Source of the DNA: an uncultured Pelagibacteraceae bacterium
GTDB taxonomy: Bacteria; Pseudomonadota; Alphaproteobacteria; Pelagibacterales; Pelagibacteraceae
Length of the DNA stretch: 64,000 nucleotides
Assembly (NCBI GenBank): GCA_902589505.1
Contig: CACITE010000001.1
Coordinates: 1 to 64,000 of the forward strand
Direction of reading: 5' to 3'
The translations under genes were made by a program, and so were the position numbers. The notes below the pieces were generated by a model. It was not told the origin of the DNA and did no database searches. It saw nothing but the letters and a program-made list of their open reading frames with translations. How positions within the stretch are numbered: position 1 is the first letter of the stretch; every line of letters begins with the position of its first letter. Below are positions 1 through 64,000 of this stretch, one piece after another.

Positions 1-1
1 T

Positions 2-1282
2 CATAATGGAGATAAGATGACATCAGAAGATGTTGTGTTTAGTTTATTAAGAGCTCAACAACCATCGTCTGACTTTAAAGAATATATAAGTACTATTACA
101 TCAGTAAAAGCTCTAGATGAGTACACTGTTGAAATACAAACAAAGGATCCAAATCCAATCCTTTTAAATCAACTATCAAATATATTCGTTATGTCTAAAA
201 AATGGGCAACTGAAAATTTTGTTATAGTTCCACAAAACTGGGATGCGGGGCAAGAAACTTTTTCAGCAAATAATGCAATGGGAACTGGTCCTTTTAAAAT
301 TACTTTAAGAGAGCCAAACACTAAAACTGTTTTTAAAAAGAATAAAAAATGGTGGGGTGAAGTTCAACACAATCTTGACGAAATACATCTTCTTCCGATT
401 GCTAATGCATCAACAAGAGTTGCGGCATTATTATCAGGTGAATTGGATATAGTAACGGATGCTCCAGTACAAGATTTAGATCGTATTAGAAGTTCTGGCG
501 ATCATAAAGTTTTGAGCATAGAGCAAATGCGTACTATCTTTTTAGGTATGGATCAAGCCGCAGACAAACTTAGATCTGGTAATACAGGCGACAATCCTTT
601 TAAAAAGAAAGAAGTTAGACAAGCGTTTTATCAAGCCATTGATATTGAAGCTATAAAAGAAAAAGTAATGAGAGGATTAAGTTCACCAGCGGGAATCATT
701 ACATTTCCTGGAGTAACAGGCTATACAAAGGAACTTGATGAAAGATTGCCTTATGATGTAGCTGCAGCAAAACAACTTTTAGCAGATGCTGGTTATCCAG
801 ATGGTTTTGATATTGAACTAAGATGTCCAAATGACAGATATGTAAATGATGAAGCAATATGTACAGCTGTTGTGGGAATGTTAGGAAAAATAGGTGTTAA
901 TGTTTCTTTAAATGCTCAAACTAAAAGCAAACATTTCAAAGAACTTAAAGACGACCAGGGTGATTTTTACATGTTAGGTTGGGGAGTTCCTACTTTAGAC
1001 AGTCACTATGTATTTCATTATTTGTACGAAACCGATGCTAGCTGGAATAAAGTTAATTTCAGTAATGCAGATGTCGATGCCGCTATTAGAGTAATGGAAG
1101 GTGAAGTTGATCTAGAAAAGAGAAATGCTGCAATAGCAAAAGCTTGGAAAATTGTAAAAGATGATATTGCATATCTACCTTTACATCACCAAGTAATTTC
1201 TTGGGCATCAAAAAGAAGTGTTGATGTTCCTATAAGACCAAATAACGAACCTTTGTTCCGTTTTTCGAACAAAAGATACTAA
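2..1282 (+). CDS. Peptide/dipeptide ABC transporter substrate-binding protein (SBP_bac_5 family), 5' truncated by window edge
   Basis: Frame is open upstream of the ORF-track ATG to the window start (HNGDKMTSEDVVFSL...), typical SBP_bac_5 motif; followed by DppB/DppC/DppDF genes. Confidence 0.9.
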   Translation, partial: HNGDKMTSEDVVFSLLRAQQPSSDFKEYISTITSVKALDEYTVEIQTKDPNPILLNQLSNIFVMSKKWATENFVIVPQNWDAGQETFSANNAMGTGPFKITLREPNTKTVFKKNKKWWGEVQHNLDEIHLLPIANASTRVAALLSGELDIVTDAPVQDLDRIRSSGDHKVLSIEQMRTIFLGMDQAADKLRSGNTGDNPFKKKEVRQAFYQAIDIEAIKEKVMRGLSSPAGIITFPGVTGYTKELDERLPYDVAAAKQLLADAGYPDGFDIELRCPNDRYVNDEAICTAVVGMLGKIGVNVSLNAQTKSKHFKELKDDQGDFYMLGWGVPTLDSHYVFHYLYETDASWNKVNFSNADVDAAIRVMEGEVDLEKRNAAIAKAWKIVKDDIAYLPLHHQVISWASKRSVDVPIRPNNEPLFRFSNKRY

Positions 1283-1290
1283 ATTAATTT

Positions 1291-1318
1291 ATAAGCCCTC
1301 TTTAAAAGGAGGGCTTAT
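1291..1318 (+). other. Intergenic stem-loop between substrate-binding protein and permease genes
   Basis: ATAAGCCCTC-TTTAAAAG-GAGGGCTTAT, perfect 10-bp stem; no strong T-run follows. Confidence 0.75.
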
Positions 1319-1336
1319 ATTATAAAAGATTTCACA

Positions 1337-2320
1337 TTGATAAAATATTTTTTTAAAAGATTGTTTCAGTCAATCATGGTTATGCTTGTCGTAGCCTTCG
1401 TCTCATTTTCTCTTTTTAATTTTGTTGGAGATCCAATCAATAATATGGTTGGTGAAGAAACTTCTGATGAGGAAAGAGACCAAATAAGAGAAGATTTAGG
1501 GCTTAATGATCCTGTTCATATTCAATTTATAAGATTCACAGGCAATGCCTTAAAAGGCAATTTTGGTATTTCTTATCAATTAAGAAGGCCAGTGTCAGAA
1601 CTAATCACAGAAAGATTACCGGCCACACTTGAGTTAGTAGTTATATCGGCGATAATAGCTTTAGTTAGTGGAACTTTGTTGGGAGTTTACACCGGAATAA
1701 ATCGAAAAGGTTTTTTAAGTGATGTTATACTAGCCATTTCATTATTGGGAGTATCACTCCCCACATTCGTTATAGGTATACTATTTATATATTTGTTTGC
1801 AGTAATCTTAGGAATATTACCCTCGTTTGGCAGAGGAGAAGTCGTTGATCTTGGTTTTTGGTCGACAGGCTTTTTAACATTATCAGGATTAAAAGCCATA
1901 ATTCTTCCTTCAGTAACTCTCAGTCTTTTCCAAATGACTTATATCATAAGACTTGTTCGTGCTGAGATGATGGAAATACTTCAAACTGATTATATTAAGT
2001 TTGCAAGGGCTAGAGGAATAAATGAAAAAAGCATTCATTATAAACATGCATTAAAAAATGGTTTAATTCCCGTTATCACAATTGCAGGAATAAACATTGG
2101 AACATTAATAGCTTTTTCAATAATTACAGAAACAGTTTTTCAATGGCCAGGAATGGGCTTTCTTTTTATACAAGCAGTGAAGTTTGTAGATATTCCCATT
2201 ATGTCTGCTTATTTAGTTTTTATAGCTTTTGTTTTTGTAATGATAAATTTTATTGTTGATATTTTGTATTATTTTATTGATCCAAGAATCAGAGTTAAAT
2301 CGGAGGCAGTCAGTGGCTAG
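1337..2320 (+). CDS. ABC transporter permease, DppB/OppB family
   Basis: 327 aa, multiple TM segments, DppB-type N-terminus and EAA-loop region (RARGINEKSIHYKHALKNGLIPVIT). Confidence 0.9.
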   Translation: MIKYFFKRLFQSIMVMLVVAFVSFSLFNFVGDPINNMVGEETSDEERDQIREDLGLNDPVHIQFIRFTGNALKGNFGISYQLRRPVSELITERLPATLELVVISAIIALVSGTLLGVYTGINRKGFLSDVILAISLLGVSLPTFVIGILFIYLFAVILGILPSFGRGEVVDLGFWSTGFLTLSGLKAIILPSVTLSLFQMTYIIRLVRAEMMEILQTDYIKFARARGINEKSIHYKHALKNGLIPVITIAGINIGTLIAFSIITETVFQWPGMGFLFIQAVKFVDIPIMSAYLVFIAFVFVMINFIVDILYYFIDPRIRVKSEAVSG

Positions 2321-3239
2321 TCAAAGATTAACTTTATTAAGTAGAATTAAAGATAGTGACATTTATTTTAGCTTTATAAAATCTCCAACTGCTATTGTAT
2401 CAAGTGTTATTTTAGTAATTATTTTTTTCTGTTCTTTTTTCGTTGAATTTGTTGCACCTTTTAATCCATTTGATCCATCAAGTTTGTCTTTAATGGAAGC
2501 ATTTACACCTCCTTCATGGTCAGAAAAAGGTATGACTAAATATATTTTAGGGACGGACGGACAAGGTAGAGATATGTTATCAACAATTCTTTATGGATCA
2601 CGAATTTCATTGATCGTTGGCTTTTCTGCAATTTTGTTCAGTTTGCTATTGGGTGTAACTTTAGGTTTAACAGCAGGTTATTTTGGTGGAAAATACGAAA
2701 TGATTGTTATGAGGTTAACCGATGTTCAGTTAACAGTCCCAAGTATTTTAATGGCTTTATTAGTAGATGGTATCGCAAGAGGAATTATTTCAAGAGAGTT
2801 GCACGATGAAATGGCAATTTATGTTTTAATTTTTGCTATAGGTATTTCAGAATGGCCTCAATTTGCAAGAGTTTCACGTGCAGCTACTTTAGTCGAAAAA
2901 AATAAAGATTATGTTTCTGCTTCAACAATTATTGGAGTTTCAAACATACTTATTATGTTTAAACATATTTTACCCAACATAATGAGGCCAGTTTTAGTAA
3001 TTGGAACCATAGGACTTGCGCTTGCAATAATTGCGGAGTCAACATTAAGCTTTCTGGGTGTAGGCGTTCCACCTACAACACCTTCGCTAGGTACTTTAAT
3101 CAGAATTGGAAATGATTTTTTATTTTCTGGAGAATGGTGGATAACTTTTTTTCCAGCAATTTTTTTAGTTCTTTTAGCATTTTCAATTAATTTATTGGGA
3201 GACTGGATGAGAGATACCTTGAATCCAAAATTGAATTAA
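2313..3239 (+). CDS. ABC transporter permease, DppC/OppC family
   Basis: ORF-track frame; GTG start at 2313 preferred, giving a short overlap with the upstream permease; GTDGQGRDMLSTILYGSRISL motif typical of DppC. Confidence 0.88.
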   Translation: MASQRLTLLSRIKDSDIYFSFIKSPTAIVSSVILVIIFFCSFFVEFVAPFNPFDPSSLSLMEAFTPPSWSEKGMTKYILGTDGQGRDMLSTILYGSRISLIVGFSAILFSLLLGVTLGLTAGYFGGKYEMIVMRLTDVQLTVPSILMALLVDGIARGIISRELHDEMAIYVLIFAIGISEWPQFARVSRAATLVEKNKDYVSASTIIGVSNILIMFKHILPNIMRPVLVIGTIGLALAIIAESTLSFLGVGVPPTTPSLGTLIRIGNDFLFSGEWWITFFPAIFLVLLAFSINLLGDWMRDTLNPKLN

Positions 3240-4921
3240 TGAGTTTTTTAAAAATTAAAAATCTAAGTGTTGATTATAAAATGAGAAGAGAAACAATCAA
3301 TGCTGCTAAAAATGTAAACATAGATGTGAACAAAGGAGAAATTCTAGGACTTGTTGGAGAATCTGGATCAGGAAAAAGTACGGTCGGTAATGCAATCATA
3401 AATCTTATTGATGAACCAGGAAGAGTTTCAAAAGGTTCTATAGTTTTAGATGGAATAGACATTCATGCAGATCCACAAAATATTGTAAAATACAGAGGAA
3501 AAAAAATTGGTTTAATTTTTCAAGATCCTCAAACTTCCTTGAACCCAATCTTAACAATTGGTGAACAACTAATTGAAACTATACAAACTCACTTAAATTT
3601 AAATGTTGATGATGCAAAAAATAAAGCAATCAATTTATTAAAAGAAGTTGGTATCAAGGATGCTGAGACTAGATTTGATAATTATCCTCATCAGTTTTCT
3701 GGCGGAATGAGACAAAGAGTAGTTATTTCTCTAGCGCTTTGTTGCGAACCAGAGCTACTAATAGCTGATGAACCAACAACAGCCTTAGACGTTTCAATAC
3801 AATCTCAAATTCTTGACTTAATAAAAAAATTAACAAAAGAAAGAAACTTAGCGGTGATATTAATAACTCACGACATGGGAGTTATTGCTGAGACGGCAGA
3901 TAGAGTAGCAGTAATGAAAAATGGTGATTTAGTCGAAATAGGACCCACAAAAGAATTACTAACAAAACCGAAGGAAATTTACACAAAGAGTCTTGTAAGT
4001 TCAGTACCACCAACAAATAAGAAAATTTCAAGGTTTAAAATTATTGAAAAAGAAAACAAAAAACAGAGTGATACTAATATTAAAATTTTAAATAGATGGG
4101 TTAAAAAAGAAATTAGCGATAAAGATTTGGTTCAAGTTGAAAGTTTAAGCAAAACGTTTGATGATAGTTTTTTTATAGAAAGTTCAAAAAATTCAGTTAT
4201 GGCTGTAAATGATGTTTCGTTTAGCATTAAAGAAGGACAGTCATTTGGTTTAGTAGGTGAAAGTGGAAGTGGAAAATCAACAATAGCTAAGATGATTGTT
4301 AATCTATTTAAACCTAGTTCAGGAGATATTTATTTCAACGATGTTTGTGTAACAAAAATTAAAAGCAATAAAGAAATGTTAAAATTTAGAAAGCAAATAC
4401 AAATGATATTTCAAGATCCTTATTCTTCATTAAATGGAAGATTAAAAGTTAAAGACATAGTTTCTGAACCTATAAAACTCCACAATCCATCAGTTAGCTC
4501 AAAAGATTTAGATGATTACATATATGACTTATTAGAATCTGTCGAACTAACACAACAATCTGCTGAACGTTATCCTCATGAATTTTCGGGTGGTCAAAGA
4601 CAAAGAATTTCTATAGCAAGAGCTTTAGCAACCCAACCAAGGTTGCTTGTCTGCGATGAACCAACCTCTGCTTTAGATGTAAGTATTCAGGCTCAAATAC
4701 TGAATCTATTAAAAGATTTGCAAGAACAGCTTAATTTAACAATTTTATTTATTAGTCATGATCTGCCCGTGGTTAGGCAAATGTGCGATCGTATAGCGGT
4801 ACTTAAAAATGGAAAATTGTGCGAAATTTCAAATACTGAAGATTTATTTATAAAACCTAAACATGACTACACAAAAGAATTACTTAAGTTAATGCCAAAA
4901 ATTGAGTCAATTTATAAATAA
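3239..4921 (+). CDS. Fused dipeptide/oligopeptide ABC transporter ATP-binding protein (DppD-DppF type, two ABC domains)
   Basis: Two Walker A motifs (GESGSGKST) and two signature motifs (FSGGMRQR, FSGGQRQR). Confidence 0.93.
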   Translation: MSFLKIKNLSVDYKMRRETINAAKNVNIDVNKGEILGLVGESGSGKSTVGNAIINLIDEPGRVSKGSIVLDGIDIHADPQNIVKYRGKKIGLIFQDPQTSLNPILTIGEQLIETIQTHLNLNVDDAKNKAINLLKEVGIKDAETRFDNYPHQFSGGMRQRVVISLALCCEPELLIADEPTTALDVSIQSQILDLIKKLTKERNLAVILITHDMGVIAETADRVAVMKNGDLVEIGPTKELLTKPKEIYTKSLVSSVPPTNKKISRFKIIEKENKKQSDTNIKILNRWVKKEISDKDLVQVESLSKTFDDSFFIESSKNSVMAVNDVSFSIKEGQSFGLVGESGSGKSTIAKMIVNLFKPSSGDIYFNDVCVTKIKSNKEMLKFRKQIQMIFQDPYSSLNGRLKVKDIVSEPIKLHNPSVSSKDLDDYIYDLLESVELTQQSAERYPHEFSGGQRQRISIARALATQPRLLVCDEPTSALDVSIQAQILNLLKDLQEQLNLTILFISHDLPVVRQMCDRIAVLKNGKLCEISNTEDLFIKPKHDYTKELLKLMPKIESIYK

Positions 4922-4933
4922 TTTTAAATATTT

Positions 4934-6229
4934 CTAAAATTGATCTGTCTCTGTAGAATCTTTCATTGCCTTGGTGCTGCTGTCGCCAGAAGTAATCGCA
5001 TCCGATACAGCGTCAAAGTATGATGTTCCAACCTCTCTTTGATGTTTAGTAGCAGTATATCCTTCTTTTTCACTATCAAATTCTTTTTGTTGCAATCTTG
5101 AGTAAGCTGCCATGCCATATTGCTTATATTTTTTAGCTAAATCAAAGATAGCATAATTTTGTGCATGAAAGCCTGCTAGGGTTATAAATTGAAATTTATA
5201 TCCAATCTTACCTATTTCTTTTTGAAAAATTTCAATTTCTTTATCTGATAAGTGTTTTTTCCAATTAAATGAGGGAGAGCAGTTGTAAGCAAGTAACTTT
5301 CCCGGAAACTTATCATGGATAGCGGAAGCAAATTTTTTAGCTTCCTCCAGGTTTGGTTTTGCGGTTTCGCACCATATGAGGTCGCTGTAAGGTGCGTAAG
5401 CCAGACCTCTAGAGATTGCTTGATCTAGTCCAGATTTTACATAATAAAAACCTTCTGGTGATCTTTTTCCGGTTATAAAGGGCTTATCATTTTCATCTAT
5501 GTCACTGGTAATTAATTTTGCAGCATTAGCATCAGTTCTTGCTAAAATAATTAAAGGAACATTCATTATGTCAGCTGCCAATCTAGCTGATTTAAGGTTT
5601 CTAATCATTGTTCTGGTGGGAACCAAAACTTTACCACCCATATGACCACATTTTTTTTCTGAAGCAAGTTGATCTTCAAAGTGAACACCAGCAGCACCAG
5701 CTTTTATAAATTTTTTTGTTAATTCGAATACATTTAATGGTCCACCGAACCCAGCTTCTCCGTCAGCTATAATCGGCATTTTGTAATCAATTTTTTTATC
5801 AATTTTACCTTCGGTTACTTCCATATGTTGAATTTGATCAGCCCTGATTAGCGCATTATTCATTGCCTCGACTAGTTTAGGAGCGCTATCATATGGATAT
5901 AAACTTTGATCTGGATACATTTCTCCAGCGCTATTTGCATCAGCTGCTACTTGCCATCCACTTAAGTATATTGCTTTTAAACCAGCTTTAGCGTGTTGAA
6001 CTGCTTGATTACCTGATAATGAACCAAGTGTATTAACAAAAGGTTCAGTATTTAATAAATTCCAAAGTTTTTCTGATTGTGATTTGCTTAAAGTATATTC
6101 AATATTAAAAGTTCCTTTAAGTTTTTCTACATCCTTTTTTGTATAATCTCTCTTAATCCCAGCAAATCTTTTTAGATCAAAAGACACGTTTCCAAATTTT
6201 ATTTTAGAACTATCTGCTGAATCATTCAT
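4934..6229 (-). CDS. aceA: Isocitrate lyase
   Basis: 431 aa with isocitrate lyase-type regions ([39 protein letters not shown]). Confidence 0.93.
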
Positions 6230-6354
6230 GAAAATTACTATATTTATAAACTATCATGCATTCAACATTTTTAATGATTAAAGATTTAAAACAACCTTAG
6301 GTTTTGTACAAAATTCTTTTCAATTCAAATAAAATGTGATTAGCTTGAACAACT

Positions 6355-7401
6355 ATGAGCAAAGACTTAATAAACAGACTAAACCAGGGCCCTGTTCTTT
6401 GTGCTGAAGGATATCTTTTTGCAATGGAACGAAGAGGGTATTTGCAAGCTGGCTCTTTTGTGCCTGAAGTAGTTTTAGAACATCCAGAAGTAGTTTCTCA
6501 ATTACACAGAGAATTTATAAGAGCTGGAAGTGATATTGTTCAGGCATTTACTTATTATGGGCATAGAGAAAAATTAAGAATAATTGGAAAAGAAGAACTT
6601 CTTGAACCGCTTCAAAAAAACGCCTTAAAAATTGCAAAAGACGCAAGAAATGAGTTTAAAAATTTAGATTTAATGGTAGCTGGAAATGTTGCTAATACAA
6701 ATGTCTATGATCCTAATGACAAAAAAAGCAATGTCGAATGTCAAAAAATGTTTGAAGAACAAATAGGTTGGGCAAAAGAAGCTGGTGTTGATTTTATAAT
6801 TGCCGAAACAATTACTTGGGTCGAAGAATTAAAAATAGCGCTTAAAGCTATAAAAGATGCTGGATTAATTGCTGTTTGTAATTATGCATTTAGAAGAGAT
6901 GGAAAAACAAGAGAAGGTATTCCACCAGGTGAAGCATGTAAAATTTTAGAGGATAATGGTGCAGATGTTGTTGGATTAAATTGTTTTAGAGGACCAAAAA
7001 TGACTATGAAACTTTTACCTGAAATCAGAAAAAGTGTTTCATGTCATGTAGCTGCTTTACCCGTTCCATATAGAACAACGGAGAAAAATCCAGGTTTTTT
7101 AAATCAAGTTGATGAAGGTTGTGATTGTATACCAGGCGGCAATGCTTTCCCGGTCGCATTGGATAATTTATATTGTAATAGATATGAAATGGCTGAATTT
7201 GCAAAAGAATGTGCAGAGAAAAAAATAAATTTTATTGGAATTTGTTGCGGGGCAGAACCTCATCATGTACGTGAAATGGCAGTGGCTTTAAACAGAAAGC
7301 CTATTGCATACAAGTATTATCCAGACATGTCTAAACATTACGCGCATGGCACGGATAAAACTTTAAAAAAACTTAACACCGACGCAGCAAAAACATTATA
7401 A
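6355..7401 (+). CDS. Homocysteine/betaine S-methyltransferase family protein (BHMT-like)
   Basis: Homocysteine S-methyltransferase domain with C-terminal GICCGAEPHHVREMA zinc-binding region; next to DMGDH-like and betaine transporter genes. Confidence 0.85.
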   Translation: MSKDLINRLNQGPVLCAEGYLFAMERRGYLQAGSFVPEVVLEHPEVVSQLHREFIRAGSDIVQAFTYYGHREKLRIIGKEELLEPLQKNALKIAKDARNEFKNLDLMVAGNVANTNVYDPNDKKSNVECQKMFEEQIGWAKEAGVDFIIAETITWVEELKIALKAIKDAGLIAVCNYAFRRDGKTREGIPPGEACKILEDNGADVVGLNCFRGPKMTMKLLPEIRKSVSCHVAALPVPYRTTEKNPGFLNQVDEGCDCIPGGNAFPVALDNLYCNRYEMAEFAKECAEKKINFIGICCGAEPHHVREMAVALNRKPIAYKYYPDMSKHYAHGTDKTLKKLNTDAAKTL

Positions 7402-7410
7402 TTTGTAATA

Positions 7411-9828
7411 ATGGAAAAACACGCCAAGGTAGTCGTAATAGGTGGAGGGGTGGTCGGCTGCTCAATACTATATCATTTGTCTAAGTTTGGATTAAAAGAT
7501 TGTATATTACTAGAGAGAAAAGAATTAACTTCAGGCTCATCTTGGCATGCAGCAGGAAATGTCCATGTAATTTCTTCTGATCCAAATATTTCAAGAATGA
7601 TGGCCTATACAATTGGTCTCTATAAAGAAATTGAAAAAGAATCTGGCCATTCAGTTGGTTTTAAACCGAGTGGTGGTTTTTATTTAGCTTCAAATGAAGT
7701 GTGGGCAGATTACTTGAAAAGAGAAAGATCAAAAGCAAGATATATGGGACTCGATCAAGAATTTATTTCTCTTGAAGAAGTCAAAAAAAAACACCCGCTA
7801 ATTGATCCAAAAAAATATCTTTTAGCTTTATGGGATCCTATTGATGGAGAGGTTGATCCATCTGGAGTAACTTACGCTTTCGCAAAGGCAGCAAAAACTT
7901 ATGGTGGAAAATATTATACCAATACAGTTGTTATGGATACCAAACAAAAAAATGATGGAACATGGGATGTTATTACAGATAAAGGAAATATAAATTCGGA
8001 AATAGTTATTAATGCTGGCGGGTTGTGGGCAAGAGAAGTGGGTAAGTTAGCTGGAATTAATTTACCTGTACAACCAATGGAGCATCATTATTTAATTACT
8101 GAAGCGATACCCGAAATTGAAGCAATGGGTAAAGAAAAAAGATTACCGATAGGAACCGATTTTGAGGGAAATATTTATTTTAGACAAGAAGGAAAAGGAA
8201 TGTTGCTTGGAACTTATGAACAAAAATCTACTCCATGGAAAATAAAAGGAACTCCTATAGATTTCGGTCATGAGCTTTTAGAGCCTAAGCTTGAAAATAT
8301 TCAGGATAGATTGACAATAGGATTTAAGAGAATACCAGCATTAGAAAAAGCAGGAATAAAAAATATTGTTAATGGTCCATTCACTTTTGGTCCGGACGGA
8401 AGTCCGCTTATTGGACCTGTTCCTGGTAAAAAAAATTATTGGGTTGCAGTCGGAGTTATGGCAGGCTTTTGCCAGGGTGGAGGAGTCGGAAAATGTATTG
8501 CTGAATGGATAATTGATGGCGAGCCTTCGATAGATGTTTGGGCAATGGATGTAGCTCGTTTCGGAAATTATGCATCACCAGATTATGGAACAATAAAATC
8601 TTCAGAAAACTATGAAAGAAGATTTATTATGACTTTTCCTAACGAAACTTTACCAAAAGGCAGAAAACAGAAGACAACTGCTTTATATGACCGTTTTGTA
8701 GAAAAAGGAGCGGTAATGGCTGATTCATTCGGGCTAGAAACTGCACTTTGGTTTGCAAAAAATTCAAAAGACGCGCATGAAGAACCTACATTTAAACGAT
8801 CTAGAAGCCATAATTATGTAGCAGAAGAAGTAAAAGCAGTGAGAGCTTCGGTTGGAGCTACCGAAATTGCAAATTTTGCAAAACATGAATTCACAGGAAA
8901 AGAAGCAAGAAAATTTCTTGACTATATTTTAGCTGGAAGAATACCTAAACCTGGAAGGATTATTCTTACACCAATGTTAACACCTAAAGGTAAATTATAT
9001 GGGGATTTAACGGTGGCTTGTTTAAATGAAGAAAAATTTATAATTTTTGGATCTGGGGCCGCACAGGAAATGCATCGAAGATGGTTTGAAAAATACTTAC
9101 CAAAAAATGATGTAAATTATAAAAATAGATCAGACGATTTTCATGGTATTGCTATTTCAGGTCCAAATTCAAGAAAATTGTTATCAAAAATTTGTAGAGA
9201 TGATGTTTCTGATAAAATGTTTAAATTTAGAGACACTAGAGAAACTTTTGTTGGCGGAGTCCCTGCAATATTAAATCGCATATCTTTTTCTGGTGAGTTG
9301 GGTTATGAAATTTATGTTGCTCCACAATTTCAATTAAAATTATTTGAGGAAATTGAACGACACGGTAAGGAATTTTCTTTAAAACTTTATGGAGCAAGAG
9401 CTTTAATGTCATTAAGATTAGAAAAAAATTGGGGAGCCTGGACTCTTGATTTTAGACCTGATTTTACAGCAGCTGAATCAGGGTTAGATGCATTTATTAA
9501 TTGGAATAAGGATTTTATTGGAAAAGAAGCTAGTTTAGTTGAAAAAAAGCAAGGAATTAAAAAGAAACTTGTCACCATGACAATTGATACAAAAGATATT
9601 GATGTGACTAATGATGAAGCAATTTTAAAAGATAAAAAATGCGTAGGTTACATCACATCTGGAGGCTATGCTCATTATGTTAAAAAAAGTATGGCTCTTG
9701 GTTACGTTCCTGAAGAATTATCAAAACACGAAACAAATTTAGAAGTCGAAATAAATGGAAAATTATATCAAGCATACGTAACTGACAAACCTTTATACGA
9801 CGCTAATGGAGAAAAAATGAGAATGTGA
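7411..9828 (+). CDS. FAD-dependent dimethylglycine/sarcosine dehydrogenase-like protein with C-terminal GcvT domain
   Basis: N-terminal VVVIGGGVVGCSILYHLSKFG dinucleotide-binding motif, SSWHAAGN, C-terminal GcvT/aminomethyltransferase domain. Confidence 0.9.
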   Translation: MEKHAKVVVIGGGVVGCSILYHLSKFGLKDCILLERKELTSGSSWHAAGNVHVISSDPNISRMMAYTIGLYKEIEKESGHSVGFKPSGGFYLASNEVWADYLKRERSKARYMGLDQEFISLEEVKKKHPLIDPKKYLLALWDPIDGEVDPSGVTYAFAKAAKTYGGKYYTNTVVMDTKQKNDGTWDVITDKGNINSEIVINAGGLWAREVGKLAGINLPVQPMEHHYLITEAIPEIEAMGKEKRLPIGTDFEGNIYFRQEGKGMLLGTYEQKSTPWKIKGTPIDFGHELLEPKLENIQDRLTIGFKRIPALEKAGIKNIVNGPFTFGPDGSPLIGPVPGKKNYWVAVGVMAGFCQGGGVGKCIAEWIIDGEPSIDVWAMDVARFGNYASPDYGTIKSSENYERRFIMTFPNETLPKGRKQKTTALYDRFVEKGAVMADSFGLETALWFAKNSKDAHEEPTFKRSRSHNYVAEEVKAVRASVGATEIANFAKHEFTGKEARKFLDYILAGRIPKPGRIILTPMLTPKGKLYGDLTVACLNEEKFIIFGSGAAQEMHRRWFEKYLPKNDVNYKNRSDDFHGIAISGPNSRKLLSKICRDDVSDKMFKFRDTRETFVGGVPAILNRISFSGELGYEIYVAPQFQLKLFEEIERHGKEFSLKLYGARALMSLRLEKNWGAWTLDFRPDFTAAESGLDAFINWNKDFIGKEASLVEKKQGIKKKLVTMTIDTKDIDVTNDEAILKDKKCVGYITSGGYAHYVKKSMALGYVPEELSKHETNLEVEINGKLYQAYVTDKPLYDANGEKMRM

Positions 9829-9940
9829 TTTTTTTAGTTAAAAATTAACATTATTTTTCAATCATGAGTTGTTTTAACGGTTACATTTATTTCTCATTTA
9901 TGTTTGAATAGCCAAATTAAAAAAATGAGGAGAAAAAAAT

Positions 9941-10963
9941 ATGAAAACTCTTAAGAGAATATTAGTTTCTTCGCTAGTTGCTATAGGTTTTTTTGCATTT
10001 AATGTAAATGCTAACGCATCTTGCGGAAAACTTGTTATCGCTGAACAAAATTGGGCATCAGCTGAACTAATGGCTAACGTTGATAAAATCATACTTGAAA
10101 AAGGTTATGGTTGCGAAGTCGAATTAGTTCCTGGAGCTACTATGCCAACTTTTACATCTATGAATGATAAAGGCACTCCTGACATGAATCCAGAACAATG
10201 GGCAAATGCAGTATACACTCCTTTGTTAAAAGCAGTTGGTGAAGGAAGATTGTTTCAAGCAAATAAAGAGCCGATTACTGGTCTTGGAGAAGGATGGTGG
10301 ATAACGCCTGGAACTGTAAAAGCACACCCAAAAATTAAAGGTATGACTGCTCTTGAAATTTTAGAACATCCTGAATGGTTTCCAGACAAGGAAGATCCGT
10401 CAAAAGGAGCTTTTGTTGGTTGTCCAGCAGGTTGGGGATGCCAATTAGCGAATGCAAATATGTTTGTTGCCTTCGAAATGGAAAAAAAAGGATGGAAGTT
10501 AATTGATCCAGGTTCTGCTGCAGGTTTAGATGGTACAATTTCTAAAGCATCAGACTCAGGAAAACCATGGTTTGGTTATTACTGGAATCCAACTTCGATG
10601 GTTGGAAAATATGGATTAATTCCAGTTGACTTCGGAGTTAAATTTGCAGGCAGAGATAATTGGGACAATTGTATAATGAAACCAGCTGGTGAATGCGCAA
10701 GTCCTAAGAAAACTGCGTGGACAAAATCAGAAGTAAATTCGATCATTACAAAAAGTTTTGTAGAAAAAGCTGGAAAAGACGCTGTGAAGTATGTTGAAAA
10801 ACGTACTTTTCCCGGTGATGTAATGAACGGAATGCTTGTTTACATGGCTGATAATCAAGCAAAAGGTTCAGATGCAGCAATTGAGTTTTTAAAACAGCAT
10901 GAAAAAGTTTGGAAGAAATGGGTTTCTTCAAGCGCTGCTAAAAAAATCAAAGCTGGTCTTTAA
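9941..10963 (+). CDS. proX: Glycine betaine/proline ABC transporter substrate-binding protein (ProX/OpuAC family)
   Basis: Signal peptide, OpuAC-like domain; good SD (GAGGAG); downstream ProW. Confidence 0.88.
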   Translation: MKTLKRILVSSLVAIGFFAFNVNANASCGKLVIAEQNWASAELMANVDKIILEKGYGCEVELVPGATMPTFTSMNDKGTPDMNPEQWANAVYTPLLKAVGEGRLFQANKEPITGLGEGWWITPGTVKAHPKIKGMTALEILEHPEWFPDKEDPSKGAFVGCPAGWGCQLANANMFVAFEMEKKGWKLIDPGSAAGLDGTISKASDSGKPWFGYYWNPTSMVGKYGLIPVDFGVKFAGRDNWDNCIMKPAGECASPKKTAWTKSEVNSIITKSFVEKAGKDAVKYVEKRTFPGDVMNGMLVYMADNQAKGSDAAIEFLKQHEKVWKKWVSSSAAKKIKAGL

Positions 10964-10975
10964 AATATAATTTAT

Positions 10976-11007
10976 TTAACGAGCCTATTTAATTATAGGC
11001 TCGTTAA
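10976..11007 (+). other. Intergenic stem-loop (attenuator/partial terminator) between proX and proW
   Basis: TTAACGAGCCTAT-TTAATT-ATAGGCTCGTTAA, perfect 13-bp stem followed closely by TTTTTT. Confidence 0.85.
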
Positions 11008-11022
11008 TTTTTTAGGAATTAA

Positions 11023-11907
11023 ATGGAACTTTTTACTAAATTTCCTACGATGGAACGATCAGCTCTTGCCGAGTTGAGAAAAGGAATTGATTTTGCTTTT
11101 AGAGATTTTTCTAAAGCGTACGGTGATTCTTTAGAAGCTTTTTTTGATCCATTATTATTTTTTTTAGTCAGATTGGAAAAGTTATTAATTACTTCTCCCT
11201 GGCCAATAATAATAATAATTATTTGTGGTTTAGCTTGGATTGGTTCAAGAAACTGGAAGTTGGTTCTTGGAGCAGCAATAGCATTTTTCTTTATCGGTTA
11301 CTTTGGTATGTGGGAAGATTGTATGGCAACAGTAGCAATTATTACTGTGTGTGTAATTATATGTATGTTTGTGGGAATACCAACGGGTGTATTGATGGCT
11401 CGTTCGGATAGAGTTGAAAGGGCAATTTTACCTATTTTAGATATGATGCAAACAATTCCAAGTTTTGTATATTTAATCCCAATACTAATGTTACTTGGAA
11501 TTGGAAAAGTTCCTGGATTAATAGCAATTTGCATTTACGCAGTTCCCCCAATAATAAGATTGACTAATCTCGGAATTCGGGAGGTAGATAAAGAAACTTT
11601 AGAAGCAAGCACAGCTTATGGTGCAACAACATTTCAAAAATTAAGAACAGTACAAATTCCACTAGCGCTACCAACGGTTTTTGCTGGAGTCAACCAAACT
11701 ATTATGATGGCTTTAGCAATGGTTGTTATTGCTTCAATGATAGGTGTAAAAGGTTTAGGAGTACCCATCTTGAGAGCAGTTTTAAATCAGTATCTTGCTT
11801 TAGGACTATTTAATGGTTTAGCAATTGTAGCTTTAGCAATTATTTTTGATAGAATTGCACAGGAGTATGGTCGTAGAATACAAAAACACCGTGGATACAA
11901 AAAATAA
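11023..11907 (+). CDS. proW: Glycine betaine/proline ABC transporter permease (ProW family)
   Basis: MQTIPSFVYLIPILMLLGIGKVPGLIA and EASTAYGATTFQKLRTVQIPLALPT motifs typical of ProW. Confidence 0.92.
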   Translation: MELFTKFPTMERSALAELRKGIDFAFRDFSKAYGDSLEAFFDPLLFFLVRLEKLLITSPWPIIIIIICGLAWIGSRNWKLVLGAAIAFFFIGYFGMWEDCMATVAIITVCVIICMFVGIPTGVLMARSDRVERAILPILDMMQTIPSFVYLIPILMLLGIGKVPGLIAICIYAVPPIIRLTNLGIREVDKETLEASTAYGATTFQKLRTVQIPLALPTVFAGVNQTIMMALAMVVIASMIGVKGLGVPILRAVLNQYLALGLFNGLAIVALAIIFDRIAQEYGRRIQKHRGYKK

Positions 11908-11914
11908 ATAATAT

Positions 11915-13135
11915 TTAAATTTTTTTGATCCTGCTGCTAATACCTTGTTCTTCTTTCAAATTAAAATCTTTAGAATTTAAATCATATAATTCTTTAATTC
12001 TTAACCTATTCGTTGAAACAGTTGGTATGTTTTTTTTTCTCATCCCCTCATGTCTTGCATAGACTGCTTTTTTTTTGTTAACCTGATGAGGTTGAAAATC
12101 ATCGATATCTTCTATTTTTAACTTGCCTCCAATGTGAATAAAACCAGCCTTGGCTGCATCATCTATTAAATTTAAACCTTTTTTAGTTCTAATAATTGCT
12201 GCGTTAAAACCTTCGTCCTCACCTTTTGGCGACCCGCCTCTCCATGTATCTAATGCAGCAATATCAGAACTTTCTCCAATCGCATCAGGACAAATTTTAC
12301 ATCTAAAATGAACTCTCCAAGTAGATTCTTCTCCCCAAAAAGAATTGTATTCACGATCATGTTCTCTTCCATCTTTTGTTTTAATATACATTTTTCCTGG
12401 ATTACCGAATCCTCTGTATCTAAAAACAGTTAACTCTTCTTCTTTCACTTTAAAACTTTCAATAAAATCCTGTGATTTTGTAAATTCAGTTGATCCTCCA
12501 CAAACTAAGGTTAATAAATATTTGCATAACTTATTAACTCTTTCATCTGATTTTGATAATTGTCTTATGGCACTAATATCGCAAGGTTTGCCTACAAATG
12601 CAAAAGGTTGGTTTAAATTTAAAGCAAAATGAAATTTATCCAAAGGAGAAGCGGGTCCATATCTTGAACAACTTCCAGAATCTAATAATTCATTCTTACT
12701 ATAACTGAGTTTAGATATACTCCGCATTGGTTTTTCAGGATCTGTAACTGTGTGTAAAATAAATTTTACTTTTTTTGATTCTAATAAATAAAGCGAAAGC
12801 CCATTTAATAATCCACCAGTTGAACTTTCAAATCTAATTTTATCATCAGTAGACCATGCGTAGCATAAAGATAAATAGTAACCCCAAACCAAATTATGTT
12901 TGGCTTTTTGATCAACTAGATTCTTTGGAAGACCATCAACAATAACACCAGGACAAACATTTAGTATTTTATTAAAATTGTCAGATGATATTTTGTTTAT
13001 TTCTTTAGGCTCAAGTCTTCCTTTATCAGACATAGATATTTCAATTTTATCTTTTCCTGTAATGCTTTGACAAAGACCACAACCAATACAAAGGCCATTA
13101 TTTACAATATCGCTTAATTTATTTATGGATGTCAT
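11915..13135 (-). CDS. Coenzyme F420 hydrogenase/dehydrogenase beta-subunit (FrhB/FdhB) family iron-sulfur flavoprotein
   Basis: N-terminal CIGCGLCQ ferredoxin-like motif, central STGGLLNGLSLYLLE, FVGKPCDISAIRQL and CKICPDAIGESSDIAALDTW typical of FrhB family. Confidence 0.85.
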   Translation of the reverse strand: MTSINKLSDIVNNGLCIGCGLCQSITGKDKIEISMSDKGRLEPKEINKISSDNFNKILNVCPGVIVDGLPKNLVDQKAKHNLVWGYYLSLCYAWSTDDKIRFESSTGGLLNGLSLYLLESKKVKFILHTVTDPEKPMRSISKLSYSKNELLDSGSCSRYGPASPLDKFHFALNLNQPFAFVGKPCDISAIRQLSKSDERVNKLCKYLLTLVCGGSTEFTKSQDFIESFKVKEEELTVFRYRGFGNPGKMYIKTKDGREHDREYNSFWGEESTWRVHFRCKICPDAIGESSDIAALDTWRGGSPKGEDEGFNAAIIRTKKGLNLIDDAAKAGFIHIGGKLKIEDIDDFQPHQVNKKKAVYARHEGMRKKNIPTVSTNRLRIKELYDLNSKDFNLKEEQGISSRIKKI

Positions 13136-13138
13136 ATT

Positions 13139-13543
13139 TTATTTCTTTGGATATCGTTTAGATTTTGGTAAACGATTATCAAGTCTATAATATTCTAATT
13201 TATTTTTTACAAATATATTCATCTCCGTTTTAAGTTTGACTGGTCTATTAAACATTCCTGCTGAAATATGCATATCTTTTGAACCTGTTGATCTATAAAA
13301 TAAGCTTGCCCCACATTTATTACAAAATCCTCTTTTTGCTCCTTTAGAGGACTTGAACCATTTTAAAGTTTTTTTTTTATAAAATTTAATATTATCTAAT
13401 TTAACAGCAGTATAAGCCGCATGGTGTCCATGAGTTTTCATACATTGAATACAATGACAATTATGAATATCTCTATGGCGACCTTTGGTTTTAAACCGTA
13501 TACTACCGCAAAGGCAATTTGCCGTAAGAGAAATATTTTTCAT
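13139..13543 (-). CDS. GFA family (CENP-V/GFA domain) zinc protein
   Basis: CLCGSIRF...CHCIQCMKTHG...GFCNKCGASLFYR motifs of the GFA fold. Confidence 0.88.
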   Translation of the reverse strand: MKNISLTANCLCGSIRFKTKGRHRDIHNCHCIQCMKTHGHHAAYTAVKLDNIKFYKKKTLKWFKSSKGAKRGFCNKCGASLFYRSTGSKDMHISAGMFNRPVKLKTEMNIFVKNKLEYYRLDNRLPKSKRYPKK

Positions 13544-14487
13544 TTTCTAATTTTATTTTCGTATTTTTTTCTTAATTTTTGAAGATTAACTAAATATTCG
13601 TCCCTTATATTTGATATCATTGCTACAGATTTACCTTTAGCTTGTTGTCTAGTCCCAGATATAACTCTCGATGATAGTTTTTTAGATAGTTTTGGTGCTT
13701 TAAGTTTAGTCCAAGGTAATTTTAGTGCAGGTCCAAATTGTTCTAACATATGCTTCATTCCAGCTTTACCCCCTGCTAAATGATAAGTTAAAAATATTCC
13801 CATTAAAGACCATCTTAATCCCGGACCATCTTCAATTGATCTATCCAAATCTTTAGTAGATGCATAACCTTCATTGACTATATGCAAAGCCTCTCTCCAT
13901 AAAGCCTCTTGAAGTCTGTCTGCCAAATAACCGGGCAATTCTTTTTTTACCATAATTGGATTCATTGATATTGATTTGTAAAATTTATTAGCTTTGTTTA
14001 AAAATTTCTTTTTTGTTTTTTTTCCAGGAACGATCTCAACTCCAGGACACATATAAACAGGATTAAATGGGTGACCGATCATAGTTCGTGCTGGATTTTT
14101 ACATTTGGAATATATTCTGGTTGGTAGTAGACCAGATGAACTAGATGAAATAATAGCATTAGTTTTTGAGTATTTTCCAATAATACTCATTAACTTGGTT
14201 TTTATTTTATAATTTTCAGTTGCACATTCCTGAATAAAATCAGCTTCTTTTAGAGCTTCTTCAATTGACGTTACATATTTAAAATTTTTTAAATTAAGTG
14301 TTTTTTTATTGAATAATTTTTTTACATAAGGCCAAGTACGTTTTATCTCAGAAACTAATCTCTTTTTTAATTTTAGATCTTTATCAAATGCAACAACTTT
14401 TTTATTATGGGCTAGACATCTTATAATCCATCCAGCACCAATAACTCCTGTTCCTATGACTGTAACTTTATTTATATTATTTGGCAC
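13540..14487 (-). CDS. 3-hydroxyacyl-CoA dehydrogenase family protein, L-carnitine dehydrogenase-like
   Basis: Rossmann motif GTGVIGAGW, GHPFNPVYMCPGVEIVPG, GPGLRWSLMGIFLTYHLAGGKAGMKHMLEQFGP (carnitine dehydrogenase-like C-terminus); 4-nt overlap with downstream gene. Confidence 0.82.
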   Translation of the reverse strand: MPNNINKVTVIGTGVIGAGWIIRCLAHNKKVVAFDKDLKLKKRLVSEIKRTWPYVKKLFNKKTLNLKNFKYVTSIEEALKEADFIQECATENYKIKTKLMSIIGKYSKTNAIISSSSSGLLPTRIYSKCKNPARTMIGHPFNPVYMCPGVEIVPGKKTKKKFLNKANKFYKSISMNPIMVKKELPGYLADRLQEALWREALHIVNEGYASTKDLDRSIEDGPGLRWSLMGIFLTYHLAGGKAGMKHMLEQFGPALKLPWTKLKAPKLSKKLSSRVISGTRQQAKGKSVAMISNIRDEYLVNLQKLRKKYENKIRK

Positions 14488-14489
14488 AA

Positions 14490-15221
14490 TTATTCCTTGT
14501 AAGACGGATCAACAGAATCACATCTTCTAAGCAAGGCTGGCCATTCATTTGGACCTGGAGAAAAAGCATCATATGCTTTTACAGTTTTTTCCCATAAAGA
14601 TTTTGCGGCTGTTTCTAACTTTAAGCCTGACCCTTGAGCCTGCACAGCGACTTCGCACATTCTTATAGCGTAATACATATTCATGAATGATTCCCCCGCC
14701 GTTTCTCCAACGGTTAAAAGTCCATGGTTCCTCATAATTAAAACTTTATTTTCTCCAAGATTTTTTGCTATTCTAAATCTTTCATCTTTATCTACCGATA
14801 TACCTTCCCAATCATGGTATCCAACTTTTCCGTAAAGCATAGCTGAGTCTTGAACTAAATATGGAATTCCATCTTTTAAAGAAGTTGCAGCTAATGCTTT
14901 TGGTGGATGGGCATGGAAAACAAATTTATTTTTTGGATGATTTAAGTGAACAGCGCTATGAATTATAAAACCTGCTGTATTTACATTTTCTGGACCTTCT
15001 AACACTTTACCATTTTCATCCACCTTAATTAAATTAGATGCTTTTACTTCTTCATAAACAAGTCCAAATTGATGCATAAAAAAAGTATGATCTGTTCCAG
15101 GCGTTCTTGCAGTTATATGATTCCAAACCGTATCATCCCAACCCATCATATGAGTTAATCTAAACATGGCCGCAAGATCGACTCTTACTTTCCATTCAGC
15201 TTCATTAATATTTTTTTTCAT
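14490..15221 (-). CDS. Class II aldolase/adducin family protein
   Basis: HAHPPKALAA and LIMRNHGLLTVGETAGESFMNMYYAIRMCE motifs. Confidence 0.9.
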   Translation of the reverse strand: MKKNINEAEWKVRVDLAAMFRLTHMMGWDDTVWNHITARTPGTDHTFFMHQFGLVYEEVKASNLIKVDENGKVLEGPENVNTAGFIIHSAVHLNHPKNKFVFHAHPPKALAATSLKDGIPYLVQDSAMLYGKVGYHDWEGISVDKDERFRIAKNLGENKVLIMRNHGLLTVGETAGESFMNMYYAIRMCEVAVQAQGSGLKLETAAKSLWEKTVKAYDAFSPGPNEWPALLRRCDSVDPSYKE

Positions 15222-16063
15222 CAGTCTGTTAATCCATCTCCTTGAATATTCTCTCTTTCAAAATGAATTGGCAAGGCCTTTCCATAAACTTGTTTAGAAT
15301 GTTCAGGTTTATTAATCTTCAAAGAGTCTTTTACATAACAAGGTAAAGCAATATATCTTGATGTTTTGCCTTCAATTTTTGTTACTCGATGCATTGAAAA
15401 TCTTCCCTTAAAAATTTGTAAATCACCAGGTTTTAAATCTAAAGATTTAACTTTTTTTCTGTCACCTTTTAAAACTTTGCTGACTTCTTCAAAGTTTTCA
15501 TTATCTTTATTTCTCAAATCTGGGGCGTACTCAAAAAATCCTCCTTTTTCTGTTTTTTGTACTAAAATACTTAAAGTAAATTCATTTCCATCAAAGTGCC
15601 AAGGAAAATAGTGATCAGTATGCATAACACTGTATGGATTTTTACCCAATGGATCTGCCCATGTGTAAAGAGGAAATACCTCAAGACTATCTGATACAAA
15701 TTTTAGCATTTCTTCTAAATCGTAAAACTTATTTAGATCCGAATCTTTTTTTAAGTCATCTGAATTTAAGTAACCACTTTGTCTAACAGTAAATATTCTT
15801 TTTGGATGATTTTCAGGAAGAGATTTATCTTCTTTTGTAAAATAAGGATTATGTTTATCGCTTGTAAAATAAATTTTGCTTAAGTTTTTATCCACCTCAT
15901 CTTTCATTTTTTTGATAGAATCTGGTCTAATGAAATCAGGAAGAACACAACAACCATCCTCATTAAGTTGTTTTCTAGTGTAATTGGTTAATTCTTTATA
16001 TTTTAAAGAACCAATTTCGTTTATCGGATATTTTTCTAAATTTATTATCTTATTTATATCCAT
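15221..16063 (-). CDS. Fe(II)/2-oxoglutarate oxygenase, BesD/HalD-like (phytanoyl-CoA dioxygenase superfamily)
   Basis: WHFDGNEFTLSILVQ...GGFFEYAPDLR...GDLQIFKGRFSMHRVTKIEGKTSRYIAL; HxD...H metal triad. Confidence 0.75.
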   Translation of the reverse strand: MDINKIINLEKYPINEIGSLKYKELTNYTRKQLNEDGCCVLPDFIRPDSIKKMKDEVDKNLSKIYFTSDKHNPYFTKEDKSLPENHPKRIFTVRQSGYLNSDDLKKDSDLNKFYDLEEMLKFVSDSLEVFPLYTWADPLGKNPYSVMHTDHYFPWHFDGNEFTLSILVQKTEKGGFFEYAPDLRNKDNENFEEVSKVLKGDRKKVKSLDLKPGDLQIFKGRFSMHRVTKIEGKTSRYIALPCYVKDSLKINKPEHSKQVYGKALPIHFERENIQGDGLTD

Positions 16064-16065
16064 GT

Positions 16066-16917
16066 CTAATCAGCTAAACCATCCGATCTTGGCTTATTCC
16101 TTTCAATGTGAATTGGCAACACTTTACCATATATAGCTTTTGAATGCTCTGGAGTATTTACTCTCCAGGGATCCAAAACATAAGCGGGTATGCAAAGATA
16201 TCTGGAACGATTTCCTTCTATTTTTGTTACACGATGAAGAGTAAAACGTCCTTTAAATATTTGAAGATCACCTGGTTCTAGTTTTAATTGACGAACTCTT
16301 TTACGTTCTCCATCGAGTACTTTTTTAACTTCTTCTAATTTTTCATTTCCAGGCTCACGTATGTTTGGGCAATATTCAAATATTCCACCTTTCTCAGGTT
16401 TTTGTATCATGAAACTTAAAGTAAATTCGCAGCTATCAAAGTGCCAAGGAAGAATACCGTTTGGTTTCATAACATTATAAGCATGACATGCTAGAGGGTC
16501 TGCCCATCTGTAAATTGGTGATATCCCAAGACAAGCTGAAACAAAATTTAAAAGTTCATCTTGTTCATAAAGAAATTTCATCTCAGAATCTTTTGGAAAG
16601 ACATCCGAGTTTAAATATCCATTATAACGATCCATAAATATTCTTTTAGGATGATCTTTTGGTAAAGAAGGATCGTCTTTTGAATATAGATATGCGTTTA
16701 TACTTTGTTTTGACATATAAACTTCATCGAGCTGTTTTTCTAACTCTGTATTCATTATTTTTAAAGATTTTGGCAAAATGAAACCAGGAATGGTAGAACA
16801 ACTAAACTGATCTAAATCACTTTTACATTTTTTTATTATTTCTTTAATTAATGAATTATTTAGATCATGAATTGGATATTTTTTAAGATCGACAATAGTT
16901 TCTAATCTATTACTCAT
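16066..16917 (-). CDS. Fe(II)/2-oxoglutarate oxygenase, BesD/HalD-like, tandem paralog of preceding gene
   Basis: WHFDSCEFTLSFMIQKPEKGGIFEYCPNIREP...GDLQIFKGRFTLHRVTKIEG; closely similar to 15221-16063 product. Confidence 0.75.
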   Translation of the reverse strand: MSNRLETIVDLKKYPIHDLNNSLIKEIIKKCKSDLDQFSCSTIPGFILPKSLKIMNTELEKQLDEVYMSKQSINAYLYSKDDPSLPKDHPKRIFMDRYNGYLNSDVFPKDSEMKFLYEQDELLNFVSACLGISPIYRWADPLACHAYNVMKPNGILPWHFDSCEFTLSFMIQKPEKGGIFEYCPNIREPGNEKLEEVKKVLDGERKRVRQLKLEPGDLQIFKGRFTLHRVTKIEGNRSRYLCIPAYVLDPWRVNTPEHSKAIYGKVLPIHIERNKPRSDGLAD

Positions 16918-18152
16918 TATAAATTTTCTAGTGGATGATGGGACATTAACTCAAGTCCATTATTGCCAACTAAATATTGTTGTTCTAATTTTACTCCTTC
17001 TTTACCTCCCACTTTTCCAATATAAGTCTCAACTGTAATAGTCATATTTTTTTCAAAACGACCTTCTCTTTGACCTCCGTCAGTTGGATATCTTATCATT
17101 GGCCACTCATCACAAAGCCCAATACCATGAACCATACAAGAATATCTATTCCCATAATATTCTTTTGGAAGTTTCCAAGACTTTTCAGTGAATTCTTTAA
17201 AGGATAATCCAGGTTTAATTAATCTAGAATTATGATTTATTTGTTCTACACCCATTAAATATAATTTTTTTTGCTCATCATTAAATTTGTTTCCTTCAAC
17301 AAAGGCTCTGGATATATCTGCGCAATACCCATAAGGACCCACCATATCGGTGTCAAAAGATACCATTTCACCGCTTTGAATAATTTTATTGCTACTTTCT
17401 TGCATCCATGGATTTGTTCTTTCTCCAGATGATAAAATTCTACATTCAACCCATTCTCCTCCATGCTCTATATTAGTTTTGTGTAAAATTGACCAAAGCT
17501 CATCTTCAGTCATTCCAGCTTCAAGCTCATTTCTCATTTTATTGACCGCAATTTCTGCAACGTCGATAGCTGCCTTCATGCATTTTAGCTCTTCTGGTGA
17601 TTTAATAACTCTTGCTTGCTCAACTATTGATTTTGCATCAACAACTTCAATGCCTGATTTATTCAAAGCTGTTATTGCTGGACCATTAATGACGTCAATT
17701 GCCAGCTTTTTAGTTTTAAAATATGAATTTGATAAATCTTTTACTTCATTAATCCATTTTTCCAACTGGATTCCAGCCTGATCTCCATTACTAAAATAAT
17801 CCCAAGTTATTGCCGGTCTAATTTCATTAATTAAATTTAAATGTTCGGATAATTTCTCACAGTTAAAATATTCATAAAGAATTACTGGACCATTAACAGG
17901 TATAAAACAGTAACGAGTTAAATTATGCATATTATAGACGCTCATGTTAACTGCATCGAGTGCATATCTGACATTGACAGGATCAAATAATATACAAGCT
18001 TCAAGATTATTTTTTTCTAACTCTTTTTTAACTCTATCTAATCTGTAAGATCTAAGTTTATGAAAATTTATTTCATCTTCTCTTAATCTTTTTTTTGTTA
18101 CAAAATTTTGTTTGGGTTTTATGTTCGGGTTAATTTTTCTATTAAATCTCAT
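16917..18152 (-). CDS. dddP: M24 metallopeptidase-fold protein, DddP-like (candidate DMSP lyase)
   Basis: WVECRILSSGERTNPWMQES, SFDTDMVGPYGYCADISRAF, YSCMVHGIGLCDEWP, TVETYIGKVGGKEGVKLEQQ; metal/catalytic residue spacing matches that recalled for DddP. Confidence 0.68.
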   Translation of the reverse strand: MRFNRKINPNIKPKQNFVTKKRLREDEINFHKLRSYRLDRVKKELEKNNLEACILFDPVNVRYALDAVNMSVYNMHNLTRYCFIPVNGPVILYEYFNCEKLSEHLNLINEIRPAITWDYFSNGDQAGIQLEKWINEVKDLSNSYFKTKKLAIDVINGPAITALNKSGIEVVDAKSIVEQARVIKSPEELKCMKAAIDVAEIAVNKMRNELEAGMTEDELWSILHKTNIEHGGEWVECRILSSGERTNPWMQESSNKIIQSGEMVSFDTDMVGPYGYCADISRAFVEGNKFNDEQKKLYLMGVEQINHNSRLIKPGLSFKEFTEKSWKLPKEYYGNRYSCMVHGIGLCDEWPMIRYPTDGGQREGRFEKNMTITVETYIGKVGGKEGVKLEQQYLVGNNGLELMSHHPLENL

Positions 18153-18153
18153 G

Positions 18154-19353
18154 TTAAACCAAATTTGTAGCTATCCATTTATGAAAATGGTGAGTTGGAT
18201 TATCCATAACTGGTGAAAAGTTGCCTCCATTATATGAAGGTGAGTTTCTTCCTTCTTGCATTCCCTCAATAATGTTCAAATCTTCTGATTGTACACCTTT
18301 CCACAATTTATAATTTTGTTTTCTTAAAGTTTTGTATTTTTTTGAATTAGCGGGATTATTTCCTACGTAATAAATTTCCATATGCTCAAAAGTTAAAGTA
18401 TGGTTAATAGGTTCTAACCAGTAGATGTAAAAATGATCTTTATGTATGCCTAACATTATATTTGGAAAGAGAGCAACATATTCAGCAATGTTTAATTTAT
18501 CTTTAGGCCAATTAGGAAAACATGGAAATTTAATTTTACCTTTAAATCTTGGATTATATACAACAGTACCTTGTCCTGCGAAGCGATTAGGCAAACCTTC
18601 AATATGATAATGATCGCTTATTTTTGAATAGGAATTTAAACCAGGATGAACCCATGGAAGATGATAGCTTTCACAATAATTTTCAATTGCAAATTTCCAA
18701 TTACATTTTGCAGTTAATTTAAAATATCCAAAATCTTTTGAATGTATAATTAGTTTTTGATCATTTTCTGTCCAAAATTTCGACCAACGATCTTTTAGTG
18801 GTTTGATATATTCGTCAAAGGAAATTTCATTATTTGAGATATTTACCATAATCATATCTAACCAAACATAAGATCGTACTTCTTTTAGTCCATTTTTAGA
18901 TTTATCAAAATCTTTAGATTCATGCTTGTCCATTCCTCCCAAATGAGGTGTTGCAACGAGTTTTCCTTCTAAATTGTAAGACCATGAATGGTAAGGGCAT
19001 CTTAAAACATTTTTAATTGAACATTTGTTTTGCAAAATTTTATAACCTCTGTGACTACAAACATTATGGTAAACTTTAATTTTATTTTTTTCTGTTCTTA
19101 ATACAATTAAAGGTATCCCTAGCAAATCTAAGGGTTTTGCGTCTCCCATTTTAGGAATCGAACTTGCAACTCCAATCATTACCCACTTATCTTCAAATAT
19201 TTTTTTTCGTTCTATTTTTGAATATTCTTTATTGTTATTGTAACATTCGTTAGGTAAACCATGTGCCTCACTTATAGGCTTATTGACGAAATCAAGTTTT
19301 TCCTTTTTTACAATATCATAAATATTTATGTGTCCGTTGGCTTTAGAACTCAT
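18154..19353 (-). CDS. Rieske (2Fe-2S) aromatic-ring-hydroxylating-type oxygenase alpha subunit
   Basis: Rieske motif CSHRGYKILQ...CPYHSWSY and downstream mononuclear iron region (ENYCESYHLPWVHPG); start MSSKANGH at 19353 preferred over the ORF-track start at 19440. Confidence 0.88.
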   Translation of the reverse strand: MSSKANGHINIYDIVKKEKLDFVNKPISEAHGLPNECYNNNKEYSKIERKKIFEDKWVMIGVASSIPKMGDAKPLDLLGIPLIVLRTEKNKIKVYHNVCSHRGYKILQNKCSIKNVLRCPYHSWSYNLEGKLVATPHLGGMDKHESKDFDKSKNGLKEVRSYVWLDMIMVNISNNEISFDEYIKPLKDRWSKFWTENDQKLIIHSKDFGYFKLTAKCNWKFAIENYCESYHLPWVHPGLNSYSKISDHYHIEGLPNRFAGQGTVVYNPRFKGKIKFPCFPNWPKDKLNIAEYVALFPNIMLGIHKDHFYIYWLEPINHTLTFEHMEIYYVGNNPANSKKYKTLRKQNYKLWKGVQSEDLNIIEGMQEGRNSPSYNGGNFSPVMDNPTHHFHKWIATNLV

Positions 19354-19458
19354 AGTAAAAATCCTAGCATTTTCATATAATATAGCAATGTATTTGCGAC
19401 ACCTTGCTATCGAAAATTCTGGACATTCCCCAGGATCCACTGATATATCCCGAAGACC

Positions 19459-20187
19459 ATGAATTTTTCCATAGAGATTACAATGAGGACGAACCTATTA
19501 AACCTACCCAAGGTTAAAGATGTTTATATTACGATGCTTCCAGGTGACGATTATAAAGAAGTAGCAAAAAAAGCAACAGAACTTGTTAAGTCTGGCTTTA
19601 ATGCGGTTCCTCATTTTCCAGCACGTTCAATAAAGAATTTGGAAGATTTAAAGGATTATGTAAACAGATGTAAGGGGGGTGGAGTAAAACAGGCTTTATT
19701 AATAGGGGGTAGCTCACAACCCATTGGAGATTTTCATTGCTCTTTACAATTATTAGAGACGAAATTATTTGAGGGTTGGAAGATAGGAATTGCTGGACAT
19801 CCAGAAGGTTCTCCTGATATATCCGACTCGGATTTAGAAAAAGCCATGATAGATAAGAAACCTTATGCTGACTATATTGTTACCCAATGGGTTATGAACG
19901 CTGATTCTATAATCAAATTTATTACTAAACAAAAATTACCAGTACATGTTGGAATTACTGGGCCCCTGAAGATAAGCAGCCTGTTAAAGTTTGCAAATAT
20001 TGTTGGGGCAAAAAATTCCATAAACTTTCTTAAATCTAATATGACTAAAGCTGTAGATTTATTAAAACCCAGAAATCCAAACGATATAATTGAAAAACTT
20101 AAAGGATCAACTGAGAATTTTCATATTTATACTTTTGGCGGTCTAACAGAAACTAACAAATGGTTAACGGAGAATAATTATGCCTAA
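19459..20187 (+). CDS. Methylenetetrahydrofolate reductase-like (MetF-related) protein
   Basis: MLPGDDYKEVAKKATELVKSGFNAVPHFPARS, LIGGSSQPIGDFHCSLQLLE, IGIAGHPEGSPD; alternative start at 19483. Confidence 0.78.
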   Translation: MNFSIEITMRTNLLNLPKVKDVYITMLPGDDYKEVAKKATELVKSGFNAVPHFPARSIKNLEDLKDYVNRCKGGGVKQALLIGGSSQPIGDFHCSLQLLETKLFEGWKIGIAGHPEGSPDISDSDLEKAMIDKKPYADYIVTQWVMNADSIIKFITKQKLPVHVGITGPLKISSLLKFANIVGAKNSINFLKSNMTKAVDLLKPRNPNDIIEKLKGSTENFHIYTFGGLTETNKWLTENNYA

Positions 20188-21601
20188 AAAAAAAGCTAAA
20201 AAAAATAAAGTTAAAAAAATTAAATCAGTTTCATTCAAACCTGAAAAAGTTAATTACGACAAAGTTAGACACGCCGAATCTGTCGATCAGTCAGATAGAC
20301 ACGTGCCTTATAATTTAAGACAAAGCGGACCAACAAAAGTAGAAATGTTAATTTCAACAAGAGTAAGAAAATCACCTTACTGGCATTTATCAATGAGAGC
20401 AGGATGTTGGAGAGCTACAGTTTATAATCGTATTTATCATCCACGTGGATACGTAAGACCAGAGAAAGGTGGAGCAATGGTCGAATATGCAGCAATTAAA
20501 AATCATGTAACGATGTGGAATGTTGCTGTAGAAAGACAAATTCGTGTTAAAGGACCAGATGCTGAAAAATTTACGGATTACGTAATTACAAGAGATGCAA
20601 CAAAAATTTCAACAATGAGAGGTCGTTACGTTATTCTTTGTAATTATAAAGGTGGAGTACTTAACGATCCTGTTCTTATGAGAGTAGCTGATGATGAATT
20701 TTGGTTTAGTTTATCAGATTCTGATATCGGGATGTATTTACAAGGTGTTAACGCTGATAAGAGATTCAATGTAGAAATAGATGAAATAGACTCCTGTCCA
20801 GTACAAATTCAAGGTCCTAAATCAAAAGCATTAATGAATGATTTAATTGGCGATCAAATTGATTTAGATAACATGCCATTTTATGGTTTAGCGGAAGCTA
20901 AAGTCGGAGGTAGAAGTTGTGTTATTTCTCAATCAGGATTTTCTGGAGAAGCGGGTTACGAAATTTATCTTCGTAATGCAACTCTATACGCGGAAGATAT
21001 GTGGAATGCTGTTCTTAAAGCTGGAAAAAAACATAAATTAATGGTTATTGCACCAGCTCACCACAGGAGAATCCAAGCAGGAATTTTATCTTGGGGTCAA
21101 GATATGGATCACGAACACAATCCATTTCAATGCAATTTAGGTTATCAAGTTTCTTTATCAGGAAAAGGTATTTGGGAGAAAAAAGCAGATTACGTTGGTA
21201 GAGAAGTTTTAGAAAAAATGAAACAACAACTTAAAAATGGAGAAAAACCGTATAAACTTCAACTTGTTGGACTTGAATTAGGAGGAAAACCAATCGAAGA
21301 ATACGCTCCTGATTTTTGGCTGATTTCAGAAACAAGTAATAGTAAGCCAGTGGGTTATATAACTTCACCTTGGTATCATCCAGAAAAAGCGCAAAATATT
21401 GCTATGGGATATGTTCCTTATGAAGGAAACTTAAATTCTAAAGGATTTCCAATAGGTAATTTTGGTAAAAAATACAAAGTTCATTTGCCAAAAAAATATT
21501 CGAGCAAACCAGTGGATGCTGTAGTAGTTCCAATACCTTTTACGCAATCTTTTAATGCAAATACTAGAGAAGCTGAGGTCTTAGCTACATTAAATAAATA
21601 G
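20180..21601 (+). CDS. GcvT-family tetrahydrofolate-dependent methyltransferase/demethylase, DmdA-like
   Basis: Aminomethyltransferase fold: HVTMWNVAVERQIRVKGPDAEKF, NDPVLMRVADDEFWFSLSDSDIGMYLQG, VQIQGPKSKALM, SGFSGEAGYEIYL; 8-nt overlap with the MetF-like gene. Confidence 0.8.
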   Translation: MPKKKAKKNKVKKIKSVSFKPEKVNYDKVRHAESVDQSDRHVPYNLRQSGPTKVEMLISTRVRKSPYWHLSMRAGCWRATVYNRIYHPRGYVRPEKGGAMVEYAAIKNHVTMWNVAVERQIRVKGPDAEKFTDYVITRDATKISTMRGRYVILCNYKGGVLNDPVLMRVADDEFWFSLSDSDIGMYLQGVNADKRFNVEIDEIDSCPVQIQGPKSKALMNDLIGDQIDLDNMPFYGLAEAKVGGRSCVISQSGFSGEAGYEIYLRNATLYAEDMWNAVLKAGKKHKLMVIAPAHHRRIQAGILSWGQDMDHEHNPFQCNLGYQVSLSGKGIWEKKADYVGREVLEKMKQQLKNGEKPYKLQLVGLELGGKPIEEYAPDFWLISETSNSKPVGYITSPWYHPEKAQNIAMGYVPYEGNLNSKGFPIGNFGKKYKVHLPKKYSSKPVDAVVVPIPFTQSFNANTREAEVLATLNK

Positions 21602-21602
21602 C

Positions 21603-22229
21603 TTAAATACTAAATGTTGCTTTGATACCGTCCACGATAAATTGTGTGGCTAATGCAGCCAATATAAATGCCATTACTCTAGATGTTGCGTGTAATATTT
21701 GTTTAGGGACAAACTTAACAATATAACTTGCTCCAATCATAAGAATTAAACCGACTATCAAAGCAGATATTAAAGCTAGAATGACAGATACTTGATACTC
21801 AGGGAAGTTTTTGTAATTTCCAACTAGCAATATGATTGTTGTTAATGCGGAAGGTCCGGCAATAAAAGGTATAGCTATTGGAAAGACAATTATTTCATCA
21901 AAGGACTTTTCATCCAAAGCTTCTTCTACCCGTTTTTCTCTTCTTTTTTTTCTTTTTTCAAATAATATATCTATCGCAAGAAGCATTAAGATAATTCCGC
22001 CAGCAATCTTTAAAGATTCTAACGAAACACCGATTGCCTCTAATAAATATCTTCCAAGATAAGCAAAAGTTATCAAAATAAAAAAAGCAATGATTGTACT
22101 CTTTATGGCTATACGATTTCTTTCTTTTGTTTTTACATCCTCTGTCAAACCTAAGAAAAAAGGTACATTTCCTATAGTATCTATCGCCACAAAAAATAAT
22201 ATAAAAGAATTTATAAAAGTTGCTGTCAT
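21603..22229 (-). CDS. MarC family integral membrane protein
   Basis: FVAIDTIGNVPFFLGLT and FPIAIPFIAGPSALTTIILL motifs. Confidence 0.9.
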   Translation of the reverse strand: MTATFINSFILFFVAIDTIGNVPFFLGLTEDVKTKERNRIAIKSTIIAFFILITFAYLGRYLLEAIGVSLESLKIAGGIILMLLAIDILFEKRKKRREKRVEEALDEKSFDEIIVFPIAIPFIAGPSALTTIILLVGNYKNFPEYQVSVILALISALIVGLILMIGASYIVKFVPKQILHATSRVMAFILAALATQFIVDGIKATFSI

Positions 22230-22279
22230 TTAGGTATTTCCTACTATAAATTCATGACAAGAATATGATATAGAAATTA

Positions 22280-22801
22280 ATGGATTCAATTTTTATAAAT
22301 AGAATTATAAGAGCTTGTAAATTAGATGTAGGTCTTTACGAAGAAGTAGAGGCTGATGAATCTGCTACTTTTCAAGCAGCTCTAGTTGTTGTTTTGTCGA
22401 GTTTAGCAGCGGGAGTAGGAGCCTTATCACTAGGAGCTTCTAATTTTATAATGGCTCCAATACTTTCATTAATAAGTTGGTATATTTGGGCTTATTTGGT
22501 TTATTTTATTGGAGCAAAACTTTTTCCAGAGCCAAACACAAAAGCGGATCATGGCCAATTATTAAGAACGATTGGTTTTTCAAGCGCTCCTGGTTTAATT
22601 AGAATATTTGGTTTTACTCCTGACTTAATGCAAATAACTTTCATTACTGCCGGAATATGGATGTTTGTTGCAATGATTATAGCTGTAAGACAAGCTTTAG
22701 ATTATGATAGCACTTGGAGAGCAATAGGAGTTGTTGTAATTGGATTTTTAATTCAAGCCATTGTTTTGATTGTTTTGCTTAGAATATTTACACCAAGTTA
22801 A
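22280..22801 (+). CDS. Yip1 domain-like membrane protein
   Basis: Multiple TM segments; topology and FSSAPGLIRIFGF region typical of bacterial YIP1 family. Confidence 0.65.
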   Translation: MDSIFINRIIRACKLDVGLYEEVEADESATFQAALVVVLSSLAAGVGALSLGASNFIMAPILSLISWYIWAYLVYFIGAKLFPEPNTKADHGQLLRTIGFSSAPGLIRIFGFTPDLMQITFITAGIWMFVAMIIAVRQALDYDSTWRAIGVVVIGFLIQAIVLIVLLRIFTPS

Positions 22802-22929
22802 ACAGGAAAAATTGTCTTCGAGGTATAACACGAATTACAAATTTTATATCCATGTTTAATTAAATTTTGAGATACACTTTCATCTTCTTTCTTACATTCT
22901 TCACAAATATTATCTAGTTCATCGCTCAA
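22798..22929 (-). CDS. 43-aa putative zinc-ribbon microprotein (two CxxC motifs)
   Basis: Manual translation from TTG: MSDELDNICEECKKEDESVSQNLIKHGYKICNSCYTSKTIFPV*; TTGA start/stop overlap with upstream DUF4864-like gene; below ORF-track cutoff. Confidence 0.6.
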   Translation of the reverse strand: MSDELDNICEECKKEDESVSQNLIKHGYKICNSCYTSKTIFPV

Positions 22930-23390
22930 ATTGTTTCACCTATATATATTGGGTCAGATACTGCTGTAGTCATCCAGCAATTTTTAAATTTTCCTTCTTG
23001 TTTTACTTTTTCTATTTGCCATATGTAATAATATTTTTTTTTATCTTTAGATAAAATATGAACTTTGTATATCAATTTGTAGGGTGTTTCTTTTAAAATT
23101 ATTACTTTATTATTTTTATGACTAATTAGTATTTTATAATTATCACTGTAAATCATTTGCTTAAATTTTTCTAAAGGTCCAGTAGCTACTTTATTGATAG
23201 GGTGAGCAAATTCCCAAGTTTGCTCAATGCCAGCATCTTTGTATGGATTATTATTGTTCTTTAATGAGTTTAATTGAATTACAAGCACATCAAGGGGTTT
23301 AAGGTTCGAGTTCGGCTTAATTAAATCTGCACTAGAAATATTTGTAAAAAAAAATATGAAAAATATTAACTTGTATAATATTTTCATCAT
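22926..23390 (-). CDS. DUF4864-like secreted/hypothetical protein
   Basis: Signal peptide-like N-terminus; VIQLNSLKNNNNPYKDAGIEQTWEFAHPINKVATGPLEKFKQMI resembles DUF4864. Confidence 0.6.
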   Translation of the reverse strand: MMKILYKLIFFIFFFTNISSADLIKPNSNLKPLDVLVIQLNSLKNNNNPYKDAGIEQTWEFAHPINKVATGPLEKFKQMIYSDNYKILISHKNNKVIILKETPYKLIYKVHILSKDKKKYYYIWQIEKVKQEGKFKNCWMTTAVSDPIYIGETI

Positions 23391-23629
23391 TTGTTTTCAG
23401 CAGGTTTTAATTCTCCATCTTCATATTTTGCGGGCGAATATTTAGTATTTGGATCAAAACCTCCATAAAATCTTAATAAACCTAACGCTATTATAAGTAG
23501 AATTATGCTAGCTATGGATAATTTGGCTATTGGAATTTTTTTGTTTTCAAGTTTTCTCAGCCAAGAATATAAAAAATAGAGACCAAAAGGACCCACAATT
23601 GCCAGCAAAAGTATAATTTTTTTAATCAT
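23387..23629 (-). CDS. Small membrane protein, hypothetical
   Basis: 80 aa, two TM segments, overlaps downstream gene start by 4 nt. Confidence 0.6.
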   Translation of the reverse strand: MIKKIILLLAIVGPFGLYFLYSWLRKLENKKIPIAKLSIASIILLIIALGLLRFYGGFDPNTKYSPAKYEDGELKPAENK

Positions 23630-23685
23630 GTAAATCTAACTTGACCTATCATAAGGTTATATTTAGAAATTTACCTTATTTATTT

Positions 23686-26118
23686 ATGAAATCAAAAGCT
23701 AAAGTGGTTGTTATTGGGGGCGGGGCTGTTGGCACAAGCATGCTTTATCACCTTGCTAAAAAGGGGTGGTCGGATGTTGTGTTAGTAGAAAGAAAAGAAC
23801 TTACTTCCGGATCTACCTGGCATGCAGCAGGTTTACTACCACTTTTTAATATGAGTTATTCTGTCGGTCAACTTCATAAATATGCAGTAAATTTTTACAA
23901 AACCTTAGAAAAAGAAACAGGAAAAAATGTTGGATTTAGCGTCGTATCAAATATTAGATTAGCAAGCACCAAAGATAGAATGGATGAGTATCATCAATAT
24001 GCAGGAGTTGCTCAAACCATTGGTGTTGATTATAAATTTTTATCTCCAGATCAAGTAAAAGAAATTTGGCCATTGTGTAATACTTCAGATTTAATTGGCG
24101 CCATTCAACATCCAGAAGATGGATATATACAGCCAGCTGATTTGACTCAAGCTCTCGCGACAGGTGCTAGAAATAAGGGAGCGGAAATTTACAGAAACAC
24201 AACTGTTGTTGGAATAAAAAAAACAAAAAATGGATGGGCGGTAGAAACTGATAAAGGCTCAATCGAATGCGAGCATGTAGTTTCATGCTCAGGAAACTTT
24301 GCTCGACAAACAGGTAAAATGGTTGGACTAGAAATTCCAGTTATACCTGTTGAGCACCAATATATTGTAACAGAACCTCATCCAGAAATTGTGAAAAGAA
24401 AGAAAGAAGGAAAACCAGAAATGGGAGTGTTGAGAGATAGCGATAGCAGATGGTACATGAGAGAGGAAGCCGGAGGTCTTATATTGGGGCCTTATGAAGA
24501 TGGAGCACCTTGTTGCTACGTAGATGGTCCTTCAAAAGATTCAGAGTATGAATTATTTCAGGAAGATTTAGAAAGATTAGCTCCCCATATAGAAGGAGCT
24601 ATTCATCGTGTACCAGCTTTTGGTGAGGTTGGAGTTAAAAAAGTTTATAACGGCGCAATTTGTTATACGCCAGACGGAAATCCGATAGTTGGTCCAGCTT
24701 GGGGTTTGAAAAATTTTTGGATTAACGAAGGACATAGTTTTGGAATTACAGCTGCAGGTGGAGCAGGATGGCAGCTTGCAGAATGGATTATTGATGGAGA
24801 GCCAACAGTTGATATGCTTGGAGTAGAACCTAGAAGATATGGAGACTATTGTTCTAAATCATATTTAAAAGAAAAAAACGAAGAAGCTTATAGAAATGTT
24901 TTTATCATTCATTATCCTGATGAGGAAAGAGAAGCAGCAAGACCTTTAAGACAAGCACCTTGTTATGACAGAATGAAAAAACTAGGAGCAGTATTTGGTC
25001 AAAAATTTGGGTGGGAAAGACCAAATTTTTTTGCAACTGATGGAATGGAACAGAAAGACGACTGGTCGTTTAGAAGATCTAAATGGTTCAAGGCAGTTGA
25101 AAAAGAATGTAAAAATGTAAAAGAAAATGTAGGCCTTTTAGACATGACTGCATTTGCCAAGTGTAGAATTAAAGGACCTGGTGCAGAAAAATTTCTAGAT
25201 TATTTAGTTGCCAACAAACTTCCAAAAAAAGTTGGAAGAGTTAATTTGTGTCATGCTCTTAATACAAAAGGAGGAGTACATTCTGAATTTACAATAATGA
25301 AAGAATCAGAAAACAGTTATTATTTAGTTTCTGCAGGAGCATTCCAAAGGTTAGATCATGATTGGATACAAAAATGGATGCCAATAGATGGTTCAGTTCA
25401 ATTTGAAAATCTAACAAATGCAATAGGAGTGTTAGTTGTTGCGGGTCCAAAGGCAAGAGAACTGATGAAAAAAGTTTCTAAAGATGATTTTTCCAATGAA
25501 AATTTTAAATGGTTGAGTTCTAAAAAAGTAGATATTGGTTATTCTCCATGCACTGCAATAAGAGTAAACTTTGTTGGAGAGTTAGGGTGGGAACTTCATC
25601 ATCCTATCGAATATCAAAATCACATATTTGACAAATTAATGGATCAAGGAAAAGATCTTGGTTTAAAACCTTTTGGAATTAGAGCAATGAATAGTTTAAG
25701 GGTTGAAAAGTCATATAAATTAGTAGGTACAGAATTATCTATAGAATATTCTCCTTATGAGTCTGGTTTAGATAGGTTTATACACCCAAACAAGGGAAAA
25801 TTTATTGGCTTAGAAGCTCTAAATGCATGGAGAGAAAAAGGTTTTAAAAATAAACTAGTAACAATGGAAGTTCACAATATTACTGATGCGGATGTGCTGG
25901 GAAATAATCCAATATACAATAATGGTAAAGTTGTTGGTAGAGCTACAGGCGGTGATTTTGGTTTTAGATTAAATAAATCAATAGCCTTGGGAATGGTTAA
26001 ACCAGAAATTGCGACAAAAGGACAAAAATTAAAAATTGATATTTTGGGAAAAATGCACGACGTTACTATTTTGGATGAGAGTCCATATGATCCAGAAAAT
26101 AAACTATTAAGAGCTTAA
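23686..26118 (+). CDS. FAD-dependent dimethylglycine/sarcosine dehydrogenase-like protein with GcvT domain (second paralog)
   Basis: MKSKAKVVVIGGGAVGTSMLYHLAKKGW, SGSTWHAAGLLPLFN, C-terminal GcvT domain; start MKSKAK at 23686 preferred. Confidence 0.9.
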   Translation: MKSKAKVVVIGGGAVGTSMLYHLAKKGWSDVVLVERKELTSGSTWHAAGLLPLFNMSYSVGQLHKYAVNFYKTLEKETGKNVGFSVVSNIRLASTKDRMDEYHQYAGVAQTIGVDYKFLSPDQVKEIWPLCNTSDLIGAIQHPEDGYIQPADLTQALATGARNKGAEIYRNTTVVGIKKTKNGWAVETDKGSIECEHVVSCSGNFARQTGKMVGLEIPVIPVEHQYIVTEPHPEIVKRKKEGKPEMGVLRDSDSRWYMREEAGGLILGPYEDGAPCCYVDGPSKDSEYELFQEDLERLAPHIEGAIHRVPAFGEVGVKKVYNGAICYTPDGNPIVGPAWGLKNFWINEGHSFGITAAGGAGWQLAEWIIDGEPTVDMLGVEPRRYGDYCSKSYLKEKNEEAYRNVFIIHYPDEEREAARPLRQAPCYDRMKKLGAVFGQKFGWERPNFFATDGMEQKDDWSFRRSKWFKAVEKECKNVKENVGLLDMTAFAKCRIKGPGAEKFLDYLVANKLPKKVGRVNLCHALNTKGGVHSEFTIMKESENSYYLVSAGAFQRLDHDWIQKWMPIDGSVQFENLTNAIGVLVVAGPKARELMKKVSKDDFSNENFKWLSSKKVDIGYSPCTAIRVNFVGELGWELHHPIEYQNHIFDKLMDQGKDLGLKPFGIRAMNSLRVEKSYKLVGTELSIEYSPYESGLDRFIHPNKGKFIGLEALNAWREKGFKNKLVTMEVHNITDADVLGNNPIYNNGKVVGRATGGDFGFRLNKSIALGMVKPEIATKGQKLKIDILGKMHDVTILDESPYDPENKLLRA

Positions 26119-26868
26119 ATGAAAATTTTAGTCGCAGTTAAAAGAGTAATTGATTACAACGTTCAAATTAGAGTTAAAGAAGATGGCACAGGAGTTCAAA
26201 CTGATAATGTTAAAATGTCAACTAATCCACCTGATGATAATGCTATTGAAGAAGCGGTAAAATTAAAAGAGTCAGGTAAAGCTAAGGAGGTAATTGCAAT
26301 TACAGTAGGAGAAGAAAAAGCACAAGAAACTGTTAGAAAAGCATTAGCAGTTGGTGCTGACAGAGGAATTCATGTAAAAGCAGATAGCTACATAGAACCC
26401 TTAGGCGTTGCTAAAATTTTGAAAAAAGTTGTTGAAAAGGAAAAACCCGATATTATTTTTATGGGAAAACAAGCAATAGATGATGATTGTAACCAAACAG
26501 GACAAATGCTTGCATCGTTGTTAGGCTGGCCTCAAGGTACCTTTGCTTCAAAAATAGAATTACAAGACAAATCGATTCATGTTACTAGAGAGATCGATGA
26601 AGGTTTGGAGACAATAGAAATAAATCTTCCAGCTATTATAACTTGCGATTTAAGACTTAACGAACCGCGCTATGCTTCACTTCCTAATATAATGAAAGCA
26701 AAGAAAAAACCGATAGAACAATTAATTGCCAAAGATCTAGGAGTTGATATTTCAAATAGAATCCAACAATTAAAAGTTGAAGAGCCTCCAAAAAGAAAAG
26801 GTGGGATCAAGGTATCTAGCGTAGCTGAGCTAGTCAGCAAGCTTAAAAACGAGGCAAAAGTAATTTAA
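26119..26868 (+). CDS. etfB: Electron transfer flavoprotein beta subunit
   Basis: [66 protein letters not shown]. Confidence 0.96.
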
Positions 26869-27821
26869 TGTCTATTTTAGTAATTGCAGAACATGATAAT
26901 TTAAAATTAAAAACATTTTCATTGAATGTTATCAATGCAGTTTCTAAAATTGATTCTGATATACATGTATTGGTGGCTGGGAATAAATGTGAAAATGTTT
27001 GCAAAGAAGTAGCTGCAGTACCATTAGTTAAAAAAGTTTTACAATCCAATTCAGTAAATTATGAAAATTTTTTAGCAGAAAATTTAACTCCATTAATTAT
27101 AAAATTATCAGAAAAATATACTCATATAATAGCAGCAGCAAATACATTTGGTAAAAATTTTATGCCAAGGGTAGCTGCCATATTAGATACGTCTCAAGTA
27201 AGCGATATAATAAAAATAAATGCTCCTGATACTTTTGTAAGACCTATATATGCAGGAAATGCACTTGCAACGGTTAAAAGTAATGATAAAAAAAAATGTA
27301 TTACCATTAGACCCACATCATTTGATCCAGCTCCTAGCTCTGGTGGTTCTTCACCAATAGAAAAGGTTGATGCTGTTGATGCTCCTAATATTTCTAAATT
27401 TATTAAAAAAGATGAAACTAAATCCGAAAGACCAGAACTTGGGACTGCAAGAGTTGTAATTTCTGGTGGAAGAGGAATGAAAAGTGGCGAAAATTTTAAA
27501 CTCATAAATGCTATCGCTGATAAATTAAATGCGGCTGTAGGTGCTTCACGAGCCGCAGTTGATGCTGGTTACATAAGCAATGACCATCAAGTTGGTCAAA
27601 CAGGTAAAGTTGTTGTGCCTGACTTATATATCGCAGTAGGTATTTCTGGAGCGATTCAACACTTAGCAGGAATGAAAGAAAGTAAAATTATTGTAGCAAT
27701 AAACAAAGATGGAGAAGCTCCCATTTTTAGCATTGCCGATTATGGCTTAGAGGCAGATCTATTCGAAGCATTGCCGCAATTTTTAGAAGAGTTAAACAAA
27801 CTCAATACTATCCAAAAATAA
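26868..27821 (+). CDS. etfA: Electron transfer flavoprotein alpha subunit
   Basis: VVISGGRGMKSGENF, GASRAAVDAGYISNDHQVGQTGKVV, YIAVGISGAIQHLAGMK. Confidence 0.97.
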   Translation: MSILVIAEHDNLKLKTFSLNVINAVSKIDSDIHVLVAGNKCENVCKEVAAVPLVKKVLQSNSVNYENFLAENLTPLIIKLSEKYTHIIAAANTFGKNFMPRVAAILDTSQVSDIIKINAPDTFVRPIYAGNALATVKSNDKKKCITIRPTSFDPAPSSGGSSPIEKVDAVDAPNISKFIKKDETKSERPELGTARVVISGGRGMKSGENFKLINAIADKLNAAVGASRAAVDAGYISNDHQVGQTGKVVVPDLYIAVGISGAIQHLAGMKESKIIVAINKDGEAPIFSIADYGLEADLFEALPQFLEELNKLNTIQK

Positions 27822-27842
27822 AAAGTTTGATATAGTTGCTGT

Positions 27843-29450
27843 ATGCCAAGAGAAGCGATGGAGTATGATGTAGTTATTGTTGGTGCTGGTCCCGCAGGAT
27901 TAGCTACAGCAATTAAATTAAAACAACTCGATTCCAATTTAAATGTTTGTATTTTAGAAAAAGGATCTGAAGTTGGTGCTCATATTTTAAGTGGAAATGT
28001 TTTTGAAACCAAAGCGCTTGATGAGCTTTTACCTAAATGGAAAGAGCAGGGCGCACCTGTTAAAACAAAGGTTTCTAAGGAAAAATTCTTATTTTTGGGT
28101 AAAAATAAGTCTTTAAGTTGGCCAACTTGGCTTTTACCTTCAGTTCAAAAAAATCACAAAAATTACATTATTAGTCTAGCTAACTTATGTCGTTGGCTTG
28201 CCGAACAAGCAGAAAAGCTAGGCGTAGAAATATTTCCAGGTTTTCCTGCTAGCGAAGTTCTTTATAAAGAAGACGGTTCTATAAAAGGTGTGGCCACCTT
28301 AGATATGGGTTTAGATAAAGAAGGTAAGAAAAAAGAAGGCTATCAAGAAGGCATGGAGATCCATGCAAAAGTTACAGTATTCGCTGAAGGTTGTAGGGGT
28401 CATTTAGGTAAACAAATTATAAAAAAATATAATCTTGATTCAGGAAAAAATCCTCAACAATATGGTATTGGTTTCAAAGAAATTTGGGAAGTAAGCGATC
28501 AACAACATCAAGAAGGTTTGGTCATGCATACAGCCGGCTGGCCATTAGATAACAAAACTTATGGTGGAAGCTTTGTTTATCATGCCGAGAAAAAACAAAT
28601 TTATATTGGATATGTTATTGGACTTGATTATCAAAACCCTCATCTATCGCCTTTTGACGAGTTTCAAAGATTCAAAACACATAAAGATATTAAAAAAATG
28701 TTAGAGGGTGGAAAAAGAATTGCATTTGGAGCTAGAGCACTGATTGAAGGAGGTATTCAAAGTTTACCAAAAATGCATATGCCGGGAGGATTATTAATTG
28801 GTTGCGATGCAGGAACCTTAAATATGCCAAAGATAAAAGGATCACATACAGCTATGAAAAGTGGAATTATTGCTGCAGAAACAATAAATGAAAATTTTAA
28901 AAATAAAAAAGAGTTATCAATTTATGAAGATAAATTTAAAAAAAGTTGGGCTTATAAGGAATTGCATCAAGCTAGAAATGTAAAACCAAGTTTTAGCTGG
29001 GGTTTAATTTTTGGTATTATTTATACAGGATTAGATCAAATACTATTCAGAGGAAAATTGCCATTTACTCTAAAACACAAACACGCAGATCATAAGGCAT
29101 TAAAACCAGCTAATCAGATGTCTGCAATAGATTATCCCAAACCAGATGGTAAAATAACATTTGATAAAACTAGTTCAGTTTTTTTAACAGGAACTAATCA
29201 TACGGAAAATCAACCTGTTCATCTTAAATTAAAAGATCCAAATTTGCCAATTAACTACACATTAAAAGAATACAATGAGCCAGCACAAAGGTATTGTCCA
29301 GTGGGAGTTTACGAAATACAAGAAAATAAATTTGTAATTAATTCACAGAATTGTATTCATTGTAAGACTTGCGATATAAAAGAGCCTTCACAAAATATTA
29401 CCTGGGTTGTTCCTGAAGGTGGGGGAGGACCGAAGTACGGAAATATGTGA
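27843..29450 (+). CDS. etfD: Electron transfer flavoprotein-ubiquinone oxidoreductase
   Basis: YDVVIVGAGPAGLATAIKLKQ, GAHILSGNVFETKALDELLP, C-terminal CIHCKTCDIKEPSQNITWVVPEGGGGPKY Fe-S motif. Confidence 0.96.
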   Translation: MPREAMEYDVVIVGAGPAGLATAIKLKQLDSNLNVCILEKGSEVGAHILSGNVFETKALDELLPKWKEQGAPVKTKVSKEKFLFLGKNKSLSWPTWLLPSVQKNHKNYIISLANLCRWLAEQAEKLGVEIFPGFPASEVLYKEDGSIKGVATLDMGLDKEGKKKEGYQEGMEIHAKVTVFAEGCRGHLGKQIIKKYNLDSGKNPQQYGIGFKEIWEVSDQQHQEGLVMHTAGWPLDNKTYGGSFVYHAEKKQIYIGYVIGLDYQNPHLSPFDEFQRFKTHKDIKKMLEGGKRIAFGARALIEGGIQSLPKMHMPGGLLIGCDAGTLNMPKIKGSHTAMKSGIIAAETINENFKNKKELSIYEDKFKKSWAYKELHQARNVKPSFSWGLIFGIIYTGLDQILFRGKLPFTLKHKHADHKALKPANQMSAIDYPKPDGKITFDKTSSVFLTGTNHTENQPVHLKLKDPNLPINYTLKEYNEPAQRYCPVGVYEIQENKFVINSQNCIHCKTCDIKEPSQNITWVVPEGGGGPKYGNM

Positions 29451-29460
29451 AGATAAAAAA

Positions 29461-29841
29461 TTAAGAAAGATCTACAGCGTATTTTTTTAGTTTTTCTAAG
29501 GGTATAATTTCTAAAGTTTTATAATTTGTTTTTTTTAAAAAAATTTTACATGCGGTCCCAGCATTTATTGCCTCAGCATAAGTTCCTGCACAAATACACC
29601 AACAGTCACCTTCTTTTAGACCAGGGAAATCAAATTCTGGGTGAGGAGTAATTAAATCATTGCCTGCTGTTTTTGCCCATTCCAAAAATTTTGTAGTAAC
29701 TTTTGCACAAACAGTATGTACACCATGATCTATTTCATCTGTATTACAACAACCGTCCCTAAACCATCCCGTAACTGGATTATCTGAGCAACTTTCAAGT
29801 TCCTCTCCTAATACATTTTTTTGAAAATTTTCTTCTTCCAT
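29461..29841 (-). CDS. DUF2237 family protein
   Basis: NVLGEELESCSDNPVTGWFRDGCCNTDEIDHGVHTVCAKVTTKFLEW. Confidence 0.88.
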   Translation of the reverse strand: MEEENFQKNVLGEELESCSDNPVTGWFRDGCCNTDEIDHGVHTVCAKVTTKFLEWAKTAGNDLITPHPEFDFPGLKEGDCWCICAGTYAEAINAGTACKIFLKKTNYKTLEIIPLEKLKKYAVDLS

Positions 29842-30308
29842 TATAATTTTGTTGGATTGGGTTCGTCTTTATATATTTTTTTTGGATCAAAAATTTTTTT
29901 CTTTTCTTTAAATTCCATTTTTAATTCTTCAACATTATTAATTTTTCCTAAAGGAATAGATCTATAAAAACAAGAGCGATAGCCTACGTGGCAGCTAGCG
30001 CCGTTTCCTATGTCTACGGATATCCATATAGAATCTTGATCATCATCAATTCTTATTTCTTTTATTTTTTGTACAAATCCACTAATTTGTCCTTTGTGCC
30101 ATATTTTTTTTCTTGATCGACTCCAATAATGAGCTTCTTTAGTTTCAATCGTTTTTTTTAATGCTTCTTCGTTCATATAGCCGTGCATCAGAATGTCACC
30201 TGTTCTAAAATCTGATGTAATTACAGGTATAAGGCCATTTTCATCGAATTTTGGCTCTAAGTACTTGCCTTCTTCAACTTCTTTAATATTATCTCTTTTT
30301 TTAAACAT
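29841..30308 (-). CDS. hisI: Phosphoribosyl-AMP cyclohydrolase
   Basis: HGYMNEEALKKTIETKEAHYWSRSRKKIWHKG and CHVGYRSCFYR. Confidence 0.94.
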   Translation of the reverse strand: MFKKRDNIKEVEEGKYLEPKFDENGLIPVITSDFRTGDILMHGYMNEEALKKTIETKEAHYWSRSRKKIWHKGQISGFVQKIKEIRIDDDQDSIWISVDIGNGASCHVGYRSCFYRSIPLGKINNVEELKMEFKEKKKIFDPKKIYKDEPNPTKL

Positions 30309-30353
30309 TAATTATATTATATAGATATTTAAAATAATAATTAAACAAATAAC

Positions 30354-30965
30354 ATGAAATTAGTAAAAGACGTAGATCAGGTAAATAAAGAAAAACATAA
30401 AGTTTCTGACGAGAAAGCCGAAGAAGCTGTTAAAACAATCATAGAATGGATCGGAGAGGATGTTAATAGAGAGGGTTTAAAATCAACTCCAAAAAGAGTA
30501 ATAAAAGCATTTAAAGAATATTTTAGCGGATATAGAGAAGATCCAAGCAAATACCTATCAAAAACTTTTAGTGACGTTGAGGGTTATGATGACATGGTGA
30601 TTGAAAAAAATATTAGTATTCAAAGTCATTGTGAACATCATATGGCGCCAATTATGGGTGTAGCACACGTTGCTTATATTCCTTCAAACAAAGTGGTTGG
30701 TTTAAGCAAGTTAGCAAGAGTAGTAGAGACACTTTCAAAAAGATTACAAACCCAAGAGCGTTTAACAATGCAAATTGCAAAAACAATAATGGATGTTTTA
30801 CAACCGCGGGGTGTTGCGGTAACAGTTGATGCCACGCATCAGTGCATGACAAACAGAGGTATAAAGAAAGAAAATACTACGACAATTACCAATTATTTTT
30901 TAGGAACATTTAAGGACGATTTAAGTTTCCAAAATCGATACTTGAGATATATTAATAAAGATTAG
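30354..30965 (+). CDS. folE: GTP cyclohydrolase I
   Basis: SIQSHCEHHMAPIMGVAHVAYIPSNKVVGLSKLARVVE, HQCMTNRG. Confidence 0.96.
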   Translation: MKLVKDVDQVNKEKHKVSDEKAEEAVKTIIEWIGEDVNREGLKSTPKRVIKAFKEYFSGYREDPSKYLSKTFSDVEGYDDMVIEKNISIQSHCEHHMAPIMGVAHVAYIPSNKVVGLSKLARVVETLSKRLQTQERLTMQIAKTIMDVLQPRGVAVTVDATHQCMTNRGIKKENTTTITNYFLGTFKDDLSFQNRYLRYINKD

Positions 30966-30996
30966 CATTTATTAATAATTAGTCTAAAATTTTATA

Positions 30997-31998
30997 ATGA
31001 GTGATAAGTTTCAAGCCATAGTTTTAAATCAATCAGGCGAACAGTTTTCTCGCGAAATAAAAACATTGGATAAAAGTTTTTTAAATCAGGGTGATGTTTT
31101 AGTAAAAATTGATTATTCAGACTTAAATTTTAAAGATGCTTTGATTTTAAAAAATGGTGGGAAACTTATAAAGGAATATCCCAGAATACCAGGTATAGAT
31201 TTATCAGGAACGATCGAAGAAAGTAATGTAGATGAATTTAAAAAAGGAGATCAAATTATAGTCAATGGCTCTAGAGTTGGAGAATTGTATCATGGAGGTT
31301 ATTCACAATACGCCAGAATAAAAAAAGAATTTATTGTTAAAAAACCGGATGGAATTAGTACAAAACAAGCAATGATGTTAGGCACTGCAGGCTTTACAGC
31401 AGTTTTATGTGCATTTGCAGTTAAAGCGAGAGAAGAATTACTGTTAGGAGAAAAAGTTAATGAAGTTTTAGTAACTGGCGCAACAGGTGGAGTTGGAAGT
31501 GTAGCAGTTATGGCTTTATCAAAACTAGGATGTAAAGTTACTGCTGTTACAGGAAAAATTGAACAAAGTAATTTTTTGAAAGAGCTGGGCGCAAAAAATA
31601 TAATTAATCGTCAGGAATTAGAAGCTGAACCTAAATTACTTGCAAAAGGTACTTGGGACGGAGTGGTAGATACTGTAGGAGGAAACATTTTGGCTAACGC
31701 CATTTCTCAAACAAAACATTCTGGAATAGTGGCTGCCTGCGGAAATGCCAGTAGCAATAAGTTAAATACTTCAGTAATTCCTTTTATTTTAAGAGGCGTG
31801 AAATTATGGGGAGTAGATTCGGTAGCTATTAGCAAAAAAAGAAAGGAATTTATTTGGGGGGAAGTATCCAAAATCATCGATTTTAAGATATTAGAAAAAT
31901 CTATCAAAGTTGTAAATTTTAATGAATTGCTAAATATTTTTCCCAGTATGCTTGAAGGAAAATTGAAGAATAAAATATTGATAGATGTAAATAAATAA
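30997..31998 (+). CDS. acuI: YhdH/YhfP family quinone oxidoreductase-like, acryloyl-CoA reductase (AcuI) type
   Basis: MDR fold; DLNFKDALILKNGG, TGATGGVGSVAVMALSKLGCKVTAVTGK. Confidence 0.75.
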   Translation: MSDKFQAIVLNQSGEQFSREIKTLDKSFLNQGDVLVKIDYSDLNFKDALILKNGGKLIKEYPRIPGIDLSGTIEESNVDEFKKGDQIIVNGSRVGELYHGGYSQYARIKKEFIVKKPDGISTKQAMMLGTAGFTAVLCAFAVKAREELLLGEKVNEVLVTGATGGVGSVAVMALSKLGCKVTAVTGKIEQSNFLKELGAKNIINRQELEAEPKLLAKGTWDGVVDTVGGNILANAISQTKHSGIVAACGNASSNKLNTSVIPFILRGVKLWGVDSVAISKKRKEFIWGEVSKIIDFKILEKSIKVVNFNELLNIFPSMLEGKLKNKILIDVNK

Positions 31999-32888
31999 TG
32001 GATTGGGACAAGCTTAAAATATTTCATGCTGTGGCAGAAGCAGGAAATTTTACTAAAGCTACATACATTTTAAATTTGAGCCAATCAGCAATTAGCAGGC
32101 AAATACAATCTCTAGAACTAGAATTAAAGACACAATTATTTGAAAGGCATGCAAGAGGTTTATCTTTAACAGAAAACGGGGAATATCTTTTTAAAACTGC
32201 CCATGAAGTGATATCCAAACTTAAAGAAGTAGAATCAACTTTGGTGGACAAAAAAGATAAGCCAACTGGTAAATTGACTGTAACAACAGTAGTAAGTTTC
32301 GGAACTACTTGGTTAACACCTAGAATTCAGGAATTTATGAAACTTAATCCTGAAATTGAAATTGAATTAATTTTTGATGATAAAGAACTTGATTTAAGCA
32401 CACGTCAAGCCGATATCGGTATTTGGATGAGACGACCCAAGCAATTAAGTTATATACAAAAAAAACTAATTGATATTAATTATCATATATATGGATCATC
32501 GAAATATTTGGAGCAATATGGATATCCTAAAAACCTATCCGATCTAAATAAACATAGATTTATTTCATACGGTAGAGGGGCTCCTTCTCCAGTTTTTAAT
32601 CCTGATTGGGCTTTAAAAATAGGGATCAAAGATGAAAAAAAAAGAAAGCCAGTAATGAAAGTGAATAGTGTTTATGGATTACTACTTGCTGTTCAAAGTG
32701 GTGTTGGACTAGCATCTCTACCTGATTATATAACTGTCTCAGTGCCAAACATTGTGAGAGTTTTGCCCAAGATTGAAGGACCTAAAACAGAAGCGCACTT
32801 CGTATATCCTCAATCTTTAAAAAATGTAGCTAGGGTGATAGCATTTAGAAATTTCTTATATAGTAAAATTAAAAAATGGGAATTTTAA
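31998..32888 (+). CDS. LysR family transcriptional regulator
   Basis: N-terminal HTH (FHAVAEAGNFTKATYILNLSQSAISRQIQSLE) and LysR substrate-binding domain. Confidence 0.93.
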   Translation: MDWDKLKIFHAVAEAGNFTKATYILNLSQSAISRQIQSLELELKTQLFERHARGLSLTENGEYLFKTAHEVISKLKEVESTLVDKKDKPTGKLTVTTVVSFGTTWLTPRIQEFMKLNPEIEIELIFDDKELDLSTRQADIGIWMRRPKQLSYIQKKLIDINYHIYGSSKYLEQYGYPKNLSDLNKHRFISYGRGAPSPVFNPDWALKIGIKDEKKRKPVMKVNSVYGLLLAVQSGVGLASLPDYITVSVPNIVRVLPKIEGPKTEAHFVYPQSLKNVARVIAFRNFLYSKIKKWEF

Positions 32889-32890
32889 AG

Positions 32891-33205
32891 TTATTTATGT
32901 GTTTCAGTTTTAATTTTTAGCTGTGCTCCCTCTTGTATAGATAAAGTTTTTTGATCGAGCACACCTTCGATATCAGCTGTTTTTTTTATACTTGTCGTGT
33001 CAGAACTCACATTACCCTTTAATTTTCCCCCTAAAGAGGCAAATTTTGATTTAATATTTCCAATAATATTTGATTTTGAGTGTGTTATGATGTCTTCAGC
33101 TTTAACATCACCATTAATTTTTGCATCTATAATAATTTTATCTTTTTCAATTATTTCGCCGTCAATTGAAACGTCCGATAATAGTATTGATGTTTTGTCT
33201 CCCAT
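32891..33205 (-). CDS. Bactofilin-like polymer-forming cytoskeletal protein
   Basis: LLSDVSIDGEIIEKDKIIIDAKINGDVKAEDI beta-helical repeats; start MGDKTS preferred. Confidence 0.78.
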   Translation of the reverse strand: MGDKTSILLSDVSIDGEIIEKDKIIIDAKINGDVKAEDIITHSKSNIIGNIKSKFASLGGKLKGNVSSDTTSIKKTADIEGVLDQKTLSIQEGAQLKIKTETHK

Positions 33206-33387
33206 ATAAAACCTATACAACTAATCATATACATAGATTAACTTTGATAAAATACACTTTTTAGTTGTATTAAATTTGAAATTATCGTAGTTAACATTGA
33301 TAAATTTGAGCAAATGTCTATCAATAAATTTAGCCACAATTTAGTTCAAAATTTAGAAAATGGCGCAGGGAAAAGTATCATAAAATA

Positions 33388-34638
33388 ATGAAAAGAATTT
33401 TTGTATTTTTTTTAATTACAATAATAGTAATTTTGATTGGATATTTTTCTGTTGGAAATAATGTACCAATATTAAAATCTTTAAAAAATGCAATTCCTAA
33501 GGAGTTCAAAAACAAATTAAAATCAACGATATTTTTAAATAGGTACAAACAAGACAACTCAGTATACATTATAAGATCAAACTCCCCAAACTCGTTTGAG
33601 TTAGAAAATAATGCAAAAATTTATATATATTCAAATTTATTAATCAAAACTCCTATTAAGTTAGATATATATGGGTACAATTTAAGTGACAAAATTAATT
33701 GCTTAAATACTGAGTTTAAACATAATTATTTAATCGAAATTAAAAAATTAGACGAAAAATGTAATAAGTCTTTCTATTTTCAAGGAAAAATTAAGGACTA
33801 TAATGGAGAACAATACTTTTATTTTGCTTTAAATAATAAAATAAAAAATAATTCTAAAAATTTAATAGTTTTACCTGTAGCAACTTTTTTTGACTATTCA
33901 AGTAACGCTTGGGGCATAAGTAATGCAACTACAAAATTAAATCTAATACCCTTTGTTAAAAATTCAAACAGTAATTTTCCAACATCAAAAATGATAAAAT
34001 GGTCTGAACATACGCATGATTCAATAAAAAATATAGCTATTCATTTAGATAAATTTGATTTTGTTTATGACTATGATTTAGAATTTATTAATTTAAATTC
34101 ATACAAAAATCTATTTTTTTTAGCCCATCAAGAGTCGATACCCGAAAGCACACTGGCAAAAATTTTTCAATTTTTAAAAAATGGTTCTAATAAAAATGTA
34201 CTTTCCGTTGGAGCGGGAAATTTTTTAAGAATAGTAAATTTTAAATTTATAGGTGATAAAATTGTTCAATTTCAATTTCCAGATACAAGAATTAATCGTG
34301 CAAAATATAATCTAAACCCACAAGCTGACTATGATACATTCAATTGTAAATTAGAAAACTTTTTTTCTACTGCTGATAAAATACATATAAATTCCGCAGT
34401 ATCTATCAGACAAAGAGAATTAAATAGACCTTTAGGGGAAATCTTACATCCTTACGAAAGTTCTAACTCGGAACATTATTTTGAAGATATCATTTGCGAT
34501 ACTGGAATTAAAGTACCATTACTAACTATTACTAAATACGATTCTAGCAACTTTATACAGGTTAACGCAGATAATGTAGGTATATATTTTAATGATATTC
34601 CAAAATTAAGAAATAAAATTTTGGAATTTTTAAAATAG
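33388..34638 (+). CDS. Hypothetical protein with N,N-dimethylformamidase beta-subunit-like C-terminal region
   Basis: N-terminal TM; NLIVLPVATFFDYSSNAWG ... FDFVYDYDLEFIN ... FFLAHQESIPESTLAKIFQFLKNGSNKNVLSVGAGNFLRIV resembles the DMFase large-subunit pattern. Confidence 0.45.
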   Translation: MKRIFVFFLITIIVILIGYFSVGNNVPILKSLKNAIPKEFKNKLKSTIFLNRYKQDNSVYIIRSNSPNSFELENNAKIYIYSNLLIKTPIKLDIYGYNLSDKINCLNTEFKHNYLIEIKKLDEKCNKSFYFQGKIKDYNGEQYFYFALNNKIKNNSKNLIVLPVATFFDYSSNAWGISNATTKLNLIPFVKNSNSNFPTSKMIKWSEHTHDSIKNIAIHLDKFDFVYDYDLEFINLNSYKNLFFLAHQESIPESTLAKIFQFLKNGSNKNVLSVGAGNFLRIVNFKFIGDKIVQFQFPDTRINRAKYNLNPQADYDTFNCKLENFFSTADKIHINSAVSIRQRELNRPLGEILHPYESSNSEHYFEDIICDTGIKVPLLTITKYDSSNFIQVNADNVGIYFNDIPKLRNKILEFLK

Positions 34639-34643
34639 AAATT

Positions 34644-35315
34644 GTGATTAAAAATAAATTATCTTTTTTTTTTAAAAATCAAATTTGGCATATCGGTGGA
34701 ACTATTTTTTTATTTTATATAGGTACACTATTTGTTGATTTTAGAAGCAATCATAATACTTTTTTAGGAATAGGCACTCCCGAGTGGTTTATGATCGCTA
34801 TGTTCATTCCTTTAATTCACCAAACTTATGTATGGATATGTTGGAGATCTGAACTATGTTGGAAATTTATTAGCAGCACAATTGGATTTAAGAGATATGT
34901 TATATTTTTTTTTATTATAATAATTTCGAGACTTTCAGCAATTGTGTTGTGTTTTATTGATTATGGCTCTTTATATAAACCCGGATGGCTGGCTTGGACT
35001 TTAGGATTAATTTTTTTTATTCCAGGCGCTTATACAATATATTCTGTAAAAAAATATTTTGGTTTCTTACGTGCTGCTGGAGCAGATCATTTTGAGCCCA
35101 AATATAAATATTTGCCATTTGAAAGAAGGGGAATTTTTAAATGGACTGCTAACGCTATGTATGTTTTTGCTATGGGAATTCCTTTTTCTTTTGCGGTTGT
35201 TACCGGATCACAATCAATGTTTGTGGTCGCAATTTATACTTATATTTCTATTTGGCTGCATTATTTCTGCACAGAAAAAGAAGATTATAAGATTATATAC
35301 AGTGAAATTTCATAA
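34644..35315 (+). CDS. Integral membrane protein, isoprenylcysteine/phospholipid methyltransferase-like
   Basis: Multiple TM segments and C-terminal pattern (YISIWLHYFCTEKEDYKIIY) reminiscent of ICMT/PEMT proteins; GTG start. Confidence 0.45.
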   Translation: MIKNKLSFFFKNQIWHIGGTIFLFYIGTLFVDFRSNHNTFLGIGTPEWFMIAMFIPLIHQTYVWICWRSELCWKFISSTIGFKRYVIFFFIIIISRLSAIVLCFIDYGSLYKPGWLAWTLGLIFFIPGAYTIYSVKKYFGFLRAAGADHFEPKYKYLPFERRGIFKWTANAMYVFAMGIPFSFAVVTGSQSMFVVAIYTYISIWLHYFCTEKEDYKIIYSEIS

Positions 35316-35361
35316 AAATTAATAAAAACACAAGTTATAGTTGATTTAGGTGCGACATTTT

Positions 35362-35380
35362 GATATTGATAATCATTCGC
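35362..35380. promoter_or_regulatory. Fur-like box upstream of Fe(III) ABC transporter
   Basis: GATATTGATAATCATTCGC, 16 of 19 match to canonical GATAATGATAATCATTATC; 66 nt before likely fbpA-like start codon. Confidence 0.7.
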
Positions 35381-35445
35381 ATTGCAATTAATTACTATTA
35401 TCATTAGATGTTCTTTTTAAACTAACATTAAAAATGAGGATGAAA

Positions 35446-36465
35446 ATGAAGAAAATAATTTTACTAATATCGGCATTTTTTACTTTAATTGGCTTTTCAT
35501 ATGCTAGCGAAGTAAATGTTTTTAGCTCAAGACATTATGATTCCGATGTTCAGCTATATGAAAAATTCACGGCTAAATCCGGAATTAAAGTTAATATTGT
35601 GTCAGGTAAAGATAAAGCTCTACAAAAAAGAATAATTGAAGAGGGAAAAGATTGTATAGCAGATTTATATATTACTGCTGACGCAGGTAGACTAGGCGCT
35701 TTTCAATCAAAAGGCATGTTTCAAAAAGCAAGCTCTTCGGTTTTAAAAAAAGCAATTCCGTCTAATTTCAGATCTCCTTATTGGTTTGGAATAGCAAAAA
35801 GAGCTAGAGTTATTTACTACTCTCCAAGCAGATTAAGTGAATCTGATTTGCAAGGAATGACATATGAAGATCTTGCAGATCCTTATTGGAAAGGAAAAGT
35901 TGTAATAAGAAAATCAAACAATGTTTACAATCAGTCTTTGGTTGCTTCATTAATTGCTAATAATGGTAAGAGGAAAACAGCAGATTGGGCAAAAGGAATA
36001 GTTAATAATATGGCAAGAAAGCCAAAAGGTAACGACAGAGCTCAAATATTAGCTGTTGCTGCCGGAGAGGCTGAACTTGCAGTTGCAAATACTTATTATA
36101 TTGCTTTGATGTTATCAGGCAAAAAAGGACCAGAACAAAAAGCTGCTGCTAAAAAAGTTAAACCATTCTTTCCTAATCAAGATGGCAGAGGAACACACAT
36201 GAATATAAGTGGAGGAGGAGTTTTAAAGCATGCGCCTAATAAAACTAATGCTATTAAATTGTTGGAGTTCTTACTAACCAAAGAAGCCCAAGAACATATT
36301 GTTAACAACACATATGAGTATCCGATGATTGAAGGAGTAAAACCTAATCAATTAATCGCTCAATTCGGTCTTAATTTTAAACAAGATTTGAAAACTAAGG
36401 TATCATCATATGGAAAACATCAAGCTGATGCTCTTAAGATTATGACAGAAGCGGGTTGGGAATAA
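35446..36465 (+). CDS. Fe(III) ABC transporter substrate-binding protein (FbpA/FutA family)
   Basis: Signal peptide; SEVNVFSSRHYDSDVQLYEKFTAKSGIKVNIV typical of FutA/FbpA; start after GAGG SD. Confidence 0.9.
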   Translation: MKKIILLISAFFTLIGFSYASEVNVFSSRHYDSDVQLYEKFTAKSGIKVNIVSGKDKALQKRIIEEGKDCIADLYITADAGRLGAFQSKGMFQKASSSVLKKAIPSNFRSPYWFGIAKRARVIYYSPSRLSESDLQGMTYEDLADPYWKGKVVIRKSNNVYNQSLVASLIANNGKRKTADWAKGIVNNMARKPKGNDRAQILAVAAGEAELAVANTYYIALMLSGKKGPEQKAAAKKVKPFFPNQDGRGTHMNISGGGVLKHAPNKTNAIKLLEFLLTKEAQEHIVNNTYEYPMIEGVKPNQLIAQFGLNFKQDLKTKVSSYGKHQADALKIMTEAGWE

Positions 36466-36479
36466 AATATCCCCATAGT

Positions 36480-36617
36480 ATGAAGCGCGCAAACGGTATA
36501 GAACTAAAGTTAAATCAATCCTCCCCAAGAGATTATGATTTAAACAAGTCTTCTACTGGATGCGCGCCGTGTTTAAGAGAAGTTCAAAAGATTGAAAGAA
36601 AAATTAATGTTTATTAA
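36480..36617 (+). CDS. 45-aa candidate microprotein with CxxC motif, in iron-transport operon
   Basis: Manual translation: MKRANGIELKLNQSSPRDYDLNKSSTGCAPCLREVQKIERKINVY*; fills gap between SBP and permease; overlaps permease start by 11 nt; not in ORF track. Confidence 0.5.
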   Translation: MKRANGIELKLNQSSPRDYDLNKSSTGCAPCLREVQKIERKINVY

Positions 36618-38217
36618 AAGATTGAGTTTTTGGTATATAAGTTCTTTTTTTATTTCTATGTTGGTAGCATTACCAATAATTACTGTTTTTTTTGGTTTTT
36701 TTGAAACAACGTCAGACTATTTTTTATTATTAAAAAACACATTTTTATTAAAATACATATCTAATTCTATATTACTTTTAGCAGGAGTTTTATTTTTAAC
36801 TTTTTTATTCGGTGTTGGCGCAGCTTATTATGTTTCTTTTTATGATTTCCCAGGAGTAAATTTTTTTAAGTGGGCGTTAATATTATCGTTTGCCGTACCA
36901 GCTTATATTTATGCATATTCTCTTACAGCTTTTTTTGAAAATTATGGTACAGCCTTTTCAATTTTAACCTATTTGTTTGGACCGTATGAATATAATTCTT
37001 TTATACCAAAAGTAGATGGATTATTTGGTTCAATACTGTCTATTTCCTTTTCTTTATTTGCTTATGTTTATGTTTTGTCTAGAGCCGCATTTTATTATCA
37101 ATCTCAAAATTTGATAGATGTTGGTAGAAATCTAGGATTATCCCCAAAAAAAACTTTCTTAAAAATTATTCTCCCTTCAGCACGACCTGCTATAGTTGTG
37201 GGATTGTCACTTGTAGCAATGGAAACTTTATCTGAATTTGGAGCTGTTTCTTTTTTCAGCATCTCAACACTGACTACAGCCATATATAATGCGTGGATAG
37301 CTTTCGATGATCTTGCCTCAGCTAATCAACTGTCATTTATATTATTGATATTTATATTGTTTCTTTTTTTTGTTGAAAATTTTTCAAGAAAAGGTGCTAA
37401 ATATCACTCACCATCACGACCGGGTTCTTTAAATAGGAAAAAAATTAAACTTACAGGATTCAAATCTTTTTATGCAACAATTTTTTGTAGTGGTTTATTT
37501 TTTTGCAGTTTTCTCTTTCCTGTTATGCAGATGGTTTATTGGACTTTTAAATTTCCAAAATATTTACAAGATCTAAATTTTTTGAGCATAGGATTTAATA
37601 CTCTTGTGCTAGTGCTATTGTCCTGTGTTCTAATGATTGTTTTTGCTTTTATTGCAAATTACGGAAATAGAGTAACAAAAAGTAAATTTCTTGAAACATT
37701 AACGACTTTTTCAGTTTCAGGATATGCTATTCCGGGCGTGATACTTGCGGTAGCTTTTATAACTTTAGTTTCATATTTGGATAGTTTGGTGTTTTTTAAA
37801 TTTAAAACAATGTTTATAGGATCTATTTTGGGTTTGGTAATAGTTTATTTTGTTAGATTTTTTGCTCTATCTTCAAATGGGATTAAGTCAGGATATTTGA
37901 AGATAAATAAGTCCATGGATGAAAGTGCATATCTTTTAGGATATTCAAAATTTAAAACTTTTACTAAAGTTCATATTCCGTACCTTAAGAACAGTATATT
38001 TTTGATAAGTATTTTAATTGCTATTGAAATTATAAAGGAACTGCCAATAACTTTAATACTTAGACCATTCAATTTCGAAACATTTGCAACAACTGCCTAT
38101 ATTTACGCTTCACAAGATCTTCTCGAAGCAGCAGCAGCGCCTTCTTTATTTCTTATTTTGACAGCTAGTTTCTTTATTTTATTTGTTTCGAAATATATAT
38201 TATCTGATAGATATTAA
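36607..38217 (+). CDS. Fe(III) ABC transporter permease (FbpB family)
   Basis: Two permease domains, DVGRNLGLSPKKTFLKIILPSARPAIVVGLSLVAMETLSEFGAVSFF; start MFIKRLSF at 36607 preferred. Confidence 0.9.
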   Translation: MFIKRLSFWYISSFFISMLVALPIITVFFGFFETTSDYFLLLKNTFLLKYISNSILLLAGVLFLTFLFGVGAAYYVSFYDFPGVNFFKWALILSFAVPAYIYAYSLTAFFENYGTAFSILTYLFGPYEYNSFIPKVDGLFGSILSISFSLFAYVYVLSRAAFYYQSQNLIDVGRNLGLSPKKTFLKIILPSARPAIVVGLSLVAMETLSEFGAVSFFSISTLTTAIYNAWIAFDDLASANQLSFILLIFILFLFFVENFSRKGAKYHSPSRPGSLNRKKIKLTGFKSFYATIFCSGLFFCSFLFPVMQMVYWTFKFPKYLQDLNFLSIGFNTLVLVLLSCVLMIVFAFIANYGNRVTKSKFLETLTTFSVSGYAIPGVILAVAFITLVSYLDSLVFFKFKTMFIGSILGLVIVYFVRFFALSSNGIKSGYLKINKSMDESAYLLGYSKFKTFTKVHIPYLKNSIFLISILIAIEIIKELPITLILRPFNFETFATTAYIYASQDLLEAAAAPSLFLILTASFFILFVSKYILSDRY

Positions 38218-38222
38218 ATTAT

Positions 38223-39281
38223 ATGAGTGAGAATTTTTTAGAAATTCATGGAGTCACATTTGCTGCAAGTCAGAAAAATAAAGTTGAAAATGTTACTTTC
38301 GATTTAAAAAAAGAAGGCGAAGTTGTCTGCTTATTGGGACCATCAGGAATAGGCAAAACAACTATACTTAGAACTATTGCTGGATTAGAAAAAATTGAAT
38401 CTGGAAGAATTATTTTGAAAAATAAAACTATTTCTTCTCCAGATTTTCATATGGAGCCTGAAAAAAGAAATATAGCTCTTTCATTTCAAGAAAATTGTTT
38501 GTTTCCTCACTACAATGTTATTGATAATATTAAATTTGGAGTTGATAGAAATAAAAATAAAAAATTCAATTTTTCAGTATACGATTTAATTAGTTTGCTG
38601 CACTTAGAAGAAATCCAACAAAAATATCCCCACGAAATCAGCGCAGGCGAAGCCCAAAGAGTTTCTTTGGCCCGTTCTTTAATGTCTAAACCTGATTTAC
38701 TTCTTTTAGATGAACCATTTTCAAATATAGATCAAAATCTTAAAGAAGAATTGCAGTTAAAAATAAAAAAAATTTTAAATGAGATTAATATTTCTACAAT
38801 AATAGTTACGCACGATTCGTACGAAGCTTTCTACATGGGAAATAAATGTGGTATTATCCTCGATAAATCATTAAAACAATTTGATACACCTTACAACATA
38901 TATCATTACCCAAATTCAGTAGAGGTAGTTAATTTCTTAAATAGAGGAATTTTAATAGAAGCAAAGGTAACCGGAAATGATAGTTTAGAAAACACCGAAC
39001 TGGGAACTATAAAAGGCAATTTTATTAAAAAACAATCTGTTGGTTCTACGGTGCAGCTTTTAATTCAACCAGAAGATTTAGAACACGACGATCAAAGCAA
39101 TTTAAAATTAGAAGTGGTGGACAGAAAATTTAGAGGAACAAATTTTATTTATACTCTTAGAACAATGAATAATAAGCTTATTCCAGTTTTTGTTCACTCT
39201 CACCATGAACATCAACACAAAATAAAAGACAAGTTTGGAATTAAAAGACCAATTTATATTGATCATTTAGTTTGCTTTTAA
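38223..39281 (+). CDS. Fe(III) ABC transporter ATP-binding protein (FbpC family)
   Basis: GPSGIGKTT Walker A, signature region HEISAGEAQRVSLARSL, DEPFSNID, C-terminal TOBE-like domain. Confidence 0.9.
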   Translation: MSENFLEIHGVTFAASQKNKVENVTFDLKKEGEVVCLLGPSGIGKTTILRTIAGLEKIESGRIILKNKTISSPDFHMEPEKRNIALSFQENCLFPHYNVIDNIKFGVDRNKNKKFNFSVYDLISLLHLEEIQQKYPHEISAGEAQRVSLARSLMSKPDLLLLDEPFSNIDQNLKEELQLKIKKILNEINISTIIVTHDSYEAFYMGNKCGIILDKSLKQFDTPYNIYHYPNSVEVVNFLNRGILIEAKVTGNDSLENTELGTIKGNFIKKQSVGSTVQLLIQPEDLEHDDQSNLKLEVVDRKFRGTNFIYTLRTMNNKLIPVFVHSHHEHQHKIKDKFGIKRPIYIDHLVCF

Positions 39282-39307
39282 AAAAATATCACAGTAAAAT
39301 TTTATAG

Positions 39308-39373
39308 TTGGGGTGTCCTAACAGACTGAGATTAGACCCTAAGAACCTGACTGGTAATTCAGTGAGGGAAAGT
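39308..39373 (+). ncRNA. TPP (thi-box) riboswitch
   Basis: TTGGGGTGTCC...ACAGACTGAGATTAGACCCT AAGAACCTGACTGGTAATTCAGTGAGGGAAAGT matches conserved TPP aptamer elements (GGGGTG, CTGAGA, ACCC, GAACCTGA, GGTAAT, AGGGAA). Confidence 0.95.
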
Positions 39374-39374
39374 T

Positions 39375-40829
39375 ATGAAAAACCAAATATATTATTTAGA
39401 CAATAATTCAGCCCTATTATTAATTGTTTTTGTTAGCTTATTGTTTTCATTAGTAGGAATTTTGTATTCTAGAAGTTATCAAGGTTTGTCAAATTACCTG
39501 ACGGCTGGAAGAAATATTGGAACATTTTCCTTAACGACAAGTTTAGTCGCGTCGGCTTTAGGCTCATGGATATTATTTGGACCGGCTTCTGCGGCAACGT
39601 GGGGAGGCGTAGGTTCTATCATAGGCTATTCTCTTGGCGCTGCATTTCCAATGTTGGCTTTTATTTTTTTAGGTAAAAAATTAAGAAAAGTTTTTCCTAA
39701 AGGAAACACTCTAACAGAATTTATTTATATTAGGTTTGGCAAAAAATTATTTAAATTAATTTTGGTATTATCTATTTTTTATATGTTTATTTTTTTGTGC
39801 GCTGAAGTTACAGCTGTATCGTTGCTAGTAAATTATATTTCCGGCACACCTTTATGGCTAACTTCGATATTAGTAATTACAACTACCCTGGTTTATACTT
39901 TATACGGAGGTTTGAGAGCTTCTATATTAACTGACAACATACAATTTTTTATAGTACTGATTTTATTATTTATCTCTTTTTATTTTTTATTTTCTTTTAA
40001 TTCAAACTATATTTCTTTTGATATTATTAGAAATAACTCCAGTCATTTAATAAGTTCTAAATATATTCCTAGCTATACTGCTGGAATAACTTTTTTTATA
40101 GCAGTCGCGGCTACGAATCTTTTTCATCAAGGAAACTGGCAAAGAGTTTTTGCTGCTAAAAATAATAAAATTTTAAAAAAAAGTTTATTATTTTCATTTA
40201 TTATTATTATTCCAATTGTTTTTTTTATGGGTGTAACCGGAATATTTGCTATTTCAATAGACAATAATGTCAATCCTGATTTAGCTTTTTTTTCTATTCT
40301 CTTAAAAGATAAAAAAGAATTTTTGTCAGTAATAATTATTATTTTAGCTATATCTTTAACTATAAGCACCGTAGATACATTGGTGAATGCCATTTCAAGT
40401 CTAATTGTAGTAGATGGTAAAAAAATTCTTTTAAATTTTAATCACAATGATTATTTAAGTTTTTCAAAAATCTTTGTAGTTATTTTATCTTTTGTTTCTT
40501 TTATTGTTGCTTCAAAAGGATTTAGTATTTTGTATCTTTTTTTATTAGCAGATCTTTTATGTTGTTCTGCTGTATTTACTGTTTTTTATGGATTTTATTG
40601 CGTAAAATTCAATGAAAGAAAAGCAATAATATCAATACTTTTAGGTTTATTTTTAGGTCTATTAGTTTTTCCAAACCCTGATTTTTCTAAAAGTATATTG
40701 ATAGGAAAATTGTTGTCGTTTGATATATTTCCCCAAATCATATCAAGTTATTTGCTTTTCTGGTCTTTTTTATTAGCAACTCTTGCTCCAGTTATTGTTA
40801 TAATAAGATATGATTCCATTAAAAGATGA
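39375..40829 (+). CDS. thiV: Sodium:solute symporter family transporter under TPP riboswitch (ThiV-like, putative HMP transporter)
   Basis: SSS family topology (LTAGRNIGTFSLTTSLVASALGSWILFGPASAA); directly downstream of TPP riboswitch. Confidence 0.8.
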   Translation: MKNQIYYLDNNSALLLIVFVSLLFSLVGILYSRSYQGLSNYLTAGRNIGTFSLTTSLVASALGSWILFGPASAATWGGVGSIIGYSLGAAFPMLAFIFLGKKLRKVFPKGNTLTEFIYIRFGKKLFKLILVLSIFYMFIFLCAEVTAVSLLVNYISGTPLWLTSILVITTTLVYTLYGGLRASILTDNIQFFIVLILLFISFYFLFSFNSNYISFDIIRNNSSHLISSKYIPSYTAGITFFIAVAATNLFHQGNWQRVFAAKNNKILKKSLLFSFIIIIPIVFFMGVTGIFAISIDNNVNPDLAFFSILLKDKKEFLSVIIIILAISLTISTVDTLVNAISSLIVVDGKKILLNFNHNDYLSFSKIFVVILSFVSFIVASKGFSILYLFLLADLLCCSAVFTVFYGFYCVKFNERKAIISILLGLFLGLLVFPNPDFSKSILIGKLLSFDIFPQIISSYLLFWSFLLATLAPVIVIIRYDSIKR

Positions 40830-41496
40830 CAATCCAACAACAGGAAAACCAGTTGTAACTTATTTTTTAATAGGGTTATGTGTTTTGGTTTTTTTAGCAC
40901 AGTTAGGATCTCCGTCTTATAAAACAGGAGAACTTTTTTACTCTTATGGTTTAATTCCTGCAGTATTAATGGATCATAAACAGTTGCCTTTAGATTTTTA
41001 CGTTATACCTGCTTATGCTACAATTTTTTCTTCCATGTTTATGCACGGTGGGTTTATGCATATAATTGGAAACATGCTTTATATGTGGATTTTTGCCGAC
41101 AATATAGAAGACGATTTGGGATCAACAAAATTTCTTATTTTTTATTTGCTTTCTGGAATAGGGGCAGCAATGACACAAGTAATGGTAGATACTCACTCAC
41201 AAGTTCCCATGGTGGGAGCGAGCGGCGCTATTGGTGGAGTATTAGGTGCTTACTTAATTAATCATCCAAAAGCTAGAGTATTAGTTCTAATCCCTTTCGG
41301 TTTTTTTAGTCAATTAATAAAAATTAAAGCTCTGTATGTATTAGGATTTTGGTTTATTCTTCAATTTATTTCTCAAGGAGGAGGAGTAGCATACGCTGCC
41401 CACATAGGCGGTTTTATTTCGGGAATGATTTTGATATTATTCTTTAACAAAAAAATAAAAAAGTCTAAAAAAATTATAAAAGGACCTTGGCACTAA
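40810..41496 (+). CDS. Rhomboid family intramembrane serine protease
   Basis: MHGGFMHIIGNMLYMWIFADNIEDDLGSTKFLIFY and GASGAIGGVLGAYL catalytic serine motif. Confidence 0.93.
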   Translation: MIPLKDDNPTTGKPVVTYFLIGLCVLVFLAQLGSPSYKTGELFYSYGLIPAVLMDHKQLPLDFYVIPAYATIFSSMFMHGGFMHIIGNMLYMWIFADNIEDDLGSTKFLIFYLLSGIGAAMTQVMVDTHSQVPMVGASGAIGGVLGAYLINHPKARVLVLIPFGFFSQLIKIKALYVLGFWFILQFISQGGGVAYAAHIGGFISGMILILFFNKKIKKSKKIIKGPWH

Positions 41497-42602
41497 TGAA
41501 TTATATAATTCCATTTCTTATTTTAATAACGATAGTTGTATTTATACACGAATATGGTCATTATTATTTTGCAAAAAAATTTGGTGTGGGTGTTACGGAT
41601 TTTTCCATAGGTTTTGGAAAAGAAATTTTTGGATGGAATGACAAATCCGGAACTAGATGGAAGATTTGTTGGTTGCCATTAGGCGGTTATGTTAAATTTT
41701 TTGGTGATAGAAATGTTTTTAGTCAAGCAGAACAACAGGAAATAATTAATAAATATAATGAAGAAGATAGAAAGAAATTATTTATTTTGAAACCCTTGTA
41801 TCAACGTTCAATTATAGTTGCTGCTGGTCCATTAGCAAATTTTGTTTTAGCAATAATTATTTTCACAGTTATTAATATGGTTGCAGGAAAAGATTTGACA
41901 CCAGCTGTAGTTAGCGAAGTCCTTAAAGATAGCCCAGCATATAATGCTGGAATGAAAAAAAATGATAAAATAGTATCTGTTGATAATAAAAAGGTTGAAA
42001 GTATTTTAGAAATTTCTACTTTTATAAACACTTCTTCTTCTGAAATTATAGAATTTGTGGTACTGAGAAATGATCAAGAACTTTCTTTTAAAATTAAACC
42101 AAACTTAATTGATTCAAAAGATGCTTTTGGAAATTCTGTTAAAAAAAAGGTTATAGGAATTAAACTATCTCCTGCTGGTAATGAATTTCAAAAACAGCCT
42201 CTTGCTCCAAGTAAAGCAATATATTATTCTTTTAAAGAAGTTTGGTTTGTTAGCGTAACATCATTAAATTATTTAGGTCAAATGCTGACAGGATCTGCTG
42301 ATACTTCTCAACTAGGGGGTCCAGTAAGAATAGCAAAAATTACCGGTCAAGTTGCTGAATATGGAGTTATTCCATTTCTTAGCATTATGGCTTATATCTC
42401 CGTAAGTTTAGGTTTGGTAAATTTGTTCCCAATACCTATGTTAGATGGGGGTCATTTGCTGTTTTATTTAATTGAAAAAATTATGGGCAGACCTTTAAGT
42501 CAGAAAACACAAGAAGGTTTTTTTCGAATCGGTTTATTTCTATTATTTTCTTTGATGTTTTTTGTTACTTTTAATGATTTAAAAGAACTAGGCTTGTTTT
42601 AA
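41496..42602 (+). CDS. RseP-like site-2 zinc metalloprotease (M50)
   Basis: HEYGHYYFAKKFGV (HExxH), PDZ domain, NLFPIPMLDGGHLLFYLIE. Confidence 0.94.
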   Translation: MNYIIPFLILITIVVFIHEYGHYYFAKKFGVGVTDFSIGFGKEIFGWNDKSGTRWKICWLPLGGYVKFFGDRNVFSQAEQQEIINKYNEEDRKKLFILKPLYQRSIIVAAGPLANFVLAIIIFTVINMVAGKDLTPAVVSEVLKDSPAYNAGMKKNDKIVSVDNKKVESILEISTFINTSSSEIIEFVVLRNDQELSFKIKPNLIDSKDAFGNSVKKKVIGIKLSPAGNEFQKQPLAPSKAIYYSFKEVWFVSVTSLNYLGQMLTGSADTSQLGGPVRIAKITGQVAEYGVIPFLSIMAYISVSLGLVNLFPIPMLDGGHLLFYLIEKIMGRPLSQKTQEGFFRIGLFLLFSLMFFVTFNDLKELGLF

Positions 42603-42771
42603 ATTCACAAAAAACAAGAGGTTAAGATCACTCAAAAAACCCAGAAAAATCAACGTTTTTTGAAACAAAAGATATATGTTTTGTTGATATCTTTATTTTA
42701 GACATTAGAAAAATGTTGATTTTCCTAGCATTTATGAGAAGAGTAAAAAAAAGCACAAAAAAGGGGCTAAA

Positions 42772-43047
42772 ATGAACAAAAAACAACTAGTTGCAAAAAT
42801 ATCTTCTAATATGAATCTTAGCAAAGCTGACGCAGAACGTACTTTTGACGGCATTACTGAGATTATTTTAAGCTGCTTGAAAAGTGATGAGCAGGTTAAG
42901 ATTGCTGGCTTTGGTACTTACAAAGTAGCTAAAAGAAAAGCTAGAGTAGGTAGAAATCCAAGAACAGGAGAACAGATACAAATTGCTGCGTCTCAAAAAG
43001 TTAAGTTTTTACCAGCGAAAGCACTTAAGGAAATGTTTAATAAGTAG
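42772..43047 (+). CDS. HU family DNA-binding protein
   Basis: MNKKQLVAKISSNMNLSKADAERTFDGI...IAGFGTYKVAKRKARVGRNPRTGEQI. Confidence 0.95.
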   Translation: MNKKQLVAKISSNMNLSKADAERTFDGITEIILSCLKSDEQVKIAGFGTYKVAKRKARVGRNPRTGEQIQIAASQKVKFLPAKALKEMFNK

Positions 43048-43056
43048 GTTTTTTTA

Positions 43057-43094
43057 AAACAGCCTTTATTAAATTAATTAATGAAGGCTGTTTT
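43057..43094 (+). terminator. Rho-independent-like terminator downstream of HU gene
   Basis: AAAACAGCCTT...AAGGCTGTTTT hairpin immediately after the HU stop. Confidence 0.8.
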
Positions 43095-43098
43095 GCGT

Positions 43099-44115
43099 TT
43101 AATAGTTTTCGTTATCATCCCAAATTTTTTTCCAGTCCAGATTAGGTGGCAAACCGTAGGCAGAATTAATATTTGCACAGTGGATTGACATTGATGGTAT
43201 GGGTGAAAGACAGGGTGTTTTTTCGTAAATTTGATGAAGTGGTTTTTCCCATGGATCTTTCCATTCAGTTGCCATTTTCATTAAATTATTTATATTTTTG
43301 ACAATTACATCCTTGCTCGTCATGAAAGTGACTAAGCTTTCGTTTATTAAACGCCAGTGCTTTTTATGACCTAAAAAAATTTTGGTATTAGTAATGTTAG
43401 TGTACAAATAGGGATAGTCAGCAGGGATCAGAAAGATCTCCTGTTTAAACATAGAGGCAAATTTTTCGTAGGAAAAAAGCATTTCCAAAACACAGTTCTT
43501 AGAATGCAAGTAATCATCTTCTACAAAATATAATAAATCGTTATTTTCTTCTGTAGCAATATTCAAAGACGAGTAAAGATTAGTCATATTAGCAAATTTT
43601 GCTTTGCTATAATTACCCAATATTTTGTTTTTAAAACTATTTTGATCTATTTCAACCAGTTTATTTTTAAATGGGTATTTTTTAAGGATAGAATTTATTA
43701 TATTTAAATCTTTTTTATCAGAATTAGTGTCAGTAACAATAATTTCAAAATCAATATGGTTAAAAATTTTTTTTGCCACTTCAGTGGATTTAAGTAAAGA
43801 ATTTAGAGATCTAAATGTATATTCATTTTTGCTCTTATCAAATAATCTTTTTTTATTTTGATCCATAATTAATTCACTTGTGCAAGAGCGAAAAATTATT
43901 TTTAAAGATTTAATTTTTCTCGTAATTTTAATTTGACCAAGTGGAATAGTAATTGACCTTTTGCCTGGCTCACTAAGAGTTTCGTTTAAATCCTTATTTA
44001 ATGTTGGTATTCGGTACTTGCTTTGATCAATTATTTCATAGCCAAGCAATCTACAAATTTTAATAAAAATTTTTTTAAAGAAATTTATATTGCCTGAAAA
44101 ATTTCGCGGTTTCAT
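43099..44115 (-). CDS. Glycosyltransferase-like hypothetical protein
   Basis: GT-A-like central region (IIVTDTNSDKKDLNIINSILKK ... LLYFVEDDYLHSKNCVLEMLF). Confidence 0.45.
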   Translation of the reverse strand: MKPRNFSGNINFFKKIFIKICRLLGYEIIDQSKYRIPTLNKDLNETLSEPGKRSITIPLGQIKITRKIKSLKIIFRSCTSELIMDQNKKRLFDKSKNEYTFRSLNSLLKSTEVAKKIFNHIDFEIIVTDTNSDKKDLNIINSILKKYPFKNKLVEIDQNSFKNKILGNYSKAKFANMTNLYSSLNIATEENNDLLYFVEDDYLHSKNCVLEMLFSYEKFASMFKQEIFLIPADYPYLYTNITNTKIFLGHKKHWRLINESLVTFMTSKDVIVKNINNLMKMATEWKDPWEKPLHQIYEKTPCLSPIPSMSIHCANINSAYGLPPNLDWKKIWDDNENY

Positions 44116-44124
44116 AATTTAAAT

Positions 44125-44598
44125 TTAATCGTGGATACCAAGTTTTTTCGAATAAAAGACTCTAAAAAACCAATACAAAACAAATCCTAATGGCCCGGTA
44201 AAATAAACTAATACTAGTGGTATAAAAGTTATTTTTTTTGAAATGTTATATTTAATTGCATCAAGGGAAATCCAAGAACCTAAAAAAATATTTAATGCTA
44301 AAAAATGTAGCCAAAAAATTAATAGAAAATTTTCAGTAGCAAAAACGGTATATAAATCATCTAAACTTAAATATAACTTAAAGATATCGATTATGGATTC
44401 ATCCATTAAAATTGCCTGATATAAAACATAGACATATGTGCAGGATAATATTAGAGGTATAATAATTGAATTAACGAATATTTTGGTAATCGTTAAATTC
44501 GGAATTAAAATCAACATTATCCAAAAAGGTAATATAGCAATATTAGTCCACAGATAAATGTTTTCAAAAGTTAAATAATCTTTAAATTGAATTAACAT
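44125..44598 (-). CDS. ABA4-like (DUF4281) family membrane protein
   Basis: FATENFLLIFWLHFLALNIFLGSWISLDAIKYNISK...FTGPLGFVLYWFFR. Confidence 0.82.
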   Translation of the reverse strand: MLIQFKDYLTFENIYLWTNIAILPFWIMLILIPNLTITKIFVNSIIIPLILSCTYVYVLYQAILMDESIIDIFKLYLSLDDLYTVFATENFLLIFWLHFLALNIFLGSWISLDAIKYNISKKITFIPLVLVYFTGPLGFVLYWFFRVFYSKKLGIHD

Positions 44599-44633
44599 GT
44601 AAATTTAATTGTGTAATATAGTATATAAAATTC

Positions 44634-45194
44634 ATGAATCCTATTAAAAACAAAAAAAACCTAGAAGCAACGGTAGAAGATATAAGAAATTTTGCGCACT
44701 CTTATTTGCAAAAATACAGCCCATCAAAACAACAACTAAGAATGTATTTGTTTAAAAAATTCATTAAAATAGGCCAAAAAAAACATACAAAAAAAGAGGT
44801 TTTTGATTTAATTGATTCAGTCATTTTATCCTTAATTGAACAAAAATTTTTAAATGACCAGTACTATTCCAATGCAAAATCAAAGGCTTTATTGAAAAAA
44901 GGCTATTCGTTAAATAAAATTAGGTATAATTTAATTAAAAAGGGAATAGACGAAAAATTTATTCAAGATAGTATTTCTAAAATTAAACAAGATGAATCAG
45001 ATCCAGATTTTTTTTCGGCAATCAGAGTTTGTAAAAGAAGAAGAATAGGCCCAAATAGAGAAGAAAGTAATAGAACTTTATTTTACAAAAAAGATATTTC
45101 AATATTAGCAAGATCCGGATTTAGTTATGAAATATCAAAAAAAGTACTATCGATTCCAAAAGAAGAATTTAAGAAATTTTGTAAAATGCTTTAG
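44634..45194 (+). CDS. recX: RecX-like regulatory protein
   Basis: Three-helix RecX repeats (KQQLRMYLFKKF, ALLKKGYSLNKIRYNLIKKGI, SILARSGFSYEISKKVL). Confidence 0.75.
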   Translation: MNPIKNKKNLEATVEDIRNFAHSYLQKYSPSKQQLRMYLFKKFIKIGQKKHTKKEVFDLIDSVILSLIEQKFLNDQYYSNAKSKALLKKGYSLNKIRYNLIKKGIDEKFIQDSISKIKQDESDPDFFSAIRVCKRRRIGPNREESNRTLFYKKDISILARSGFSYEISKKVLSIPKEEFKKFCKML

Positions 45195-45328
45195 GAACTT
45201 TGTTTTTTTTTGTTATTTTTAGATAGATAATAATCCAATCTCTTCTTTAATGCTTGCTTAACATAAAGAAAAAATAGAACACCAAATATAGTTACTGATA
45301 TTAATATAATCAGTATTGTTTTTAACAT
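45191..45328 (-). CDS. 45-aa single-TM small membrane protein
   Basis: Manual translation: MLKTILIILISVTIFGVLFFLYVKQALKKRLDYYLSKNNKKKQSS*; fills the recX-lipoprotein gap; below ORF-track cutoff. Confidence 0.5.
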   Translation of the reverse strand: MLKTILIILISVTIFGVLFFLYVKQALKKRLDYYLSKNNKKKQSS

Positions 45329-45355
45329 AATTACATCTAGTGAAATTTAATCTTT

Positions 45356-45652
45356 TTAATTTTGACGTCTAGAAAAAATCTTTTTTTTCGAAACTTCGGA
45401 CTTAATTTTTTGATCTTTAGGGAAATACGAACTAGTCATAGAATCTTCAGTAATAGCTTCATACATATGTTCAGAAATTGTTTTTCCAGTACTTTTTTTC
45501 ACCATAAAACTAGCTCCACTACTCACACCAGATTGTACTAATGATGCAGTACTAAAACCTGATGTTGCGGGACCTATAAAAGCAAGTGGTGCCATAAAGC
45601 ATCCAGATAGTAATAGACCCATAGCTGCTATTAACAGCAATTTTTTAATCAT
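45356..45652 (-). CDS. Small lipoprotein, hypothetical
   Basis: Lipobox LLSGC after a TM signal; 98 aa. Confidence 0.7.
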   Translation of the reverse strand: MIKKLLLIAAMGLLLSGCFMAPLAFIGPATSGFSTASLVQSGVSSGASFMVKKSTGKTISEHMYEAITEDSMTSSYFPKDQKIKSEVSKKKIFSRRQN

Positions 45653-45749
45653 CGAATCCCCTCAATTTTTGATTATTCTATATTTTTTTTATATTTAAAA
45701 AAAGCAAAGATTGAATGTTAATAAAAATATTATACAACCCTAAGTAGAT

Positions 45750-46541
45750 TTATATTTCTAAATTATATCCTCTTTTCGCAATTATTGAGGGATTTTTGAA
45801 TTTATTCTTACCATATAATATTTTTTTTTCGTCATGTGTTGTTACATGTCCTCCCGCATGCTCTAAAATGGCATGTCCAGCTGCTATATCCCATTCGAAA
45901 GCTCTTGCTTTAGCGGCATAAATATCTGCTTCTCCAGCGGCTACAATGCAAAATTTGATTGAACTCGACATTCTTATTGTTCGGGAAACTTTGAACTTTT
46001 TATAGATATCAAAAACCTCAACGGGGGTTACGCCTGAGTGTTCTAGACCAATTATTTCATTTTTGTAAATTTTTTTACAATTCAAAATACTTTTTTTTCC
46101 ATTTTTAATTTGAAACGCAAGATTTTTACCGTATGAAAAAAACAATCTATCTTTTGCTGGAGCATATATAATTCCAATAACGGGTTTTAAATCAATTATT
46201 AACGCTGCATTTAAGGTATACTCATCTCTTTTATTTATATAATCTCTCGTTCCATCTATTGGATCAATTAACCAAAAATTTTTATTTATTTCTTCTTTGT
46301 CAGTATTAGAATTTATTGTTTCTTCCGAAACAATTGGTATATCAGGGGTAATACTTTTTATTTTATTTCTCAATATTTCATCAACTGCTAAATCTCCATC
46401 TGTTACAGGAGTTCTATCAGCCTTAATCGTAATTTTTACACCTTTTTTGCTTATTTCTTTTGCAATTCTTCCGGCATTCAAGAAGGTGTCTAAAAGATTT
46501 TCAGTAATATTTTTTAAATTTATACTATTCAATTTCTTCAA
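45750..46541 (-). CDS. cysQ: 3'(2'),5'-bisphosphate nucleotidase, CysQ/inositol monophosphatase family
   Basis: FWLIDPIDGTRDYINKRDEYTLNAALI and EWDIAAGHAILEHAGG motifs. Confidence 0.92.
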   Translation of the reverse strand: MKKLNSINLKNITENLLDTFLNAGRIAKEISKKGVKITIKADRTPVTDGDLAVDEILRNKIKSITPDIPIVSEETINSNTDKEEINKNFWLIDPIDGTRDYINKRDEYTLNAALIIDLKPVIGIIYAPAKDRLFFSYGKNLAFQIKNGKKSILNCKKIYKNEIIGLEHSGVTPVEVFDIYKKFKVSRTIRMSSSIKFCIVAAGEADIYAAKARAFEWDIAAGHAILEHAGGHVTTHDEKKILYGKNKFKNPSIIAKRGYNLEI

Positions 46542-46701
46542 TTCTTTCTAAAACAATTTTATTACCATTTATAACCTTCTTTCCTGCATTTTCAAAATTG
46601 ACTGTAATTTTTCTTTTTACTATTGACTGGACCTGTCCCACACCCCAATCTCTATTTTTTGGGTTAATAACAAAATCTCCAGGATCATAATTTAAAAACA
46701 T
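46525..46701 (-). CDS. DUF3553-like small protein (58 aa)
   Basis: Manual translation: MFLNYDPGDFVINPKNRDWGVGQVQSIVKRKITVNFENAGKKVINGNKIVLERIEEIE*; DWGVGQVQS...VTVNFEHAGK pattern; overlaps cysQ start. Confidence 0.8.
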   Translation of the reverse strand: MFLNYDPGDFVINPKNRDWGVGQVQSIVKRKITVNFENAGKKVINGNKIVLERIEEIE

Positions 46702-46747
46702 ATCTAGAAAAGTATCATTTTATATAATAAAACAAATACATTAATAT

Positions 46748-47896
46748 ATGAACTTGTCATTAAAAAAAACAAACTCTCTGGGGCTAAATAAGAAACCCCA
46801 AGACACGAAAGTGGTGGTTGCAATGTCAGGTGGTGTAGATTCTTCTACAGTTGCAGGGCTAATGAAAAAAGCAGGATATAATGTATTAGGCATTACACTT
46901 AAACTTTACGATGATGCTAAAAATTCAAAAGAGAGCAGACAATGTTGTGCGGGCCAAGACATTCTAGACGCAAAAAAAGTTTCTCAAAAATTAAATATTG
47001 AACACAAAATTTTATACTATCAAAAAAGATTTAAAAGAGATGTTATAGATTCATTTATTAATAGTTATGTATCTGGCGAAACACCCATCCCATGTGTACA
47101 ATGCAACCAAACAGTAAAGTTTAGAGATCTATATTCTTGCGCAAGAGAATTAAAAGCTGATGCATTGGTTACCGGACATTATGTTAAAAGAGTGCAAGCT
47201 AATGGTAATGCGGAAATGTATAGAGCTGTTGATTTAACAAGAGATCAAAGTTATTTCCTTTTTGCGACTACACAAGAACAGCTAAATTTTTTAAGATTTC
47301 CTTTAGGCGATATTGAAAAAAAAGAAACAAGAAAAATTGCACTTAATCTTAATTTAAATGTTGCTGATAAGCCAGATAGCCAAGATATTTGCTTTGTTCC
47401 AAATGGCGATTATGCTTCCGTGATTCAAAAATATAAACCAGAATCGTTTAGAAAAGGGGAAATTTTAAATATAAATGGAAGTGTTATAGGAAAACACAAC
47501 GGGATCATTAATTTTACTATTGGACAGAGAAAAGGCATTGGGATATCTCATGAGGAGCCATTGTATGTAATAGACATTTTAGCAAAAGAAAATAAAGTAA
47601 TTGTCGGTAACAAAAAATATCTTTCTATAAGTAAAATTTACTTAAAAGATGTAAATCTTTTAAGTAATATTGAAAAGGACAATGAAAAAATATTCATAAA
47701 AGTAAGATCAACTGGAAGACTAATTAAAGCTAAAATATTTCTAAACAAACAAGATGCTGAAGTAATTTTAGAAGAAGAAGAATCGGGTATATCTCCTGGA
47801 CAAGCATGTGTTTTTTATTCAAAAAATAAACTTGGGGATAAAGTTTTGGGCGGGGGCTGGATAACGAGAACTGTAAACAAATATTTATCCACATAA
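46748..47896 (+). CDS. mnmA: tRNA-specific 2-thiouridylase MnmA
   Basis: [59 protein letters not shown]. Confidence 0.97.
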
Positions 47897-47944
47897 TTAA
47901 TTCACAAAAAAAAACAACCAAATAGTGATTTAAAATTTAATCAT

Positions 47945-48136
47945 ACTTAGTTAGATTGGTAGTTGACTTAAGAGGCAACTCTTAACTGGCCAGGTAAGGA
48001 AAGACCGAGAGGTTCAAGCTTACAGGGCAGAAAGCCCAGCAAAGTAGCGCTTAACATAGCAGGGCGGCGGGTTCGGCGGTAGCGCCTACAACGACGAACC
48101 AAAACTTATGTTCATACACCTTCGGGTGTGTGAACT
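47945..48136 (+). ncRNA. Candidate structured non-coding RNA, family not identified
   Basis: GC-rich island in a non-coding gap between convergent genes; hairpins TTAAGAG-GCAA-CTCTTAA, GGGC-AGAAA-GCCC, GGCG-GTAG-CGCC, and GTTCATACACC-TTCG-GGTGTGTGAAC followed by T-rich TTGGTTTTTAT. Confidence 0.65.
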
Positions 48137-48142
48137 TGGTTT

Positions 48143-49210
48143 TTATCTCCAAAGCAATCTACTTAATAAATAATAGCAAAGTAAAAAGCTAAAATAGTTC
48201 CATTCTAGCGTATGTTTAAATCCTGTACTTGGATCCCCAAAAGCTAAAATTGTGAATGAAACAATAGTGCCAAGTAGCACGATTGCTACAAAAGTAATTT
48301 TTATTTTAAGAATTAAAGGATTTATATATTCTTTTAGCTCTGCTTTAAATTTAAACAAATTTTTAGTCAAACTAATTTGAGCAAACACTTCGAAAAGAAT
48401 AAATGAGATTATTATTAATTTTCTTGCCTTACTAAACAATTTTGAATCAATATCTAAGGCTAAGAAAGATGCATGTAATATTAAAAAAATACAGGATAAT
48501 ACTCCTAAATAAAAAAAACTTTTAGAAAACTTTTCTAATACATTTTTGTTTTTTAATTCATTAAACAGATTTAATGTGTTTCTCCAATACAAAAATAATA
48601 ATAAGCTGCTTAAAATGATTAAAGATTTGAAAATATATGTGGCAGGAAAAAATCTGGCCGTTCTACTTATTGATACTTCTCCATAAAAGTAAGGGTTTTT
48701 GACCTCTACAAAACCTGATTTATTGTCGTTTTTGGTTTTTAATAATAACTTTTCTAACCAATTAAATTTTGTCAAAAAAGAATAATAAAATTTGTGATTT
48801 TTTACACACTCATTATTTAATTCTTTTTTATATACCCTTTTTATAAGTTTAATTTTATTATTTTTCTGTAAACTTGCTATTACATCAATATTTTTTGCAA
48901 AAACATCATATTCAAGATCACCTTGTCGATCTTCTATTATTTGACCATCTATAGAAATCCATTGATTATAAAATTGGTATTTTGGACAATTAGTAAATGT
49001 ATACGATTCAGTATTATTACTTACTTTTCCATATTCTTGGTGGTCGTATTCTAATTGACTCCAATCGAAGTTTGGGTAGGCAATTATGTTTAAATTCCCA
49101 ACAAATTTATATAAGAGCAAGCACGTATTAATTGCTATTAACGGAACAACAAACGAAACAACAGCATAATTCTTTATCTTTTTAACGAATTCAGAACCAA
49201 AAGATGCCAT
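48143..49210 (-). CDS. Hypothetical multi-TM membrane protein
   Basis: 355 aa with an N-terminal TM segment and a C-terminal TM cluster; no family recognised. Confidence 0.6.
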   Translation of the reverse strand: MASFGSEFVKKIKNYAVVSFVVPLIAINTCLLLYKFVGNLNIIAYPNFDWSQLEYDHQEYGKVSNNTESYTFTNCPKYQFYNQWISIDGQIIEDRQGDLEYDVFAKNIDVIASLQKNNKIKLIKRVYKKELNNECVKNHKFYYSFLTKFNWLEKLLLKTKNDNKSGFVEVKNPYFYGEVSISRTARFFPATYIFKSLIILSSLLLFLYWRNTLNLFNELKNKNVLEKFSKSFFYLGVLSCIFLILHASFLALDIDSKLFSKARKLIIISFILFEVFAQISLTKNLFKFKAELKEYINPLILKIKITFVAIVLLGTIVSFTILAFGDPSTGFKHTLEWNYFSFLLCYYLLSRLLWR

Positions 49211-49224
49211 CTTAGTACAATTCT

Positions 49225-49308
49225 TTATTTTCTTTTGTTTCTTTTACGGGCTCTTCTTTTTTTAGAGCCTATTTTTCTTCTACCCCTATGTTTTTTAGGA
49301 TATCCCAT
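49225..49308 (-). CDS. 27-aa highly basic microprotein, candidate ribosome-associated peptide
   Basis: Manual translation: MGYPKKHRGRRKIGSKKRRARKRNKRK*; AAGGAG Shine-Dalgarno about 10 nt upstream; short gap to the next gene. Confidence 0.5.
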   Translation of the reverse strand: MGYPKKHRGRRKIGSKKRRARKRNKRK

Positions 49309-49385
49309 GTTTTTTAGTCTCCTTTTTAAATTAATTGACCTTAATTGTTGGATATAGCATTCTTCTATTTTTATCAAATATATTT

Positions 49386-50564
49386 ATGAAAAGATCAATT
49401 AAAACATACTTAAAAGCCGCAGCAAAAGATTATTCGTCTAGATCAGTCAATCCTCCTGTAGTTCGAGCATCTACAATTTTGTTTAAAACAATGCAAGAAT
49501 TAAGAGAGCATCAAAAAGCTATAGCAAAGGGAAAAGAAGTTGAGTATTGGGATTATGGAAGACAAGGAACACAAACAACGGTTCAACTACAGAAATTACT
49601 TAAGGGATTAGAAGAAGCTTACCAAGTTTTTTTAACACCAACAGGTTTTGCAGCTGTTGCTTTATCCATAATGAGTATTTGTAGACCTGAGGACGAAATA
49701 TTAATCTCGGATGGTGTATATAGACCAACACAAAAACTTACGGACGGTTTACTTAAAGAATTTAATGTAAAAGCTGTTTGGTACAATCCAAATAGTTTTC
49801 AAGATCTAAAAAATAAAGTTAGCAAAAAAACTAAACTTATTTATGTCGAAAATCCTGGAAGCAATACATTTGAAATGAATGATCTAGGAAAAATAATTTC
49901 TTTAGCAAAAAGTAAAAACATATTTACTGCGATTGATAATACTTGGGCTACAGCATATTTTTTTAAACCTATAAAATTAGGTTTTGATATATCAATAACA
50001 TCTGCAACTAAATACTATTCTGGTCATTCTGATGTAATGGCTGGAACGGTTGCTGTTAATAAAAAAGTTTATAAGAAAGTTTGGTGGTATAACCATGTGT
50101 CAGGCTATCGTTTATCACCAGATGATGCTTATCTTATTTTAAGAGGTTTAAGAACTTTAGATATAAGAATGGACAAACACCAAGAGAATACAAAAAAAGT
50201 TATTAATTTTTTAAAAAATAATAAAAAAATATTTAAAATTTTATATCCTTACAAACCTTCATCAAAAGAATTTAAATTGTTTAAAAAATACTATTCCGGA
50301 GCCTCAGGGTTGTTAAGTATAATAATAAAAAGTAAAAATAAAAACTCAGTATACAGATTTGTTAATTCATTAAAACTTTTTGGAATTGGATATAGTTGGG
50401 GAGGATTTGAAAGCCTTGCTGTTTATACCGATCCTGTAGAATTAGGTACTAGACGTTACTTTAAATTAGAAAAAAATGAACACTTAGTTCGTTTACATAT
50501 CGGATTAGAAGATCCAAAAGATTTAATTAATGATTTAAAAAGTTCGTTAAAGTTTATTAAATGA
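49386..50564 (+). CDS. metC: Cystathionine beta-lyase (Cys/Met metabolism PLP enzyme)
   Basis: VNPPVVRASTILF, YVENPGSNTFEMNDL, ATKYYSGHSDVMAGTV PLP-lysine motif; start MKRSIKTY preferred. Confidence 0.88.
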   Translation: MKRSIKTYLKAAAKDYSSRSVNPPVVRASTILFKTMQELREHQKAIAKGKEVEYWDYGRQGTQTTVQLQKLLKGLEEAYQVFLTPTGFAAVALSIMSICRPEDEILISDGVYRPTQKLTDGLLKEFNVKAVWYNPNSFQDLKNKVSKKTKLIYVENPGSNTFEMNDLGKIISLAKSKNIFTAIDNTWATAYFFKPIKLGFDISITSATKYYSGHSDVMAGTVAVNKKVYKKVWWYNHVSGYRLSPDDAYLILRGLRTLDIRMDKHQENTKKVINFLKNNKKIFKILYPYKPSSKEFKLFKKYYSGASGLLSIIIKSKNKNSVYRFVNSLKLFGIGYSWGGFESLAVYTDPVELGTRRYFKLEKNEHLVRLHIGLEDPKDLINDLKSSLKFIK

Positions 50565-51790
50565 CAAAAGAAAAGTTTTTCCCAAGCAACACAGCTTTTT
50601 TTACACTTATTTCCGCATGTTTAATAGTTGCTATATTTATGGGCCTCCGTATGGTCTTTGGATTATTTACAGATTTTTTTGTAAAAGATTTACAGTGTAC
50701 AATTACAGAGTTTGGTTTGGCAATAGGACTACAAATGCTAATGTGGGGTATGTTCGCACCAATCTTTGGCGCGTTAGCAGATAAAATTGGAAGTGGAAAA
50801 GTTACAATAATTGCAGCTTGCTTTGTAGCATTAGGAATTTATTTGCTTTATTCAGGACCAAATACAGGAATATTTTTTCAAATTAATCTTGGTTTATTAA
50901 TTGGAATTGGTTTAGGTGGGACAGCAATAAGTGTTCAGATCGCCGCGGTAGGAAAACATTTTCCAAATAAAACTAGAGGAATGGCTATAGGAATTGTAGT
51001 CTCTATGGCATCAATAGGTTATTTTTTTTCTCCTATATATACAAAATTTGCTTTATCTACTTTTGGTTGGGAAAAAACACTAAATACATATTTGTACTTC
51101 GTTTTATTAGGAATTATCGCTGCAATATTTTTGCGTGAAGTTAAAAAAGAAAAGAATATAAATGACAATACCAAAATAGATAATCAAACACTTACAGAAG
51201 CTCTAAAAGAAGCATTTAATCACAAAAGTTTTATACTTTTGATATTTGGTTTCTTTGTTTGTGGTTTTAATATAACTTTGGTTTCAGCACACATACCTAG
51301 TTACATCCAAGAACGCGGCTTTGAAATATGGACAGCTGCTGCAATTTTATCTTTGATAGGTCTTTTCAATGTTTTTGGAACATTATCATTTGGCTATTTA
51401 TCAGGAAAATATAGCAAAAAGATATTATTGAGTATTTTATATTTTGCTCGTGGAGTTGTGCTAATTTTGTTTCTAATTCTTCCTACATCAACCTACGTAG
51501 CAATAGGTTTTGGAGTGCTTTACGGATTTCTTTGGTTAGCAACTATTCCACCGACAAATGGTATCATTTCGCAAATTTTTGGAACAAAATATTTAGCAAC
51601 TTTATATGGAATAGTTTTTTTTAGTCATCAAATTGGATCTTTCTTAGGTGCTTATTTAGGTGGATATTTTTATGATCAATATGGATCATTTGACTACGCG
51701 TGGTATTTATCAATAGCACTTTCTTTTTTTGCAACTGTGATACATTTACCTATAGATGAAAAACCACTACCAAGACTTGCCACGATATAA
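50561..51790 (+). CDS. Major facilitator superfamily transporter
   Basis: 12-TM topology, GALADKIGSGK and GYLSGKYSKK loops. Confidence 0.9.
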   Translation: MTKEKFFPSNTAFFTLISACLIVAIFMGLRMVFGLFTDFFVKDLQCTITEFGLAIGLQMLMWGMFAPIFGALADKIGSGKVTIIAACFVALGIYLLYSGPNTGIFFQINLGLLIGIGLGGTAISVQIAAVGKHFPNKTRGMAIGIVVSMASIGYFFSPIYTKFALSTFGWEKTLNTYLYFVLLGIIAAIFLREVKKEKNINDNTKIDNQTLTEALKEAFNHKSFILLIFGFFVCGFNITLVSAHIPSYIQERGFEIWTAAAILSLIGLFNVFGTLSFGYLSGKYSKKILLSILYFARGVVLILFLILPTSTYVAIGFGVLYGFLWLATIPPTNGIISQIFGTKYLATLYGIVFFSHQIGSFLGAYLGGYFYDQYGSFDYAWYLSIALSFFATVIHLPIDEKPLPRLATI

Positions 51791-51810
51791 AAACTAAAGT
51801 ATATAAAATT

Positions 51811-52224
51811 ATGAAAAAAATACTTGTTATGGGATTACCTGGTTCTGGCAAAACAACTTTGGCTTCCAAATTAGTTCCTTTATTAAAAGCAAAATGGATT
51901 AACAATGATGAGGTTAGGAAAGCTGCTAACGACTGGGATTTTTCTGAAGAAGGAAGAATAAGACAAGCAAAGAGAGTTGCTGATATAGCTGAAAAATTTA
52001 AAAAAGAAGGCAACTATGATTATTTAGTTGCTGATTACATTTGTCCGACCCCACAAACAAGAAAATTATTCAATGCAGATTATATTATTTGGTTAAATAC
52101 AATTAAAAAAGGACGATTTGATGATACAAATAAAATGTTCGTTAAACCGGAAAAATTTGATTTTGAAGTAACAACACAGGATGCAGAACTTTGGGCAAAA
52201 AAAATAGTGGAGAAAATAAAATAA
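51811..52224 (+). CDS. Short adenylylsulfate kinase-like P-loop kinase
   Basis: MGLPGSGKTTLASKL Walker A, WINNDEVRKAANDWDFSEEGR resembling CysC. Confidence 0.7.
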   Translation: MKKILVMGLPGSGKTTLASKLVPLLKAKWINNDEVRKAANDWDFSEEGRIRQAKRVADIAEKFKKEGNYDYLVADYICPTPQTRKLFNADYIIWLNTIKKGRFDDTNKMFVKPEKFDFEVTTQDAELWAKKIVEKIK

Positions 52225-52598
52225 TGTCATATTCATGGGATAATAAAAAACCAACAGCACAAATGTTAGGTAGGTGGCAGCCTTTTCACGATGGACATTA
52301 TGCTTTGTTTGAAGAAATAATAAAAAAAACTGGTCAAGTTTGTATTCAAGTCAGAGATGTTCAAGGCGTTGATGATAATCCGTTTAATTTTGAAACAGTT
52401 AAAAAGAACATAGAAGAGAGATTAAATCCAAAATATAAAAATAAATTTAAGGTTGTTCTAGTGCCCAACATCACGAACATCTGTTATGGAAGAGGAGTTG
52501 GTTATAAAATTGAAGAAGTTGTCCTTCCAGAAAAAATCCAACAAATCTCAGCTACAAAAATCAGAGCAAAAATGAGAAAAGAAGGAAAGCTTAAATAA
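52224..52598 (+). CDS. Cytidylyltransferase-like nucleotidyltransferase
   Basis: MLGRWQPFHDGHYALFEEIIKK (HxGH-type motif) and QQISATKIRAKMR (C-terminal ISxTxIR-like motif); TAATG overlap with preceding gene. Confidence 0.8.
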   Translation: MSYSWDNKKPTAQMLGRWQPFHDGHYALFEEIIKKTGQVCIQVRDVQGVDDNPFNFETVKKNIEERLNPKYKNKFKVVLVPNITNICYGRGVGYKIEEVVLPEKIQQISATKIRAKMRKEGKLK

Positions 52599-52705
52599 TA
52601 ATTACAACTTTAAGTTGATAAATATTTTGTCCATACCTCTTAATCTTTCTTGATTAAATATAGGAAAAAGATAATGATCTCATTAAACTAACTATGGAGG
52701 CAAAA

Positions 52706-53377
52706 ATGTTTTCAAAAGAACTAAACAAAAAACTAGACGAGTACCATTTACTTAACCATCCTTTTTACAAATCATGGAATGATGGAAAGTTAACAAGAGA
52801 AATAATAAAGGATTATGCTGAGCAATATTATCAACATGTAAAAGCATTTCCTCGTTATATAAGTGCTACTCATTCATTGTGTGAAGATATAGAAAAAAGA
52901 AAAATCTTGCTTGAAAATTTACAAGATGAAGAGAATAAAGATGGAGACCACCCTAAACTTTGGAGAGATTTTGCATTTGCCGTGGGATCTAATAAAGAAA
53001 AAGTTGAATCTGCAAAAGAAGAAAAGTTTACTAGAGAATTAATTGAAAACTTCTTTAAAAATGGCAGAGCAAGTTATGCGGAAGGCTTAGCTTCTCTTTA
53101 TACTTACGAAAGACAAATTCCTGAAATAGCTGAAACTAAAATCAGAGGTTTGAAAAATCATTATGGCGTTACTTCCAAAGAAGGTTTAAAGTTTTTTGAG
53201 GTACACAAAGCTGCAGATGTTTATCATAGACAAGCATGTGAGAAATTACTTGATAGCATGTCAAAAGATGAACAAGAAAAAGCTGAGAAATCAGCTTTAT
53301 CCACGGCCAAATATCTTTGGAATTTTTTAACTGGTATGGCAGTTAAACATAATATTCCAATGCAGGCTGCTGCATAA
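52706..53377 (+). CDS. CADD-like / PqqC-TenA fold iron-dependent redox protein, putative folate (pABA) metabolism
   Basis: HPFYKSWNDGKLTREIIKDYAEQYYQHVKAFPRYISATHSLCED ... EVHKAADVYHRQACEKLL; GGAGG SD before ATG at 52706. Confidence 0.8.
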   Translation: MFSKELNKKLDEYHLLNHPFYKSWNDGKLTREIIKDYAEQYYQHVKAFPRYISATHSLCEDIEKRKILLENLQDEENKDGDHPKLWRDFAFAVGSNKEKVESAKEEKFTRELIENFFKNGRASYAEGLASLYTYERQIPEIAETKIRGLKNHYGVTSKEGLKFFEVHKAADVYHRQACEKLLDSMSKDEQEKAEKSALSTAKYLWNFLTGMAVKHNIPMQAAA

Positions 53378-53404
53378 TCAAATAGGAATTATAAAATATT
53401 AAGA

Positions 53405-53430
53405 TAGACGGTTCGAAAAAGAACCGTCTA
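53405..53430 (+). terminator. Stem-loop, probable transcription terminator after CADD-like gene
   Basis: TAGACGGTTC-GAAAAA-GAACCGTCTA perfect 10-bp stem; weak T-tract. Confidence 0.65.
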
Positions 53431-53459
53431 TTAAAAATTATAAGTTAAAAGGAGCTTGT

Positions 53460-54260
53460 TTGATAACAAATAATCCATTTTCAATACTTTCAGAAACAAT
53501 ACCAGCAGTAGCAATGCAAACCTTTGTTATTATAATGGGGTTATTAGTAATCATAGGAACTCTTTTAGATATAATTCACAAAAAAAATGTAAAATATTTT
53601 TTTGAAAATGCAAAGAAAGCTAAAAAATCAGCAAAAAAAATACTTACTACGGGCGAAAAAACTTCAGTAATTATGAAAACAATAGCTAGCGATATTGCAA
53701 CTACATCAGAGTTGGGGGCAGGCAAGAGAAGAGCAGCTCATCTTCTTGGTATGTATGGAACTATTTTATTCTGGATCAGCTCAGTTATAATGATTTTTTG
53801 TTATGCATCACCATCCTCAAATACACCAGTAGCCTGGCCAATCATTTGGCATGTCGGCGCGATAATGACTGTTCTCGGGGGAGCTTGGTTTTGGTTTTTT
53901 TTAAGAGTGGATGTTTATTCAGAAGCACAACCATGGTACAGAATTATTCAAGCAGATTTATTTGTGTTAGCGCTTATTGCAACGTCCTTATTTGGTCTAA
54001 TCTGGTCATTTTTACAATCATTAAATTTAAGCGATAGATGGGATGATAAAGTATTTTTAATTTTGTTTATAACGTCCAACCTAGTTTTATTTGGAGGTGT
54101 GTATTGGTCCAAATTTGCACACATGTTCTATAAACCAGGAGCAGCATTACAAAAAAATCTAGCAGAAGCAGATGGTTCTAGGGATAATTTGCCTCCCCCA
54201 GCAGATGTACCAGAAAAATATGGTATGGGTATTAAACGTGAGGCACCAAAGCACTATTAA
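53460..54260 (+). CDS. aprM: Membrane protein linked to APS reductase (AprM-like)
   Basis: Five or so TM segments; immediately upstream of aprB-aprA; TTG start with AAGGAG SD. Confidence 0.75.
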   Translation: MITNNPFSILSETIPAVAMQTFVIIMGLLVIIGTLLDIIHKKNVKYFFENAKKAKKSAKKILTTGEKTSVIMKTIASDIATTSELGAGKRRAAHLLGMYGTILFWISSVIMIFCYASPSSNTPVAWPIIWHVGAIMTVLGGAWFWFFLRVDVYSEAQPWYRIIQADLFVLALIATSLFGLIWSFLQSLNLSDRWDDKVFLILFITSNLVLFGGVYWSKFAHMFYKPGAALQKNLAEADGSRDNLPPPADVPEKYGMGIKREAPKHY

Positions 54261-54300
54261 TATGATTATTAAATTTGTAGAAAGGATAATATAAATTAAA

Positions 54301-54771
54301 ATGTCAACTTTTGTATACATGACCCGTTGCGATGGATGTGGACACTGTGTTGATATTTGCCCTTCTGATATTATGCACATTGATCAAACTATTAGACGTG
54401 CAAAAAATATTGAACCCAATTTTTGTTGGGAATGTTATTCATGTGTGAAGGCATGTCCAAATCATGCTATTGATGTTCGTGGATATGCAGATTTTGCTCC
54501 AATGGGTCATAGTGTTAGAGTTAGAAGAGAAGAGGAAAAGGGCACTATATCTTGGAAAATTAAATTTAGAAATGGAACTGAAAAAGATTTTGTTTCACCG
54601 ATAACAACAAAACCATGGGGAAAATTTATTCCAAAACTTTCTGAAGTTGATAAACCAAATCAAGGAGAAATTAAATCTCAAATTCTTTATTCTGAACCTG
54701 AAGGTCTAAATACAAAAAAAGAATTACCTACAATAGATAAAAAATCATTTAAAAAAGGCGTTTACTACTAA
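54301..54771 (+). CDS. aprB: Adenylylsulfate reductase beta subunit
   Basis: STFVYMTRCDGCGHCVDICPSDIMHID...CWECYSCVKACPNHAIDVRGYADFAP (two 4Fe-4S motifs). Confidence 0.96.
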   Translation: MSTFVYMTRCDGCGHCVDICPSDIMHIDQTIRRAKNIEPNFCWECYSCVKACPNHAIDVRGYADFAPMGHSVRVRREEEKGTISWKIKFRNGTEKDFVSPITTKPWGKFIPKLSEVDKPNQGEIKSQILYSEPEGLNTKKELPTIDKKSFKKGVYY

Positions 54772-56630
54772 TGGCAAAACATAAAACTCATCACGAAGAG
54801 TGTGATATACTTGTTGTTGGTGGAGGAATGGCTGGTACAGGAGCAGCGTTTGAAGCCAGACATTGGGGAAGAGATTTAAAAATTATTTGTGTAGAAAAAG
54901 CAAACATTGATCGAAGTGGAGCGGTTGCTCAAGGCCTTTATGCTATTAACTGCTACATGGGCATGCAATGGAATGAAAATCAACCCGAAGATCATGTTCG
55001 TTATGCCCGTAATGATTTAATGGGATTAGTAAGAGAAGATCTTGGTTATGATATGGCCCGTCATGTGGATTCTACAGTCCATATGTTTGATGAATGGGGT
55101 TTACCTATGATGAAGAACCCAAAAACTGGACGTTATCAAAGGGAAGGTAAATGGCAAATAATGATTCACGGAGAAAGCTACAAACCCATAGTAGCTGAAG
55201 CAGCAAAAAAATCTGCTGACAAAATTTATAATCGAATAATGATTACACATCTTTTGATGGATGAAAATGAAGAAAATAGAGTTGGTGGAGCAGTAGGATT
55301 TAATATGCGTACGGGCGATTATCATGTTTTTCGTGCTAAAACCGTAATTGTAGCAGCAGGCGGCGCTTCACATATTTTTAAACCCAGAGCAGTAGGTGAA
55401 GGCATGGGAAGAACTTGGTATGCCCCCTGGAGCAATGGTTCTGCATATGCGTTACCAATTGCTGCTGGTGCAAAAATGACTCAAATGGAAAATAGAATTG
55501 TTTTATGTAGATTTAAAGATGGATATGGACCTGTGGGTGCTTATTTTTTACATTTAAAAACTTACACACAAAATGCAAACGGTGAGAATTATGAAAAAAA
55601 ATGGTATGAGCAAACAAAAAAATTAGTAGGAGAATACATTGATCATCATCCAACACCAACATGTCTACGTAATCATGCTTTTGTTCAAGAAGTTATGGCT
55701 GGTGGCGGACCAATTCAAATGGTCACAAAAGAAGCTTTCCAAGATCCACACCTAGAAACAGTCGGTTGGGAAAATTTTCTTGGCATGACAGTCGGTCAAG
55801 CAGTTGTATGGGCATCTCAGAATATAGATCCCAAATATACAAATCCTGAACTGACAACTTCTGAGCCATATGTAATGGGTTCTCATGCAACGTGTTCAGG
55901 AGCTTGGGTAAGCGGACCAGAAGATATCTCTCCACCTGAATATTTTTGGGGATATAATAGAATGATGACAATCCAAGGTCTTTTTGGTGCCGGAGACACA
56001 GTTGGTGGTAGTGCACATAAATTTTCTTCAGGATCTTTTACGGAAGGTCGCCTAGCTGCAAAAGCTGCTGCTAAATACATAGAAGATCAAAAAGCAAAAA
56101 ATATTAAAGTTAGTGAAGAGCAATGCGAAAATTTTAAAAAAATTATATATAAACCTTTAGAAAATTATACGGTTGGAAGAAATGAGATTACTGGTGGAAC
56201 AGTTTCACCAAGCTATTTTTCCCCAATCCAAGGTCTTCAACGTTTGCAAAAAATTATGGATGAGTATGTGGGTGGTATTTCTGTAAATTATATGACTAAC
56301 GAAAATTTACTTAAAAAAGGTTTAGAATTATTACAATGGTTGCAAGAAGATTTGGAACATGTTGGTGCCGAAGATTACCATCAGCTAATGCGAGCTTGGG
56401 AATTAAAACATCGTGCAATAACTTCACAATGTGTAACGGAACATACTCTATTTCGTAAAGAAACACGTTGGCCTGGATATTACTATCGAGGCGATCATAT
56501 GAAATTAGACGATAAAAATTGGCACTGCTTAACTGTGTCACGTCGAGATCCTAAAACTGGAAAGTTTACGATGGAAAAAATGCCTGTTTACCATATAATT
56601 GGCGACGAAGAGAAAAAGAAAGCTTCATAA
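54771..56630 (+). CDS. aprA: Adenylylsulfate reductase alpha subunit
   Basis: CDILVVGGGMAGTGAAFEARHWG, EKANIDRSGAVAQGLYAINCYMG, SHATCSGAWVSGPEDISPPEYFWGYNRM. Confidence 0.97.
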   Translation: MAKHKTHHEECDILVVGGGMAGTGAAFEARHWGRDLKIICVEKANIDRSGAVAQGLYAINCYMGMQWNENQPEDHVRYARNDLMGLVREDLGYDMARHVDSTVHMFDEWGLPMMKNPKTGRYQREGKWQIMIHGESYKPIVAEAAKKSADKIYNRIMITHLLMDENEENRVGGAVGFNMRTGDYHVFRAKTVIVAAGGASHIFKPRAVGEGMGRTWYAPWSNGSAYALPIAAGAKMTQMENRIVLCRFKDGYGPVGAYFLHLKTYTQNANGENYEKKWYEQTKKLVGEYIDHHPTPTCLRNHAFVQEVMAGGGPIQMVTKEAFQDPHLETVGWENFLGMTVGQAVVWASQNIDPKYTNPELTTSEPYVMGSHATCSGAWVSGPEDISPPEYFWGYNRMMTIQGLFGAGDTVGGSAHKFSSGSFTEGRLAAKAAAKYIEDQKAKNIKVSEEQCENFKKIIYKPLENYTVGRNEITGGTVSPSYFSPIQGLQRLQKIMDEYVGGISVNYMTNENLLKKGLELLQWLQEDLEHVGAEDYHQLMRAWELKHRAITSQCVTEHTLFRKETRWPGYYYRGDHMKLDDKNWHCLTVSRRDPKTGKFTMEKMPVYHIIGDEEKKKAS

Positions 56631-56647
56631 TTTTATAAACTCAACTA

Positions 56648-56998
56648 ATGAGTCTTCTAGATAAAAAGGACGAAGAAATATTCAAAATTGCTGAACCTAT
56701 CTGGGATAACCTTGTAAAATCTTCTAACGGTAAGGACTACGGAGGTTTTACCAAAGATTTTTCATCACAAATGTTATATGGAGCAAGCGAAGTAGAATTA
56801 GGAAAACAGTGGGCAGGTAATAAATTATTGACGAATTTATCTAGTCAGAAAGAATTTTTAGGATGTTTAAGAAGAAATGATTATGTTACTGTGCTTTTAA
56901 AACAAAAAAGTGAAAAAATTCCAGGTGATTTTTTAGGACGTTTAGTATTAGGAATTGAAGACGGTCAGATCAAGGTGTTTGGTGCAACGATATTTTAA
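56648..56998 (+). CDS. Hypothetical protein downstream of aprA
   Basis: 116 aa, same strand, 17-nt gap after aprA, overlaps cytochrome c start. Confidence 0.65.
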   Translation: MSLLDKKDEEIFKIAEPIWDNLVKSSNGKDYGGFTKDFSSQMLYGASEVELGKQWAGNKLLTNLSSQKEFLGCLRRNDYVTVLLKQKSEKIPGDFLGRLVLGIEDGQIKVFGATIF

Positions 56999-57293
56999 AT
57001 TATTGATAGTTTTGTTTATTTGTAAAACAAATTTAACTTTTGCTGATCCAAAATTAAAATTGGGACTTGAAGTGTATAATGATAAAGCCCAATGTGGAGT
57101 TTGCCACACTTTAAAAGCTGCTAATTCCACAGGGGATATTGGTCCAAATCTTGATCAATTAAAACCTTCTATGGCAAAAATTTTATATGCAGTAAAAAAT
57201 GGGATAGGTGTAATGCAATCATGGGAAGGTGTTTTAACTGAAGAAGAAATTGAAGCTGTAGCTTATTATGTTTTTAATACCACAAATAAATAA
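56982..57293 (+). CDS. Small secreted c-type cytochrome
   Basis: VQRYFKLLIVLFICKTNLTFA signal, CGVCH heme motif, distal Met region (GIGVMQSWEGVLTEEEIEAVAYYV); GTG start at 56982 preferred. Confidence 0.88.
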   Translation: MQRYFKLLIVLFICKTNLTFADPKLKLGLEVYNDKAQCGVCHTLKAANSTGDIGPNLDQLKPSMAKILYAVKNGIGVMQSWEGVLTEEEIEAVAYYVFNTTNK

Positions 57294-58211
57294 TTAATTT
57301 TTTAGTTTTGCTATCTCACTTATATGAGATGGAAATGTTTCACAACATCCTCCTAAAATTGTAGCCCCTTTATTAATCATATTTTTAGAAAATTCTAAAA
57401 ACCTTTTTCCTGTGTAATCATGTCTTGTTCCCATGGTTTCAACAGGATTGGCTCCAATTTTATCTGCAGGTGATGCAAATTTGTGAACCGGGACAGGCTC
57501 TTCTTCCTTCCAAAGGTTAGCTTTATAACCAAATGGGATTTTTAAATTCTTCATTTCACTGACCGTGTTTTCTATAATTTCAGGTGATACACATGCCAAA
57601 ATTATACCTAGCAGACTATTGCTTTTACATTTTTTAACTACTTCACCTATGCTTTCACCAGATGGAAGTTTGCCATTTTTCTTAATATGTATTCCAATAA
57701 GTACTGGTAAATTAAAATTTTCTGTCACATTAAGTGCTATTTCACATTCCTTGCTTCCGCACATAACATCCAAATAAAAAAAATCAACAAAAGGTTTTAT
57801 TAATTTAGCTTGATCATAAAATCCTTTTTCGATTATTTTTATATCTCTTGGATCTAATACGTAAGTATCATTCTGGGCAGGTAAACTTCCTGCAATTAAA
57901 ATATTTTTTTTTGAAATTTCTTTAGCTTTTACAGCAAGTTCTCCAGCTTTTTCATTAGCATAATCAAAAAGATTTTCTACATTATTTTGTTTCATCCTAA
58001 TTCTTCTACCAGCAAAGTTATTTGTTACAATTACATCAGCACCAGATTTGATAAAATCTAGGTGTGAATCGATTACCATTTGGTGATATTTTTTATCTAT
58101 TAATGCTGTGCCAGACCAAAGGCTTCCTTTAGGTTTTAAACCTTTTGAAAGAATTAGTTGGCCCATGCCGCCATCCAAAATTCTTATCTTTGAAAAATAA
58201 TCTATATTCAT
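57294..58211 (-). CDS. Homocysteine S-methyltransferase family protein
   Basis: ILDGGMGQLILSKG, SGADVIVTNNFAGRRIRM, GGCCETFPSHI zinc site. Confidence 0.85.
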   Translation of the reverse strand: MNIDYFSKIRILDGGMGQLILSKGLKPKGSLWSGTALIDKKYHQMVIDSHLDFIKSGADVIVTNNFAGRRIRMKQNNVENLFDYANEKAGELAVKAKEISKKNILIAGSLPAQNDTYVLDPRDIKIIEKGFYDQAKLIKPFVDFFYLDVMCGSKECEIALNVTENFNLPVLIGIHIKKNGKLPSGESIGEVVKKCKSNSLLGIILACVSPEIIENTVSEMKNLKIPFGYKANLWKEEEPVPVHKFASPADKIGANPVETMGTRHDYTGKRFLEFSKNMINKGATILGGCCETFPSHISEIAKLKN

Positions 58212-58600
58212 CTGCTATATTTTTGTTTAGATGGTATCACGCCTCTAACACCACCTCTAGGATTTTCAATATCTCCTTTTCTTCTTGGAATTAAATGAAT
58301 ATGACAATGCATAATAGATTGTCCAGCTTCTACACCAGCGTTCACACCAACGTTAAAAGCAGTAATTTTTTTATCCAAGTTCATTAATGATAATTTTTCT
58401 TTTTTTAAGATTTTAAATAAATCTTCAAACTCATTATCATGTAAATCAAAAAAATTAGAAACATGTCTATGCGGAATAATTAATGTATGAAATTTTGTGA
58501 CTGGATAGCTATCTCTAACAACATATATCAAACTGCTAGAAAAAATAATTTTTTGTTTTTTTTTATTACAAAAAAGACATTGCTCTGCCTGTCTTGACAT
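58208..58600 (-). CDS. HIT family protein
   Basis: HCHIHLIPRR (HxHxH) and DSYPVTKFHTLIIPHRHV. Confidence 0.92.
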   Translation of the reverse strand: MSRQAEQCLFCNKKKQKIIFSSSLIYVVRDSYPVTKFHTLIIPHRHVSNFFDLHDNEFEDLFKILKKEKLSLMNLDKKITAFNVGVNAGVEAGQSIMHCHIHLIPRRKGDIENPRGGVRGVIPSKQKYSR

Positions 58601-59769
58601 TAAGCACTTCTGTAAAGTTTTGTTATAATAAATTCTCTATGGCCCAATGCTTCGGCGCAAGTTAAGCGTCCATTGGCAGTTTTAATAGTTACATCGATTA
58701 AAGCATTTCCAGCTTGGTCTAAATTCATTTCTCTTTTTAATATTTTTGAAACATCTAAATCAATATGTTCACTCATAGTAGCAACAGTTTTTGGATTTGC
58801 GGTTAATTTTACAACTGGCTCTATTGCGTTACCAATAATATTTCCTTGCCCAGTAGGAAATAAGTGTACTGTGTATCCAGCCGCAGCTTGTAAAGTTAGA
58901 CATTCGCCTGCTGCAGATGAAGTGTCCATAAAATATAAACCTCCACCTTTTTTAGGTTCCTCTGCGGGTTTAAGCACATCAACAAACTTAATTTTTTTTC
59001 CAATTTTCTGAAGATTTCCAAAAGCTTTTTCTTCGATAGTTGTAAGGCCTCCCGCAATGTTTCCTGCTGTAGGCTGGCTTTCAGAAAGATCGTTAGTAGC
59101 ATTTTCTAAAATAAAATCATTGTACGCGCTCCAAGTAGACATAAATTTTTTTGAAATCTGATCATTTTTGCCTCTCGATGCACATACTTTTTCTGCACCA
59201 GTTAGTTCTGAAGTTTCTCCAAAACATAAATTAACTCCTAGTGGTTCTAATTTATCCATTAAGTTCCCAACAGCAGGGTTAGAAGCCAAACCTGATGTTG
59301 TGTCAGATTCACCACACTTAACTGATATCCACAAATCACTCAAAGGACATTCCACTCTTTGTTTTTCACTTGCCCACTGAACAAACTCTTGTGCTTTTTT
59401 AGAAGCTTTCATTGTAGTTGTTATATCTCCATGACCTTCTATACTAAAACCTTCTACTGGTTTTCCAGTTTTAGCAATTGAATCAACCACTCTTTTTGTC
59501 CATTTAGGTTCTATCCCAATTACAATTACAGCAGCAACATTTGGGTTTTTGCCAGTGCCAATTATTGTTCTAAAAAATAATTCTAAATCTTCTCCAAATT
59601 GCAATCTTCCGTATGAATGAGGGATAGCTAAAGTTCCATTTATATTTTTGCCAACTGCTTCTGCGCAGGCATTTGAAATATCATCAACTGGTAAAATAAC
59701 TACATAATTTCTAACACCAACTCTTCCATTTTCGCGTTTGTAACCCATAAATGTTTTTGGAATTTTCAT
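58600..59769 (-). CDS. suyB: UxaA family lyase, probable sulfolactate sulfo-lyase beta subunit
   Basis: [50 protein letters not shown]; paired with SuyA-like protein and near xsc/aprBA. Confidence 0.8.
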
Positions 59770-59775
59770 ATTAAG

Positions 59776-60063
59776 CTACCACTTTTTGGTTTTAACATTG
59801 TGAACATGAACATGATCACCTTTTTTTATAGAAGCAACTACTTTTCCTATATCATGACCATATTTTAATATGGTATCGCCTACTTTAAAATCTTTGAGAG
59901 CAATTTTGTGACCTAATGGAATTTCATTTATGCATTTTATTTTAACTGTTTTGTCATTTTCCATTATCCAACCAACACATTCCTGATTTTTTGAAGTTTT
60001 ATCAATAACAACGACGGCCACGTTGTCTTTTTCTTCATGTATTATTAAATCTGTTTGTGACAT
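59776..60063 (-). CDS. suyA: SAF-domain protein, probable sulfolactate sulfo-lyase alpha subunit
   Basis: IPLGHKIALKDFKVGDTILKYGHDIGKVVASIKKGDHVHVHNVKTKKW. Confidence 0.82.
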   Translation of the reverse strand: MSQTDLIIHEEKDNVAVVVIDKTSKNQECVGWIMENDKTVKIKCINEIPLGHKIALKDFKVGDTILKYGHDIGKVVASIKKGDHVHVHNVKTKKW

Positions 60064-60122
60064 TTTCCTACTGGATATAGCCTTAAAATTGATATATTTA
60101 AAGTAATTTTTAGGTATTTATC

Positions 60123-61895
60123 ATGACTAAAATGACAACAGAAGAAGCTTTTGTAAAAGTTCTACAGATGCATGGCATAGAACATTCATTTGGAATTATA
60201 GGTTCAGCCTTTATGCCTATTTCAGATCTTTTTCCAAAAGCAGGTATTACTTTTTGGGATGTTGCCCATGAATCAAACGGCGGATTAATTGCTGATGGGT
60301 ATACACGTTCAACTGGAAAAATTGCAATGTGCATTGCTCAAAATGGACCTGGAATTACTGGTTTAGTGACTCCAATCAAAACAGCATATTGGAATCATAC
60401 TCCAATGCTTCTAGTGACTCCACAAGCAGCAAATAAGACAATGGGCCAAGGAGGTTTTCAAGAAGTAGAACAAATGAATTTATTTAAAGACATGGTTTGC
60501 TATCAGGAGGAAGTTCGTGACCCATCAAGAATGGCTGAAGTTTTAAATCGTGTTATTGAAAAAGCTATTAGAGGCTCCGCTCCAGCACAAATAAATGTGC
60601 CAAGAGACTACTGGACGCAAGTAATTGATATTGAACTACCACCAATCGTAAGATTAGAGAGGCAAGCGGGAGGGCAAAGCGCTATTAATGAAGCAGCAAA
60701 TTTATTGTCAAAGGCAAAATTTCCTGTAATTTTATCTGGTGCAGGAGTCGTGATAGGCGATGCCATTGAAGATTGCAAAAAGTTAGCGGAAAAGCTTGAT
60801 GCTCCTGTTTGTTCAGGCTATCAACATAATGACAGTTTTCCAGGAAGCCATCCATTGGCTGTTGGTCCTTTGGGTTATAATGGATCTAAAGCTGCTATGC
60901 AATTAATTGCGAAAGCAGACGTTGTGTTAGCATTAGGAACTCGGTTAAATCCATTCTCAACATTACCAGGATATGGAATAGATTACTGGCCAAAGAAAGC
61001 GAGTATTATACAGGTTGATATGAATTCAGATAGAATAGGTTTGACAAAAAAAGTTACAGTTGGAATTTGTGGAGATGCAAAACTAGTATCTCAGCAATTG
61101 TTATCTAAACTTTCAACAACAGCAGGAAACTTTGAAAGAGAGAAAAGAAAAGCGTTGATACACCAAACTAAATCTGCGTGGTTACAGACACTTACTAGCT
61201 TGGATCACGAAGAAGATGATCCAGGAACAACATGGAATAAGGATGCACGCAAAAGAGATAAAGAAAGAATGTCACCTCGTATGGCATGGAGAGCAATTCA
61301 GGCCGGACTTCCTTCAGATGCAATTATTTCAAGTGACATAGGAAATAATTGTGCTATTGGAAACGCTTATCCAACTTTTGAAAAAGGAAGAAAATATTTA
61401 GCACCAGGGCTTTTTGGACCATGCGGTTACGGGTTTCCTGCGATACTTGGAGCAAAAATAGGGTGTCCTGATGTACCCGTAATAGGTTTTGCAGGCGATG
61501 GTGCTTTTGGCATTAGCATGAGCGAAATGAGCTCTTGCAATAGAAAAGAATGGCCATCAATTACAATGGTAATTTTTAGAAATTATCAGTGGGGAGCAGA
61601 GAAAAGAAATTCAATACTTTGGTTTAATGATAATTTTGTAGGTACAGAATTAGATCCAGATTTAAGTTATGCAAAAGTTGCTGAAGGATGTGGACTAAAA
61701 GGTGTTCAAGTTAAAACTCAAGAAGAATTAACTAAAACGTTAAAAAAATCGTGCGAAGACCAAAAAAAAGGAATTACAACTTTCATAGAAGTAATTTTAA
61801 ATCAAGAACTTGGAGAACCGTTCAGAAGAGATGCTATGAAAAAACCAGTTAAGGTAGCAGGAATTAATTTAAAAGATATGCGTCCTCAAAAATAA
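60123..61895 (+). CDS. xsc: Sulfoacetaldehyde acetyltransferase
   Basis: ThDP enzyme; MTTEEAFVKVLQMHGIEHSFGIIGSAFMPISDLFPKAGITFWDVAHESNGGLIADGYTR typical of Xsc. Confidence 0.93.
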   Translation: MTKMTTEEAFVKVLQMHGIEHSFGIIGSAFMPISDLFPKAGITFWDVAHESNGGLIADGYTRSTGKIAMCIAQNGPGITGLVTPIKTAYWNHTPMLLVTPQAANKTMGQGGFQEVEQMNLFKDMVCYQEEVRDPSRMAEVLNRVIEKAIRGSAPAQINVPRDYWTQVIDIELPPIVRLERQAGGQSAINEAANLLSKAKFPVILSGAGVVIGDAIEDCKKLAEKLDAPVCSGYQHNDSFPGSHPLAVGPLGYNGSKAAMQLIAKADVVLALGTRLNPFSTLPGYGIDYWPKKASIIQVDMNSDRIGLTKKVTVGICGDAKLVSQQLLSKLSTTAGNFEREKRKALIHQTKSAWLQTLTSLDHEEDDPGTTWNKDARKRDKERMSPRMAWRAIQAGLPSDAIISSDIGNNCAIGNAYPTFEKGRKYLAPGLFGPCGYGFPAILGAKIGCPDVPVIGFAGDGAFGISMSEMSSCNRKEWPSITMVIFRNYQWGAEKRNSILWFNDNFVGTELDPDLSYAKVAEGCGLKGVQVKTQEELTKTLKKSCEDQKKGITTFIEVILNQELGEPFRRDAMKKPVKVAGINLKDMRPQK

Positions 61896-61908
61896 CTAAT
61901 TTTAATGC

Positions 61909-62853
61909 GTGACTAAGGAAATAAAAATATTACTTGCTTCACCTCGTGGATTTTGCGCTGGAGTAGATAGAGCTATTGAAATAGTAAAGAAAACTTTATC
62001 CAAGTACGGATCACCCGTTTATGTTAGACACGAAATTGTTCATAATGCACAAGTAGTTGAAAATCTAAAAAAACTTGGTGCTGTATTTGTTGAAGAACTT
62101 AATGAGATAGAGGATCGTTCAAGACCGGTGATTTTCTCAGCTCACGGAGTACCTAAATCCGTTCCTAAGGACGCTTCACTAAAAAAAATGTTTTACATAG
62201 ATGCAACTTGCCCCTTAGTTACAAAAGTCCATAGAGAGGCGGAATTTCTTTATAAAAATAATTATGAAATTATTCTTATAGGCCATAAAAATCATCCAGA
62301 GGTACTAGGAACGATGGGCCAGTTGCCTGCAAATTCCATTAAACTCATAGAAACAGTTAAGGATGCTGAAAATATAAAAATTGATAAAATAAAAAAACCC
62401 GTGGCCTATGTTACACAAACAACATTATCTGTTGATGACACAAAAGAAATAATTGAAGTATTAAAAAAAAAATTTACAAACATTAGATCTCCAATTAAAG
62501 AAGATATATGTTATGCCACTACAAATAGGCAAGAAGCAGTTAAAAAAATTGCACCTATGTGTGACATGTTTTTTGTAGTTGGAAGCAAAAATTCATCCAA
62601 TTCACAAAGACTAGTAGAAGTGGCAAAAAAATCTGGTTGCGCAGAATCCAGATTAATTTCATTTAATGAAAAGCTTCCAATAGATTTAATAACTAAGTGC
62701 AATAAGATAGGAATAACATCTGGTGCTTCAGCGCCAGAACAACTAGTTCAAAATCTAATATCGGAATTAAAAAAATTTTTTAATATTTCTACTGAGGAGA
62801 TTGTGCTTACAAAAGAAAATGTAACATTTAAATTGCCAAAGTCTTTAAACTAA
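61909..62853 (+). CDS. ispH: 4-hydroxy-3-methylbut-2-enyl diphosphate reductase
   Basis: ILLASPRGFCAGVDRAIEIV, IDATCPLVTKVH, TSGASAPEQLV; GTG start. Confidence 0.97.
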   Translation: MTKEIKILLASPRGFCAGVDRAIEIVKKTLSKYGSPVYVRHEIVHNAQVVENLKKLGAVFVEELNEIEDRSRPVIFSAHGVPKSVPKDASLKKMFYIDATCPLVTKVHREAEFLYKNNYEIILIGHKNHPEVLGTMGQLPANSIKLIETVKDAENIKIDKIKKPVAYVTQTTLSVDDTKEIIEVLKKKFTNIRSPIKEDICYATTNRQEAVKKIAPMCDMFFVVGSKNSSNSQRLVEVAKKSGCAESRLISFNEKLPIDLITKCNKIGITSGASAPEQLVQNLISELKKFFNISTEEIVLTKENVTFKLPKSLN

Positions 62854-62857
62854 ATTT

Positions 62858-63229
62858 TTATTCTACAAAGGGTTTAAGATTTGGTTCAAGATAGTTTGGT
62901 CCCTTCATAACTTTTCCTTTTTCATTATAGATTGGCTTGCCGTCGTTACCCAATTTACTCATATTAGCTCTTTGAACTTCCTTAAAACATTTATCTAAGT
63001 CAATTCCATAAGCGCATCCAGCACCGTAGGTTACATAAAGAATATCAGTTAAAGCATCAGCAACCTCTTTTAAATCTTTATCTTTCATTGCTTGATTTAA
63101 TTCATTTAGCTCTTCTTTGATCAATTCAAATCTTAATTGCATAGTTTTTTCATCAGGAAATTGGGCTTTGGATCTTACTATTTGCCCAAAAGTTTTCATA
63201 AATGTTTTTACATCTTCAAAATTACTCAT
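62858..63229 (-). CDS. MazG-like nucleotide pyrophosphohydrolase
   Basis: LRFELIKEELNELNQAMKDKDLKEVADALTDILYVTYGAGCAYGIDL. Confidence 0.88.
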   Translation of the reverse strand: MSNFEDVKTFMKTFGQIVRSKAQFPDEKTMQLRFELIKEELNELNQAMKDKDLKEVADALTDILYVTYGAGCAYGIDLDKCFKEVQRANMSKLGNDGKPIYNEKGKVMKGPNYLEPNLKPFVE

Positions 63230-63244
63230 AGGTTCCTTTCTTTT

Positions 63245-64000
63245 TTAAATTGCTGTCCAGCCACCATCTACCAATATTGAAGTTCCCGTGATCATTGATG
63301 AGGAGTCCGAAGCCAAAAAAGCAACCGTAGTTGCTACATCACTGAGCTCAGCAAATTTTCCCATAGGAATTTTTTTCAGCATGTCATTTTTAAATTTTCT
63401 ACTTTTTAAAAATTTTTTTGTCATGGGAGTTACAACAAAAGTTGGACACACAGTATTTACTCGAATATTGCTTTTGGCCAAATCAATAGCCATACCTTTA
63501 GTGAGACCCTCTAGACCTGCTTTTGTCATGTTATACACACTTCTTATTGGTCCACCTACATGCGCCATTTGAGATGACATATTTATAATAGACCCTCCGA
63601 TTTTTTTTCTATTTTTTGCTTCTAACATTTTTAATGTGCATAGCTGCGCTAAATGAAATGTTGATACAGTGTTAAGTTTTACAAGGTATTCCATATTTTT
63701 TTTCTGAACCTTAGTAAAATGTTCTGGAATATTTGTTCCAGCATTATTTACCAAAATATCAATTTTTTTTTGTTTATTTATAAGGTTTTTAATTTGATTA
63801 TAATTAGTAACGTCACAAACGTAAGAAGTACATTTTGTTTTAAACTTTTTTATAATTTTAGAAACTTTATCCAGGTCACTTTGTGTTCTGCTAATAATAA
63901 TAAGTTCAGCCCCGGCTTCGGCCAATGCTATTGCGCAAGCTTTTCCAATGCCTTTTCCTGCTCCTGTAACTAAGGCAACTTTTTTTTTAAGATTTATTTT
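63245..64000 (-). CDS. SDR family oxidoreductase, truncated by window end
   Basis: Frame remains open to the window end (KINLKKKVALVTGAGKGIGKACAIALAEAGAEL...); YNMTKAGLEGLTKGMAIDLA catalytic motif. Confidence 0.9.
   Translation of the reverse strand, partial: KINLKKKVALVTGAGKGIGKACAIALAEAGAELIIISRTQSDLDKVSKIIKKFKTKCTSYVCDVTNYNQIKNLINKQKKIDILVNNAGTNIPEHFTKVQKKNMEYLVKLNTVSTFHLAQLCTLKMLEAKNRKKIGGSIINMSSQMAHVGGPIRSVYNMTKAGLEGLTKGMAIDLAKSNIRVNTVCPTFVVTPMTKKFLKSRKFKNDMLKKIPMGKFAELSDVATTVAFLASDSSSMITGTSILVDGGWTAI

Follow-up and report, generated by a model that had tools for sequence, protein, structure and literature searches.

Several conserved noncoding RNAs of bacteria came to light in environmental DNA, among them the large RNAs ROOL, GOLLD, and OLE, some of which assemble by loop-loop contacts. 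IMES-2 (Rfam RF02035) is likewise a conserved bacterial noncoding RNA, but it is much shorter and unrelated to these in sequence. It was reportedly described by Weinberg et al. in 2009 from marine environmental sequences, with no function given, and it is said to be very abundant in ocean RNA samples. In the literature found, no function has been assigned to it, and one paper names it as a contaminant of environmental origin in a squid assembly. Among RNAs of known function, 6S RNA (RF00013) resembles IMES-2 in being an independent RNA gene of similar length, but its architecture differs and there is no sequence match between the two. IMES-2 is thus already catalogued as a compact structured RNA from ocean DNA. 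Added here are its host family, a terminator, a conserved upstream element, four gene contexts, empty sites, and a predicted kissing loop between hairpins P3 and P4.

The locus lies in a stretch of 64,000 nucleotides (the window) from an uncultured Pelagibacteraceae bacterium. A preliminary description, made from the sequence alone, had pointed to a GC-rich island between convergent genes and proposed a structured, noncoding RNA on the plus strand of a Pelagibacter-like genome. Each of these points is correct, and all the sequences it quoted are found on that strand. The GC content is 0.44 in the island and 0.2-0.35 around it in the window. On the left, mnmA (+), the gene of a tRNA 2-thiouridylase (Pfam match PF03054), ends at 47896; on the right stands a convergent ORF (48143-49210, -) which has no Pfam match and looks like a membrane protein. 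This ORF adjoins IMES-2 in most genera, and its stop codon abuts the T-run of the terminator.

The fold of the island beats 200 of 200 dinucleotide shuffles (z -3.47). When the whole window was scanned against Rfam 15, the sole match was IMES-2, with an E-value of 4e-38 and all four hairpins in agreement. The match spans model positions 1-141 of 141, and its 146.5 bits lie far above the RF02035 gathering score of 54.7 bits. We regard the identification as an IMES-2 RNA gene as practically certain, and no difference in kind was found between the window RNA and RF02035. The preliminary description had left the family unrecognised, which was wrong: the Rfam scan that it suggested supplies the name, and a new RNA family is ruled out by the same match. 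It was right that the locus is not tmRNA, RNase P, SRP, or 6S RNA. The window scan returns IMES-2 only at the locus, with no match there to RNase P RNA (RF00010), tmRNA (RF01849), or small SRP RNA (RF00169). A permissive Rfam scan of 601 bases around the locus gave, beyond IMES-2, only chance-level matches. The features of the locus are collected in Table 1.

Table 1. Features of the IMES-2 locus in window coordinates. Cells are alignment cells of the 51 homologues.
Feature	Position	Strand	Evidence
Upstream element CAAC-N5-AGTGAT	47915..47929	+	72/72 loci
Candidate -10 region by spacing, weak here	47947..47956	+	TATGAT-like in many relatives
IMES-2 RNA core, full length	47961..48102	+	RF02035, 146.5 bits, E 4e-38
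P1 hairpin, GNRA loop (GCAA here)	47968..47985	+	100% of cells paired, 4 pairs with double changes
P2 helix (47986-47998 with 48019-48030) and small apical hairpin CC-GAGA-GG	47986..48030	+	Covariation
AAA linker, P2 to P3	48031..48033	+	Invariant in 51/51 sequences
P3 hairpin, loop AGCGCT at 48046-48051	48034..48065	+	Lower helix: 6/6 counted pairs with double changes
Predicted kissing-loop contact, P3 loop 48047-48051 with P4 loop 48081-48085	48046..48086	+	Covariation
P4 hairpin, loop AGCGC at 48081-48085	48070..48100	+	98% of cells paired, 7/8 pairs with double changes
Intrinsic terminator: 11-bp stem, UUCG loop (48110-48135), T-run	48110..48142	+	Pattern scan

The covariation check that had also been suggested was run on 51 homologues, aligned by sequence only and 42-95% identical to the window copy, and it uncovered many compensatory changes. 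RNAalifold predicted 33 pairs on this alignment, 27 of them with compensatory changes. With the loop contact included, the structure comprises 39 pairs, 29 of which show double changes, and 94.3% of cells are paired; when the partners are slid, pairing falls to 33-42%. Double-change cells number 376 in this structure against 108 in shuffles, and none of 500 shuffles is as high. In P2, 95.4% of cells are paired and 9 of 11 pairs carry double changes. The P1 loop is GNRA in 45 of the 51 rows as aligned and GCAA or GTAA one column later in the other 6, and the apical loop of P2 is GAGA in 40 rows. The invariant unpaired bases are the AAA and loop positions; conserved unpaired loops and joints of this kind are typical of tertiary packing.

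The hairpins listed in the preliminary description fared unevenly against this structure. Those with the GCAA loop and with C(UUCG)G are right, the latter being the terminator found by the pattern scan, but the proposed GGGC/GCCC and GGCG/CGCC helices are not real. In GGGC-AGAAA-GCCC the two arms come from successive helices, one being the 3' strand of P2 and the other the 5' strand of P3, and hence form no conserved helix with each other. GGCG-GTAG-CGCC is the tip of P4, where the letters AGCGCC are kept in only 14 of the 51 homologues; its GTAGCGC portion is one half of the kissing-loop contact.

The P3 loop reads AGNNCU and the P4 loop is the complementary AGN'N'C(U); a terminal U in the P4 loop adds a sixth pair. 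The P3/P4 combinations include AGCGCU/AGCGC, AGCACU/AGUGCU, AGUGCU/AGCACU, AGUACU/AGUACU, AGUUCU/AGAACU, and AGAACU/AGUUCU, and the changes go both ways across different genera. Across the alignment 88.6% of cells are paired in this contact, compared with 2-59% when it is slid. There are 30 double-change cells against 7.5 in shuffles, a level that 0 of 500 shuffles reach, in counts that ignore phylogeny; the slid versions have 0-16. In some lineages neither loop is self-complementary, and the conserved contact is therefore that of P3 with P4, whether intramolecular or joining two molecules. The nested structure line of RF02035 does not hold this contact. The covariation supports the prediction that the P3 and P4 loops kiss.

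The surroundings of the core are also conserved. In all 72 loci with enough upstream sequence, the upstream element ends 28-32 bases 5' of the core, against 0.25 in shuffles. Since the pattern was written from these same loci, more weight falls on how little its distance to the core varies between unrelated contexts. Variants with CACG, GAGAT, and GCGAT occur. The exact pattern has one match in the window genome, ahead of IMES-2, and this uniqueness speaks against a promoter element shared with other RNA genes. Matches away from IMES-2 in other genomes lie in, or ahead of, unrelated genes, and none was seen 5' of the two rnpB genes examined. The element is probably a -35 region or an activator site of the RNA's own promoter. 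TATGAT-like hexamers, one mismatch being allowed, occur in 11 of 56 non-redundant loci some 12-14 bases 5' of the core (shuffle 95% level: 5). In many loci such a -10 falls about 17 bases after the upstream element; it is weak in the window copy. Of the 72 loci, 61 have a terminator-like hairpin within 95 bases after the core (0.25 in shuffles); in most of the other 11 a hairpin and T-run can be seen as well, though outside the thresholds. Transcription would start from this promoter a few bases upstream of the core and end at the terminator, giving a transcript of about 190 nt.

IMES-2 is present once in the window genome and as a single copy in each positive genome. In a class-wide sample it was found in 3 of 386 genomes, all from the family of the window genome. 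An order sample gave 146 of 298, and among the matches listed all belong to the same family. Within that family, 134 of 196 genomes and 12 of 14 genera have it. About a third of the sampled family genomes, complete ones included, lack IMES-2, which is therefore not universally essential. When complete negative genomes were searched with a model built from the 51 homologues, nothing significant was found. Incomplete negatives in the window's own genus lack mnmA too, so these absences may only reflect gaps. In two nearly complete genomes of genus g3 (G450 and G463) an mnmA match was not found either, perhaps because of contig gaps.

The identity of the family follows from the positions of other RNA genes. 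In one IMES-2-negative genome (G407), tmRNA lies at 10219-10520 (+), RNase P RNA at 39051-39405 (-), and SRP RNA at 493568-493660 (+). The intergenic regions reported for 'Ca. Pelagibacter ubique' HTCC1062 place tmRNA at 10302-10518 (+), RNase P at 38796-39447 (-), and SRP at 493521-493664 (+) (Meyer et al. 2009, PMC2704228, Table 1), where the tmRNA overlaps an annotated thyX (PMC2704228). Because these coordinates coincide, the family is SAR11, and the strain without IMES-2 is HTCC1062 or one nearly identical to it. The RNA thus occurs in these marine bacteria without coupling to one gene: it was found in SAR11-family genomes only, in four contexts.

In the first context, seen in most genera, IMES-2 lies between mnmA and the membrane-protein ORF (-), 47-95 bases after mnmA and on the same strand. 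In g3 it lies between a tyrosine recombinase (-) and an ogt-type methyltransferase (+), in g2 beside a staphylococcal-nuclease-like gene, and in g281 between a SelO-like and an RmuC-like gene. The recombinase, methyltransferase, and nuclease were named by Pfam, the SelO-like and RmuC-like genes by eye. Empty sites, without the RNA, were also detected, some of them in complete genomes. The recombinase, ogt, and a small ORF are there in G207, G486, and G529, but the GC-rich island is not; in G416 the gap is longer and the island is likewise absent. G207 also has mnmA beside the membrane ORF with no RNA.

The first context alone would suit a cis element, acting for mnmA as its attenuator or 3' UTR, or for a downstream gene as its leader. 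The preliminary description had likewise proposed looking for homologous gaps downstream of mnmA; these exist in most genera, but the RNA has three further contexts, and mnmA is for this reason not its functional partner. In other genera the RNA has a different location but retains the upstream element and terminator, the next gene is usually on the other strand, and mnmA without the RNA is common. A cis element of mnmA is contradicted by the other contexts, and a cis role of any of these kinds is extremely improbable. As the four neighbourhoods are unrelated, function is independent of a neighbour. IMES-2 is not a leader, a 3' UTR, or mobile cargo.

The case for mobile cargo, or for an attachment site, begins with g3, where the recombinase (PF00589, E 4e-19) lies 150-350 bases from IMES-2 and the empty sites are clean. 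However, the recombinase is single-copy in 21 of 22 family genomes tested, whether or not they have IMES-2, and in most genera it is far from the RNA. Since it is present irrespective of IMES-2, it is a neighbour and not a carrier, and a mobile element beside an integrase was rejected. The recombinase (L023:198-1151, with homologues L121-L141) is resident in nearly all family genomes and is possibly of the Xer type. The other point in favour is an IMG/VR contig (L005, IMGVR_UViG_3300012518_000315) that carries part of the RNA, with an RF02035 match of 87 bits at L005:2042-2149. This copy has lost P1: it starts abruptly at the 3' strand of P1 within a Dam methylase frame and runs off the end of the short contig. 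It was the sole IMES-2 copy found in 2.9 million viral contigs, further patterns included. Two other contigs (L004 and L006) fall below the Rfam threshold, and annotated phages gave IMES-2 matches at chance level only. The viral copy is likely an assembly chimera, and a phage-borne IMES-2 was rejected on these grounds. A mobile origin of either kind is hardly credible.

RNase P RNA, tmRNA, and SRP RNA are present in genomes with and without IMES-2. As both coexist with it, IMES-2 is not a replacement for tmRNA or SRP RNA. In the window genome RNase P RNA lies away from IMES-2 (G000:C6:7827-8187), and tmRNA is missing from the assembly, which is 75% complete. The stretch GGAAAGACCG at 47997-48007 resembles the conserved GGAAAGTCCG of RNase P RNA (RF00010); this short look-alike was judged to be chance. 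Within one rnpB, a model from IMES-2 homologues gives a chance-level hit of 11 bits (E 4.6). A hidden RNase P was rejected because both resemblances are at chance level and the real rnpB lies elsewhere in the same genomes.

No match to 6S (RF00013) was found in 15 family genomes, including that of the window, at E-values up to 10, while the Caulobacter and E. coli controls were positive. SAR11 has either lost 6S or carries one that is beyond recognition. Together with the similar length this raises the question of a stand-in, an IMES-2 that binds RNA polymerase where a recognisable 6S is lost. Genomes without IMES-2 lack 6S too, however, which rules out a simple swap, and a long interrupted rod with a bubble at its centre is not part of the multi-hairpin fold. 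Such a role is very unlikely.

IMES-2 is an independent, single-copy, position-independent, strongly structured RNA gene, and there is little doubt that it acts in trans. The RNA would fold into the four hairpins P1-P4, lock the P3 and P4 loops together, and serve, in trans, as a rigid regulator or scaffold that binds protein. Protein binding is suggested because the conserved unpaired bases are GNRA loops, the AAA linker, and loop-loop partners, and because no long conserved single-stranded seed is left for mRNA pairing. As a first guess at its targets, RNA polymerase or the translation apparatus may be named on account of the reported abundance in ocean RNA samples.

An independent gene of such length (about 190 nt), equipped with a promoter and terminator and found in varied contexts, is also the typical look of a base-pairing sRNA, in which an exposed stretch, presented or protected by the fold, would pair with target mRNAs, perhaps with Hfq, to which the U-rich tail of the terminator would be suited. 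Almost every conserved position, however, is paired, lies in a GNRA loop, or takes part in the kissing contact, and the unpaired joints are variable or as short as AAA. A base-pairing sRNA therefore appears unlikely. The preference for protein binding over mRNA pairing, which rests on the absence of an obvious seed, is a modest one. Taken as a whole, the best explanation is an IMES-2 gene with its own promoter and terminator, whose transcript has kissing loops and probably acts in trans by binding protein, a reading we hold with some reserve.

A more far-reaching version is conceivable but improbable: a SAR11-specific global regulator acting on RNA polymerase or the ribosome, in bacteria without a recognisable 6S, whose P3 and P4 loops, self-complementary in many species, would also multimerise the RNA. 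A genome with the RNA coordinates of HTCC1062 lacks the gene, which may be the reason that IMES-2 was not listed by a search confined to that strain. The genome positions, the carrier and non-carrier clades, the dedicated element, and the testable loop contact open the function of IMES-2 to experiment. SAR11 bacteria rank with the most abundant cells of the ocean, and IMES-2 belongs to their conserved RNAs.
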